The notes under the pieces: model-generated
Database searches by the model: none
Told to the model about the DNA's origin: nothing
The model's input: only the letters and a program-made list of their open reading frames with translations
Part shown: positions 1 through 64,000 of the stretch, one piece after another
How the letters are laid out: every line of letters begins with the position of its first letter
How positions within the stretch are numbered: the stretch's first letter is position 1
Translations under genes and position numbers: made by a program
Assembly (NCBI GenBank): GCA_001910725.1
Contig: MJGA01000005.1
Span: 1,550,001-1,614,000 of the forward strand
Direction of reading: 5' to 3'
DNA: 64,000 bases
Source of the DNA: Phanerodontia chrysosporium
Lineage: Eukaryota > Basidiomycota > Agaricomycetes > Polyporales > Phanerochaetaceae

Positions 1-1612
1 TCACGGACGCTTCACCAATTTTGTCTTTGACGATCCTGCGTGGAACAGGGCCACCGTGAGCACATGCCTCCGTGCAGTCTGGGGCAGTCGACATACTGGT
101 GTGGAAACTCGACATGCGGGTCCTGCGACTTTACGTAATCAATCAGTTGCTTAAGGCAATCCAAGAATGCCACCATGGCGAAGTCGAAGCGGCGATTGTG
201 CAGCAACCGACCAATGTGCATGTCACCTGAGCCGTACAGCTCATAGGTCGCCTTGTCCGTTGGGATGGTCCGCTCTATGCGAGAGAACGACCCCATGGGT
301 ATCAACCGATACCTGTCGGATAGTCAATCTTGATCTCTGAGCGCGCCCGATAATCTCCTGACTTACCCCTCAAAAGTATAGTCAAGTTTCCTAGCAATCG
401 TGTAGAGCAGAAGCAGAGTTTGTCCCCACGCTGCGTTTATCTCCGCCCACTCGACCTGCAGAGGTCAGATGGTTACGAGCCTGGAAAATGGGGGGCTACG
501 CACAGGTACTCCGGGCACCCGGCCTAACCGGAGGCCATTGATGGTACCGAATACGCCATCATGTCCAATACAAAATGCGTCGTTATAGACGTTTGTGCGT
601 TCAAGCTTATCAAGGGTCGCCGAATCCGCCGCATATGCAGCACGCAACGACGCAAGCTGCGCAGCCTGCTCCGCAGATCTGAGCAGATGAGCGTTGTGCA
701 TTCGCCAGAACCTGCCGCAACAATCAGCGTGAGTTCGCGAATTCGTATTTCGGCGCACTTACTCGGCTTCTTCCTCTTCAAGAGCCTTCTCCTCCAGCTC
801 TAGGGCCCTCAATTCGTCTTCAAGTTGCATCCGATCCTTTTCCGCCGCTTTGAGCTGCTCGACGGCCAGCCGCTCTTCTTCCTTGAGCTTCTCGATCTTA
901 GAGTCTACCTCAGCTTTGCTGGGCCCCTCCCGCTCGCGCTCCTTCTCCTTTCTCACTTCTTTCTCAAACGCAATGTAGCCGTCACGCTCCTTCTTCGTCT
1001 CCTCCAGCTGCTTGCTGAGCATCTCGAGAAGGCTCTGCGTGCATTCCGAGCAGAGGGGGTGATCGACCTCGGTTCGGCTCGAGAGAAGGTTGAAGAGCCG
1101 GAGCGTCGATCGAAGGTGATGAGAGAGGGGCGAAGGGTTTGGGTGCGTCACCTCCTCGACTGCTGGTTGTGGATGCACAGTCGGCGTGTTTTGCCGAGAT
1201 TTCGTGGTTGATGGCTTCTTCGCGTGAGAAGGCGTCGGAGCAGGCGAGGGGATTTTGCGGACGACCGAGTCCTGCAGGAGCACAAAGGACTCATTTGGCA
1301 GCGCGGGCGTACGTTGGGAGGCCTTTCGTGGGGAGAGTGGCGACGAGGATGATGGGCTTTGTGCAGCACGCTGCCATGCTGCCTTGGCAGAAGTCGGCGA
1401 GGGTAGCTGAGCGAGTTTATCTGCTCTTGAAACGTTCCGGGAAGCAGGTGTGGCGGCAGGAGGCAACGACGCGGCGATTATATCGTACGCCGACGGCGAT
1501 AGATCCACCAAGGACTGGTCTAGCTAAGCTTGCACTTAGATGAACGCGTTTTGTCATGAAATGAATGCCATACTTGTAAGGGCTGTTTACATTGTTGGCA
1601 GATGTAGTTCAT
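1..1612 (-). CDS. ATG6: Beclin-1/Atg6 (Vps30), partial at 3' end
   Basis: Scaffold subunit of the class III PI3-kinase complex (with Vps34 and Vps15) in autophagosome formation and vacuolar sorting. The protein starts [13 protein letters not shown], giving the N-terminal CxxC pair, in a 39-nt first exon (1574-1612). A 50-nt intron (1524-1573) follows, then LDQSLVDLS. Next come a low-complexity linker, a Glu/Lys-rich coiled coil opening with [15 protein letters not shown] (about 1020-1060), and the evolutionarily conserved domain ([45 protein letters not shown]). I infer six exons; the last visible intron is 36-96, after which the frame reads [10 protein letters not shown] and runs off the window. 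About 20-30 C-terminal residues are missing. The family assignment is very secure; exact splice sites are by eye. Confidence 0.95.
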
Positions 1613-2501
1613 TTTGTACAGTATGAATCTGAAAGCCTATATGTTGGATCATTTTCTCACAGCAGACACAGAACGCAGGACGTACCCTTCCTGATTGTAC
1701 ACAGAATTCGAGATAATAATAGGCAGTCCTTGGTTGGTTGGGTATCTGGGTAAGAGGACGAGGTGAGATGAGAGTCGAGACCAAGCGACGAGGGACGCGC
1801 GCGGCTCGCCTGCACTCTAGGCGCCCGCGTGGCGCAAAGCGCCTGAGCCAGGTGGCTGCGACTTGGCCTGCACATCCATCTTGAGTCGAAGCAGAGGTTA
1901 GCATTCTAGACCCCAACTCTACACCCTCGAGTTGTAAAGTACGCTGAGCGGTGCATCCTCTGAACTGCTAGAGTATACAGGCACTGCAAAGCACAGCGTT
2001 TTCCGCACGCGACCCCGAAGGATTGAAACGTTGTCGCGGGGAGTTCTATGAAGTTCTGCGCGCCGCGAACAAGACTCTGCTCACAGTCGTCATCGTATCA
2101 TGGGTATGCGTCTAGGAAGAGTCCTCATGCTCGACCACATCGGACCTTGGTGAACCTGTGGCGGTGCGGACTCCCGAACCAGCCGGCAAAGTGCCAATAC
2201 GAGGACCTCGTCGCGTCCGCGCACTTCCGTCGCGACGCCTAGGCACGATTATGGTCGGACTATGACACTTCCCTGTGCCCAATACAAACGATCTTCGAGC
2301 GGTACTGTCTACTTTTGTGGACTCGCGTGCACGGTACGTTACCCCGTGTGGTGTTGTATGCGCGCGCGTTGTTCACTTGCAGGCCTCTTACAGGGTGACC
2401 TGCCTTGCGTCAACGCCGTCGGTGATGTACCGGTATTCCGACAAGTGGAATCTGCTGCATCGTCATCGTCCCTCTCGAACGCCCGCTGCCGTACCCAACT
2501 C
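1613..2501. other. Intergenic, divergent promoters of ATG6 and the caspase gene
   Basis: About 890 bp between two divergent genes. Short open frames exist here but none has recognisable protein content or convincing splice structure. I see no repeats or RNA genes. Confidence 0.6.
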
Positions 2502-2510
2502 CTATAAAGG
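2502..2510 (+). promoter_or_regulatory. TATA-like box of the caspase-domain gene
   Basis: CTATAAAGG lies about 113 bp upstream of the ATG at 2622, at a plausible distance for a fungal core promoter with a short 5' UTR. Assigned from sequence and position only. Confidence 0.5.
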
Positions 2511-2621
2511 CGGCACTGCAGTCAGGCCGGGGACAGCCAACACTCTCCCGCTGACCCCGATCAGCGAAGGCTGCCCATCACGTTGTCCATCAGTACCTTC
2601 CTTTGTTTGCTTTTATGCATC

Positions 2622-4621
2622 ATGGCGACTAGGATATTTGCCCTCGTTATTGGTGAGTTGACGGTCTGTTTCCTCGTATGTACCTGCCAGTTCATCTCCG
2701 GTCTCAAGGCATCGACAAGTACAAGAGCGGGAACATCTGGGACCAAGAGTCCTGTGTTGACGACGCGCAATCTATCAGGCGCTGGCTCATACAGGACTTG
2801 CATGTCCCCCGAGAGCATGTTTGCCTTCTCACTGATGCGCAGGCCACGAAGCACGCTATTGAAGACAAATTCCAGAACCACCTCCTAAATAACCCTGCTA
2901 TCGAGAAGGGTGACGCCATGCTCATCTATTTCGCCGGGCACGGCGGATCAATGCCTTCGCCACGAGGCTGGTACAATGACGGCATGAAGGAAGTGGAAGT
3001 CCTTTGTCCGTACGATCACGACTGCAAGACTCCCGAAGGACGTGTCGCTGGTATATCCGACCGTTCATTTCACGCTATGCTTCGCGACCTTGCCGACGCC
3101 AAAGGCGACAACATCACAGTCATTTTTGACTGTTGCTTCTCACCAACGGAAGTTCGCAACAGACGTAATGTTCGCTATACGCCAACCGTCAAGGCCACTC
3201 CGGACGATCTCTACAGTGGACTCTGGCGCAGCGCCCCCGCTCATTCAACTTCCACCGATCTCTACCGAGGTTTTGCCCGTAAGGATCGCGACACCCACGT
3301 TCTCTTCGCTGCGGCTCGCTCCGGCGGATGCGCCCACGCTAGCAAGGCTGGCGGGCTCTTTACTCACGCTCTTCTATCTGTCAAGGACACCGAGCCCCTT
3401 CACGCACTTCCCTGCACCGAGTTCCTCGAGCTCGTCGAGGAGCGCATGGAGGGTCATAAGCCGGTTGTTGTCGGTCGCAACAAGGAACGGCTGCTATTCA
3501 ATGGAGTCCCCTTCCAGCCTGACCCACGGTTCGTCCCTGTCGACATGTACGACTACGACAACGTGCGTGTGGAGGCAGGTGCCATCCATGGCATCGTGGA
3601 GGGCACAGAGTTCTCCCTGCATTCCCACAACTACATGGGTTCCGTCAACCCGATCTACGCCTCTTACGTCGCGTCAGAAGTTCATCCTACCTGGTGTCTC
3701 GCACGCACGAAATCCCAGGCGAAGCCACGCTCCTTCCAAGGGTGGGCGCGTGTCACCAAATGGAACAACCGTGTCCCTTTTCGTGTACACCTCCGTCGCT
3801 CCCTCTTCTCCGTGTTCCGCCGTTGCCGTCTCCGCCGTGCCATCCCCTTGCAGACATCCTCGAGCACCTCAATCGACCAGTCCAGGACCGGGGTGAACAT
3901 CGTTCGCGTACGCAATGCCGCACACGCGGACGTTTCCGTCACGCTTCGGAAGCACGAGATGGTCGTCGAGCGGCACGACGCTATGGTCGCTACGAACTGT
4001 CGACGCATCATCCATCTCCCGAGCAGCGACTCAGGCGCAGACGTCCGCACGATCGAGTCTGCAGCGCGTTTCCACCTGCACCTGCACCGCAAGAACCCGG
4101 AACGACCGATGCTCGGGTTGGTCACGATGGAGCTGTACCGCCTGGATCCCGCGACGTGGACGCGTGCCAGCGGGAATCTGCTTGTTAACGGACACGCGCA
4201 GATCGTCGACGACGAGAAGGACGCAGTCTACTCCGTCGTTCTCCATAACTACTCCGACCACGACCTCTGGCCATACCTCGTCAGCATGGACTCGACGGGG
4301 TACAGCATCAGCATGGTATACCACCCCGACCCCGACGATCCGCAGCCGCCACTCCGCAAACACTCGCACATGGTTATCGGCTCCGGAACTCTCGACTCGG
4401 AGGCGCTCTCATTCAGCCTTGGCGACGATGTCAACGCGGGCGCTGGCTTCCTCAAGCTCTTCGTTTCCTCCGTCTTCACCCCCATGTCATTCATCGAACA
4501 GGGCGCCACAGTCCCTAGCGCTTCTCATGTCCCCAAGGAAAAATCCGGAGCGAAGCATGCCAGCGAGCTTTGGGATACTGTCGTCGCTTGCGTCAACATC
4601 GTGCGCAAGACGGCTGTTTGA
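2622..4621 (+). CDS. Caspase-domain (peptidase C14) protein
   Basis: Member of the large basidiomycete caspase-domain family. The ATG is at 2622; one 56-nt intron (2653-2708) joins MATRIFALVIG to IDKYKSGNIWD, giving 647 aa. The N-terminal 280 residues form the caspase fold. The His of the dyad sits in YFAGHGG (about residue 88) and the Cys in FDCCFS (about residue 153). The residue after the Cys is Phe where His is usual (DCCHSG), so proteolytic activity cannot be assumed. The remaining 350 residues are the family's C-terminal region, which I cannot tie to a known domain. Roles in programmed cell death or heterokaryon recognition are suggested for the wider family but unproven here. The neighbouring HET gene is convergent. 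Confidence 0.88.
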
Positions 4622-4772
4622 ATAGGTTGTATGCGCTCGGACTTTTGCATCAGCATGATACCTTTCGGCTGCGCCACCATGATACCACTATTCTATCGTT
4701 ATATCTAGGCTGTCATAGAACAGGACTTCTAGCCAAGCCACAGTAAATACGCTTGTATTTGTACGAGATCCT

Positions 4773-7049
4773 TTATACCAATGTATCATTATACATACTT
4801 CTGAACGCACCATCTTTCCCACCTGTACGACGTCCTGGTGTGTCGCGGGCTTTCTCATCTCTGAGGTATTCTACGCTGATATTCTGTCTGCCCGGCTTGA
4901 GCTGCAGCTCAGTCGCAAACCGTCTCGCCTCGTCGAAATCCAAAATCAGTAGTCCCCATCTGACAGCGGCCACAAAGCGTCTGTCCTCGAAGACCTCGTC
5001 AGATATCAACTCCGTAATAACCCAGTATCGCGGATAATCTTCTTCTCCTGGAATGAGCTTCCAATCGGGGTACCCTATCAGAGCATACGGCCGGTCGGAG
5101 AAGCCAGTGTCACGGTTTTGCAATGTACTGCAACTCAGGCGGATTGGTGAGCGGTCCCCAACGGCGATCTGTGCGAACGTTGCGCCATCGGGTCTACCCT
5201 TGGTAACCGCATGGCTAATGCGACACCGACGTAGGACGGTGATGTCATACGAGTTGGGTGCCAGTCGGGGCAGAGAAAGGTACGCTAAGTCCATCCCAGG
5301 TTCTCTTGTGGCGAGGTGTGAATAGTCCGCCAGCCAAAATTTGGCGGGTGGTCCTCCAGGGAACACGGGGGGCGGGTGGTGCTGCAGCTGTCCCCACGAC
5401 GGCCACAAGTCAAAGGGAGGTTGCGCTTCTGGGGCGCTAGGGTGGAAGAACAGCTCGCCCAGGACCGTAGGCGGGAGATGTTTGACGAGCAAAGCCCATG
5501 CAGATTCGATGGTGATCGTCTCGTCGTACACGGGGAGGGTGCGGCAGCCGAGTAGGTAGGCTAGCCCCGAAATCCTGTCGACCTCCGTCGCACAATAGCG
5601 GGCGGCCAGCAGCGGAAGGAGAGGTGAGATGTGCGGGAAGTCCGCCCTCCCCCTGATATCTCGAGCTCGGGCGAGGACGTTTTGTAGTCTTCTGAAGAAC
5701 GCGTCACCATCGAGCAAACGATCGCCGGTGACTCCGCCAAGTATCCATCTTTCCGATGTCTCCTGCAAAGTCCAGACACGGTTAAACCAGTGCCGCGATG
5801 AGCTGCAGGTTTCGGCGGAGGTGTCGAGAGCCAAACCGAGCCCGTTGAAATACGTGATGACATATGCGTCTGGATTGTCGAAGATGCTGCCAATGGTGGG
5901 GATATCTAGCTTCCACTCCTCCTTGCGTTTCGCCTCGTATTTCCGATATTCTCCATCGCCCTCATCCAACTTCTGCCTTAGGCATAGCACGTCTAGCCAG
6001 ACGTACTCTGCGCCCATGTTCAGCATCTCCACACGGATGTGCTCGAGTGTCGTACTGCGAGGGATCGGAACCGGCCATTGCTCGCTATTGATCCTTGTCC
6101 AAACCTTGTGTCTCTCGTCCTCGTCGACCCAGCTGTGAGACACGCGGCATACAGACATGCTTAGACATGCCTCTCGCGTGTCGTCGCAGTACAGCTTGGG
6201 ATCAAACGCGTAGATCGGGAGGACACGGTTGCTGCAGAGATCCCAGAGCCGCCGTGGGGGTATACGGGAAGGGGATATGCAATTTTCACGAATAGCGTAT
6301 CTGCGCAGCTCGACGTCTTGTTTCCGGCGCTCGTTGATGTCTCGTGGTATGTCATCGAAGGCCGTTGCGGAAGACGTCCACCAGGGGCGAAGGTACCCAT
6401 AGGCTTGTCCGAAGTCAGATGTGATATCCAAGATGTCAACCAGACATGCACGGAGGCCGTGCACCTCCATCCCGTAATCTGTGCCAAATACCAAGTTGAG
6501 AGTATCGAGGAACGCTTGGAGCTCAACAGCCTGGAATGTTCTGTCTGCGAGCGCGTCTGGAATTGCTTTCGCCCCGACATGGAGCCATTGAAGAGGGATA
6601 TTGGAGCGAGAGGCCGGCGTGAGCGTAAATCGCGAGCCTCTAGGCACCGACGTATCGAACATGGCTCGCTTGAGAAACTCTTCCGAGACGCCACCGGCAG
6701 CAGCTAACTTGGCTGCACGCCAAATGGCCAGGTTTGGGAGGGGGCGGCTGTATTCCCGCCAACTTCTGAACCACGGGTTTTGTACCTGAACAACTCTTTG
6801 TCCCGGCTCCTGAAACTCCCACCAGAATGCAGTATCCCGCGACCATGGAGGTCTCTGGTGTACGAGGTGGGTTGAGTCGTCAAGTTGCATGATATACTCA
6901 TCGTCCTTCAGACTACGTATGCTTTCGTCCTGAAGAAATATTATAGTTACTCTTCGATTCAGAAATACTGGCCTGCTCACCAGTGCACAACGAGTAGGTT
7001 GGCTGGCCATTGACAGCCGCCTACTCAGTACGCTCGACTTACGCCACAA
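4773..7049 (-). CDS. HET-domain (heterokaryon incompatibility) protein
   Basis: A continuous 758-codon frame with the HET hallmark EYVWLDVLCLRQ near residue 365, followed by YVITYFNGLGLAL and HWFNRVWTLQE (about residues 410-445), which are the conserved HET blocks. In fungi these proteins can trigger cell death after fusion of unlike strains; many copies have no known role. The C-terminal 300 residues match no family I know. The first ATG at 7049 precedes a poorly conserved stretch, so the true start may be further in, for example near IMQLDD, and a short in-frame intron is possible. No signal peptide or membrane segment is evident. Confidence 0.85.
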   Translation of the reverse strand: MWRKSSVLSRRLSMASQPTRCALVSRPVFLNRRVTIIFLQDESIRSLKDDEYIMQLDDSTHLVHQRPPWSRDTAFWWEFQEPGQRVVQVQNPWFRSWREYSRPLPNLAIWRAAKLAAAGGVSEEFLKRAMFDTSVPRGSRFTLTPASRSNIPLQWLHVGAKAIPDALADRTFQAVELQAFLDTLNLVFGTDYGMEVHGLRACLVDILDITSDFGQAYGYLRPWWTSSATAFDDIPRDINERRKQDVELRRYAIRENCISPSRIPPRRLWDLCSNRVLPIYAFDPKLYCDDTREACLSMSVCRVSHSWVDEDERHKVWTRINSEQWPVPIPRSTTLEHIRVEMLNMGAEYVWLDVLCLRQKLDEGDGEYRKYEAKRKEEWKLDIPTIGSIFDNPDAYVITYFNGLGLALDTSAETCSSSRHWFNRVWTLQETSERWILGGVTGDRLLDGDAFFRRLQNVLARARDIRGRADFPHISPLLPLLAARYCATEVDRISGLAYLLGCRTLPVYDETITIESAWALLVKHLPPTVLGELFFHPSAPEAQPPFDLWPSWGQLQHHPPPVFPGGPPAKFWLADYSHLATREPGMDLAYLSLPRLAPNSYDITVLRRCRISHAVTKGRPDGATFAQIAVGDRSPIRLSCSTLQNRDTGFSDRPYALIGYPDWKLIPGEEDYPRYWVITELISDEVFEDRRFVAAVRWGLLILDFDEARRFATELQLKPGRQNISVEYLRDEKARDTPGRRTGGKDGAFRSMYNDTLV

Positions 7050-7888
7050 CGAGCTCCTACGTCTCGAAATATCCTCGGTATTGTCTTCGCTAGCTTGTAT
7101 CGCGCTATCACTATCTGTCTAAGGAGTCAGCATAGTGGGTCAAGCACGCTAGATGTTGCGTCACTGACAGTACCCTGATAAACGTATCGTCGAAAATCGG
7201 CGAACCTTCGCAACTATCCGGGATTTGGCTTCAGACACCCTTCTAAACAAGCTGGAGGGCAGTATCTCGCTCTGTTCATGAACTACAGTCTGTGAGATAT
7301 CGAGTCAACATTTGGACCAGTGCATAACCTAGGTGATTTACCGGGCTGTCGGAGTATCGTCGAGAAGGAATATGACGGTCTCGCTCTGCAAAGCCCCTAC
7401 GTGGTGCGCTATCAGTTCGACCAGACATGGCTCCAACGGTCGTATATGCGAAGGCTGATCAATTCGAGTGAGTATCTGAGTGTACCGTAACGCCCTGACA
7501 GGACGCGCTCACCCATGCTTGGGACTCGGTAAGAGGGCAGCTGGTCTTCATCGCTGTATGCAGCATCCCGCACGACCTGCCTCAAAGCGGCGCACAGCCT
7601 GGCAACAACGAGGCAGAAGGTAATAGGAAATGGCACGTGCTTGCCGATATCATCCAGGCCCTGCCACGCTTCAGGCTGTCCGGGCAAGAGGACCAAGTTT
7701 ACATCGTCTCCTGTATCAGACAAGAGATTTTCAACTGCGAGTAGTGGCTGGAAACACACAATAGCAGAAGCAGCTCCTGAAACCAGTATTTATCGATAGG
7801 GTTATAACTCCAGGAGACATCGAAATAGTGTCACACCTCATGATCATACGCCAAAGTCCTTCAGCAGATACCCAAGTCGAGATTCTGC
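7050..7888. other. Intergenic region
   Basis: About 840 bp between the HET gene start and the 3' end of the WBP4-like gene. One 115-codon frame on the minus strand (7412-7759) has no recognisable content and is not called. Confidence 0.55.
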
Positions 7889-9034
7889 TCACAATCGTCT
7901 GCCGCGACCCCCAGCTGAGGCCGTAGGTGCTTTACGCTTCTTGAACAGGCTCGGAGGCGCCATTGAGGTGACGGTCTCTGGCTCCTGCTTGACTTCCGGT
8001 GGTGCCTCCGCTTTGACCTCCGGGGCTTGCTCTTCGGAAGGAGCGTCCTGCCCTGATGTTGGTACTGGTGCTTCAGGGACTGCCAAGGGAACTTCCCCTT
8101 TGACAGCCTGAGTGTCAGCTCCAACCTGGTCTGTGGACGAAGGTCCAGGCTGTTTGGCTTCTCCAGGCTTAGCCCAGCCTCTCGCAGACCATTTCGGCAT
8201 TTCAGTTGCGTTGGGGTTTGAGATAGCGGGTGCAAGACGAATGGGTGCGGGTGACTCCTCCTTGGGTAGAGGAGGTTCGGTCGGTTCTTCCTTCTTCGCC
8301 TTGAGCTTAATAGGTATAAGGCCGGGGTCGTAGATTTCACCGAGGCCAGTATTGAGCTTCTTTCGTCGCAACCTAAATTGGCGTGCGTCTTCATCGTCTG
8401 GCGGAGCTTCTGCCTCGCGCTTCAGAGTCTGTTGCGTAGCCGCGGCGGGCGCGCCAACTGCTCCATCTTCCACGCCCTCTGCCCGCTCTTCTCCATCTCC
8501 GGTCTCCTCAGCGTGCACCGGCTCCTCAATAGCCACAACTTCCCAAGCACCGACAACACCTTCGTTCCTCCGCCTCTCTTCTTCCGCCTTCCGCCGTTCC
8601 TCGTCAGGATCTGTGATGCCTAATGACGCGGCAGTGGTGTAGTTCGCATACGGGTCGGAGGGCCTCGCGGGTTTGCTCGGACCTGCCTGAGGCTGCTTTG
8701 CAATAGGAGCACCACTGCTACCTGGCTTCACCAGACCGGAACCGACGTCTTGCGCGAATGATGCGGCTGCAGCCTGCGAGCATGTAAACGTTTGCGACGT
8801 GTATGACGGATCCACCCTGCTCACCCGTTCTATTCGAACCATCTCCCGCTTCTCCTCCTCTAGGTCCTGCTTCCGCTTCTCGCCAGCCTTGTACAGCCCT
8901 CGTACGAACCGCTCGACGTTGCCCTTGTGCTTCAAACCATTTTCGTGTTGAGTCCGCGATGGCTTGTCATCTGCGATGTAGATGTTGCAGTACTTGCAGA
9001 AGTACTTCTTGTGGGAGACCCAGTATTCACTCAT
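7889..9034 (-). CDS. WBP4: U1-type zinc-finger splicing factor, WBP4/FBP21-like
   Basis: The N-terminus MSEYWVSHKKYFCKYC followed by a His pair (QHENGLKHKGN) is the matrin/U1-C type C2H2 finger that opens WBP4/FBP21, a spliceosome-associated protein. A 51-nt in-frame intron (8774-8824, GTGAGC...CTCGCAG) almost certainly interrupts the frame; removing it joins MVRIER to AAAASFAQDV, so the protein is about 364 aa rather than 381. The rest is low complexity and charged, ending in SLFKKRKAP...GGRGRR, a nuclear-type basic tail. I see no WW domain, unlike animal WBP4. Start chosen because the finger begins at residue 1. Confidence 0.85.
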   Translation of the reverse strand: MSEYWVSHKKYFCKYCNIYIADDKPSRTQHENGLKHKGNVERFVRGLYKAGEKRKQDLEEEKREMVRIERVSRVDPSYTSQTFTCSQAAAASFAQDVGSGLVKPGSSGAPIAKQPQAGPSKPARPSDPYANYTTAASLGITDPDEERRKAEEERRRNEGVVGAWEVVAIEEPVHAEETGDGEERAEGVEDGAVGAPAAATQQTLKREAEAPPDDEDARQFRLRRKKLNTGLGEIYDPGLIPIKLKAKKEEPTEPPLPKEESPAPIRLAPAISNPNATEMPKWSARGWAKPGEAKQPGPSSTDQVGADTQAVKGEVPLAVPEAPVPTSGQDAPSEEQAPEVKAEAPPEVKQEPETVTSMAPPSLFKKRKAPTASAGGRGRRL

Positions 9035-9619
9035 AACGACTCGGGGCAGGGAAGGTAGAGGTGTAAGAATGCGTTAAGTATTCTCAGAGGTCCGTGAAGG
9101 AAGCGAGTGAGGGAGAACAGCACTGCCATATTAGGCGGAAGGCTTTGTGGCGACGTCCCTCATTAAGCAAGGTATTTCCCACGCCCTCCCAGCTCGTCCG
9201 TGAGCGTATGTATCTACTACACTCTGGAGCTCGAAACTGACCTGATGGCACTCTGTATTCGATATCACACTAGGGACTGTTACGTACGCAGAACAGTATG
9301 ATGCTAATTGAGCTGCTAGGCTGATGACAGAATAGGCGTGAGGCTGACTTTTCTGTTCGACATCACCCCAGATTATGCTAGGCTTCCCGCACTGGTGTTA
9401 CACTGGTTCGTTGGCAGGAAAAATCAATATTTAATCTCCCCAGTGCAACAGGCCTCGAGCACGACTCTCTAGTGTTGTTGGAGATTCTGTCTCAGGCCTC
9501 GCATATCTTGTGTTCAGCCCTTCACAGTGGGTGCATGCAGCGTCGAGGGGGGTCCAAGAGTTTAAGTCTGAGGGTGGCCTGGACTAGGAAAAAAGCACTA
9601 CCAAGTATGGGTATAACCC
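9035..9619. other. Intergenic region
   Basis: About 585 bp upstream of the WBP4-like gene and downstream of tRNA-Phe. I see no coding signal, repeat or structured RNA. Confidence 0.5.
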
Positions 9620-9624
9620 AAAAA
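9620..9624 (-). terminator. RNA polymerase III terminator of tRNA-Phe
   Basis: A run of five T on the minus strand, three bases past the tRNA 3' end, is a normal pol III stop. Confidence 0.7.
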
Positions 9625-9627
9625 TTA

Positions 9628-9710
9628 TGCCAGGAGCGTGGATTGAACACGCGACCTCCAGAACACCATTTCGCTTCAGTCTGTTGCTCTCCCAGCTGAG
9701 CTATCCCGGC
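9628..9710 (-). tRNA. tRNA-Phe(GAA) with a 10-nt intron
   Basis: The minus strand folds as a full cloverleaf: acceptor GCCGGGA/TCCTGGC, D arm GCTC...GAGC, T arm GCGTG-TTCAATC-CACGC, discriminator A at 9628. The anticodon loop begins CTGAAG, giving anticodon GAA. About 10 extra nucleotides after the base next to the anticodon are the canonical position of a tRNA intron. Eukaryotic nuclear tRNA-Phe genes commonly carry such an intron. The 27-43 pair reads A-G, a mismatch at the end of the anticodon stem. Confidence 0.93.
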
Positions 9711-10940
9711 CTTACATAATATTGGACAACGTTAGAACTCCAAGTCTTTCTTTAAGCTCCACAGCTGAATTACTGACTTGTTGCTCTCGGCTGCATGCTC
9801 TACTCAAGCCTCAGATACAAAGATGCACATTGTTTCATTGCCACGCTATTCCCCCTCCTACAATTTCTTGGTCCTGGCAGCAAGCCCACCCATCTTGTTA
9901 TAGAGATTGTAGCGTGTCGGTTGTACCAACTCCACACCGTGACTCGAGATGGGGGTGAGCCTCGAACAGCAAGGTCGGCAGGTGGAAAACCCCGAGACAA
10001 CTGAAAGTTATTTTTTAGCGCATCCGCAATATGACTGTGTGTGGCAACCCTTAAAATCGAGTCCACGCGATACGATTGTGAACCTCTACGAACCATTATC
10101 GCCCGATTAGGTCCCGCACCCGGAAGCGCCGAAACACCGTTGCGCGAGGCGCCTCACGAGGACCGAGCTCTAAACTTCCTGCACGCTACAAGTCGCCGTC
10201 TGTGGGCCTCTATGATCCGGCCATCCAACGTGCGTAGCACCTATTGTCGCAAAGATCACTCTCAAATTACATCAAAACAAGAAGCAGTAGTTACCCGCGA
10301 TCAGCCGCGTTTCCCAGGATTTTTTTTGTTTTTGCTTGCAGAGAATCTAAGCTCCTTGCGTGAAGTTCGAGGCTTTAATCGAACATTCGAACTTCTATGA
10401 GCCTCGCACCGTAGTTGCAAGGCAGTCAATGCCGCTATTACGTCCATCGCGGTGGCGCAGAGGTCATACTACTAGTCAACGGTGCGTGATCACTGCCACC
10501 GTCCAGCTCACAGGACTGTACACTAACAATGACAGCGCGGGTGCGCATCAAGTGGCACATCTTTGCGCACGGATACGAAGAAGCTCCTTCTTCCCGCGTC
10601 CCTGGCATCTCCCGCACGCTCCCGAGCTGTGATGTTTCATCGCGGATGTCCGCGGTGTAGTACCTTGCGAGGGTGGCGCACTCCGGACGTCGACAGCCCC
10701 GGACGAGCTCACGGGACCATCGATCAAATCCTCAACATTTTTCCTACGTAGCGTGCAAGATTTTCAAGAGTACCTCATCGGTGCGGCTGTGCACGTGGGG
10801 TATGTTCTGATGTTCAGACTTCTCAGCAGTAGCGTTCTGTGGACCCTGGTTGCTCTGTAGAACGCAAAGCACCTTCGTCCGGCGCAAACTGACAATGTAC
10901 TTGCAGGGCTTGCCGTGCAATGAGCGCCACGAGAGCGACA
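9711..10940. other. Intergenic region
   Basis: About 1.2 kb between tRNA-Phe and the small secreted protein gene. Scattered open frames of up to 119 codons have no recognisable product. I find no transposon ends or tandem repeats. Confidence 0.5.
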
Positions 10941-10949
10941 ATATAAAAA
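10941..10949 (+). promoter_or_regulatory. TATA box of the small secreted protein gene
   Basis: ATATAAAAA is 77-85 bp upstream of the ATG at 11026 and is followed by a C/T-rich leader, the usual layout of a strongly expressed fungal secreted-protein gene. Confidence 0.65.
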
Positions 10950-11025
10950 GCCTGCGGGAGGACGTGAAGTCCCTCACGCTTGACCTCTCGCAAGCAGTGT
11001 CCTCCTCACCTCTCCTTTGATCACC

Positions 11026-11660
11026 ATGGTCTTCAGCAGCAAGTCCGTTCTCCTCACCGCTGTCATGCTCGCTGTCTCTGCACAGCAGAGCATGGCCGTT
11101 TGTAGCCCCGGTCAAATGGGTTCGTATCGCGTCCTCATCTTGTATCAATGTCGTGGCTGACCTCATGAGCATAGCGGTTGGAACCGAGATGGTCAGTCCG
11201 ATTCCGTCTTCATTCTGATTATACTCACCATACGCGCCGTATTCTCCTATTAGCTTCAAATGGTTCGTTTGCATATACTGTACCGGAGATTGTAGCTGAC
11301 ATCCAACTATGCAGTTCACCGGACCCGCCTCAGCTTTCGACGAATACAGCGGCTTCCTGATGGCTAACAACTGCGGCCTCATTGCGCAGAACGGCCTTAC
11401 TCAGGCTAAGAACCAGATGTGCAGGGGAGGGTACACCGGGGGTGCTTCGGTTACGTGCGACAGCAACGGCAAGTACGTACGAGGCCGAGACTCTCTGAAA
11501 GGACGTCGCTGATCAGTGCTCTCTGGTGCTTTCCAGCCCTACTGCTGCGGTCGATACCCAAGGTCAGCACTGGTCGTGCTTCCCGACCAACGACGACAGC
11601 TGCGACGTCGGAGGATCAGGCGGCAGGTTCACGGTCCTGGCCTGCTGCAATCGCAACTAG
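11026..11660 (+). CDS. Small secreted cysteine-rich protein
   Basis: Four exons (11026-11119, 11175-11191, 11315-11472, 11537-11660) give a 130-residue protein. The N-terminus MVFSSKSVLLTAVMLAVSAQQ is a signal peptide ending near SMA-VCSPG. The mature part holds eight Cys in the order VC..NNC..MC..TC..SC..SC..ACC. The spacing is not that of a hydrophobin, and I do not recognise the family. The second exon is only 17 nt, set between phase-1 and phase-0 introns. The core promoter has a good TATA box. It may act outside the cell, but function is unknown. Confidence 0.8.
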
Positions 11661-12349
11661 AGCAGGATACCCCGCCTTCAAGTCAAGCCCCGTATTCATT
11701 AGCTGGTTGTACAAGCGGTCGGAGAGATTGGTTGTGGGTAATCTAGATGGTAGAGAGAGGTAGACGAACGTATACAGCGGGATGTAATTGAGTTGGTGTG
11801 TTGAATGCGTATAGCTCCGCCAATTGTGCTTGATCATTCAATCTCTGCGATGAACCGTCGCAAAGTCTTGAGCGCGCTGCGAGGCACGCAGCTACATGAT
11901 GCATATTGCGCGCAGCGCTGAGACGATGGTTTCCACTTGTCGTTTGGCCCGGTCACGGTTGTTGATGCTGCTAGTTGGGCCCGACTAGTATGAATGATTA
12001 TTCTCCCCCTTGTATCCGGCCGCCTTGGATAGACGGTGCTCTCTTCGATCCCGAGCAGGCATGGCTGTGGGATACTTGACTTCTGGCGTTACGGTCTTGG
12101 TACGACTCGGACGGCCTCTTTGCGGTGCGCCACACGGGTGTTCGTTGCGCGTTACACTCACTGCCGCGAAAGGCAACACACGGGTCACGCACACCCGGTG
12201 ACAGACACGTCGCGTGACAGCCGTGATCCCTCGCGAGCGCGGCGAATGAGGCGCCTCCCCTTTCTTCTCCGTGACACCATCTCTCACTGCATACATGACC
12301 CTCCAAAGCCTCTGTCCATACTATGCAGGAAAAAGTTGACGGACATGGG
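11661..12349. other. Intergenic region
   Basis: About 690 bp between the secreted protein stop and the Pol kappa start. Overlapping open frames on both strands show no family resemblance and are treated as noise. Confidence 0.5.
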
Positions 12350-15032
12350 ATGCCGGCGCCCTCACAGGACACCGCTAGCTTCCTTAGGCGGCTTGCGGGG
12401 CCATCCATCATGAAAGCCGGGTAAGTCTCGAGGCCGCTGCATGTACCTGCGGGCTCGTCTTCTCTGACATGTGAGCTGCAGGCTGGCGAAAGACCAGACT
12501 GAAATCAACAAGATCATCGCAGAGGCTTCCAAAGGCTCGAAGTTCTACGAGGTGCGTGCAAGTACGGCTTCTACTGGTGGTCATGGCCCGCTCACGTCTG
12601 GGCTGCGTAGAACGAGAAGCGGAAGGATAGGGAACTGACGGAACGCATCTCAAAGATCTTGAAAGTGCGGGACGAGCTCCTTCGTGGTGTAGACATTGGT
12701 ACGTTGGTGTACGTCTCGGCGTACTTGATCCTAACACCTGCAAAAGCGAAGGCAGAACATTCCGTCGACGCATTAGTCCGTCTACGTTGTCGTCTCTATC
12801 ACGCACGCCATTGACATGATCACTCAGCTAGCAAAGATGGAAGCCCAGCGTGACCTGAGTCAAATCATCGTACACGTCGACATGGACGCCTTCTACGCAT
12901 CAGTGGAACTACTAGACGACCCTTCATTGGGCGACAAGCCTTTCGCTGTTGGTCACGGCGTTATTTCTACAGCGTCTTATGCTGCACGCAAACATGGTGT
13001 ACGCTCTGGAATGGCAGGTACGCCGGTTTTGTCTTCGTGTGTCTCAACTGCTGATCTCTCATTCCGTGCAGAGTTCATAGCTAGGAAGCTCTGTCCGGAG
13101 CTCATCGTGATCCCCTGCCATTTTTCGCGCTATATGGAGCTCTCCAGACAGATCATGGATATCTTTCGACGGTATGATCCCAATATGTGTGCAGCAGGTT
13201 GCGACGAGGGTTACTTGAAGTGCGTCTCTTGCCCTTGTCAAGCGCCACTACAGTCTCACACTGGTATACACAGCATAACACGGTACTGCGAAGAGCATCT
13301 CATCACTGCAGACGATTGCGTCAGCGAAATGCGCGAGACAGTGTATCGTGAAACCAAGCTGACCGTCAGTGCAGGCATCGCACCAAACAAAGTCAGGTGC
13401 CATGCCCCTCTCCAGCGGTCGCACCTCTAACAGCCTAGACTCTAGATGCTAGCCAAAGTGAGCGAACTGTACGCGACTCTAACTCAGAGACTTATCCCGC
13501 TCACAAAGCGACGCTAGATCTGCTCAGACAAAGTGCGTACCCAAGACAGTCATCCGACCATTGCTCTGACCTATAAACGCCAGAACAAACCGAATGGCCA
13601 ATTTGCACTCGAATTCACACCTGCTGCGATCAAAGCGTTCATGCACGACTTGTCCATACGCAAGATCCCTGGCGTAGGGAGGGTGAATGAGCGGCTACTC
13701 GAGAGCATCGGCATCAAGGTACGCCCCCCTCGTGCAGTTTTCGTGGCCTACATTCCTATCGCTGACATGTGGGAACAGACGTGTGGGGACATATACACCC
13801 ATCGTGCGACGCTTGCGCTCATGGACAAATATTTCGGACTCCATTTCCTCCTACAAACCTACCTCGGCATCGCATCCAACGTCGTCGAGCCCGGACAGCG
13901 CGAGGAGCGGAAGAGCATCGGTGCCGAGCGGTGCGTCGCCCAGGCTTCCTTTGCTATGTACGTGCGCTAGGTATTGAGCGGTTTCTTCTTCAGGACGTTC
14001 CATACCATATCATCCAAGGAGGATATCTTCAAGAAATTAGAAGAAGTAGCCGCAGAGCTCAGTGAAGACATGGAGAATTCTGGCTGGACAGGCAAGACGG
14101 TCACGCTCAAATACAAGCTTGACACCTATCAAGGTGTGAATTGCATCCCTCGTTCTCCGACTGCTACTTAGCGGAGATATGATCAGTATTCACTCGGGCG
14201 AAGTCCTTCGACCGGTGGATCTCGACGAAGAAAGAGGATCTCTTTGCTGTGAATCTTCGTTAATTCTTGCTGTCCGATGTCAGCCCATCTTAGACGTTTG
14301 CAGACAGGGAAAGAATTGCTTTTACCGGAACTACCTCTCCGCCTACGTCTTATTGGACTCCGAGTCACGAAGCTCAAGGATCTACGTGCTGACGCGGACA
14401 AACCGGGGAGCATCAAGCGGGTGTGTATGACCATACTGTGCTCTGATATATGTCTCATATCACGTCTCTTACAGTTCTTCGAGAGTGCTGGAGGCTCACC
14501 CCGCAAGAAGCGCAAAGTTTCTGACGAGAATGGAGAACGAGATACGGACGACGCTGAACCACACCTTTCGCAAGATGGTTACGAGGAAGCGATGCCGGGC
14601 TTCTACGAGCATGAGGAGCTCGAGCGGGACAGTTTCGTCCAAGCAGAGAACTACGATGACGCCTCGCCTACGTCGAAAACTAAGTCCACAGCAGCGCTGC
14701 ACACCTCGCGAGCCCACTCCCACCCGCCTCAGCCTGTCGCGTCGACATCCCGGTCGGCGAGCCCACATAAGCGGCCATCCAAGCCGCACTCAACCTCTGC
14801 AGCGCATCTCGGACCCCAAGGAGACGCGAGGGGCGAGGAAGACGGCGATGTCCAGGAGCATACGTGCCCGATCTGCGCACGCACGCTCACAACTGACAAC
14901 GCCGGTCTGAACGCGCACGTCGACTACTGCCTCAGCCGCGGCGCAATTCGCGAGGCACAGCAGGCGGCGGTGCTTAAGCCCCTCATCCTCGGGGCGAAGA
15001 CAGGCACGAAGAGAAAGCGGCGGAAGGAATGA
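12350..15032 (+). CDS. POLK: DNA polymerase kappa (Y-family, DinB-type)
   Basis: Translesion polymerase. The start at 12350 gives MPAPSQDTASFLRRLAGPSI, the N-clasp region. Palm motifs are HVDMDAFYASVE (metal-binding Asp) and CDEGYL (Asp-Glu), followed by SAGIAPNK, the helix-hairpin-helix IRKIPGVGRVNERLL, and the little-finger block LLLPELPLRLRLIGLRVTKL. The C-terminus carries a Rad18-type UBZ finger (CPICARTL...HVDYC) and a basic tail. There are about a dozen exons. Two consecutive microexons, 12 nt at 13446-13457 (MLAK) and 15 nt at 13518-13532 (ICSDK), are needed to restore the conserved stretch before NKPNGQF. The splice between DAL and AKMEAQ near 12780-12833 is ambiguous. The UBZ finger implies recruitment by ubiquitinated PCNA. 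Confidence 0.93.
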
Positions 15033-15123
15033 TGGACCGTTGGGAGCTCCGAGTCGGTAATCGGCAGCGTCTTGTATACCACCTTGTATCGATATCTTAC
15101 GAGTTTTGTATGGCCAGAACGAA

Positions 15124-15135
15124 GGGGGGGGGGGG
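15124..15135 (+). repeat. 12-nt poly-G run
   Basis: An uninterrupted run of twelve G in the 179-bp gap between the convergent Pol kappa and Cel45A genes. Its length is uncertain if the assembly miscalls homopolymers. Confidence 0.8.
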
Positions 15136-15211
15136 TGCGGTGTGTGCAAAAGACGCAGTTTTGTTTGAAATCCAAGGGATCGTACGTAGCTACATGGAGG
15201 GCAGTGTAAAC

Positions 15212-15930
15212 TTACGAAGGGGCAGTCCCCTTGTTCCCGCATGCCGTCGATGGCCAGTTGGGCGCAGTCTCGCCAGAGAGACATGCACCGTTCCAGAGCT
15301 GGCCGCCGTCGGAGCCCGACCACTGCGAGCACGACACCTCGGTGAAAGTGCCTGTGAGCGCGCCATGTCCCGACGGGAAGAACTTCGCAGATCCGCCGGT
15401 GTCCTCGCAGATATCGAAGCTATGACTGGTCAACATCCTCCTCGCCTCGACAGTAACGTGTAACTCACTGGAACGGCATACCGTGCTGGTTCGTCGGGTT
15501 GCTCGTCGTCTGTCCGCAGAACTCCTGGTTGCCTTGCACGGGGCATAGGTCCGTGACCTTTACAACGATCGTCTGCCCGAACGGGCCAGTATAGTTGGGA
15601 GAGTACGGATCGTGGTTTCCTGTCAGTGCGAAGCAGCGTCCGCATGCGTCGCCTGCACCGAGGCCTGGCGCAGAGCCGAACGCGAGCTGGTTGATCGCAG
15701 CAGTGAAGCCTGACGCAGCCTTGCCGCAAGCTGTACAAGATATTAGATCCAGCATCATAGAATGAAGCAAGGGACGCACCAGGAGAGCCGCAGCCCGAAT
15801 ACATCGTGAAGGATGCCTGGCCAGTAGCCTGCTGGACGTACCCGCCCGTCGCACGCTTCTCGGAGACGGTCAGCGCGCTCGCGAGCGTCGCAACAGCTAC
15901 GAAGCCCAAGAACATCGACAGCTTCGCCAT
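15212..15930 (-). CDS. cel45A: GH45 endoglucanase (Cel45A-like, subfamily C)
   Basis: Secreted beta-1,4-glucanase with an expansin-like six-stranded double-psi barrel. Three exons (15780-15930, 15469-15730, 15212-15419) encode 206 aa. A signal peptide MAKLSMFLGFVAVATLASA is followed by VSEKR, a Kex2-type processing site, and then mature ATGGYVQQATGQASF. Typical blocks are FGSAPGLGAGDACGRCFAL, VVKVTDLCPVQGNQEFCG and HFDICED; the Asp of the last block corresponds to the subfamily C proton donor. The first two introns fall inside conserved Cys- and His-containing blocks. The sequence matches P. chrysosporium Cel45A as I remember it. A decayed paralogue with the same intron positions lies at 19.0-19.8 kb. 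Confidence 0.96.
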
Positions 15931-17682
15931 AGTACTTTTCGTGCGGTGTGAGATGAAAGGTCGTGCTAGAGGTGGGCCGGGGATATATGCTGTAGTGAAG
16001 GGCGGGATTGATGCGACGGAGGGGAGTGTGTCTTCTGATCACCCAGTCGCTATGGCCGTCCGGTACATTGTCGTCAGACCGTCGGAAGTAGACCCAGAGT
16101 GCTAACGTCCGACGACCGACTGCCCCATGGCCAGACCAAATAACGATGCGTAGGTTGGGTGCAGAGCGTACCTCGTGCCCACCGCGTGACTGTACTCGGC
16201 AAGTAGAGAACCATGCAGACGGGTAAAAGATAGCCTTTGCGTCTGTTCATGGGGGTAGCAGCTGGTAGCAGGGGTGCGAAAGAGCCATAGATGCGCCGGA
16301 GAAGTGCTTGAAGTACAGACCAAGAGAATGAACGTGCCGTTTGAACTTCGAGGGCAACATATGCCGAGAGAGAGCCGCGATGTGCGCGGACAAAGATATA
16401 GCATATTGCGGCTGTTTGAGCGGTTCGAGGGCCTTGCAGTGCATGCCAATGTGAGGTCGAGGATTGGCCAGTGCACGGGGCAAGAGAACGTTGAGCTTGA
16501 GCCTTAGCAATGGGTCAATTGTCGCCCTAGTCGCGGATATTCAGGAGGGTCTACCCGAGACAGGTTCTGAACTGTCCATAGCGAGCTCTGACATGGCTTG
16601 AGCCTTCCATCTGCGACGACATGGAGCCAGCATAGCGTTTTGCCAGGAGATGGTGAGCGTAGAGTTCACGAACGGGTGCGAGTTATCGTGCGCTTTGCCG
16701 TGATCGTCTTACGAGTTCCCACCACCATCCTCTTACGAAAATGTCACCACATATGTCGCAAAGCAAGTGCTTGCGGTCTGTGTACAGTGCATACAGGTCT
16801 CGCTATAAAGGCCCTCTCCTTTTACAACTTTACTACATTCGGTTGCTGCTGAGTACCTCTGAGGCTGCAGGTCACGGCCTTACTTGACACGGCTACTCAC
16901 GAAGACAGCCAAATCATCAGCTCAGTGAAGCCGGTATCTAGGAACGATGTCTCGATGACATGCCACGGCCGCAGATGGTCAATTGTTGAAATGTCCGAAC
17001 CTTCTGCACGTCCGACCGAGCGGAGCCAAAGGGTACTCAGGATGCATCGCAGATCCTGCCAGAAGAGACGAGAAGATGTGGTACCGTATGTCCAGCTCGC
17101 TTCCTTGCATCTATATCTAGGGCTCATACGCATCTCTAGCAGACTCCCTGTTTCCGGGATGGATTCTGTGACCAATCTGAGCGGAGATCGCTGCCTGACT
17201 GTCTAGCAAGCCGTCAGCTATCTCTGCTCCGTTGTTTCACTAGCAACAGAAATCTCAATCTACCTACGAAGGCTCGGCGCATTGAGGAGCCCATTGTTCG
17301 GTGATGTCTTGACCGGCCCTGTTCTAATCTTCGCGCGTCCGAGGGACGCAGCACAGCAGTCCCACTGGCAGGAGTACTCGGTTCGCGTAAGTATCACGGA
17401 TACCACTTATCGGCTTGAACTAGATGCCGCTGCTCGAGAGTAACGGACATGTCCGTCCTTCGATTCGGTACTTTGTCCAAACCGTACGAACTCTTCGATC
17501 CCCGTGTCTCGGAGGGCCTTGAACTGCACTTTCCATTGCCAACATAGCCGCACTTGTGGCACAGGGGTCTGTTGATACATTGGATTTGGTATGCACCGCC
17601 GAAGCCAGAGAGATAAGAGCAGCGGGAGTCGGTCGTACTGAGCAGCACATCAAGCCTGAGCTGCATGTCCCATACGCAAAGG
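15931..17682. other. Divergent intergenic region
   Basis: About 1.75 kb between the Cel45A start and the Cys-rich protein start. It must hold both promoters. Apart from the Cel45A TATA-like site I see no gene, repeat or RNA; several 90-180 codon frames lack recognisable content. Confidence 0.5.
15981..15990 (-). promoter_or_regulatory. TATA-like box of cel45A
   Basis: On the minus strand GCATATATCC lies 50-60 bp before the ATG at 15930, a plausible TATA position for this secreted enzyme gene. Confidence 0.5.
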
Positions 17683-18443
17683 ATGTTCATTCGCATCGCT
17701 CTCTCCGTCTTGACCACTTCCCTTCTCATTTCAACGGTCACGGCCTTGCCACAGTCAACCTGTCCTGCCGGTACATACAGTGCTGGCGTTGCTTGCCATC
17801 CCGTGCGTCTATGTTTCTGTCTCTCACGCTCCATCCAGGACTTACCAAAGCCTACGTTTTAGTGCCCTCCTGGCACATTCCAACCCAGTACGTCAAATTG
17901 GATGTCACCGCATCAATGCTACTTACTCTGCGAGCACAGACAGCGGTGAAGATTCCTGCAACTCTGTTGATCCTGGGTATTTTGCGCCCGCACCAGGCTC
18001 TACTGCACAGTCCCCCTGCTCTCCGGGCTCGTTCAGCCCGGGCACAGCTGCGACCTGCACAGCATGTCCACAGGGGTTTGAATGCCCCGCGACAGCCATG
18101 AGTGCGCCCATACCGTGTCCCGCGGGCACGTATGGTTACGCAGCAGGTGCCGGTAGTTGCGCTCCTGTACGTCTCACTGAGCATTGCAGTCAGTATTCTT
18201 ACTGAACTGGAGTCTCGGCTCAGTGCCCCGCAGGAACTTATCAGTCTGGTTTGTACTGGTTTTACCCAAGTTGTCGTATAATCAGTACCATGTTGACGGT
18301 ATCATCCAGCCATGGGGGCGGTATCTTGCACCCCCACTGATCCGAACTTCTATGCCCCAGCTCCTGGTTCGACTGTGGAGTCGCCTTGCCAGCCTGGCAC
18401 ATGCAGCCCGGGCTTTGCTGCAATTTGCACTCCGTGTGCCTGA
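17683..18443 (+). CDS. Secreted protein with cysteine-rich repeats
   Basis: The signal peptide MFIRIALSVLTTSLLISTVTA is followed by STCPAGTYSAG. After splicing, two copies of a unit of the form SC-x-DP-(Y/F)-APAPGST-x-SPC-PG-x-SPG-x-AA-x-CT-x-C can be read (about 17960-18080 and 18325-18440), separated by CPQGFECPA and CPAGTYGYAAG. The CPAGTY repeats recall the Cys-rich modules of ephrin-receptor-like and GCC2/GCC3 families, but I cannot assign one. I infer about six exons with junctions at CHP/CPPGTFQP, QP/NSGED, CAP/CPAGTYQS and QS/AMGA. It ends CTPCA-stop at 18443. An in-frame ATG at 17665 is an alternative start. Confidence 0.65.
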
Positions 18444-19039
18444 TTCTCTTAATCTCTCCTGGTACGTCGCTGAAGACCCTCTGTCCGACATCAAACTGAT
18501 TCGATACTTTGAAGCAGCGGTTGAGTATATGGAGTGACGACGCCTCGTTGTCGTTTTATTTCGAACAGTCTTGAGGATTCTATGGACCTGTATCCGCTTC
18601 CACTGTTGAATACGATTTGAGTTTGCGCACAGCAACATGCACCCGGCACCAATTAGAAGGTTAAATGTGGCACAGATCGCTCACAGGCTTATCCACCCCT
18701 GCCACAGGCATTGTTCGTGAGGTGACTATGCGCTCACGTATATTGAAGCAAGTTACCAAACTTACGCATACTTTCCCAGAGGAACAGTTCTTGGTCGCTC
18801 TGCTTTCCATGAGGCAATAAGCATGCACGCAATATCGCTAGCCATATTCCAGCCTGGTCTCACCACTGACCATAATATATTCTTTGGCACGGCCATTGTG
18901 ACCTTAGCGGCTCCATTTTGTCAAGTAAACGTACTGCGAATCGTCTCGCACACTTACAGTCCGTCATTCGTTGTTCTGATTATGCTCATGCACTGAATTT
19001 CTATCCTATCGCTCGTATCATACGTGCTAGATGACAAAG
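18444..19039. other. Gap between Cys-rich gene and GH45 pseudogene
   Basis: About 600 bp. The lost signal-peptide exon and promoter of the GH45 relic should lie here, but no signal-peptide frame with a good donor can be found. Nothing else recognised. Confidence 0.45.
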
Positions 19040-19831
19040 GTTCCTTTAGCAATATCGCAAGACGAGCGGCTGGAGGCTATGTTCAGAACCCATCAGGTTC
19101 TGCATCCTTCACCACGTTCTCCGGCTGCGATACCCCAGGTACGCCTGCTGCTCTGGTCTAACAGGGTTCTCTGGCTGATCATGCTACCAAGAAAGCATGC
19201 AGTACCACGGCGACGGGCTTCACCGCTGCTATGAACCAGCTGTCCTTCGGCTCATCACCCGGGCTTGGGGCAGGCGGTGCTTGCGGGCGATGCTTTGCGC
19301 TCACCGGCACTCGCGATCCGTTCTCACCGTCATTCAGCGGTCCGTTTTATACTATCGTGGTCAAAGTCACGGACCTGTGACCCATCCAGGGAAACCAGCA
19401 GTGGTGTGGCCAAACACAAGGTCAACCTACGAACCAACATGGTGAAGGCGTACAGTAAGTGCGAAATCCCCACGCTAAACAATCAATGTTGAAGATACTG
19501 CAGCTTCGATGTATGCGAAGACACGAGTGGTGCTGCGGCATTTTTTCCCTTCAGGTATCGACTGTCCGCAGTTTGACGTGTCAGATCTGACGGCAACTCT
19601 GCCGTAGGACATGGAGTTCTCACGGGCACATACACTGAAGTTTCCTGCAGTGAATGGTCTGGTTCAGACGGCTTCCCGTAGTCTTCTGGTGCCTGTCTGG
19701 CAGGTGAGCACGCAGGGTTCTGGCCTGCGGTGGGATGTGGGAACAAAGGTATGTAACTATTTTTCTGAGCGTGTTACGTGCCCCAAGCCCAGTCATTCAC
19801 TGGCCTGTCCATAGGCACCGCACCTTCTTAG
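19040..19831 (+). pseudogene. Decayed GH45 endoglucanase paralogue
   Basis: The frame starting near NIARRAAGGYVQNPSGSASF parallels Cel45A, and all three Cel45A-type coding blocks can be followed. An intron at 19139-19195 sits after CDTP as in cel45A; then come ACSTTATGFTAAMNQL, FGSSPGLGAGGACGRCFAL, WCGQ and FDVCEDTSG, ending GNKGTAPS-stop at 19831. Breaks: TGA replaces the Cys codon of VTDLCP (about 19378), the frame is shifted at FFP near 19554, and TAG interrupts after SGSDGFP (about 19669). No signal-peptide exon is found. Splice sites are largely intact, so decay is probably recent. It lies 3.1 kb from cel45A in inverted orientation. Confidence 0.85.
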
Positions 19832-19936
19832 TACCCGACGCTGCTTCCCACTAGCTTACCCGCTCCCGGAGTAGGACACAAAGACTCTCCAATATCGCCA
19901 AGAATATTCATCGCAAGTCTACAACCCGAGGTCACA

Positions 19937-20368
19937 CTAGTTCTCGGCTATCCCAATAAACGCACTGTACTCTCTCTCTTCCGCTTTCTCTTCGTCAGTA
20001 TACAACACCCCGACCGAATAGTTCGAACTGTTCCCGACGGAGTCTTTGACGGTCGGACTCGACCTAGGGCCGCCGGCGTAGAACTCCTTGTGCACGGCCT
20101 GGAGCGTCTCCTTTGGCTGGAGGTCGATAGCGACGCCGCTCCAGGGAGCCCAGTTGTGTATACCGACGGCGATGGCGAAGAGCTTGCCGGAGGCCATCCT
20201 GAAGCGGAGCATGCCCGACGTGCCGCTGCCGCCCATCGTGAGGACGTACTTGTGCGACGCCATGCCGCTTAAGTCCCAAGTGCCGCCGTTGGCATAATGC
20301 CACACGGAGCACTCGACGAGCTCGAGTCCAGGTATCTTCTCGACGCTGACATTGATGGTGTAAGACAT
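19937..20368 (-). CDS. Fungal fruit-body lectin (Agaricus bisporus lectin family)
   Basis: An intronless frame of 143 codons from MSYTINVSVEKIPG. The family blocks VWHYANGGTW, LTMGGSGTSGMLRF and VGIHNWAPW are present, and length equals that of the classical A. bisporus lectin. These cytoplasmic proteins bind T-antigen (Gal-beta1,3-GalNAc) and GlcNAc on an actinoporin-like fold and are thought to defend against fungal feeders. As expected there is no signal peptide. The start at 20368 is preferred over an upstream ATG at 20431 because homology begins exactly there. Confidence 0.9.
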   Translation of the reverse strand: MSYTINVSVEKIPGLELVECSVWHYANGGTWDLSGMASHKYVLTMGGSGTSGMLRFRMASGKLFAIAVGIHNWAPWSGVAIDLQPKETLQAVHKEFYAGGPRSSPTVKDSVGNSSNYSVGVLYTDEEKAEEREYSAFIGIAEN

Positions 20369-21177
20369 TCCGGAGACTTCGGAGTAGTGAGTGAGCAACG
20401 CGCTAGGGAGCTCTACTAGCAAAAGACTCACTTAAAGTATAGATAGCACGACTTGTAGAAGGTCCACTCTGGTCTGCCAGTATATATACAGAGCGTTCAT
20501 ACATATTGGTACCATTGTGGCCAGTGCGGCACGCGCCACGGCCCTTGATAGTTTGCTTCTTCCATGCATCGACAATCTGAGTTTCCGTTCCATTCATGCG
20601 ACTTCTGAGAGGTGACGTACGGTTGTAGGCCATAGATGAACGGCACCAAGCTGCAAAATCGATTCCTTGCAGATTAGCATCAATCATGGGACCTCCGGAA
20701 ATGCAAACACACCGACTGGACCTCTCAGCAGTAGGAGCCATTGCATGCAAGGGGCTGTATACAGTCGATGCTAAGCTGAGAATGCGCATCGGCTTGCAGA
20801 ACCGCCGCCATGCCTCGCCTCGTTATCTGACTGCGGCCATGTTCTTTTCCCGTGTTTCGTTCGGTGTCAGCGTGTAGGAGACGTTCATCTGTCAAGGCAT
20901 AGGGTATCAGCACTCGAAGCTCTTCAATCGACGATGGTTGCACGCACTTGTAGACAAGGCTATCCACGGGGCATCGCACAGTCACAAGACATACGCCAAA
21001 AATGTAGCATACAACAACCTCTAGCCACATGAAAGTAATACTACATGAGTCCGTACATTGCAAAATTGAACAGATTCCCAATCCAACATCTAAGTCCGTG
21101 AGAAGACGCTCGAAGAGACCGACTGGTAGGCAAACTCGAAGAGAACAATAAATAAAAGGGAGGCAGACGGCCAGCAT
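20369..21177. other. Intergenic region
   Basis: About 810 bp between the lectin start and the chitin synthase 3' end. Apart from a TATA-like site for the lectin nothing is recognised. Confidence 0.5.
20480..20490 (-). promoter_or_regulatory. TATA-like box of the lectin gene
   Basis: The minus strand reads TGTATATATAC about 112-122 bp upstream of the lectin ATG. Confidence 0.45.
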
Positions 21178-24100
21178 CTACCCAGTGAAGACACGGATGA
21201 TGAGGTATAGCGTGGATCCCGTGAATCTCTATACAGCAAGTGTTAGGATTGAGACCGAGATTCGAAGGGTTCCCGATACATACTATGATACTCGTCAACG
21301 CCACGAATGCGAGGATGAACGTCATGTAAGCCTTCGTCCTCGAGAGCGTGTCATTCTCCGAGAAGGTCGACGCAGGATCTCCGCCACCGAGTATGGCAGC
21401 CAATAGCACGCCCTGAACAGGACGAGTGAGTCACGAGGGACACACTGTTCCCGGAAAAACTTACATTCGACAGCACCCAGCACAGCAGCACATTCGTGCG
21501 CACGCTGGCATAGTAGTCGCGCGCGGCTTGTTCGCGATCGAACGTGTGCGCGCCGGGCTCCTCGGGGACGGGCTTGCGGTCGCGCAAGTTCGCGAGGCTC
21601 TCCTCGTACATCTCGTTCGCATCTGCGCCGTCCGCGAGCACCTCGACGTCGACCTGATTCAGCGGGTTTTGTGTCACCGCGCCGAGGTCGAGCGGTGGTT
21701 GCTCGGTGTGTTGCTTTGTGCCCCACGAGATCTGCGTGAGAGGGCGGGAGACGGTCAGTGCCGGAGCGATGCGAACAATCAAGGGCTGCGCACGTCGTCG
21801 AGGTTGCAGAACGCGAAGACATTCAGGATGTTGACGTATGTTGGTGAGAGGAGCATGTACGGAATGAAACTTGTGAGCATGTGCCACGGGTCAAATGACA
21901 GTATGCTCGAGACGAAGTAGACTATTTGGAATACGTTAGCTTGTTGATAAAGTAAATGATGGGCGCACATACCGCCATAGGTCGCGATGATACTGAAGAG
22001 CATAATGCTATAAGCGCCACCCCCTTGGTTCGACGCCGCGATCGCACACATCACTGCGCAGAAGAGCATGTAGCACATGAGAAGCGCGAAGCTCAGTGCA
22101 AGGATCTTGTATTTCCATGGCGCCCTACGAAACAGGTGCTCATCAGCGGCGGCTTTCGAGAAGTGCAGTGTGCCGGTGACTCACGCTTTGGGTTTGTTGC
22201 CCATAGAGAGAAGGAATGCTGCGACGATGAGCCCTGCCATCCAATACTGGATGAAGGCGTTGAGATACGATATGAACTTGATACTCGGGAACTGCGTCTC
22301 CAATGAAGATGTCAGGATGACCTTCTCAGATTGTCAGTCATGCTCTGCAGATGTGCCAGCATAGCACTTACGAAGAACAAGTAGAAATTCCCCTACAAAC
22401 CACCGAATCAGCAACAAACTCACAGATATTTAGGGTAACACGCACGATCCCGAACCAGCTCGCGACGAGGTTGATCACGTTGTACAGCGTCTCGAGTAAG
22501 AGCGCAGCCTTCCGCCCGGCGGTGTGCCCGCTGCGAAGCACCTGCCCGACGTGGGCGACCGCGTACGTTGCAGCGAAGAACGAGCCGTTAAGCCAGCGCC
22601 GCCGCTGGCTGATAAACTCGGGAAGCGCATCGGGCACGTCCGTCTCGCCGATCGCGGACTTGACGTACTTGAGGATCCAGTTCGAGTTTGCCTTCGCGAC
22701 CAGCTCGAAGCATAGGATGCGCTGGGAGGCCAAAGTGTAAGTTCATGCGCGTTGGTGGACGAGAAACGCCGCCTAAGCTTACATCTTCTGCGAGGTCTGT
22801 GCATTTGTCAATGACCTGACCCGTAAAAGTATGCTTGCTAGAGACTTACACATATTTGAGGTGAATATGTCCGTATCGCGGCCGTGCATAGCTTCCCCCT
22901 TGAAGTACGACGCAAGTGGGCCAGTCCCCGTCTTATCGTTCTGCAATGCTATGTAGCGATAGGCCGAGAATGCACCTGGCTACACGAACGAATCAGAACT
23001 GAATGAGGCCTTATTTAGCCGCAAAGACATACCAAAACGCTGATGTACCCAAAGAGCGACTCCGTGGGTTTGTCGAGGATGTTCGTGATTTTGTACTCGA
23101 AGTTCTGGGCCGCGACTAATAATCCTTAAGCAAATGCTTGATGTATCTGAATAAATGGACTTACCGAGTGGGTTAATCAATGACCTCCAATGTCGGCCCT
23201 TGTACGCTGCGATCTCGCCACATGCGCCTCCGACATTCGAGTTCAGGTCGAAAGTCTTCCAGAGGTGGTATATACTCTTGGGGCCGGGCATGGTACCGAC
23301 GTCGAGCAGCACACACACGTTCGGCTGGAGGAGGGAGCCAAACGCATTGAAGAACCAGCGGTGCGAGTTGATCTTCTTTTGGTTGCGCTCCTTCATGCAG
23401 AAGAGAATTTGTGTCGGCACGATGCCCTTGTCAGGGTAGCGCAGGTGCATGTTCGGGTCGAGCCCGAAGGACGTTGTGTACTCGAACAAGTGCGCAGTGA
23501 CAGTCTTGTTGTTGATTGCGCCTTTCATGTGGTCACCCGGCTGGTACACACCGAGCAGCGTCAGCACGTCGAGCACGCGCGGATGCACCTTCTTGCGTCC
23601 GTCTGCTACAATGCACACGACGACCTTCTTCCATGAGTCTGGCCCCCATGTGCGCGAGTTCTTGCGCGTGCAAAGATGTGAGATATTGCGCATCACACCG
23701 TAGAGTGTGCGGCAGAAGAGAACCTCGTCCTCCTACGAGACACATTGAGTATATGCTGGTATTATGCGGAGAAATGTACCTACATTATACATGGTGATGA
23801 CGATGAAGAGCTCTGTCGTGCGCCCCAGCTCGTTCTGCCTCAGGAAAAATCCCCGCTTCTCGAACTCATCAGGATCGCAGGTTACAGCCGTATACCGCGT
23901 CTTCGTCATCTCGCTCTTCTCCTCGTAGCGCACGCCGCCGACTACGGGCAGAATCTTGACAAGTTTCGGCGGAACGGGTAGGTCGACGACAAGGTTGCCG
24001 TTTGTGAGTCGCACCGCCTTTTTGAGCTTCTTGTGCCGCCGCTGCACGCGTCCAACGGGGGCAGGTCCGAAGTGGCGCGTCGGTAGCGGCGAGGTCGGCA

Positions 24101-24842
24101 TCGTGCCTTCCAGTGTCGAGCTGTTCGACGATGACAGCGAGGACTTTTCGGGATCAGTGCCGCCAAAGCGTGTTGTGTACGAGACCCAGGAGTACGGCCG
24201 AAGGCCCTCTGTGACATCTTCATCCTGATCGCCAAAGTAATCCTCGGAGCCCTGCTCCTCGTCTGGGACGCGTCGGTAGCGCGGGGTGTCTCGCGCAGGT
24301 GTCGGGGAGCGGGAAGCACCCGTCGCGTATGCTTCTGCGTCGTTCGTGTAGGTCAGCACAGGAAGCGGAAGCGTGGACTGCTGGCCGTCGATTGCGGAAG
24401 CGAAGCGGTACGCAATGCTCCGCGAATCGCGAGAGCCATCCGCGAACGGGTCGTCCTTCTCGTCGTATTCGGACTGGCTGCCATTGACGCGTCGTACCTC
24501 GCTAAGCGAGTGCTCGGTAAACTTGCTGTTTGCGTTCGAGGGCGCTGAGTCGCCCGTAAGCGTTGTGGAGACGGATTGTCTGTCCGAGCCTTCCTCAGAG
24601 GCTTCAGGGACCGTGGCGAGGTTGGTTTGCATTGTTCTGCTCGGGGAAATACGTTGTACGAGGGTATTAGAAATCTGTGAGAATGCGTTGTTCAGCATGC
24701 TGCCGTATGTCGCGGTTCTGTTGGATAGCGGAGTGTAGTTTGTGTTCTGAGCGGTGTTCTGGCCATGGTCATAGTCGTAATCGTAGTCATAGTCGTAGCC
24801 GTCGGACTCAGAGTCTTCGTGAGGATGATGGTAGGAGGCCAT
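21178..24842 (-). CDS. Chitin synthase (GT2, class I-III type)
   Basis: Plasma-membrane enzyme polymerising UDP-GlcNAc into chitin. The N-terminal 300 residues are low complexity and open with a (Asp-Tyr) tract, [15 protein letters not shown]. The catalytic region follows: [44 protein letters not shown], and [14 protein letters not shown] with the QRRRW product-binding motif. The C-terminus has several membrane segments. The last splice joins FVALTSII to [20 protein letters not shown] at 21178. About nine or ten exons are needed. An ATG three codons upstream (24851) is an alternative start. The exact class cannot be decided by eye. Confidence 0.92.
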
Positions 24843-25431
24843 TTTGAGCAAGGGTCATGAAAGCTTTCGCCAGGCGAAGCGGCAACGGAGGGTCTGTGCG
24901 TCGAGCGCAAGCCGAAACCCAACACGCTGCGGCAGGTGACCGGGGTCACATCAGTCACGACGCGCTACTCACGTGACCGCGAGACGACTCCTCGCCACGA
25001 AATATCCGCGCGGTCTTGAGTCTTGAACCGCCAAAAATATCTGCTAAAAAGTTAGGAGCATAATTAGAGCCTTTGCACGCCTGCAACCGCTACAGTGACT
25101 CGAGCAGCACTCTTGAGCTTGAGCTTGAAATCTAGAAATCCTGAGGCCTTCGAGTTCAGTGTCACCTTCGTGGCGCTAGTATGTTTCCCACGCTGATCGA
25201 ATACTTACAGGAGAGACGCCGCACAGCACTCGTGGATTCGCATCTCGCCTTCCGACATTCCGTCGCGGCTCGTTAGAAGTACTGAACTCAAATTAAAGGG
25301 GAAAAATGCATAGATCCGAGGAGGTACGTCTGCTGACTTAGTCCAGCATTTCATTGATAACCTCATAAACCGTCCCGGAGCAGACTACACCCTCTCGCGG
25401 ACTTGCTGGTTGGTCTGCAGTCGAAGATTAC
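24843..25431. other. Intergenic region
   Basis: About 590 bp upstream of chitin synthase and of the DUF6535 fragment. Possible extra 5' coding sequence of the DUF6535 gene (reading WSAVEDY just before 25432) lies at its right edge; otherwise nothing recognised. Confidence 0.45.
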
Positions 25432-25692
25432 ATGCAAGGGCACGACGGAGGAAGAATGAAGGATCATGCTGATGACGTCGATGCGCTGCTGGTCTTTGTA
25501 AGTGCCTTTCCCTGTGCATCCTCCGGGTGACGTGTGCAGAATAGCACGATACCAGGCTGGCCTGTTTTCTGCGGTCCTCTCTGCTTTCCTTGTCGTCACC
25601 TTTACTCTCCTACAAAGCGATAACTCCCAGACAACTGTTGCACTACTCACGCGCATTACCATGCAACTGGACAACATACTTGACCCACAACA
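25432..25692 (+). pseudogene. 5' fragment of a DUF6535 membrane-protein gene
   Basis: Two exons, 25432-25497 (MKDHADDVDALLVF at its end) and 25556 onward (AGLFSAVLSAFLVVTFTLLQ), reproduce the N-terminal half of the DUF6535 domain: the D-x-LLVFAGLFSAVL helix and the first transmembrane segment, then LLTRITMQLDNILDPQ. The matching second half (WVNSLWFVSLVLSLSAAFFG) starts only at 33758. The gene is therefore split by the Helitron-like element. The coding frame may extend a few codons upstream of 25432. Confidence 0.8.
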
Positions 25693-25721
25693 TCAGGCCC
25701 TCCAGCCACGTGTCTGGCAAG

Positions 25722-25739
25722 GCCGGCGTTACCGCCGGC
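25722..25739. repeat. 7-bp all-GC hairpin near the element end
   Basis: GCCGGCG-TTAC-CGCCGGC is a perfect stem of seven G/C pairs with a four-base loop. It sits between the putative CTGA terminus and the inverted repeat, as the subterminal hairpin of a Helitron 3' end would, although the 29-nt distance to the terminus is longer than usual. Confidence 0.75.
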
Positions 25740-25743
25740 GGAA

Positions 25744-25756
25744 ACCTTGCTTGTGC
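25744..25756 (+). repeat. Left copy of 13-bp inverted repeat
   Basis: ACCTTGCTTGTGC is exactly the reverse complement of 33743-33755. The match stops abruptly on both sides. Confidence 0.85.
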
Positions 25757-25835
25757 GATTTGTATGCGAATCTCTACGTTTGATTACTTATCTTCGAGCG
25801 TACATAAACAACAGATAATATTGAAGCTCTACAAT

Positions 25836-26924
25836 CTACGTGCGACGTGATTTTTTGGTCGGAGACTCGACAGGGTTAGTAAGGCTGAAGCGTTTGAGCT
25901 TCGTTCTCGGTGGACTGCCCGCAGCTCGAGGGGGCGGTGGAATTAGAACCGATATATTGACGACGTCGGCAGAGTATGAGTCAGTTTCGGGCTTCGCGGG
26001 TTGATCCTTCGGCTTGCCAATGGACCAGTGGCTGAGGGTGAACCGTACGACGACGAGTGCTTCGCGCAGTTGTGCTTCATAGTCGCAAGGTCGTATGAGC
26101 TGACCGTCGGTGTCGAACGCGGGGATCGGGTTCGCACGGTGCGTATTCTTCATCTCTTCCAGCTCTTTTGTGATGTCGTCGTTGTCTCTTGGCCAGCCTT
26201 CGAGTGTGAATTCGAATGGTATAGCATCTGGGTGTACATTAGAGACGAGGCATCGATTGCGTATCATAATAATAGTCTTACCTTCCTCGGGGACTTCGCC
26301 GTTGTCATTGGTGGGGTCACTTTTTGGCTTCGGCTGGAAAGAATGAGATGCCATGATCTCAAAAGGTACGAAGAATTTGCTTACCTCCCATGGGTGATGC
26401 TTGAACTTGACACGCAAGTTTGCATCGACGTTGAGATTTTCACCAGTAAGTTCCTTGTCAAATATGCCGTTTACGGCCGTCCATCCCGGTGTGCGCTTGC
26501 TTTCTACAAGCTTCAGCATGTTCGACATGAAGTGCTCGAAATCACCTGAAGACTTGAAGACGGCAGGTTCGGGAGGGTCCGCCAAGGCGGAGAGCTTGAG
26601 GTCCTTGAGTTTTTTGGTGAAGCGGTCGTTCTTGTCCCAGCGCGCGTTCGCTTGCATGCGGAAGTTCGTGCCCGAAAGTTTCACGACCATGCTGAAGATC
26701 TGGGCATCGGGGAGCTCGGGGCGTTGGTGTTTCTTGGGGTCATTATTGTAGGCTTCTAGTGCTTTGGCGTAGGCCTCTGCGTCTGCGGCTGAAGTTGCGA
26801 AGTCGCGGTTCCTGTCTCTGACCCAGCCTACACGCAATTGTAGGTTGTTGAGAGGTTGGCCGAGGTAGAGGGAGTCAGGGTCGTGGAGGAGGTCCTTGCG
26901 GGTTGCAGAAAGGTTGACAGACAT
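25836..26924 (-). CDS. Unknown protein carried inside the Helitron-like element
   Basis: The frame starting MSVNLSATRKDLLHDPD is open to 25836 but contains two clear in-frame introns, 26334-26384 (51 nt) and 26228-26281 (54 nt). The spliced protein is about 327 aa. It has no signal peptide or membrane helix, many charged residues, and a basic Pro/Ser-rich tail (SPPRTKLKRF, PTKKSRR) suggesting nuclear location. I recognise no domain. It is divergent from the Rep-helicase gene, about 170 bp apart, and the frame is undamaged. It may be a captured host gene or an accessory gene of the element. An upstream ATG at 26975 is less likely. Confidence 0.7.
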   Translation of the reverse strand: MSVNLSATRKDLLHDPDSLYLGQPLNNLQLRVGWVRDRNRDFATSAADAEAYAKALEAYNNDPKKHQRPELPDAQIFSMVVKLSGTNFRMQANARWDKNDRFTKKLKDLKLSALADPPEPAVFKSSGDFEHFMSNMLKLVESKRTPGWTAVNGIFDKELTGENLNVDANLRVKFKHHPWEVSKFFVPFEIMASHSFQPKPKSDPTNDNGEVPEEGKTIIMIRNRCLVSNVHPDAIPFEFTLEGWPRDNDDITKELEEMKNTHRANPIPAFDTDGQLIRPCDYEAQLREALVVVRFTLSHWSIGKPKDQPAKPETDSYSADVVNISVLIPPPPRAAGSPPRTKLKRFSLTNPVESPTKKSRRT

Positions 26925-27095
26925 GACAGGTAAGTTGGTGGGGTGTGGTACGGGATTGAAGCATACGGACTTCACCTTTTGTTGCCGTAGTAGGGTTGTG
27001 TGTCATTTTCGGGAATGTGGTCGAAAATGCAGGAAATTGTCAGGATAAATGGTGGATGCGTCATGACGCGGCAGGACTGTGGTGGAGCGTGAGCC

Positions 27096-30000
27096 ATGGT
27101 GTTCGACGTTCGTGTATCGCGCGACTCAACTGCATGTCTTGACCTCTTGCTTGCTTTCCTCGACCTGCGTGGAATGACTTCATTAATCCTTGAACTACGA
27201 AAGCTCACCGTCAATGAAATACTTGAAGCAGCTCGCCAGAGCGGCATCGAAGTCCCCCGTGCCCATCAGTCACCGAAAGAGAAGCTCATTTCTTGGCTGT
27301 CCTTGCAGTGTTCACCTCGCTTGGAAGATATTGTTCAGAGCATTGTCACGGAGCGGTTTGCCAGAAGGAATGAACGACAACGGGAGAAACGACGACGAAG
27401 GGCGGAGGAGCAGAGGCGGAGGCGACAAGCGCGTCGATTGGAGGAACACCGTCGAGCTGAGGCGCCTGCTCGGGACATTTCAAAGTACCTGGACCTTCCT
27501 GACACGCATCGACTTCACGACTGCTACGCTGCTTATTATCATGCTACGTCAAATGCAGCATTTCGACAACTCGTATGCGCTGTATGTGCCCGAGAACTGG
27601 GTGTCCGCGAGAGTCAGATCAAGATCCTCCCATTACAGCATCTTCCTCACCGTGAACGTCTCGTTCCTCGGTCTCCTCATCGTGAACATACACTTTTTGA
27701 GGGAGCACTCCTAGAGCCTCGTGGTGTTGTGACTCAGGATGAAGGTGTCGTTGTCCAAGTATGCCGTGAGTGCCTTCAAAGTCTCGAGGCATCCGGTGAT
27801 AATCCCCCTGCAATGTCACTTGCCAATGACATGTGGATCGGACCTGTCCCTTGGGAGCTCGAAGTTCTCACTCTACCGGAACAGATGCTCATTGCGCTGC
27901 TCTATCCCGCGTCTATGTCTTCAAGCTATATCCTCGGGGCCGTAAGGTCGGACCTGACGGGACTGCAGAATCTCTTCAGCGTGGGATGAAGGGCACGGTG
28001 AGCACCTACTCGTTGGATCCTCAGGGCATCGCCTCTATGCTAGAAGGCCGTCTGATGCCTCGCCCTCCTGCAATTCTGTCCGCAGTGCTATCTATCACCT
28101 TCATTGGACGCCGAAAACTGGACGCGAAGTACTGGTTGCAGCACAGCTTCCGAGTTCGTCGTGATGTGGTGCGCCGCGCACTTGTCTGGCTGAAGCAAAA
28201 CAATCCGAAGTATTACGGCGACATACAGGTCGACGAGCAGCGGTTGGCTTCGTTACCAGAAGATGACGTACCGATTGAAGTTGAAGCTATCGTCCGACAA
28301 AACATGGATGACGGCCTAGTCGACCAGGAAAGTGAAGGCTATGTGCCTGAAGACGACGACGACAACGCCGATTTGTCAGGTAAGTTAGGAGTGAATTATT
28401 AACTCTTGCGTACTCAATGCCTGTAAGATATCGAGGGCGATGGGCCGGAGGACCAGCACATGTCGACGGTATCACATGGTGAACATAATAGGGACTCGAT
28501 AACGGCGGCTGCTGCCAGTCTGACAGACAACGTCTCTGCTGGAGACAGAGGTAAGCTGATATTCCTATGCATATTCCGGTCTGCATCTCTCGGCTGATAC
28601 ATATGATCTGTAGATCCTGGAGTGATACCTCTTCATATTTCCGGTGGTGTCGACACAGATGGGACGGAGCTGAACGCAACAGAACTCATGCGCTGGGGTC
28701 TCGCAAACTTATGGGATGATAGCCATGAGGGCGGTTATGCTATCCGTTATGGTGCGCAGCCAGTCAGTGACTATGGGCCCAGTCGTCATGCTCGCTACCT
28801 TGCTGCTAGGCACTGGTCTGGGCCGAGATCTAATCCAGAAGGACCGCATGGTGTTGCGCCATCTAGGAATGATGACGATTCGCCCGAAGCTGACAGCAAG
28901 AACTTCTTCGAGATGGCTTTCCCATGTCTCTTTCCATATGGATGTGGGGGTATTGAAGCCCAGCGGCGTGTCGAAGTTGACTTCATAGAGCATGTGCGAT
29001 GGTGTCTGCAATATCATGATCGTCGCTTTCGCAGAGACGAGCGGTTTCCATTTGTCACGTTCGGGATCCAGCAACGTCGGGAAGTCCTTGGTTCAGCACG
29101 TCTGCAGATGCGTCGAAGAGATTTCAGCCGGGCAGCTGAACTGATATCTTCAATCACTGTGGAACACATGCGAGAGGCTGAACGTGAAGAAGCTGCAGGT
29201 CTCCCCATCTCAAACCCCGCCATCCGAATGCTACAACGGCATGTTCATGCGACAGCTCGCCGAGTGCAAGGGTCTGATTCCTCACGAACGTGCCTTCGGA
29301 GTCAAATATGGTCGACAAATGCTCTGTTAGGTCCTGCGAGTGTTTGGCTCACAATCAACTTGTCTGATCTCCATGAGCCGAGCATGCAAGTGCTCGCAGG
29401 AGAAGAGATAGATCTCGACAACTTCTGTGCAGCTGCTGGTCCGGATGCTCAGCAACGAGCGAGGAATGTAGCTGCTGATCCATATGCCGCTGCGAAGTAC
29501 TTTCATCTTACAATCCGTGCGATTCTGGAGGCTCTATTCCAAGTGAAGGTCACGCCATTCCGTGTGCTCTCGGGTATGGGTGCCATCGGTGAAATTGCAG
29601 CATACTTCGGGACGGTGGAATCGCAGAATCGTGGCTCCTTACATCTACATATACTCATCTGGCTCAAGAACACACCATCTCCAGACGAATTAGTTGAATA
29701 CCTCAAGTCTGACGACTTTCGTAAGAAGGTCCTAGCCTTCATACGTGCCAACATACGGGCCTATCTACCGGGCCTTGAATCTGTCGAATCCGTGAAAAAC
29801 ATACCAAAGAGTAAAGCAGTTGCATACAGCCGTCCCCCAAAACCTGGCTCTGTAAACTATGAGGAACAGCTACGAGAGATCGAGCTACGCGTCGCGCGGA
29901 CCGAACAAGTCCACAAATGTAAGCCTCGCCGCTGCCAGTTCCCAAATAAGCATGGGCGTATTGTATGCAAGCGGAGAGCACCGTTTCCATGTGCCTTGGA

Positions 30001-33000
30001 CGACTACGTGAACGAGGATGGGGAGTGGGGCCCAAAACGGCTGTACGGAATGGTCAACGCATGGAATCCTGCGATCACAGTGAACTGTCGGTGCAACAAT
30101 GACATCAAATTCTTGACGAGCGGCCGGGAGACTCGTAACATCACCTTCTACATCACGAGCTACACGGCGAAGAAGCAAGGGAAGGCATACAATTTGTCTG
30201 CAGTACTCAGTCGTGGATTTGTATACCACCAGGAGCATCCGAACCCGGCATACATCGGTAGCCTGCAGGAAAATCAGCGTTTATTACTGAGCCGACTAGT
30301 TAATAGCATCAATCGCGAACAGGAGATAGCGGCACCGATGGTCATATCATATCTCATGGGCTGGGGCGACACGTATCGGTCGCACTCGTATACGCCAGTG
30401 TATTGGTCCTCTTTCGTGAGAGAGTTGATCCAAACGTGCGGGAATCTCCGCTCTGGCACTTCGGAGACTATTACTCGAGATGAACTGCATGAGGATGGCT
30501 TTGTAAGGTTTGCTTTAACTCGGACCTAAAGATGTACTGACCTTGGTGTCACATAGGATGATACAGGAGAGGCAGTGACCGCTGACATGACATCACATGG
30601 CGAAGTCTTCGAGAAGAGCCAGGTGACGGACTACCGTTGCCGGGGTCCTGAGCTGGAAAACATGTCAGTGCTCGATTTCTTCACGCACACATATGAAGAA
30701 GATATACGGAAGCGGCGGCGACCCTCACGTGCGGAATCAGAGAACATAGACCATGACAGCAATGCTGAAGACACCGACTCCGAAACCGACGGGGAAATGT
30801 CGCACCCTATGATTAGATGTGGACGTCGTCGTCATCTTCGGTCACGGTATTTGTCTAGCCATCCTAAAGCTGATGTTAAGCAGCGGGTCTTGCGAAGATC
30901 AGGTCATCGCAACCTGCCAAACTTTGTTGGTCAGTGGTTCCCGTCACGCAGTGATCCAATGACGTACCCGTTCTATTGCGCCTCGATGCTCATGCTCCTG
31001 AAGCCATGGCGAAATCTTGCAGAGGACCTTAAATCAAGCAGTCGTACATGGGCAGAAGAATTTACATTGTTCATGGAGCATGCCTCTGAAGATATACAGC
31101 GAATCGTGGCCGGACTTGAATACTACCATGACTGTCGAGTAGCGGCTAGGGCATCCCGTGACACCGATGAAGCTCCTGAAGATGACTTCGATGCGGCAGT
31201 GCAGGAACACTTATCTCGACAGCAACATGATATCGAAGACCCAGAATTGGGCGAGATCATTGCATCAGGAAACACAGGCATGTCAGAAGAAGGGTTGCAG
31301 GATTTCATAAGCTCTCAGACGACACACCGTGATCAGATATACGCTCGGATCGCCATACAGTGTGGTCGAGACGCCGGCATATTCCGCGATGTCGAGAACG
31401 AGTGGAATATCAACGAAGATCGTGCAAGAACAGCGCGCCCAGGCAATTTCGAGCAACTGTACGAGTGGATGCAACAAATGGCTCGTGATGTGGAACAGCA
31501 GAACACTCAAGGACTCACTATTGGAGGACCGGCGACTGGCGACGAGGCACTGGATCAAAGACCAAGCGTGACGCAAGTCCATTGTAGCGGATACAACGAC
31601 GACGACGAGGGTAGTAGCTCGGACGAAGACGACTTCCCTGATGTTATCCACCTTGCTCCGCCTGGAAGAGGGGATGGACTTATGTTCGCCAATCCTGGGG
31701 AGCTGCGAGACGATCAGTTCCGAGCATATGACATTATACGATGGCACTTGCAGCATACCGTGGCAGGTCGAGAGCCTCCTCCGTTACGGATGATTCTGTA
31801 TGGCGAAGGCGGAACTGGCAAGTCAAAAGTCATCCAAACGGTGACAGAAGAATTTCATCGCCTGGGTGTAGCGTATATGCTCGTCAAGAGTGCGTATACA
31901 GGGGTGGCAGCTTCACTTATAGACGGGAAGACTACACATACCATCGGCGCGCTTAGTGTCAAGGACCCGAGTCGTTTGACAGAACCGCAACGGGCTGTTC
32001 TTCAGATGTTTTGGCGAACAAAGCGGTATCTCGTCCTAGACGAGTATGGCATGCTGGGAAAGACCTGGCTTCGGCTATTATCAAGGAACATAAGCATCGG
32101 CAAACAAGATTCGGAAGGCTACATACCTGATGAAGCTTTCGGCGGAATGAACGTCATCCTCTGTGGAGATCTTCATCAGTTCCCCCCTGTTGCTCGTCCG
32201 AAGAGCGATTACCTCTATTTCCCAACAGCGGAGGCACATGACACGGTCGACGAAAAGCTGGGAAGGGAGATCTACGAGCAGTTTGAACATGTGGTCATAT
32301 TAAAAGAGCAGATACGGGTTATCGACCCTGAGTGGCGGGATTTCCTGGTTCATCTGCGTCGCGGCGAGGTCCAACAACACCACATAAGGATGCTGAAGTC
32401 GCTCATTCTCGATCCGCGCCACAATGACGTGGACTTCGACGACCCGACATGGCGAATGCTGTCCTTGTCACGCCACGACATGCCGTACGTCAGCAGTGGA
32501 ACGAGCTTGCTGCACGCAAGGCATGCAAGCGTGGAGGTCATCAGCTCTTCATATGTCCTGCGGAGGACACAGTCGTTACTCGTGGATGTGCCCCGAGACC
32601 GCCCACTCTAGCTGAAAAGTACGCAATCGCCGCCAGGATGAAGTCAGAACAGAAACGCAGACGCAAAGACTTGCCTTGGCATGTGGAGCTCGCGAAGGGA
32701 ATGAAAGTCTTGGTGACTACCAACATCGAGACCGATCTCGATGTCACAAACGGAGCACGCGGCGAAATCGTCGACATTATCTTACACCCCAATGAGCCCC
32801 CGATTCCGGATACCAGCATTGTTCGTTTGAAGTACTTACCTGCGTACATTTTGGTGCGCATGGAACGAACGCGCGCTTCAAGACTTGCGACCTTAGACGA
32901 AGGAGTTATACCGGTGGTACCTATCGAGATGTCAATGCGTATTCGGTTGCAACGCAGCGGACGTACCATTCACCGGACCGTCAGACGAAGGCAATTTCCT

Positions 33001-33327
33001 GTCACCGCTGCGTACGCGTACACAGATTACCGTGCGCAGGGACAAACGATAGGACATGTCATCGTCGATATTGCCAAGCCACCGACGGGGACTCTGTCAC
33101 TGTTCAACCTGTATGTCGCGCTGTCGAGAAGTTCCGGAAGGCAAACAATTCGGCTTCTCCGGGATTTCGATGCTCGCCTGTTCAGACAGAACCACGACGC
33201 TGAGTTACTACTTGAAGATGAACGACTGGAGCGCCTAAACGAGCGTACCAGGCAATGGTGGATCCAAACGGGGGGTGAAGAGAGAATGCGCGCTGCGCGT
33301 GCGCAGAGCCAGGGGACTGAGAGGTGA
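27096..33327 (+). CDS. Helitron Rep-helicase transposase (two apparent frameshifts)
   Basis: Order of parts: a basic coiled N-terminus; a DUF6570-like block (CAVCARELGV, SLANDMWIG, LTLPEQMLIALLYP); the Rep domain with FPCLFPYGCGG, the HUH motif in NRGSLHLHILIW (about 29630) and a Tyr pair in FYITSYTAKK (about 30145); then a Pif1-type helicase with Walker A GEGGTGKS (about 31805), Walker B LVLDEYGM, CGDLHQFPPV, and C-terminal YRAQGQTIGHVIVD and YVALSRS. Introns lie near 28380-28425, 28552-28613 and 30503-30555. The frame slips by one base at 27906-27908 (LLYP to RVYVFKLYP) and at 32443-32445 (DDP to MANAVLVTPRH). Both are CCC runs, so they may be sequencing errors. The element could be autonomous if they are. 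Confidence 0.9.
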
Positions 33328-33742
33328 GGACGGTCTGCTTACAAGTTCATTTTAGACAGCGAAGCTGATCAGGTTGCACAATAGTGACGTTTCATAGATG
33401 ATTGAAGGGTCTTATATTGGAGGAAATGGACTAATACATGCTACGGCGAGGTAGCGAAGAGATAGTGTCAATAAAATCAGAGACAGTGTGGCATGCCTAC
33501 CAAAGGTCTATACCGGTAACATACACCGATTTCTGACGCAAGTATCGGAGAAGGTATCGGGAGACGAACGGGGGCCGTACAAGCCAGAACGAGAAGCTAG
33601 AAATGACGAGCAAGCGTGGTGAGAAGGGCAGGATATCGAGGGCGGAGGAAGGGAACGGTCACCTTCTGCAAAAGGGAATCAGATCACGGCATTTGCCGGT
33701 AGGACGAAAACGAGCTTCAATTATGGGGGTCCTAGAGACCTT
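33328..33742. other. Element sequence downstream of the transposase gene
   Basis: About 415 bp between the Rep-helicase stop and the right inverted repeat. A 73-codon frame at 33603 has no recognisable content. I see no hairpin comparable to that at the left end. Confidence 0.45.
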
Positions 33743-33755
33743 GCACAAGCAAGGT
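33743..33755 (-). repeat. Right copy of 13-bp inverted repeat
   Basis: GCACAAGCAAGGT, two bases inside the inferred right boundary of the element. The host DUF6535 frame resumes at 33758. Confidence 0.85.
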
Positions 33756-33757
33756 GA

Positions 33758-35953
33758 TTACCGGACGCCAGCTCTTTTAGGCCGACGACCGCTTCCCTCT
33801 GGGTCAATTCGCTCTGGTTTGTGAGCCTCGTTCTTAGTCTCTCAGCGGCGTTCTTTGGAATACTAGTCAAGCAATGGATACGCGAGTATATGCGATGGAA
33901 TTCCCCCTTGGCCGACCCGAAAGAGAATGTTCTTGTCCGGCAAATTCGCTTCGAGGCCTGGCAGGACTGGAGCGTCGACACTTCTATCCTGTATATCCCC
34001 GTCCTACTTGAGCTTTCTCTTGTGCTTTTCTTCGCGGGCCTTGAAGCACTGCTATGGAGTGTTGATACCACAGTTGCCGTCGTAATCACGGTATTCGTGT
34101 CACTGTTCTTTGGATGCGCTACTGCGGCCACCCTTCTTCCACTTTTCATGAGACGATGTTCCTATAAGTCCCCGACTTCGTATGGTATTCTCCTTCTCTA
34201 CCACCTCGGAAAGCGCTATATTGGCTCTTTTGTCACCCTCGTCAAAAAGGTCACCCGGATGAGACCCTCGACAAGCTGGGAAGACGATGCTTGTGGGTCA
34301 CGCGCAACATTGCAAAATGTCCAGCTGGACTGGAGGCTTAGAGATATACAGGACAGCACCCTACGATCGCTGAGAGATTCTACCGGCATGTCCAAGGACG
34401 CCAGCGTTGTTTTCACGAATGAGCTGCAAGTGCACCTGACAGGCAGCGGGTATAACATTCAAGACGCACTCCTGGAGATGGGAAAGTCAGAAATACTCCT
34501 GCATGCCCTTTCCTGGGTAGCTCAGGCTTCGCAGGAGAAACGTGTACTGGCCAACGTCGCAACCAGCGCCGAGAATCTTCATGCCACGGACCTACCGTAC
34601 GACATCCGCTACCTCTCCACCGTGCACATTCTCTCCAACCGTCTTGGCGACGAGGGTGCGTATAGCCGCGGTGCATCCTCCGATGCCGGGTGGCTTCCCG
34701 CCGTCCCGGAGTACGCGCTGCCACAGCTCGACGGCACGATGCACACGCTCCTCTCGGTGCTCCGGCAGTGCTACCACGCGCCCGAGACACGAGGCCGCAT
34801 ACAGGAAGACGAGTTGCGAGCGGCGCCGCAGGAGGGCTTCGGCTTCCTCGAGCGCACCTGGCACGCGAAGCACGACTGGTTCTGTGCGGCGCGCGAGCTG
34901 CCCGTGTTCGTGCGGCTCCTCACTGGCGGCGTGCAGGGCACCGTGCGCGAGCTCGTGCGGCTCACTCGCCGCCGCGCGCCGCGCGCAGAGCCCGTCGCCA
35001 TCGGTGCGCGCGCGATGGGCCTCCTCTGCGCGTTCCATCGCCTCGTCCGCGCTGCACAGCTGCGCTGGCCGGAGCGCCAGGCTGAGCTCCTGGCGGACGC
35101 GCTCGCGCCGCTCGTGGACAGCTATAACGCGATCGTTGGAGACGTGCAGGCGGACCGCATTGACGAGCTGTGGTGCCCCGGGCTGCGGACGTCACTCCTT
35201 GCGACGATATGCTCGTTTGGTAAGGTCCGCTGTGACGCCGACGGGATGCTTGTACGAGGTGTGCCCTTTCCATGATCCGGCGGTTCCTCGAGGCGACTGA
35301 CACCATGCATCCAAGACCGCAGCTCGTCCTCCGAGGCCTCCGCCGCCAGCATCGCTGCCGCAAACTTGGTCGTCAGCTATCGGGACGCCACAGCCGGAAA
35401 GCCCTACGGGCGCGAGGATTGCTCCTGCCTCGTCGCCATCACGAACTCGTTTCTCAGCACGCTCGTCTCGGTGAACGTCGCATCGGATGCCGAGAACGAC
35501 TGGCAGAACGTGCATGTGACCCCCGACCGCATGCAGGCCGTCGTGGACACGATGATCGCCGTCGCGCAGACCGCGCTCGAGCGCGGGTACACCAACTGTG
35601 GAAGCTACACGAGGCTGCCGTGGCTCTCGGCGTTCACGTTGCGCAGCTTCTGGCTCATTGCGCCGCGGCAGCTCGGACAGCTCATCGACATTCTGGAACA
35701 GTGCGACGCGCAAGGGCTACTGACGCAGGAGGTTACGACGCGCCTTGCGCATGCGCGGGGCGTGGTGGCATATTTCGAAAACGATCCCGGAACGGTCTGG
35801 GAGAAAGGTGCCGCCCGTGAGTTGCAAAATTCGACACCTCTGAGGCCTAGAGCTGCAACTGCAGACGATTATCTTGGAACGTTAACATTCCCTCCAACTT
35901 CAGACCATGAGTCACCAATACTTCTCGGACAGTCAAGCACTCTGAATAACTGA
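33758..35953 (+). pseudogene. 3' part of the split DUF6535 membrane-protein gene
   Basis: From 33758 the frame reads LPDASSFRPTTASLWVNSLWF, then VSLVLSLSAAFFGILVKQW and further hydrophobic helices (LYIPVLLELSLVLFFAGLEALLW and VAVVITVFVSLFFG). This is the second half of the DUF6535 domain. A long soluble C-terminal region follows to 35953, interrupted by one intron (35259-35315) that joins GMLVR to SSSSEASAAS. This part is intact for about 710 codons. It has no start codon or N-terminal helix of its own because those lie 8 kb upstream. A stop in the same frame sits just inside the element (33755-33757). DUF6535 proteins are abundant in Agaricomycetes and have no known function. Confidence 0.8.
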
Positions 35954-36053
35954 GTAATTAGCAAATATAGTTCCCGAGACGTCAGCACAAGAATACACAT
36001 CCGTTCCATCCCGGCCCAAAGGAGAATAAAAATAGACTCGGACCACCTCCGCG

Positions 36054-37963
36054 CTACGCCGCAGCCACGCCCGTCTTCATGCTATCCATTGCGTACCGAT
36101 GAAGGCTGATCGCACAAACGATACAAACGTGCCAGATCGCATGCGAGCCACCTCCGAGCCAGTCGAGCCAGTGGGTCTCGCCAGGGCGTGCAAGGACACA
36201 TTCTGGGAAATGCGTTGCGTAGAAGACGAGACCTGCAATGTAGGCGAGGAGTGAGGGGACAAGCGGACCTTCACCGAATGTTAGCGTGGCAGGGTGACAG
36301 TGCGTCATGAGGACGTACGGATGAAGGCAAACATTTGCCATGTTGAATAGAGATATGAGAGGTGAGCAAGTGGAGCGATGGAGGAGAATGCTAGAGCCAG
36401 GAAGAAGAGGATGCGGTAGTTCTGCACTTTGGATCAGTGGCAGCATCAGCGACCGCAAAGGAGTCTACATACCCGGTACCTGATGTCATTAAACCAGTCC
36501 ATGAAGGGAAAGACACTTCCGAGGAAGCCCATGACAAGACAAACCACCAAGAAGTTGTTCCGTGCGGCTTCATGACCCTGGAACCCATACCACACGACAG
36601 TACCAACGCTCGCGCTGATCAACCTGCCCAAATTCAGTCGGTGCAATTCTCTCGTATTCATGAACAGAAGACTTACCATCCTATGCCAACATAATCCACG
36701 CGAGCACACAGTTCCATGCCCTTCGGATGCGCACATCCAGACATCGTATGCCAAAGCGCGCTTGTGAAAAGACACAGCAAAGCGAATGCAGTGAACGCGA
36801 GCTCGGGGAGTTCTGATTGGAGATTCGCATCGGCAGCGAATGGATTGAGGGGAATAAGATCAAGGGACCAGAGCAAGAATGGTATCAAATGTGTGTGGAT
36901 ATTCACTGCTCTGACATGAGCAAATGTGTATGCATATGGTCCAGGGGACATACCGGTCTCGTTATGCAATGCAAAGACAGACATTATGATTAGAGGCCAC
37001 TGTTGTAAAGGAATAAAACTGTTCAAGAAAGTACACGGTAAGTCATGATACAATTGACAAGGAGTGATGCACGCACCGATAGCCACGAGCGACGAAACGG
37101 TTGTTTCGCCACTTCTCCGGCAAGTCTACGTAATGAATAAGGCGGGAACCGTTCAACGACCTCCGCACAGCTCTAGCAATCTCCGTCGCTGCCTTCTCTA
37201 GCATGTCCTCTCCGCCACGGATGTCCGAAGACATGCCCGCTACAAAGTCGGACGTCATCACCTTGTCGAGAAGCTCGCTTAGAGTAGCATGAGGTTTCAG
37301 GAACGCGACCGAGTCACGCAAACTTTGCGGCAAGTCGACAGAGGATAGGTGTGACTGCAGGGACTGCAGGTTCTCGGAGAGTGTGGGGACGTAGTCTAGG
37401 GGATTATGAAGCTCTATGTTGGACTTGACATCCTCTAGCCGGGAGCGCATGTCGGTCATATCGGGAAGTCTAGAACGAACAGCGTCGGGCATGCCAGGAA
37501 GGTGCGCGCGGACGTCATCGAGCCGGGGGACGTCTGGGATGTGAGACTTGACGAACTCCTCCACCGATGGCGTCTCGAGGTGAAGCTCAGGAAGGTGGGA
37601 ACATACGTCTGTGCGTATGCGACTGAGCATGTCCAACGCGGTCGCCGCCCAAGCCCTCGCTTCTTCCACTGTGGACTCCCCCTTGGTCTTCAGCGACTCC
37701 GCGGAGATAGGAGACTCGAGTTGTGTCAAACGAGTCTCGAGGTCTGCAAGATATGATAGCACATGAAGGCGAATGGTAGCAAGGACCGGGAGCGGAGAGG
37801 TGAAGGAGAGGTCGAGCGCGTCCACTGATGGCGAAAGCGACTGACACAGTGCACGGCCATGCTGCTTGTTCGCGTGCGAAGTAGAAAGTCTGCGACGTGC
37901 CGGTCGACGCTGAGACAGCGTGGACGGGTGCCGACTCGTCGCAGTCTCGACTATCGTAGCCAT
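36054..37963 (-). CDS. PAQR (haemolysin-III/adiponectin-receptor-like) membrane protein
   Basis: A long soluble N-terminus (about 280 aa from MATIVETATSRHP, helical and charged) is followed by the seven-helix PAQR core. Core motifs are YRFIPLQQW, the hallmark around the first helix (HNET then VNIHTHLIPFLLW after splicing), SALWHTMSGC with the first zinc-ligand His, and GGSHAIWHVCIVCA with the HxxxH pair near the C-terminus. Several 50-nt introns split the core (one joins GYR to FIPLQ). PAQR proteins are zinc-dependent hydrolase-like receptors; the yeast members (Izh) affect zinc and sterol homeostasis. The long N-terminal extension is seen in some fungal members but its role is unknown. Confidence 0.88.
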
Positions 37964-38590
37964 GGAGTGAAGGAGTGTGGGGGAAAGTCAACAGCCGTCC
38001 TGAACCTATAATGGGGTAAATAATGTGTCAACGAGAGCCTTATCATTACAATTCTGCCACAGGTTGACATTTCCTCTTCGCATGCTGGGCGGACCCTGCC
38101 TCAGCGCATCTCCCAATCGTGATGAGCAATAGCCGCACGTTCTTGAAACCCCAGCGCGTTGGAAAGCCCACCGCCATCTGCCAGCGACACGAGCGAACTA
38201 GTTGGCTACTTACCGTTTAAATAGACCCGCGGTGAGGCCGTACTGGCTGGTCACACAGCAGGCCAAGAAACGAAAGAGAAAGCGGTGAAGAGCAAAAGGA
38301 TAAACCAGCATGCTGAACGTCGGCGGCAGCTCCAACCCACCCAGCCCCGTCACGCCGTCACAACTCCGTAATCCCGTCATGCCGAGTCACGACGGGTGAC
38401 GGATGTGACATGCGCGCCCGACGCTTCTGGGGTGCACGTTCGGTCTCTCCTTCAGTCCCACCACGCGCATTCGCCCTCGACGAGCACCGCACGAGCCTGG
38501 CATCCACTCTGAGGGTTCTTTTTGAGGCAACTAGCTCGAGACGGCGCGCGTGAACGTCGCGAACTAGCCCATATCCAGCCTCGAAGCGCA
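37964..38590. other. Divergent intergenic region
   Basis: About 630 bp holding the promoters of the PAQR and peptidyl-tRNA hydrolase genes. No other feature recognised. Confidence 0.5.
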
Positions 38591-39261
38591 ATGGCCAAGC
38601 TACTTGTGGTCGGGATCGGCAACTTCCGTATCCGTTAACTAGACATAGGCAAGTTTTAGGGAGGCACTGACAAGCATCTTTGCAACTTACTGTCTATAGT
38701 GTAGGCCATCTTGTCGTTAACTCTCTGGCAGACCGCTTGGGTATAAGTATACGATCGGACAAACGCTTGGGAGGCTTCGTTGGCCGCGGAAGCGCAGTAC
38801 TTGCCGAGACCGATGTGTCGTTGACGCTGTATATGCCAGGTGAGCCAATTACAAACAAGGAATAGGTGTAGTTTACTCATACGTGGCCAGATGCGTTGAT
38901 GAATATCACAGGCCCGCCCACCGTAAACGCCATGCGAAACCTTGGATTCCAGCCCTCTTCCCTGGTCGTTGTACATGATAGCCTGGCTCATCGTCCGGGC
39001 GCCGTCTCTCCTAAATCGACCGGCTCTGCGGAGGGGCACAACGGGGTCAGAAGCATTATAAATGCACTTGGCGGTAATAAAGACTTCTATCGGCTCCGCA
39101 TTGGGATTGGCCGTGGTGGCGACAAGACACCCACAATAGACTACGTTATGGGTCGGCTTTCGTCGTACGAGAAGCAATTCTGGGGTGTCGATGGTGACGG
39201 AATTGAAGCTGTTCTACGAGAGCTATCCAAGATAGCGAAGGGTCAGCAGCGGCCGGGCTAG
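38591..39261 (+). CDS. PTH1: Peptidyl-tRNA hydrolase (Pth1 family), one apparent frameshift
   Basis: Frees tRNA from prematurely released peptidyl-tRNA. Starts MAKLLVVGIGN; the conserved PYPLTRHSVGHL with the catalytic His follows only if one base is added near 38621-38630 (AACTTCCG). The exon then ends ...CATAG at 38648 and a GC-AG intron (38649-38699, donor AG/GCAAGT) completes TRHS. A second intron (38840-38890) joins LYMP to DALMNITGPP, which includes the substrate-binding Asn. Next are VVVHDSLAHRPG and GSAEGHNGVRSI, all family blocks. About 190 aa. The single-base loss is next to a C pair and probably an assembly error, because the rest is well conserved. Confidence 0.88.
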
Positions 39262-39787
39262 AAACGGAAACTGCAGCACGCTGCTGGTTCGCCAATCGTT
39301 CCCCACCTCTACTTATCTCTGTGCTGACCATGCTCGCAGATCACGAGTCGTCATACTCATGTCCTTTGCTTCTTTACACCGAGGATCCACCAGGTCGTAT
39401 CGAGAATGAGGACATTCTCTGATACCGGGACCGAGCATCGAACCTGCACGCGTCCGGCCGCGTCGTAGCTCATTCGCGGAAGCTAGTGGTGATGACGACC
39501 CAGAGACCTTCTCTCGGATCGGCAAACACCTGTAAATAGCACGAAGGTACTTCGAAGCAGGGTCACGCGTTGCCGTCTGTCCCGCTTCGTGCATCACACG
39601 ATGGTCCACAGCGTCTTCGACGGGCCCCAGTACATGTGGTTCGCGGTCCGTAATAGTGCGCAATAGACCCGTTTATCGACCTTTGCATTGTGGTTCATGC
39701 CGTCCATGGCTCGCAGACAATACTTAAGGCGGGCGGATAAGCATCGGTACGTCCTCCAAGGGCACCTCCGTCTCACTAACATTGGCC
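39262..39787. other. Intergenic region
   Basis: About 525 bp upstream of the GH92 gene. No coding content recognised. Confidence 0.5.
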
Positions 39788-42700
39788 ATGGCGTGGCCTA
39801 CTCAGTTGTTCGTCTTGGCGGCGCTGTCTCTATCTGCCTTCACTTCAGTGTGGGCCCAGCCCTCGCCACAGGTACAGAAAAGAATATCACAGGCCATCAA
39901 GGCAGCAGCGAATACCACTGGCGACATCGACTATACTCAGTTCGTCAATGTCTTTATTGGCACGGACAATTTCGGGGATGTCTGGTAAGAAGGTCCCATC
40001 TTCCTTGAACCTGTATCCCATGAATGTGCACTAGTCCGGGGGCCTCGATACCGTTCGGCATGGTAGGCTTTCCCGTCGTCCGTCAGCGCTCCTGCTGAAC
40101 GTCAACTGTTGTCTAGGTCAAAGTCACGACTGACCTGACTGGCTACGCTCCCGCTGGTAAGCTCTACATGAGTGTGCAGAGCCACCGTTCCTCAACGGTG
40201 TATTACAGGTTACATCACGGACAATACACAAATGGTCCGAGGGATGAGCCCTTTGCACGATAGCGGCACCGGTGCTGGTTCAGGTGCGACTAGGCTAAGA
40301 CAGTCTGCCGCACTGTTTCTGACATTTCTTAGGGTCTTACGGTAATTTTGAGGTTATGCCGCTGCTCTGTCCGGGCGGTTTTGACACTTGTGCCACGTCG
40401 CTTGAGGCGCGCGAGCGGTTCCGCAAGAACAATACCGATGTAAGTTCTCCCCATATCATCTTGCATAGCTGCGTTAGTTGCTTACTTCGCATCAGAATGC
40501 TTCTCCAGGTTACTTCTCTCTCACCCTGGATAATGATATCCAACTGGAGGCGACATCGACGCGCCGTGCCGCTTTGGAACGTTTCACATTCCCAAAGAAC
40601 TCGAAACCGTACATCGTGTTGGATCTCGCCAATGACCTACCTGGAACGTTTGCCGGGGGAAGTATGAACATCGACCCGACCAAAGGCAGAATCACGATGT
40701 CCGGCCTGTGGGGCTCGAGTTGGGGCCCGGGTGAATTCAACTATGAAGCATTCGCGTGCTACGACCTCTTGAACGGAGGGAACCAGACGCTTGACGAATT
40801 CGGTGTCTGGACAGCTGATACGTAAGTGGTAAACGCTCTGAAAGCTGTCAACACATCGCTAACTAGTCTACAGAAACGGCCTTGATGCTAAGGCCTCGGT
40901 CTCACGCAGCTGAACTTCACCCGCAACCTCATCGGTGGAGTGTACCAATCCGGCGCGCTGGTCTCCTTCAAGGGGACGCCGGAGACCGTCACGATTCGAG
41001 TCGGCGTGTCGTTCTCATCCGCTGACCAGGCGTGCTCGAATGCGGAGAGCGAAATTGGTGACGCCTCTTTCGAAGACATCGTCGCGCAGTCTGTCGCAAT
41101 GTGGAACGAGAAGCTGAGCAAGATCGAGCTTGACCTTGCTCACACTCCGCCCAACGTCACGGAACTCTTCTATTCGTCGCTTTATCGCGCATTCTTGACC
41201 CCAGTACGTACGTTGCAGACCCGCGACGAATGCATTGCTGACATAAATTCCAGAATAACGCCACGGATGAAGTGCAAGGTCCGTTCGTCGGCACGACGCA
41301 TCATTACTTTGATTCGCTGTACTGCAGGTTCGTTCACTCTACACCCCTGTCTTGATGCATGAGTCATACCCTGTTCAGCTGGGATACCTTCCGCACGTTC
41401 TACCCGCTCATGGCCCTCACATCCCCGGTTGAGTTCTCGCAAATTGTGGACAGCTACATTGATGCCTGGAGGGTGCATGGGTGGATGCCCGAGTGCAGAG
41501 CCAACCATCTGCGTGGGTGGACGCAAGGGGGTGCGTGCGCGGGTTGCATTAATGCAGGAACATGCTGCTGAAACTTGTGTCAATTCGCAGGATCAAGCGG
41601 CGATGTCATCGTCGGACACTTCGCGATGACTTATCACGACGAGGCTGAGGCTCTGGGTATCGATCTGAATGACCTCTATTCGGCTCTGCTTGCAGATGCA
41701 CAACTCACGCCGCCCAACTGGGACATCGAAGGTCGTGAAGCAGGCGCATACAAGTGAGTTTCCCTCGACGAATCTGCTGCGTTGATATAGACCGTCATTA
41801 TAGCCAGTACGGGTTTGTTCCTTACTCCGTCCTGGAGACGAACAGTGTCGGGCGACAGACGAGAGAGGGGAGTAGGACGCTCGAGGTATGCTCCCCAGTA
41901 GTATCCAACGCGCTCGCTCCTACTTACTGACGCGTCATACTACAGTATGCATTCGAGGACTTCGCGATTCGCAACGTTGCCTTGGTATGGTCTCCTATTG
42001 ATGGTCGCTCTTGCAAGCTGACACGTAGAATAGCTTCTGAATAAGACCTCCGACTTCGAGACTTTCAACAAGCGCTCTCTGGTGCGCTCATCAGTCGTTC
42101 CCATGACATGCACGCATCTGACGCATCGCTCAGAACTACCGCAATGTGTGGGATGGAAGCGTGAAGAGCGATAACTTCGCTGGTCAGTCAATCTTTGCAT
42201 GACTCTGCTCTCTTATACCAGAGGCTAAAGTGCGCTCGCAGGGTTTATGCAGAAGCGCTTCCCAAATGGCACCTTTTCCTACACAGACCCAGTTGCCTGC
42301 AGCCCGATTGATAACGTCAGCCGCAGTTGCTCCCTCCAGGACGACAATGTGGTTGGATTCTATGAGTCGTCCTCATGGGAATACAGTTGGTGCGTTGCAG
42401 TAATTCTCTGCATTTCGAACACTGTTGACCGGAGTTGGGGCTCCCAGGTTTGTCCCGCACGACACCGCTCATCTAATCGAACTCATGGGTGGAAATGTGC
42501 GTTTGCCATGATCGAGTTTATTGGAGTGCTTTCCCTGACTACATGGAAGGAAACCTTCGTGAAACGACTGGACCACTTCTTCGAAAAGGGTTATTACGAG
42601 GCAGGCAACGAACCCTCCTTCCAAGTCAGTTCACTCTACAAACCAATTTGACTCATTGTGCTTATGACAGCCTGCAGACCCCCATCGGCTACCACTACGC

Positions 42701-43285
42701 CAACCACCCAACCCAGTCTGTCGACAGAGTGAGGGACGTTGTTTTCTCCAACTTCGATATCAGTACGCAACGTCCGTTTTCCGTCCGCGTGCGGTGCCCT
42801 TATGTCGTTGTACAGCTCCTGCCGGCATCCCAGGAAACGATGATCAAGCCGCTATGGCCACTCTGCTTGCTTTCCATCTTCTTGGCCTCTACCCAGGTAC
42901 GTTTGCTGAATGCGTTTTTCCCGGCTTCGTACTCACCATCGCACCGGTAGTTCCCGGCTCAACTGAGCTCCTCATCGTCTCACCCTTCATTCCAAAGTAC
43001 ACTGTGCACAACAGCTTCCTGAACGTGAGCACCACGGTGACGACGAAGGGCTTCGACGCGCGGTCCGTGCAGCAGACGATCCCCAAAGGCGCGGCAGCGT
43101 ACGTCGCGAATGTTACCATCAATGGCCAACAACTCGCGTCGCGCTGCCATTTCGACTTCTACGACATATTCAAGACGGGCGGAGACATCGTGATCGAGGT
43201 CACAGCAGACAAGGCGGCCGTAGATGACTGCGGGGCCTCCCTGCCGATGTCGGTCTCCACGGGTGGCTTCAGTGTCGCTAGATAG
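39788..43285 (+). CDS. GH92 alpha-1,2-mannosidase, secreted
   Basis: The signal peptide MAWPTQLFVLAALSLSAFTSVWA precedes a GH92 N-terminal beta-sandwich (YTQFVNVFIGTDNFGDVW, PGASIPFGMV, MVRGMSPLHDSGTG) and the (alpha/alpha)6 barrel (HHYFDSLYC, SWDTFRTFYPL, SGDVIVGHFAMTYHDEAEALGID, YESSSWEYSWFVPHD, GIPGNDDQAAMATL, STELLIVSPFIPKY). GH92 enzymes are calcium-dependent exo-mannosidases that trim N-glycans and mannans. The gene has about 18 short exons. Near 40892-40895 (AAGGCCTC) one base seems to be missing, since NGLDAK must be followed by LGLTQLNFTRNL. This fits the homopolymer pattern elsewhere. Start set at 39788 by the signal peptide. Confidence 0.9.
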
Positions 43286-43424
43286 CATTGTAGATAGGTA
43301 GGAGGGTATGGAAGGGTGCAGTACAGACAACAAGAGCACGACGAAAGCAAGGTGGAGGCGTGAAGTACATCTGGATCCGGATACATAAATAAACCAAAAT
43401 GGTCAAAATTGAGTAGGAGAGATG

Positions 43425-45179
43425 TCAGGCATGAGGAATCTTGATCAGGAGGACACCTGCATTTTTGGGGTCCTCGACAGCAGGTATATGGTATCTGTAG
43501 TAGCTTTCGTGAGCGCTGACTTTAGACATCGTGGACAGTCGCTTACTTCTTCAGTTCATCTAGGACGGCTTTCTTCAGCACAGGCATGTTGTTCTTCGAA
43601 TGCAATCCTTTGCCGACGATGACACGCAGCTCAGATGCATCGTTGATCATAGCGTATCGTAGACCCTGCTTGACACGGGAAATGGCCTCCGGAGCGGTAA
43701 GGCGGTGAACGTCCACTTCAGTCTGGCTTCGCTCGAGATTGTGCGCTGGCGCAGAGTCAGACAGGCGAGTGCTATACGATACTCCGAAGTCTTACCAGTG
43801 AAGTATCGCTTCTCGGCTCGTTGATGCAGCGTATCGACTTGTGCTTGCGCTCGCTCGAGTTCGACCTCCAGACGCAGCGCGTCAAAGAAGCGTCTCTCCC
43901 TCTCCGCCTTCCTCCACTCCTGCCGGATCCTGTCGCGCTCCTTCTCCTGCTCTCTAGCGAGCTTGCGGATGTTGTCCGCTTTCGCAATGATAGCCTGTTT
44001 GTCCGCGTCCGAGATGACGCTCTCTTCTTCCATGACGGACAGGTCGTCCGGAGGCACAGCTTTGACGGCCTCTTCAAAGGGCGGCGGTGGGCCCGAGTGT
44101 CTAGCCGACGCGTTCTGTTCATCTGGCGTGGGTATATTAGGTATTTCGGCGACAGGTATCGTCACAGGCTCGGGCGCAGTGGCGGGAACAGGCATGGAGA
44201 CGGGAGATGGGTCAGCCAGGGTGAGTCGTGCGGGTTCAGAAGGCGGCGGCGCGGATGCCACTGTGGGTGGTAGGCCCGACGTCTGCAAAGAGAGACCGGA
44301 CCGCAGGTGTGGCGGCGTCATGAGGGGATCGTTGGCAACAGTGCCGAGAGAAGCAGGATTGCTCCTCGGTGTTGTAAGCGGGGACTTCTCAGGTGCCGGA
44401 TCATCCTCCGGGGGCTCGACAATGTCGTCGGGTATCGTTGGATAGCTGGAACCAGTAAGAGGTCGGGAGTGTGGCGCATCTACGGGTGCAGGAGGATCAT
44501 ATGTTTCGGCTTCTACAGGACGGGAGATGTACTCAAGCTCGGAGGGGGTACGTGACCGCTGCTGGCCATACTCAGCAAGGAAGTCGCGTACATGCTCCGA
44601 CGGCTCGAGAGACGCTGCGTCGGACGCGGGCGGCGAATGTGCAGTATCGGTAGATGGGGTTACTTCAGACCACTGGTCGTACCGCCCGGGCAAAGGTGTC
44701 GTCGTGGGGCGTACAGGCACTCCTGGTGAGGAGTTACTGATCACTGTCGTGCTGCCAGAGCCGGAGGTGGACGCATCGGTGGTCTCGTAGAAGCGGACGC
44801 GCTGCGGGAGGGATCGGCTGCGATGGTGTGAGGAGGGGATTGGCAGCTGGTCGCGAGTTTTTCTCCAGAGACGTCGGAAGCGATAGTCTGCGGAGACCCG
44901 CACGCTCACGTCTGCAAGCAGCATCCCTAGACCTGTCCACAGAAACACAATCATTAAGCGAGAGAAGGATTCAGTAAATAGAAGATCCACAAATAGTCTA
45001 AAGCCCAAAGCCAAGTAGGGGTCCATGGAAGACGGGGACTGTGCGAGGAAGTGGTTGAGGACAATGCCCTCCCAGAGTCCAACGAGAACTGCGGCAGTGT
45101 AGCTGCGGCCAGCAACCCAGTCGATGAGCGCACGCAGACCAAGGCCCGCGGCGATGGCAATGATGTTTTCCATCCCCAT
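43425..45179 (-). CDS. Membrane-anchored Smr-domain protein
   Basis: The N-terminus (MENIIAIAAGLGLRALIDW, then SYTAAVLVGLWEGIVLNHF and LMIVFLWTGLGMLLADV) has three hydrophobic segments. A 300-residue Pro/Ser-rich linker follows, then a charged helical block (KLAREQEKERDRIRQEWRKA, DUF1771-like) and a C-terminal Smr domain reading DVHRLTAPEAISRV, VIVGKGLHSKNN and GVLLIKIPHA. Two introns (43746-43795, 43495-43546) are needed; without them the Smr domain is cut off. Smr domains are nucleases acting on RNA or branched DNA; joined to membrane segments the role is unknown. An ATG at 45179, two codons before 45173, is equally possible. Convergent with GH92. Confidence 0.85.
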
Positions 45180-45408
45180 GCATGCGGGTCGTTGTCGTTG
45201 TGGCAGGCAGTGAGCAAGAGCCGCGGGGTCTCGGGACGCGACCCTTGCGGGGGAAAGGCGTGAGAGCGGAGCACCTTCGCATTGTTGGGACCCTAACCCC
45301 ACGCGTGAGGAGATGTGGTAGGCGCCCATTAATAGATCGCGTGGAGACGCGCGACACGTCGCGCTTTGGACCACCCACGACCACGCCAGCCACGCCCTTA
45401 CATCCACC

Positions 45409-46054
45409 ATGAAGTTTTTTAGCTGGCTCCCTCTCCTGGCCCTGGCGACCTTTGCTCTTGCCGAGCAGGAGCGCGAACCGCCCACAGAACTCCAGATTGA
45501 GGTCACCTACAAGCCTGATGACTGCCCCGTAACTGCAAAGACTGGCGACGCAGTCAAGGTGCACTACGTGAGTGAAGTCGATGCAGAGCTGAGCGAATAT
45601 CATACTGAGACTTTGTCTAGACGGGTACTTTGTTCGACAACGGCAAGAAGTTTGACTCGAGGTAAGAGGATTGAGAATGACATACAAACTCATCTCATGA
45701 ACGAACTCGCTACCAGCCGGGACCGTGGACAGCCATTGCCCTTGACCCGTAAGTAGTATGCCCTGGCACGTCCATGCCCAGTGTACTGAACGTTCCCGCA
45801 GTTGGTATTGGGCAGGTCATCAAGGGCTGGGACGAGGGTCTGCAGGGCATGTGCCTTAACGAGAAGCGCATTCTCACCATCCCTTCGACTATGGCATACG
45901 GTTCGTCTCCTGCTCTGACCGCTTCGTGTTACGCTGAGGCACCCCACTACAAGGTTCCCGTGGTGCGGGAGGCGTCATCCCTCCAAATGCTGCACTCGTT
46001 TTCGACGTCGAGCTCGTTGGTCTTGACCCGAAGGCTCCGCGCGAGGAGCTGTAA
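45409..46054 (+). CDS. FPR2: ER-lumenal FKBP-type peptidyl-prolyl isomerase
   Basis: FKBP13/FKBP2-type proline isomerase of the secretory pathway. Five exons (45409-45567, 45621-45661, 45717-45748, 45802-45900, 45954-46054) give about 143 aa. A signal peptide [18 protein letters not shown] leads into the FK506-binding fold: [40 protein letters not shown] and [14 protein letters not shown]. It ends KAPREEL, where REEL resembles the KDEL/HDEL ER-retrieval signal, as RTEL does in human FKBP2. It is divergent from the Smr gene with 229 bp between starts. Confidence 0.92.
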
Positions 46055-46172
46055 TTATACAATCGCCTGCTTGATATATGCACGGATAGGATGGAACGAA
46101 TCGTATGTGCACGGGAGATTACTGGTACAGAGACTGTCCTGCGAGTATGACATGAAGCAAGACATGGCGAGA

Positions 46173-47796
<1,624 letters not shown>

Positions 47797-48031
47797 TGCG
47801 GGGTAGATGAGGAGGAGAACGAGGAAAGTATAACTTATAAGCGCAGGCGGGGCGCGCCTGAGGAGACACGGCGTGGGAAATGAGATCGCATTCGGCAACA
47901 CCTCTCACAGTTGCTTGTTTTGGTGCCCCTTGTTACTGAAGGTCAATGCCCTCGAGGAGTGTATCGCACGTTGCGCCCTTGCACTCGCTTTTGACCCCGT
48001 CGATGCCGTAGCGACTTTGACAATCCTCGCA

Positions 48032-49826
48032 ATGGCCTCAACCCAGCGACCCGTAGCCTCATTGTCGAGGGCGGTTCCTCAATCCACCGATCCTGACATT
48101 CCCGTCCGTCTCATGCACGGACCAAAGACTCTCCTCTCTCTCCCCGACGACGTGATGCTAGAGATCATCGCCTTTATTCGAGTGAATGATGTACTCTCCT
48201 TGAGACAGGTGCGCATCAGTCCGTTCCAAGCATGAGGTTGGCGCGAACTGACCGCGCGTCGTGTAGACATGTAAGAAGCTCTGCAAGCTCACAAAGTCGC
48301 GTTGGGTGTGGGCGAACGCGATGAGACAACATGTGATTCAGAAGGGACTCCCAATACCCGCGTCCATTTCAGGACTGAAGTCGCTCTCCGCGGCCCATCT
48401 CGAAGCACGCGTCGTCCACGCCGCGAAGGTGCATGACAACTGGTATTCGGCGCACCCAAAGCCACGGCAAGCTATTGAGTTCCAGGCAAGATGCATGATA
48501 GATGAAGCAGACGGCACGCCTGCCCACCCTGTCTCTCAAGTAGCATTCATGCATGCTAGAAGCGGAGAGTTCCTGCTCGTCGTGGCGGGGACGAGGTTGA
48601 CCTGCTGGGAAGTCCCACTCGACGGCTCTGGGGCGTACGAAGTCATGTGCGTGCACAAGAATGGGTTGTTCATCCAACAGGTCGTCGTCAATCAGGACGC
48701 GCATCAAGGCCGAGGCGAATTCGCATTTTGGGCTCGACGTTGGGGCGAGTGAGTAATTCCATTACCAGCAGACAGTCTCGCTCGCTGATATCCGAGGTAG
48801 AGACGGCACTGCAAAGCTGTATATCGCGTCTTTAGACACCTTCCGTGGTCGCATCGAAGTCAAGATGAGCTGCAGTGTGCCCTTGCAGATAGGATCGCCA
48901 CTGCACTTGATGGATGGCAACTTCCTCCTTTCGGGGTGTCCGCCTGTTCTATGGTTTCTTGCAACGCATCCTAAGAAGCCGAATAGGGTTTTACTGAATA
49001 GTAGTGTCCCTGTGGAGGTACGTGCGCTATAACTCTGGCGGGCTCTATTTGCTGATAAATACGATAGGGTTCGAACGCAGTACTCGCCGCAAAGATTATC
49101 GGGCAATACGTACTGGTGGCAAGAGAGCAAGAGCTCCTGCTATTCAGAATGCCAGACTACTCCCCTGAAGATGGCGTGAAGGGTTCCGCTAGCCTGCTGG
49201 CTACTTTCCATTTGGGCGAACGTGCTTGCGAAGCCGTGATTGTGACGCGTGGGGAACTTGGCACGAGTACTGCTTCCCCATTTTCGAAGTTCTGGACTAC
49301 CGGGACTGTCACAGTGCTGGCTCACTGCAAAGATGGAGGACCCAATACACTCGCGCAATACGACTTCGTACCGAATTTAGACCTTCGACCGGTCCCCGGT
49401 ACAAAGAAGATATTTCCCTTCATTATTCCTCCTGGTCCCACCCGAACCATCCCTGTTGCACCATCGTTCTGCGGCCTATCTATAAGGCCGAGTGGCAGGG
49501 GCTACTGGATACAAACCGACAACGTCGAAGCCAACCACATGAGGTACCCTGCACGATGCATCATGGGCTTCGACGTTGTGTCACCCCAGCAGGCCGACGC
49601 CATATCTGCGGAGCGTGACAACGTACTCCCCGCCAATCATTCCAACGACCAGCCTCAGGCCAATATCGTCCACTTCTGCGAAAGCCCGCTCTACGCCCGC
49701 CGATGCGACATGAGCCACATTCTACGGAAGCGTTATGCGTTTGGAGCGGTCGCTTTGGAGGACGTGATCGGGCGGTTGGCAATTGGGGACAAGGATGGCA
49801 GGATAGAGGTATTGGATTTCGCCTGA
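48032..49826 (+). CDS. F-box protein
   Basis: An N-terminal F-box (LLSLPDDVMLEIIAFIRVND, then LSLRQTCKKLCKLTKSRWVW across the intron 48209-48266) suggests a substrate adaptor of an SCF ubiquitin ligase. The remaining about 450 residues contain hydrophobic strand-like blocks such as FLLVVAGTRLTCWEVPLDG, YVLVAREQELLLFRMPDY and IGRLAIGDKDGRIEVLDFA, which look like a beta-propeller. No target is evident. Four exons are inferred; introns at about 48752-48801 and 49018-49069 restore one frame through to 49826. Start at 48032 by position before the F-box. Confidence 0.82.
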
Positions 49827-50997
49827 TGCCTTGCTGCGGGATCTTGACATTATGGTTACGGACTGTGTATTATCTTCCCTGGATGTAAAATGTATCTATA
49901 CTTTGTAGGCTGGCATGGAGCAGCCATTAGGCTGAGGCTGCAGAGTGAGGAAGAGGTGACGCGCAGAGCGCGTCTCGTGACGTGACCGCGATCTCAAGCG
50001 CTATAGGCACGTGGTAAATTACCTTTTCTGGTGCTTAGTCAGAACTGTACAGCGCAAGTCGTTGTTTAACCTTATTTTTTACACCTTTCACCCTCGCCGC
50101 CGACAACGTCAAGCACGATGGTACGCTGCTACTCTGCATGAATATACTACTGCAGTGCTGAAAGCGCACTTTCTGCCATATATCAGCCTTCCCAAAAGAC
50201 TTTCCGCACGAAGCGCATCCTCGCCAAGGCCTCGCGCCAGAACCGGTGAGCACACAGCGGCGTAGGGCGAAACGAGGGGATAGGAGGAACTGAAGGATGT
50301 ATTAATAGGCCCATTCCCCAGTGGTTCCGTCTGAAGTCGGACACTAAGATCCAGGTGCGTCACAATATCTGTGAAATACGCGATTCCGAAGCTGAAGTGT
50401 GCCCGGCAATCTGTAGTACAACGCCAAGAGGCGTCACTGGAGGCGCACCAAGCTCAACATCTAAACTCGCTCCGTGTACTTCAATGTTCGATGTTGGCTT
50501 CGCCGCTGCTGCGGACCAGCTAGGAGAGAGACCCCCATGACCCCACCGCCTTCCACGCACGCATTTATGTATCATCCCGCTATCGCTCGGTTCTATGGCT
50601 ATTCGCTCTGCATGAATTATGGCATAAATGCTTGACGGCGCGCTCTCCTGCTCCTCTGTACCCGCTCTTGTGAATTATCGATCGTTCTACAGAACTCAAA
50701 ATACCCGACTTGGAATCCTCTTGACCCTGCCTGGCTATAGTGCAATTAGGTCTATGGCTTAGCTGCGCTAAGCCATTGTCCGATGAGTAAGGTGCGCACA
50801 ATCACTCACAAGTACAAGAGCCATCGCATATATGAACTGTGAGGTGCGTGGTTGCCGTCACTGAAACTCAGACTAGCAGACACGACTATACAAGGCATAT
50901 TCTTAGTAAGATATCATGGCTTCTCCTGCAGATTCCAGAGTGACCTCTCAACACCAATCGGATTCACATGGATATAGAGCGGTATGCGCCCATGCTC
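49827..50997. other. Intergenic region between convergent genes
   Basis: About 1.17 kb, unusually long for two convergent genes here. Short frames have no recognisable content, and I could not find a tRNA or transposon end. An unannotated non-coding gene cannot be excluded. Confidence 0.45.
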
Positions 50998-53900
50998 TCA
51001 ACCGTTGCCAGTCCAAGCACGTCCATGCCTACCAACAAACTCAATCAGCTGCCAAACTTGTGTCAGTTTATCGCCAAACAGCATCTACTTGTGCGAGGGC
51101 TACTCACCAAAGAATACTCGTGAGGGTCAATCCGTCCTCCGGCTCTCATCTCGCGCATACCGTGTCGACGTTCGAACAATCTGCTCGCCAGCTCCGCATC
51201 CGAGATTTGCACCTCGCGCTTCTGGGAAAACAACTCGCGCAGGTCCTCGAGGAGCCATCCTGGCTTGCGCACTGGCACTGGCTTCTTCGCTCCCGGCGCG
51301 ACCTCGCGAGTAGGCGAAGGCGTCTGCGGCGGAGAGGGGATAGACGCGCCAACTGCCGGCGAGTGTGCTGGCGGGGGTGCTCGAGAACGTGCAGGTATCA
51401 CGATCTTCGCTCGCCCGTTGTCTCCTGTGGACGCAGCCGTTCTCGTTGCGGCTGGAGGTGCAGGCGCAGGCTCGCCAGAGTGCGCGTCGTTTGGATTCGT
51501 ACGTGGCGGCGGGCCGAGGCTCCTCGGAGCCCTTGGCAACTGTTTGGCTTGAGTTGAATCGGTGGCCGTGCCCTTGCGTCGCCATTCCGAGAACTTGCGA
51601 ACGACCTCTTGCTGAAATGCCTCGTCGTAGCCTACACACTTGAAGCGCCAGATATAGATACGCTGTGCAAGACATCAGTAACAATTCTTCGTTCAACATG
51701 CTTTCTCCGACCTGTGCTCCCGATGAATATGCTTGTATGATGCGCTGAACCTCATCCTCGGTTGGTTTTGGACGTTCCTTCTTAGACTTCCCGTGCAAAC
51801 GAGTCCGGATGCTCGCAGCCTCATTGAAGACTTCGTCATCGGTAGGCTCTCGACCCAGCCGCTCCCGCAGAATGATACGACTGCGCAAGGGAATGTACTT
51901 GTCCGCTGTCGCGATATCTATCGCCCACGTACGCTTCGTCTACAATTCACATGTCAGAGATCCAGCGCCACCTCTACGAGACGGAAGACTCGCCTTCTCT
52001 GATAGACTGTCCCATTCTTCCTTGGATAGCGGCTCAGCGGGTTCCGTAACGTAGTCGCCCATGTACCCCCACATAGATTCGCCGATCCCGACCATAAGCT
52101 TCAAACATGGGATACTTGGGTTGTCCCATGGCACCGTGTCGAGCGCACGGCAAAGCAGGCCATTTTGCCCCGGCACCTGCGGTGCCTCGGGATTGCGCTT
52201 GAGCGTCGGATACACGAGATGATGCTGGTGTCCGCCCGTGGAGGCTCGCTTGTGCGGCGAGATGACAGGGAAGAGCGCCTGTGAGTTTCCACCGTACGCG
52301 TCAGACATGAATTTGCGGGTCACGACGACGTCGCGAGTCCGCATCTCAAGTTTCACTTCGCGTCCTTCAAGACCATCGAGCCGGCGATGGATACCTGGGA
52401 GGGGGATGAGCTCGAGTTCGGCCTTGTCCTTCTTGACATCCTCCCGCATCCGCAGAGGAGGACTCGGACGAGGTTCTCGTTTGGCGCTTTGATCACGATC
52501 CTGCGTCAGATTGGTGTCAAATCCACGAAGCGCGTCGTGAAACAAGACTATTTGACGTACCCTTGATGCTGCTGAGGCTGAACTCGAAGCTTGTCCTGGT
52601 GGAAGTGGCCGTCGTCGCGGCGAGATCACGATAGTCAACCTCTCGGGATTGCTCGAACCCGGCTTCGATGCAAACGCGGTTCCCCAAGATCGTGGAGTGT
52701 TGGGGGGTTTGACACCGTCACGAGTTGCCAACGTGTTCGTAGGTGACTTGTTGATGACGGTTCCCGATCCTCGCGCGGTAGATGGGGTCGACTGAAGTGT
52801 TGATGATGTCTGCAAAGCATCTGCCGCTGTGCTCGATGCAGCGAGCGAACGTCGCTGATCCTCGGCGACCGCAGCGTGTGCAGGGTCACTGTCGTCATTG
52901 TCATCGTCGCCGTCGTCGTAGTCACTGCCTATGTCAGTGAGGTCTGACAACTCGTCAGAGCCAAATGCAGTTTCATACTGCGCGTCATCTGGTGTAGATG
53001 CCGCTTGACGTGCATTGCCTATCTCTCCTGTGTCTTGCACAAACTCCTCTGCTAGAGGCACGGCGGACCGTATACGGGAACGCGTCTCTGTATCCAAGTC
53101 AATGAGCACCACACACTGCAGTTTCCGCTGATCCACGCGAGGCCTCTTTTGTGGGGGCGGAGCGGGAGCATCCTCAGGTTTTCGTTTTTCCCCAAGAGCC
53201 TGAGTTGCAGATGCTGGCTCAGACGAAGTAGGCGGAGATTGTGAGATCGCGGACTGAGTGGGTGGATTCGGTTGTGATGCATTGGACTCTTTTCTATGCG
53301 AAGGCGCGACAAGAAGAGGTAGATACTTCTTGTACGACAGCGTTAGCGTACCGCACACCTATGCATTGCTAGCGCTCACGCGAGGGGGGTTGTTCAGCTT
53401 TCGCTTCCTCTTCGGCTGAGAAGTCTTTCGAAGGACGACCGTATCGTCGTCTGAATTGAGAGCATGCTCTGAAGCCGTACTCGTGTTACCAGTGGCAGTA
53501 GGCAGCTTGCCCGAGTTGTTTGCCTTGGAGTTGGAAGGTGGATGGACAATAGCGAGCTGCTGGGAGGCGTTGCCTAGCCTTGGGTCTCCAGACTTCGTAG
53601 GAGCAGGCTGTCTGCCCTGAGTGTCTTGCTCGGGTTGTCTCCCTTTCTGTGAACGCGCTTAACCACGGAGCATGAGGGCGAAAACGCACTCCATACCTTC
53701 GACGCGTCGTGAACCTTCCTTGTCCCCGTAGCGACTTCGGACTGGGATATATGCGCATTATTTGGAGGGTCCTCAGTAGCAAAGTCCACGGGCGAATCGA
53801 CAGTAATGTTCTCATACGCAACGCTTTGTGATACAAGCGCATTCATTTCTTTGTGCGGACCGCTCGCCGACGCGTCCGGCACCGCCAAGGGGAGCTGCGA

Positions 53901-54167
53901 TGGTCCTGCCACTGGCAGGCCCGCATTCATAGGAGCCTCCCGCGTCACTGGCGCGCCGACATGTGTCCTCAGAGGAGGCATCACCTGCAAGGAACCCTGG
54001 GACATGCGCAGGAGCGTAGCCTCGATGCCATCGATCCGCGTGGCAAGCCGCTCGACGTTCCTGTTTGTGTCCGAGATCGCCTGGAGCATCTGTCCTTGCT
54101 TCTCAATGGTTGCGGCGAGCAGCTGCACGAGCACGCTCGTGTCGGAGCCCGGCAAGGCGTTCGCCAT
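50998..54167 (-). CDS. DUF6697-domain protein, probably nuclear
   Basis: Starts MANALPGSDTSVLVQLLAAT with a predicted short coiled coil. A long disordered region follows with acidic (YDDGDDDNDDSD) and basic stretches (KRKPED, QPKRKRKL). The conserved part, MWGYMGDYVTEPAEPLSKEEW, LRERLGREPTDDEV, EVQRIIQAY and WRFKCVGYDEAFQ, resembles the basidiomycete DUF6697 domain. Introns joining DASK to GRQPEQDTQG and NNPPR to VCGTLTLS show that this is one gene rather than two. I extend the end to 50998 because a good intron joins HEYSL to LIEFVGRHGRAW. Function unknown; the C-terminal stretch is faintly Myb-like. Confidence 0.75.
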
Positions 54168-54718
54168 GATGTCTTGTCCTCGCCCAGGCTAGGTATATCG
54201 TGGTATGTGGCGGGCGTGTCGCTATTGACGGAACAAGTCCAGGTATATCTCAGCTTGAAGAATGCCAGATGATCGCCGCCGAGTAGTCGTTCGAAAAGCG
54301 AGATGGGTATACAATGAAGGTGGAGGTCAAAGATCTAGAGAGAGCCTCACACGCGGGGTAGCGCGCAGTGAGATCTCATCGGGAACTGCAGTATACTACC
54401 TGGTGTTCTGATGCAATTCAGGTGAAGTCTTGCCTTGAAAGTAGCCCGCGAGACCGTCGAAGTGCTGAAGCTACTCTTGACCCTTTGAGAGTAAATGGGT
54501 ACAGCCTTTATTCTACCATACAGGAACTAAATGCAAACCGCCGTTGTCGCTTCTCAGCACTCGTGTCGCCACACACGTCGATTAGTAGATGTGTTCGTTA
54601 ATCGACTGTAATATACATCCTCGCTTGGACTGCTATATGATGCTAATTGTACAGATACATTTGTGCCTGAGAGAGAAAGGTATGCCTGGGAAGGAGAGGT
54701 ATGGACATGTGGACGTGC
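54168..54718. other. Intergenic region
   Basis: About 550 bp upstream of the DUF6697 gene and downstream of malate synthase. Nothing recognised. Confidence 0.5.
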
Positions 54719-56541
54719 TTAGAGCGCACTTCGCAAGAACTGAGGCGGGCATCCGTCGGCAATGGCGAGGTACGACATGAGGTCGCTGGTCAAGAACTCG
54801 CTCGGCCAGTCCTGGCGGACCTGCTTCTTGAGGTAGCGTGCGACGATGTCGAGGTTCTTCTCCGTGATGGAGCCGCCCTTGAGCGTCGGCACGACCTCGT
54901 CGACGACGCGGTCGATGTACTCTGCCGTCACGTGCTCGCCCGTGTCCATGCGCGAGCCGTACTTGACGTACTGCCAGAGCTGCACGCGCGTGATCTCCGC
55001 CGTCGCAGCATCCTCCATGAGATGGTTCAAGGGAATGCAGCCGTTGCCGCCGACCCACGCCGCGCTGTACGCGAGCGAGGTTGCGACGCTGGAGCGTACA
55101 CCAGCTGCGGTGATCTTTCCAGGCACAGAAGTGTTGAGAAGATCAGCAGCTGTGACCCTGACATCCTCACGGCGCACATGGTACTGAAGGAGAGCGTCAG
55201 TCAGGGGAAAGAGCTCAAGCTGCGCTTCTTAACTCACCTGGTTCGGACCAACCATGTGCTCGTTGAAGATTTCCATGGCAATCTGGTTGATAAGTGGGTG
55301 CGCGATCCAGGTGCCGTCGTGGCCGTTCTTGACCTCGCGCAGCTTGTCCGCACGGACTTTGTTCATGGCGATTTCGTTCGCCTTCGGGTCATCCTTGATC
55401 GGAATCTGCGCAGACATGCCGCCCATGGCGGCCACCTTGCGTCTGTGGCACGTCTGGATGAGGAGGCGGACGTAGGCGTCCATGAACGGAACCTCCATGG
55501 TGACATCTGAGCGGTCGGGAGGACAGCTGTACGATCTGCACGGCGGCGCTTGATAAAGCTGAAGATGTAATCCCACCTGTCGACCGCGTTAGATAACGAA
55601 CTGCTGATTAGATCTCGAGGTTTACTCACCGTCCGCAGTTGAGTCCCGAGGAGTGCTCACGGAGCTCGAACAAAATCTCCTCCATTTGGAAAGCAGCAGG
55701 TAGGGTCTCGATGAGAACAGTCGCACGGATGGTTCCGTGTGGCATGCCGATGTACGACTGCGAGAAGTTGAAGATGTCGTTCCAAAGGCGGGCCTCCTTG
55801 TAGTGCTCCATCTTGGGAAGATAGAAGTATGGCCGTATCCACGCGCGACGAGCTCCTTGGCGTTGTGGAAGAAGTAGAGCGCGAAGTCGAAGATAGATCC
55901 TGATACTGGCTGATTGTCGACCGTGACGCGAGGCTCGTCGAGGTGCCATCCCCTCGGCCTGAAGTAAAGATGAGCGGCGCCCTCGAGTGAAGACTGAATG
56001 TGGCGTACCTGACGATAAGGACGGCAGGGTTCTGGCTGAGCTTGTACGACTTGCCGCCGGTCTCAAAGTCGATCTGTCGACGAATCGCATCGCGCAAGTT
56101 GACCTGACCATTGAGCAGATTCGCGAATGTAGGCGCGTTCGAGTCTGCGCGAGTTGTCAGCGTGTGGCAATGAATAGAGAACGCCGAACGTACCTTCAAA
56201 GTCCGCCATGAAGGTCTTTGCACCACTGTTGAGCGCGTTGATCACCATCTTCCTGTCCGGAGGACCGGTGATCTCGACCCTCCTATCCTCGAGCCCTGGA
56301 GCAGGAGGAGCGCACAACCATGTCGGGTCGGCACGAATGTTCGCGGTCTCGGGAGGGAAGTCGAGGGGACGCCAGAGTCCAGGCGTTGCTGCGCGACGGT
56401 GCGCGCGACGAGGAGGCTCTGGCGGGTGGACTCGAACGTCCTGTGGAGGGCGGCGAGGAACTTGAGCGCGTCGTCGGTGAGGATCTGGCTCTGGGCCTGC
56501 TGGGCCTCCTTGGAGAGAATTTGTACGCCAGGGACGGGCAT
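54719..56541 (-). CDS. MLS1: Malate synthase (three apparent frameshifts)
   Basis: Glyoxylate-cycle enzyme joining glyoxylate and acetyl-CoA. Starts [17 protein letters not shown]. Conserved blocks are [50 protein letters not shown], the active-site region [50 protein letters not shown] and [20 protein letters not shown]. Frame must be restored by one base at 56365-56368 (GGGG), 55831-55834 (GGCC) and 55517-55519 (GGG); all are C/G runs, so sequencing error is likelier than pseudogenisation. It ends FLRSAL; SAL is not a consensus peroxisomal PTS1 (SKL-type), so peroxisomal targeting is uncertain. Confidence 0.93.
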
Positions 56542-57461
56542 GTTTGTGTCGAGGTGCGGTGGGTGGATAGGAGGGGTTGTCAGGAGGCAGCATGAGAGGA
56601 GAGCGAGTATTTGTACGTTCGCCACGGCACCCCGTCGACGCCATCTCGAGACCCAAGACGGATTCCGAACGTCATGCCTCTGGGCGGAATTCACATGTCC
56701 GCAGGCGCCCGACGGAGCCTGTTGCCGTTTGCGGGAACTCTACCGACGGAACGGCTGCCTCTCGGTATCCCGCGACTGCTCGACGACCTCCGTGTCGAGA
56801 ATTATCAGCCGAATTTGACGATCTTGTCCATATCCAAAATACTTTGAAGATGGTGTTCCGGCCAGCTTCGAAGCCCGGATAGGAGCGCCTTCATTCTGCG
56901 GAAGAGGCACGGACGGCCCCATGGGTCACATTGCCACACCTCGTTCCTCACACTGCAAAATTGTTTTGCATCTAGGCAGAGCCCGTCTGTAATACTAAGG
57001 AAAGCGGAGCGTTCCTACCTCCTCGGCTTCAACCACCGACGGCTCATTCGTGCCATCTCCGTTTTCAACGCAGCTCCGCTGATGTGCGCGGACCCGTGTA
57101 GAGTTCTCCGAAGTGTGTCCAAGATGATTGGTGAGATACAGCCCTTGCTCGGTCACTATCGGTTGCGACAAGTCCCATGAGCTTTGCTGCTTGTCTAAGT
57201 GGCGCTTGTCTGACCTCTCACGTCCACGCGTCGCCTGCACGAGGACATGAGTGTCACCAGGAGTGCCGTTCGGCATGGGTAAGTCCTGTTTTTCTGAGAT
57301 CACACCTGAGAGCTGAGAAAGCAGATACAACACATCAATACAGAGCTCGTGCACGAATAAGGACATCGGTTCAGGCTATCATGAAGTCTTTTTGCTAGAT
57401 GCAGACTTCTCCTGTTCTGGGACAGGAACTGCCGTCGGTTCCGCCGACCCTGCATAAAGGA
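56542..57461. other. Intergenic region upstream of malate synthase
   Basis: About 920 bp. A 123-codon minus-strand frame (56995-57366) has no recognised homology and no splice support, so it is not called. Confidence 0.5.
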
Positions 57462-58168
57462 TCAACCATTTGTATAGCTGCCACAGCGGGGAACCGCACC
57501 TGATGCAAGGTCTCTAACGACACGTTCTCCGACCTTGATCACCCTGCGGCACGCCATCTGCCACACCCCGCAGCTCACAGAGCCAGCGGGCGCGAAGGGG
57601 AAGGAGAGCCACCACGTCAGAGGTCCGAACCATCCTGGTGGCAGGAAGAAGACGGCAGCTTTGCGGTACCACCAGCCCACGAAGAATTGGAGGCCGGCCG
57701 TGAGCACCCACACGAGGGTGTTGAACTTGAGCGAGAAGGACGTTTTGCTGGACGAGAGCTCTCCATCTTCAGATAGACACATAGTCAGATACGGAAGAGC
57801 CGCGCGGCGGCCATGCGCTTTGTGACGAGTGCCGCAGAGACACGGTGACTCACTGAGCTTCTCCAGCTCTGCCAGCCCCTTGTCCACGCTCCTCCTCAGC
57901 TTCGCCCACTTCGCGAACTGATCTTGCGCGCTCGTCTGCATAAGCTCCTTCTTATTCACTAGAATCTCTGACTTGAGCTTCTTTTGCTGCGCGACTTTGG
58001 CGGAGTAGAACAGTCGCAGGTACACGGCATACGCCTGTTCCGAGGTTCAGCTCGGGACGCGGAACGGGGACAGAAGGGACTCACCAGCTCAAGCAGCACA
58101 GACTTGCCTATCCATGAGATAAGCTCGGTCACAAACACGAGAGCGAATATAGTGAGAATGAGAGACAT
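57462..58168 (-). CDS. GET1: GET1/WRB tail-anchored protein insertase subunit
   Basis: ER membrane receptor for Get3 that inserts tail-anchored proteins. Starts [20 protein letters not shown] (first membrane helix), then a cytosolic coiled coil [24 protein letters not shown] (here [18 protein letters not shown]), and two further helices containing [20 protein letters not shown] and [20 protein letters not shown]. Three exons: 58085-58168, 57854-58034 and 57462-57766. The second intron (57767-57853, 87 nt) is in frame, so ignoring it adds 29 false residues. The start at 58168 is set by homology. Confidence 0.92.
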
Positions 58169-58386
58169 GGGAGAGATTGGTCGCGCATGCACGCGCGTAA
58201 CAGGTCGATGACACGCCAGCAATGTTGGGCGCGTACTCTGTTTGCGCATGTTAGGATCACAAGCTCTTGCCTTATTCGGTCGATCATCCAAGCATTAGCG
58301 CCCTCCTCTGATACGCTGGCCTCAAGCACTCAAAACCGTTTTGCCGCGTAAAATGGAGTTTTACATGACCGCAGGAAGACGAAATT

Positions 58387-58392
58387 AAAAAA
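58387..58392 (-). terminator. RNA polymerase III terminator of tRNA-Val
   Basis: Six T on the minus strand directly after the tRNA 3' end. Confidence 0.8.
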
Positions 58393-58466
58393 TGAGTCGG
58401 CCCAGGTTCGAACTGAGGACCTTCTGTGTGTTAGACAGATGCGATAACCAACTACGCCACCGACCC
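58393..58466 (-). tRNA. tRNA-Val(AAC)
   Basis: Intronless cloverleaf: acceptor GGGTCGG/CCGACTC with one G-T pair, anticodon stem TCTGT/ACAGA with loop CTAACAC (anticodon AAC), T loop TTCGAAC, discriminator A. Confidence 0.94.
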
Positions 58467-58674
58467 GTTGAAATGGATTGCATGGAATCACTGTAGTGCG
58501 CACATACTTTAGGATTGCATCTACAGTTCAACGCTCGACACTTCAACACTGTGTCCCGCGCACTACGTTCAAGGTGAGCGGTAGATTCAAGATACAGTTG
58601 GAGTTCTGATTAACCAAGTGCATACGAATATCAACGGATGACAGACGTAGTGATACATTGACAAATTCATGATT

Positions 58675-60138
58675 CTATGCAAAGAGGTAGTCGTAGAACG
58701 ATATCTTCCCGTCTGCAGCAACAGGTGGTTCAACTCTCGGTCCTCTCCTGAGTGGATTCCGCCTTGCAGGGGATCCTGACGGGGACGAAGGGGCCCTACG
58801 CTGTCTGTCCCACGGCCGCGACCTCCTCCGAACAGCATGAAGCCGCCTGTCCGCGCGAGGCGTGATATCGAGGCTCGCGACGCTACTCGCGAGTTCGTCC
58901 TCGCCTGTCTCGGACCCCAAATCGGAATGCTCGACATCCGCATCGTGCTCGACGTCCGACTCCATTGGCACGACGATGACGGGCCCCAGGTGCGGCGAGT
59001 TGGTGGCCAACTCTGCAATGGCAGAGAGTGCAGCGCGTCGAGCAGGCGGCAGGAGTGCGCCCTCGGCCTCTGCGTCCGAGTCGGCTTCGGAGAACACAAA
59101 GTCGGACTCGACGTCAATGGAGCTCTCGATGTCGACGTCAGTGCTGCCAAAGTCCGTGCCGCCGACAGAGTCCAGGTCGGTCCCGAGATCAGTCACAGGA
59201 GGGTGTCTAGTCCTTGTGGGGCCCCGAAGAGCGGATTCTGGTTTGGGCGGGTGACGTGCGGGCGGAGGATGTATGTGAGGCGCTTTGGAGGCGACGAGCC
59301 GACTGGAGAGTCTTTGCCTACGGAACGATAAGTACACATCCGGCTGAAAGAGAGTTAAAACTCACTAAAGCTAACAATGTTGTGGTATCGCGCACAACAG
59401 TGCACCACATAGCGAGCAAATGCATCGTCGTTAATCTCCCAAACGAGCTGCAAGTGCGTCCGCTCGATCTCTCGAATAGCGCCAAGAGTGCCAATAGGTG
59501 TGCCCTCACTCGTGAGCCCAGCCCCAGCCACCTTGTCCGCGTCAGGATCTATCCACACGCCGACATCGAGCCAATCCATCAGCTCCGCCTCGACCTCCCG
59601 CACGAGGACTTCCGTCATGACACCGCGTCCCCTCAGCTCCTTGCGCATGCCCTTCAAGCTCATAGAAAATTGCCCAGCAGAGGCGGAGCTGGGCTCTCGG
59701 GCTGCGGGAGTGGCTGCCGGTACGGAGGCGGTGCGGGGCAGATAAGCAGGCAGCGGGGTGGGGAAGGTCGGTCTGGTTCGGGGGACTGGCACGGATAGGT
59801 CAGAAGCCGACGGCCGCGAGATATGCGGGTTGCCCACAAAGCGAGCTGCCATCAACGTTGTTAGATGACCGAGTGGTCCCCCTTCAATGGGAGTACTAAC
59901 CATTCTCCTTCCTCCGCACCCACCGCTTGCCTTCTTTCTCGTCTCGCCGATTCTTCTTGGGGACGGCGGGGGCATATGCTCCAGTGCGCTCTAATGACAC
60001 GCGCAAGTGCGCAAAGCGGTCGTTGACCCCTCCGGGGCTCGCAGGATGGCAGGGAAAGACATCGGAATTGGACCGCTCGGTGCGGTGGTCGCAGCACTGT
60101 CCGCCGCAACGTCGGTGCCGTAGTTGCACTTGCACTCA
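58675..60138 (-). CDS. Conserved protein of unknown function, 5' end uncertain
   Basis: Reading downstream exons together gives ASPGGVNDRFAHLRVSLERT, KEGKRWVRRKENG joined to ARFVGNPHISRPSASD by an intron (about 59851-59899), then LKGMRKELRGRGVMTEVLVR, ADKVAGAGL, LQLVWEINDDAFARYVVHCC. After another intron (near 59320-59370) a Ser/Glu/Asp-rich tail ends ISFYDYLFA. The RRKENxxFxxNPH stretch faintly recalls R3H-associated N-terminal domains, but I would not assign it. The ATG at 60138 (MSASATTAPT) is not in the same frame as the conserved exon, so either an intron or a missed base lies between. Confidence 0.6.
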
Positions 60139-60406
60139 TGCTGGCAGTCGGAGAGGGTAGAGGGTTCTGTGAGTGCCTCAGAAATGTCTGCGCCTTTGTA
60201 GCGGGAGGCCGTCGAGTCAGGCAGGTCAGACCGTCCGAGATGAAAGCGGGTGCGAAAGTCCTGATGCGCTGATGGGGCCGAAGAAGCAACGCAAAGCGCC
60301 CAAGAGCGCATCAGTGCCATATTGGGACACCGCGGGTCACGGCGAGGCGCCTCACTCCTCCATCTCATCCTCCTCGTTCATGACTTTGCTCCTATTCACC
60401 TCTGTC

Positions 60407-62351
60407 ATGTCGACTACCGTGCGCAGAAGCTCACGTCTGGCTGCATCTACATCTTTGCCCGCCGCGGCCGTCGTGGATGTTGCTCGGACGTCGCAGACCG
60501 CTGCGGTGGCAGCAGCCAGGCGTTCAGCCCCTCGCGCGAAGCAAACTCGGCGAGTCCACACGCAGCCTGTCACTGAGGACGACATATCAGACGCACTGGC
60601 GGATACCTCGAGAAAATCTACGCGAAAACGCGCACGAAGGCCTTCCCCTGCACCTTCAGCCTTGACCGGCTTGTCTGAAGAGTCTCCAGAAGACGTACCT
60701 GCAAAGAAGCCCAAGAGGTCGCGAAAGAAGGCAGAAATCGTGGAACGTACCCCAGAGGACTTTCCAAAGAGGTCACAGGCTCCTTGGAAGATAGGACCCC
60801 ATGTCTCTGCAGCTGGCGGTGTTCAGAACACGATTATAAACGCAGCTAGTCTAGGGTACGTCTTGTATGCCCGTGAGCCAGTTATTCGCTCAATGCATCT
60901 TGCAGAGCAGGGCGACTGCATTTGCTTTGTTCACAAAGTCCCAACGGAAATGGGACTCTTCACCACTCACTCAAGAGTCGATAGACTCTTTCAAGAAGAG
61001 ATTGAAGGACTTTGACTACGACCCCAAGCATGTCCTACCTCACGGAAACTATCTCATAAATCTGGGAAACCCTGACAAGTGCGCGCAAACGTGCGGTCAC
61101 TACTTCTACGTCTGACGTTTGCCCAGGGACAAACGAGAAAAGTCGTATGCTTGCTTTGTCGACGACCTGAAGCGTTGCGAACAGCTTGGTCTACACTTGT
61201 ACAATTTCCAGTACGTGTTCCCACGTAGTCTCGCTCATATCAACTAACATACATCAGCCCAGGGTCGTCTGTCGGCCAAGGATCGACTGAAGAATCGCTC
61301 ACACTCATCGCTGAATGCATTAACCGCTCCCACAAAGAAACGGAGCATGTCGTGACTGTTATTGAGACTATGGTATGACTGTCCTCATTCTGAGCTTTTC
61401 AGTCTTTTATGAAAATTGCACCAGGTCGGTGCTGGTAGCGTCGTGGGTTCAAAGTTTTCCGAGATCGGCAAGATCATCGAGCAAGTGGAGGATAAGACAC
61501 GTGTTGGTGTCTGCATCGACACATGTGAGTCTGTCTTGCGCAAACCCTATAAACGCCCCTAATATACGCTTCCAGGTCACATCTTCGCTGCGGTAAGACT
61601 TTACAAACGGTGTACATGCCAGATGTCTCATATCTAGTACAGGGTTATGATATACGAACCAGAGAAGGTTGGAAGTACGTCTCGTCCCTATAACCTCAAA
61701 CCGATGTGATACTGACGCAAAACCGCCATAGTGAAACAAGTGCGTTTTTCCATAGGCCACGCATATAATCATCCGCTCATCCATTCGTGTAGTGGAACAG
61801 TTCGACCGCGAAATCGGACTCAAGTACCTCCGGGGCATGCATCTCAATGACTCGAAAGCAACGCTCGCGAGCCGCAAGGACCGGCATGAGAACATTGGCC
61901 TGTGCGTTCACCCGCTTCCCTCGTACCCGCCTCTGCCTCACCTTTCGCTGACCCGCTTCGCAGAGGCCACCTCGGGCTGCAGGCCTTTGCACACATCGTG
62001 AACGACCCGCGCACGCAGGACATCCCGCTCATCCTCGAGACCCCCGCGTTCGAGCCCTCGACGGGCGCACACCGCGGCGCTCAGTTCCGCCCGGGCGAGG
62101 GCTGGGACGTCTGGAACACGGAGGTCCGTGTGCTGCAGCATCTGGCCGGCGCGTTAGGTGACGGCAAGTCTGCGGGCGCGGATGCGGACATCGCGGCGTG
62201 GACGGAGGAGATTAGGGCTGCGGTGAAGAAGGCCAGTGCGAAGCTCGACCTGGAGACAGAGGCGAAGAAGGAGCGCGCGAAGAAGCGTGCGGCGAAGGCG
62301 AAGACAGAGGAGGACGGTGAAGAGGATCACGATAGTTGCGATGAGATGTAA
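60407..62351 (+). CDS. APN1: AP endonuclease IV (Apn1/Nfo family)
   Basis: Base-excision-repair endonuclease with three metal ions in a TIM barrel. A 140-residue basic N-terminal extension ([22 protein letters not shown]) likely carries nuclear signals. The catalytic domain begins [14 protein letters not shown] and has [25 protein letters not shown] with a metal-ligand His, [43 protein letters not shown] and DIPLILETP. About nine exons, one joining NAASLG to ATAFALF through donor GTACGT at 60858. The tail is Lys/Ala- and acid-rich. An ATG at 60380 adds nine residues and could matter for mitochondrial targeting. Confidence 0.93.
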
Positions 62352-62603
62352 TCCACTCTCTGCAGAGCACTAGTGGGAATGGCATAGCATTGATGCTCGT
62401 GAAAGTATGTTACAGTACGTGTAAAGGAAAGACTAGGTACAGTGTTGGACAGTAATGATGAGGTATAAACAAGCTACAAGATATACATTGCGACTACATC
62501 GCCTTGCACTGGAAGCGGCAAGGCAGGGAATGATAACGTAGAGCACCGGTCCACTCGTGGAGAAAGAATCCAGTCATGCATAGGGTCGTGCAAGAGTCTC
62601 TCA

Positions 62604-64000
62604 TCACATCGCCACAAACGGGTTCGTCGCGCCTTTCCTGCCAGCAGAAGGCACCTCCGAGTCACGTCGTACGGCATGCCGGTCATCAAAGGGCGTCGCA
62701 AACGGGTCCAGCGTCGACTTGCGCGTCGCACTGGCCGCTCCGACGGGCGGGGAGTATGGCGGAGAGTACGGAGGTGAGTACGGCGGCTCAGCGTACGCGG
62801 GAACTGCATGTTTGGCGGTGGTGGCGCGGCGGCGGGTGGTCGAGTCCATGGTGCAGCGGCACCGCGAAGGGCGCGGCGCGCGCCAGCGGGCTCGGCTCGG
62901 CGGGCGGCGCAGAGGGCACGACATCCGCGGGCACGCTCGCGCGGGACCGCAGCTTCGGGAGCTTCGGCGGCGCGACGCTCGCGAGCCAGCCTGGCCGGCG
63001 CGGGGACACGCTCCACGCGGAGCCGGGTGCACCATTGTCGTGCTCAGCCAGCGGCGCGACGGCGCCGTCGCTCGTTGTGATCGTGAGCTGGGGGCGCGCG
63101 CGCTCGCGGGGGCTGCCGCTCGGTGCGGGGCTCGGTGCGCCCGGCTGGGTGTCGTCTGCGGAGGCCTTGCGCCGCCAGAAGGACTGCGTGAAGCGCTTGA
63201 GCCACGGCTCGGTGGGCGAGGCGGACGGGCCTGCGGCCGGAGACTCGGGCTGGCGCGGGCTGCCCACCGCGGGACGCGCCTTGGGTCCTGCGCGTGCGCG
63301 TGCGCCTGGTCGAGGAATGACTCCCAGGACTTGCCCAGCGCGGGGTTGCGGTGCTGCCCGTACGGATGTAGCGCGTTCTTGTCCGTCGGCGAGGCCGCGC
63401 GCGGGGCGAATGGCGGGAGGTCGACATGGTGCATCTTCTCCGCGTCGCCGCCTAACTCCGGGGAACGCGCGCCATTGCCGTAGTCGCGGAAGGGAACGAC
63501 GACGCCCTCGAGGCCCGCGCGCTGCGTCTTGCGCCAGCGTCGCTTCTTGTGCGCCTCGACCCAGCCGCGGCCGTACGCGTGCCAGAAGATGACGGCGAGC
63601 GCCATGAGGACGACGAGCCCCCAGAGGCCCATGAAGATGCTGAACATGATGCGCTCCTTCTTGAGCGAGGCGACGTACGCGTTTACGAGCTTTCCCACGA
63701 CGCCCTGGTCGTTCCCGCTGCCGCCGCCGATGGCCGCTGTGGCTATGGGCTGGGTAGCCTCGTGCACGGCATCCGGCGATAGCACGAGGACACTGTTGTT
63801 GACACGGGGAATATCGATGATGAGATTGTCGTGGAGAAAGGTGAGCGCGTGCTCGATCGCGTCGACCTTGCTGCCAATGAAGCAGCGGATGAACTCTTGG
63901 ATCGGCTCCTCTAGGATAGTGCCGTTGAATACGGTGCCGACTGCGTCTTGGATGTCCGTGTAGAACGTGTTGATCGTGTCATTCAGCGTCGTCGTGGTGC
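62604..64000 (-). CDS. PRM1: PRM1-like plasma-membrane fusion protein, partial at 5' end
   Basis: Membrane protein acting in cell fusion. The window holds the C-terminal part: NDTINTFYTDIQDAVGTVFN, IQEFIRCFIGSKVDAIEHAL, IDIPRVNNSVLVLSPDA, then SSLKKERIM-type block (here SLKKERIMFSIFMGLWGLVV) beginning the last membrane helix, followed by a cytoplasmic tail. The tail frame changes near 63283-63285 (GGG): ALGKSWESFLDQ is in one frame and WLKRFTQSFWRRK in another. It must change back before the end NPFVAM-stop at 62604, so at least two indels or unrecognised introns lie in this tail. The N-terminal half is outside the window. Confidence 0.88.
   Translation of the reverse strand, partial: TTTTLNDTINTFYTDIQDAVGTVFNGTILEEPIQEFIRCFIGSKVDAIEHALTFLHDNLIIDIPRVNNSVLVLSPDAVHEATQPIATAAIGGGSGNDQGVVGKLVNAYVASLKKERIMFSIFMGLWGLVVLMALAVIFWHAYGRGWVEAHKKRRWRKTQRAGLEGVVVPFRDYGNGARSPELGGDAEKMHHVDLPPFAPRAASPTDKNALHPYGQHRNPALGKSWESFLDQAHAHAQDPRRVPRWAARASPSLRPQARPPRPPSRGSSASRSPSGGARPPQTTPSRAHRAPHRAAAPASARAPSSRSQRATAPSRRWLSTTMVHPAPRGACPRAGQAGSRASRRRSSRSCGPARACPRMSCPLRRPPSRARWRAPRPSRCRCTMDSTTRRRATTAKHAVPAYAEPPYSPPYSPPYSPPVGAASATRKSTLDPFATPFDDRHAVRRDSEVPSAGRKGATNPFVAM

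What the first reader, a model, noticed from the sequence alone, without database searches (positions are those of the whole stretch)
25693..33757. An 8-kb Helitron-like element splits a DUF6535 gene into two far-apart halves
Exons coding the first half of a DUF6535 domain (DALLVF, AGLFSAVLSAF, LLTRITMQLDN) end near 25692, and the frame resumes at 33758 with LPDASSFRPTTASLWVNSLWF. In between lie a Rep-helicase gene and one other gene. On the minus strand the insert begins TC after A and ends CTGA before T, as Helitrons do. The rejoined host site would read ...CCACAACA^TTACCGG..., one base out of frame, so either the gene was already broken or a base is missing. This fixes both ends of a single insertion from sequence alone.
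Basis: partly seen in the sequence, partly recalled or inferred. Interest (0 to 1): 0.75.

Follow-up and report, generated by a model that had tools for sequence, protein, structure and literature searches.

The report
Helitron2 transposon splitting a DUF6535 gene
An 8-kilobase rolling-circle transposon of the known Helitron2 type sits inside the coding part of a fungal gene of unknown function, and its left edge most likely lies 16 bases further in than first proposed, which lets the two gene halves fit together in frame.

Summary
The split gene is real. The left piece (to 25690) matches DUF6535 positions 30-68 and the right piece (from 33758) positions 79-177. Of 29 other DUF6535 loci examined, 26 show both halves, 12-174 nt apart; 23 of those 26 read through in one frame. 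Between the halves lie a Rep-helicase gene (+) and a second gene (-).

The insert does not look like a canonical TC...CTRR Helitron. Its ends carry a 13-bp asymmetric inverted repeat and a hairpin at each end, the published hallmarks of Helitron2, with RepHel in reverse. A sister element (C57) and short copies in the same genome share the layout; one short copy has an empty site showing insertion at A|T without duplication. By the family's layout the left end is 25709, not 25693: element 25709-33757, 8,049 bp.

No empty allele of this very site is held, so the left end is inferred. RepHel has two frame breaks against its sister. The second gene is a conserved passenger; a single-strand-DNA-binding role is only weakly hinted. 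New member of a known kind.

The parts
25471..25497 (+). host DUF6535 gene, end of an upstream exon (DDVDALLVF), followed by a GT-AG intron 25498-25555
   Evidence: letters; relative P0009 has DDVDTLLVF...AGLFSAVLS
25556..25708 (+). host DUF6535 gene, left half of the split exon (AGLFSAVLSAF...LDNILDPQHQALQP)
   Evidence: PF20153 positions 30-68, E 1.5e-8 on 25502-25690; end at 25708 inferred
25709..33757 (-). Helitron2-type element, 8,049 bp; 5' end at 33757, 3' end at 25709; host A|T on either side
   Evidence: end layout shared with C57, C53, C54, C58, C60; empty site of the C58 copy
33738..33755 (-). 5' hairpin ACCTTGC-TTGT-GCAAGGT, 2 nt from the 5' end; holds the 5' inverted repeat (33743-33755)
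   Evidence: 6 of 200 shuffles fold at least as well
25744..25756 (-). 3' inverted repeat GCACAAGCAAGGT, exact inverse of 13 bases of the 5' end
25722..25739 (-). 3' hairpin GCCGGCG-GTAA-CGCCGGC, 13 nt from the proposed 3' end (8 nt if the outer GCAAG/CTTGC pairs are counted)
   Evidence: 8 of 200 shuffles fold at least as well
25836..26924 (-). passenger gene P0004 with two GT-AG introns (26334-26384 and 26228-26281); no known domain
   Evidence: relative in the same place on C57; P0067 lacks exactly the two intron stretches
27096..33327 (+). RepHel gene with DUF6570, Helitron_like_N (28994-29659), PIF1 (31790-32197) and a weak UvrD_C_2 match (33010-33135, below cut-off); two net frame changes against C57 near 27907 and 32450
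33758..35275 (+). host DUF6535 gene, right half (LPDASSFRPTT...), open for 505 aa; homology goes on in 35276-35953, probably after an intron
   Evidence: PF20153 positions 79-177, E 4.7e-29; P0007 continues past this point

Best explanation
A Helitron2-type rolling-circle transposon of 8,049 bp (25709-33757) inserted between A and T inside a coding exon of a DUF6535 gene, without a target duplication. Read on the minus strand it begins TCACCTTGCTTGTGC with a 5' hairpin and ends with the matching internal repeat, a GC-rich hairpin and ...GACACG. Its RepHel gene runs the other way, a reversal already described for some Helitron2 elements. Shown: the two gene halves, the inverted repeat, the hairpins, the sister copies, and A|T insertion without duplication for one sister copy. 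Inferred: the exact left base at this site, and the mechanism (RepHel nicks at the 5' end, one strand is peeled off, replication ends at the 3' hairpin, the strand is joined into an A|T site), which is taken from what is published of Helitrons. The rejoined host reads CCA|TTA, LDNILDPQHQALQP-LPDASSFRPTT, in frame, so the gene was probably whole before the hit.
For: 13-bp inverted repeat between the ends; both window hairpins fold better than most shuffles; published Helitron2 definition fits (passages). Same layout in C57 and in short copies C53, C54, C58, C60. Empty site of the C58 copy at C13, identical letters for 60 bases either side of the join, GATCTA|TCTCTG. The join 25708|33758 is A|T and in frame. 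In the window 8 nt lie outside the full 3' hairpin, as in C57. 23 of 26 paralogues with both halves read through in one frame.
Against: No empty allele of this site is held. Alignment of the alternative joins to five relatives does not pick out 25708 and leans to shorter linkers (against P0005: 196 for a join at 25693, 187 at 25708). Two other joins are also A|T and in frame (25690 and 25720). Counting only the inner GC stem, the hairpin lies 13 nt from the end here but 8 nt in C57. The C57 hairpins are not clearly better than shuffles (39 and 16 of 200). The window's last bases (GACACG) differ from the family's (CACGAG).
Confidence: 0.72

Rival explanations
1. Canonical Helitron with the reader's ends, 25693-33757 (minus strand A|TCACC...GGCCTGA|T); the host gene was already frame-broken or a base is missing.
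For: TC start, CTGA end and A|T are all present in the letters; shorter linkers score slightly better against relatives.
Against: The join breaks the frame. The hairpin would lie 29 nt and the inverted repeat 51 nt from the end, against 29 nt for the repeat in C57 (counted). The sister copies end in CACGAG, not CTRR. Canonical Helitrons lack the 5' hairpin (passages).
Confidence: 0.13
2. A Helitron2 insertion, but with another left base, such as 25711|33758 (T|T on the plus strand, in frame), 25690|33758 (A|T, in frame) or 25708|33757 (T|T on the minus strand, as for Helentrons, out of frame).
For: 25711 leaves 10 nt before the inner hairpin stem; 25690 is A|T and in frame.
Against: T|T is contradicted for the family by the C58/C13 empty site; 25690 puts the hairpin 31 nt away.
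Confidence: 0.12
3. The 8 kb is an old intron that arose from a transposon and is spliced out.
For: None found; no RNA reads of this gene were at hand.
Against: None of the 26 paralogues with both halves has them more than 174 nt apart; the stretch has paired transposon ends at its edges.
Confidence: 0.03

Closest known systems
Helitron2 group of Bao and Jurka 2013 (PMC3627910, passages)
   Same: Two hairpins, asymmetric terminal inverted repeats (5' repeat 0-2 bp from the end, 3' repeat just upstream of the 3' hairpin), T at the 5' end, RepHel reversed in some members
   Different: 3' repeat 35 nt from the end here (29 in C57) against about 20-30 described; the Chlamydomonas elements insert after TTTT
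FoHeli elements of Fusarium oxysporum (PMC5148889, passages)
   Same: Fungal Helitron2-like ends with repeat and hairpins; RepHel reversed in FoHeli4 and 5; FoHeli3 has an extra divergent ORF upstream of the transposase with no known domain
   Different: Other end sequences and target (TNAT and T for FoHeli1 and 2); no homology test between the extra ORFs was possible
HELPO1 and HELPO2 of Pleurotus ostreatus (PMC4289320, passages)
   Same: Basidiomycete Helitrons, A|T insertion, passenger genes in HELPO1
   Different: Described with TC or TG starts and CTRR or CTTG ends; captured genes lie downstream of RepHel
TET-bearing Helitron2 of Agaricus bisporus (PMC12730594, passages)
   Same: Helitron2 in an agaricomycete with a passenger gene
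   Different: The passenger is a TET/JBP dioxygenase; its ends were not seen by me

Membership tests
[quoted passage not shown]
   13 bp, 2 bp from the 5' end
Helitron2 | Hairpins at both ends, the 5' one using the 5' repeat, the 3' one just after the 3' repeat | tested here: met
Helitron2 | 3' repeat about 20-30 bp from the 3' end | tested here: inconclusive
   35 nt if the end is 25709; 29 nt in C57 (counted)
Helitron2 | RepHel protein with Rep and PIF1-type helicase domains | tested here: met
   motifs HLH, YxxSY and the Walker motif; frame broken twice against C57
Helitron2 | RepHel groups with Helitron2 in a tree | not tested
   No reference set of named RepHel proteins was gathered
Helitron2 | No target duplication | tested here: met
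   C58 copy against its empty site; for the window itself only inferred
Helitron1 (canonical) | 5'-TC and CTRR-3' ends | tested here: not met
   TC is there; CTGA only at the out-of-frame end 25693; the sister copies start TT and end CGAG
Helitron1 (canonical) | No 5' hairpin | tested here: not met
   A 5' hairpin is present
Helitron1 (canonical) | Insertion between A and T | tested here: met
   C58/C13 empty site; A before the element in window, C54, C58, C60 but G in C53 and C57
Helentron | Endonuclease domain | tested here: not met
   None in the Pfam scan of the long ORFs of the element at E 0.1
Helentron | Insertion into TT | tested here: not met
   C58/C13 empty site reads GATCTATCTC
Enc34/T7 gp2.5-type ssDNA-binding proteins (P0004) | Sequence profile similarity | tested here: not met
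   hhalign probability 0.1 percent; no such Pfam hit at E 10
Enc34/T7 gp2.5-type ssDNA-binding proteins (P0004) | Fold similarity | tested here: inconclusive

The most novel reading that the evidence does not exclude
This fungal Helitron2 lineage carries its own helper gene, transcribed away from RepHel, whose C-terminal part is a phage-type single-strand DNA-binding protein: a further independent gain of such a helper by Helitrons, beside the RPA homologues of plant Helitrons and Drosophila Helentrons.
Probability: 0.2. Interest if true: 0.55.

Novelty: new member of a known kind. Interest (0 to 1): 0.33.

Why it matters
It shows how a misplaced transposon end can make a whole gene look already broken, and it gives a worked Helitron2 family in a basidiomycete: two long RepHel-bearing relatives, short copies, an empty site and a conserved passenger gene without a known function.

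Tried and rejected
Other copies of the window's own ends by DNA: none. An empty allele among predicted proteins: the best relative of the right half is 61% identical, so not an allele. Choosing the breakpoint by protein alignment: inconclusive. P0004 and its relatives by Pfam, PHROGs, NCBIfam and PDB sequence: nothing significant. A weak DUF3614 hit (E 0.038) was dropped: a search of the genome with that family returned one place, on C63, not the P0004 gene. AlphaFold of P0067: mean pLDDT 36.7, unusable; of the last exon alone 62.1. The viral fold library gave nothing under E 0.001, best 6e-3. The one DUF6535 paper listed was not read. The idea that P0004 might be a T7 gp2.5-type protein came from memory before the fold search.

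Full report
Setting. The window is G000:C91:1550001-1614000 of a 39-Mb genome in 145 contigs.

The split gene. The left piece reads DDVDALLVF, a GT-AG intron, then AGLFSAVLSAF...LLTRITMQLDN, and matches DUF6535 positions 30-68; the right piece begins LPDASSFRPTT and matches 79-177. A search of the genome with the right half gave 36 matches, of which 30 were cut out as loci, one being the window's own. Of the other 29 loci, both halves were found in 26 and the left half not in 3 (L043, L044, L059). The halves lie 12-174 nt apart, and 23 of the 26 read through in one frame; L042, L048 and L050 do not. So this is one gene interrupted in an exon. The right half is open for 505 aa. Its stop falls where the predicted ORFs of several relatives also end, while P0007 runs on with a sequence like window 35276-35953, so an intron there is likelier than a nonsense change (inference).

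What the insert is. On the minus strand the right edge reads TC-ACCTTGC-TTGT-GCAAGGT, a hairpin 2 nt from the end. Near the left edge lies GCACAAGCAAGGT, the exact inverse of 13 bases of that edge, then the hairpin GCCGGCG-GTAA-CGCCGGC. An inverted match of 12 bp or more arose in 2 of 5,000 random pairs of 60-mers from the window, the longest being 13. Of 200 shuffles, 6 and 8 fold at least as well as the two ends; for C57 the numbers are 16 and 39, so there the fold alone is not telling. Bao and Jurka describe this set (two hairpins, asymmetric inverted repeats, T at the 5' end, RepHel reversed in some members) as Helitron2 (PMC3627910, passages); the Fusarium FoHeli elements are similar (PMC5148889, passages).

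Relatives in the same genome. A pattern for the right-end hairpin matched six places, the reversed control none. One is the window. One is a sister element on C57 (139,790-150,301, 10,512 bp) with a RepHel stretch 54% identical over query residues 2-478, a relative of the second gene (33%) in the same divergent position, and the same end layout. Three are short copies: C53 454 bp, C58 631 bp, C60 627 bp; for C66 only the right end was recognised. A left-end pattern gave seven places and added C54 (565 bp) and C89 (right end not seen in the held stretch); the C61 match was dropped as it lacks the rest of the end; the reversed control gave one match. The base before CTCGTG is A in six of six left ends, but the pattern asked for that A, so only C53, C57, C58 and C60, found by the other end, are free evidence. 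Right ends read GGTAA in C53, C54, C57, C58, C60 and C66 and GGTGA in the window; the next base is C or T in each.

An empty site. A query of five joined flanks found, for C58, an uninterrupted copy of the same host repeat at C13:282810-282967, 99% identical over 158 bases; the 60 letters on either side of the join are identical: GATCTA|TCTCTG. So this copy inserted between A and T (or T and A, a one-base shift that cannot be resolved) without duplication. The other four joined sites had no such partner. On the minus strand the base before the element is A in the window, C54, C58 and C60 and G in C53 and C57.

The left breakpoint. By analogy a host A should stand a little outside the 3' hairpin. 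In the window 25708 fits: CCA|CGTGTCTGGCAAG-hairpin. Counting the outer GCAAG/CTTGC pairs, 8 nt remain outside the hairpin, as in C57; counting only the GC stem, 13. The rejoined host then reads LDNILDPQHQALQP-LPDASSFRPTT in frame; the nearest relative has LDNQHSTTPTVLP-LPDPSSF (P0005). Against my choice: two further joins, 25690 and 25720, are also A|T and in frame, and alignment scores of the joins to five relatives lean to shorter linkers (P0005: 193 at 25690, 196 at 25693, 187 at 25708). No allele of the site is available. I put the 25709 boundary at about seven in ten.

State of the element. RepHel holds the Rep motifs HLH and YxxSY and the helicase Walker motif, but against C57 it changes frame twice inside uninterrupted homology, after LLYP near 27907 and after DDPTW near 32450. 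These are decay or assembly errors. The sister has a stop codon and extra DNA in its RepHel. Whether either can still move is unknown. GC is 0.523 in the element against 0.545 and 0.568 in the 5-kb flanks, which says little.

Novelty. Helitron2 elements in fungi, reversed RepHel and divergent passenger ORFs (passages) and a Helitron2 in an agaricomycete (PMC12730594, passages) are in print. My searches of the library listed no paper that by title or abstract describes this element or its passenger gene. It is a new member of a known kind.

Noticed in passing
G000 C65:134143, C91:1828664, C91:1852536; C72:179842 and C81:140925 (L016-L020): Other RepHel families with open frames of 2,462 to 3,127 aa and near-identical copies (99.9-100% over 3,891 nt for the first three, 99.8% over 3,867 nt for the last two), suggesting recent spread or duplication; ends not determined.
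   Followed up: partly
L076 (C60) and L073 (C54): These short copies show many single-base losses in base runs against their siblings, which could be assembly errors or mutation.
   Followed up: no
L062/L012, C57 about 143.0-144.3 kb: The sister element carries about 1.3 kb of extra DNA inside the DUF6570 to Rep part of RepHel, 101 bases of it not fetched.
   Followed up: no
L063, C63:80798-81112: A relative of P0004 (34%), closer to a Phanerochaete carnosa protein (P0068) than to P0004; no RepHel match lies on C63.
   Followed up: partly
G000, 36 places: DUF6535 is a large family in this genome, with some near-identical pairs such as C110 and C78 at 99.4%.
   Followed up: partly
L079, C13:282810-282967: The host repeat hit by the C58 copy is itself repeated and partly inverted within L079.
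   Followed up: no
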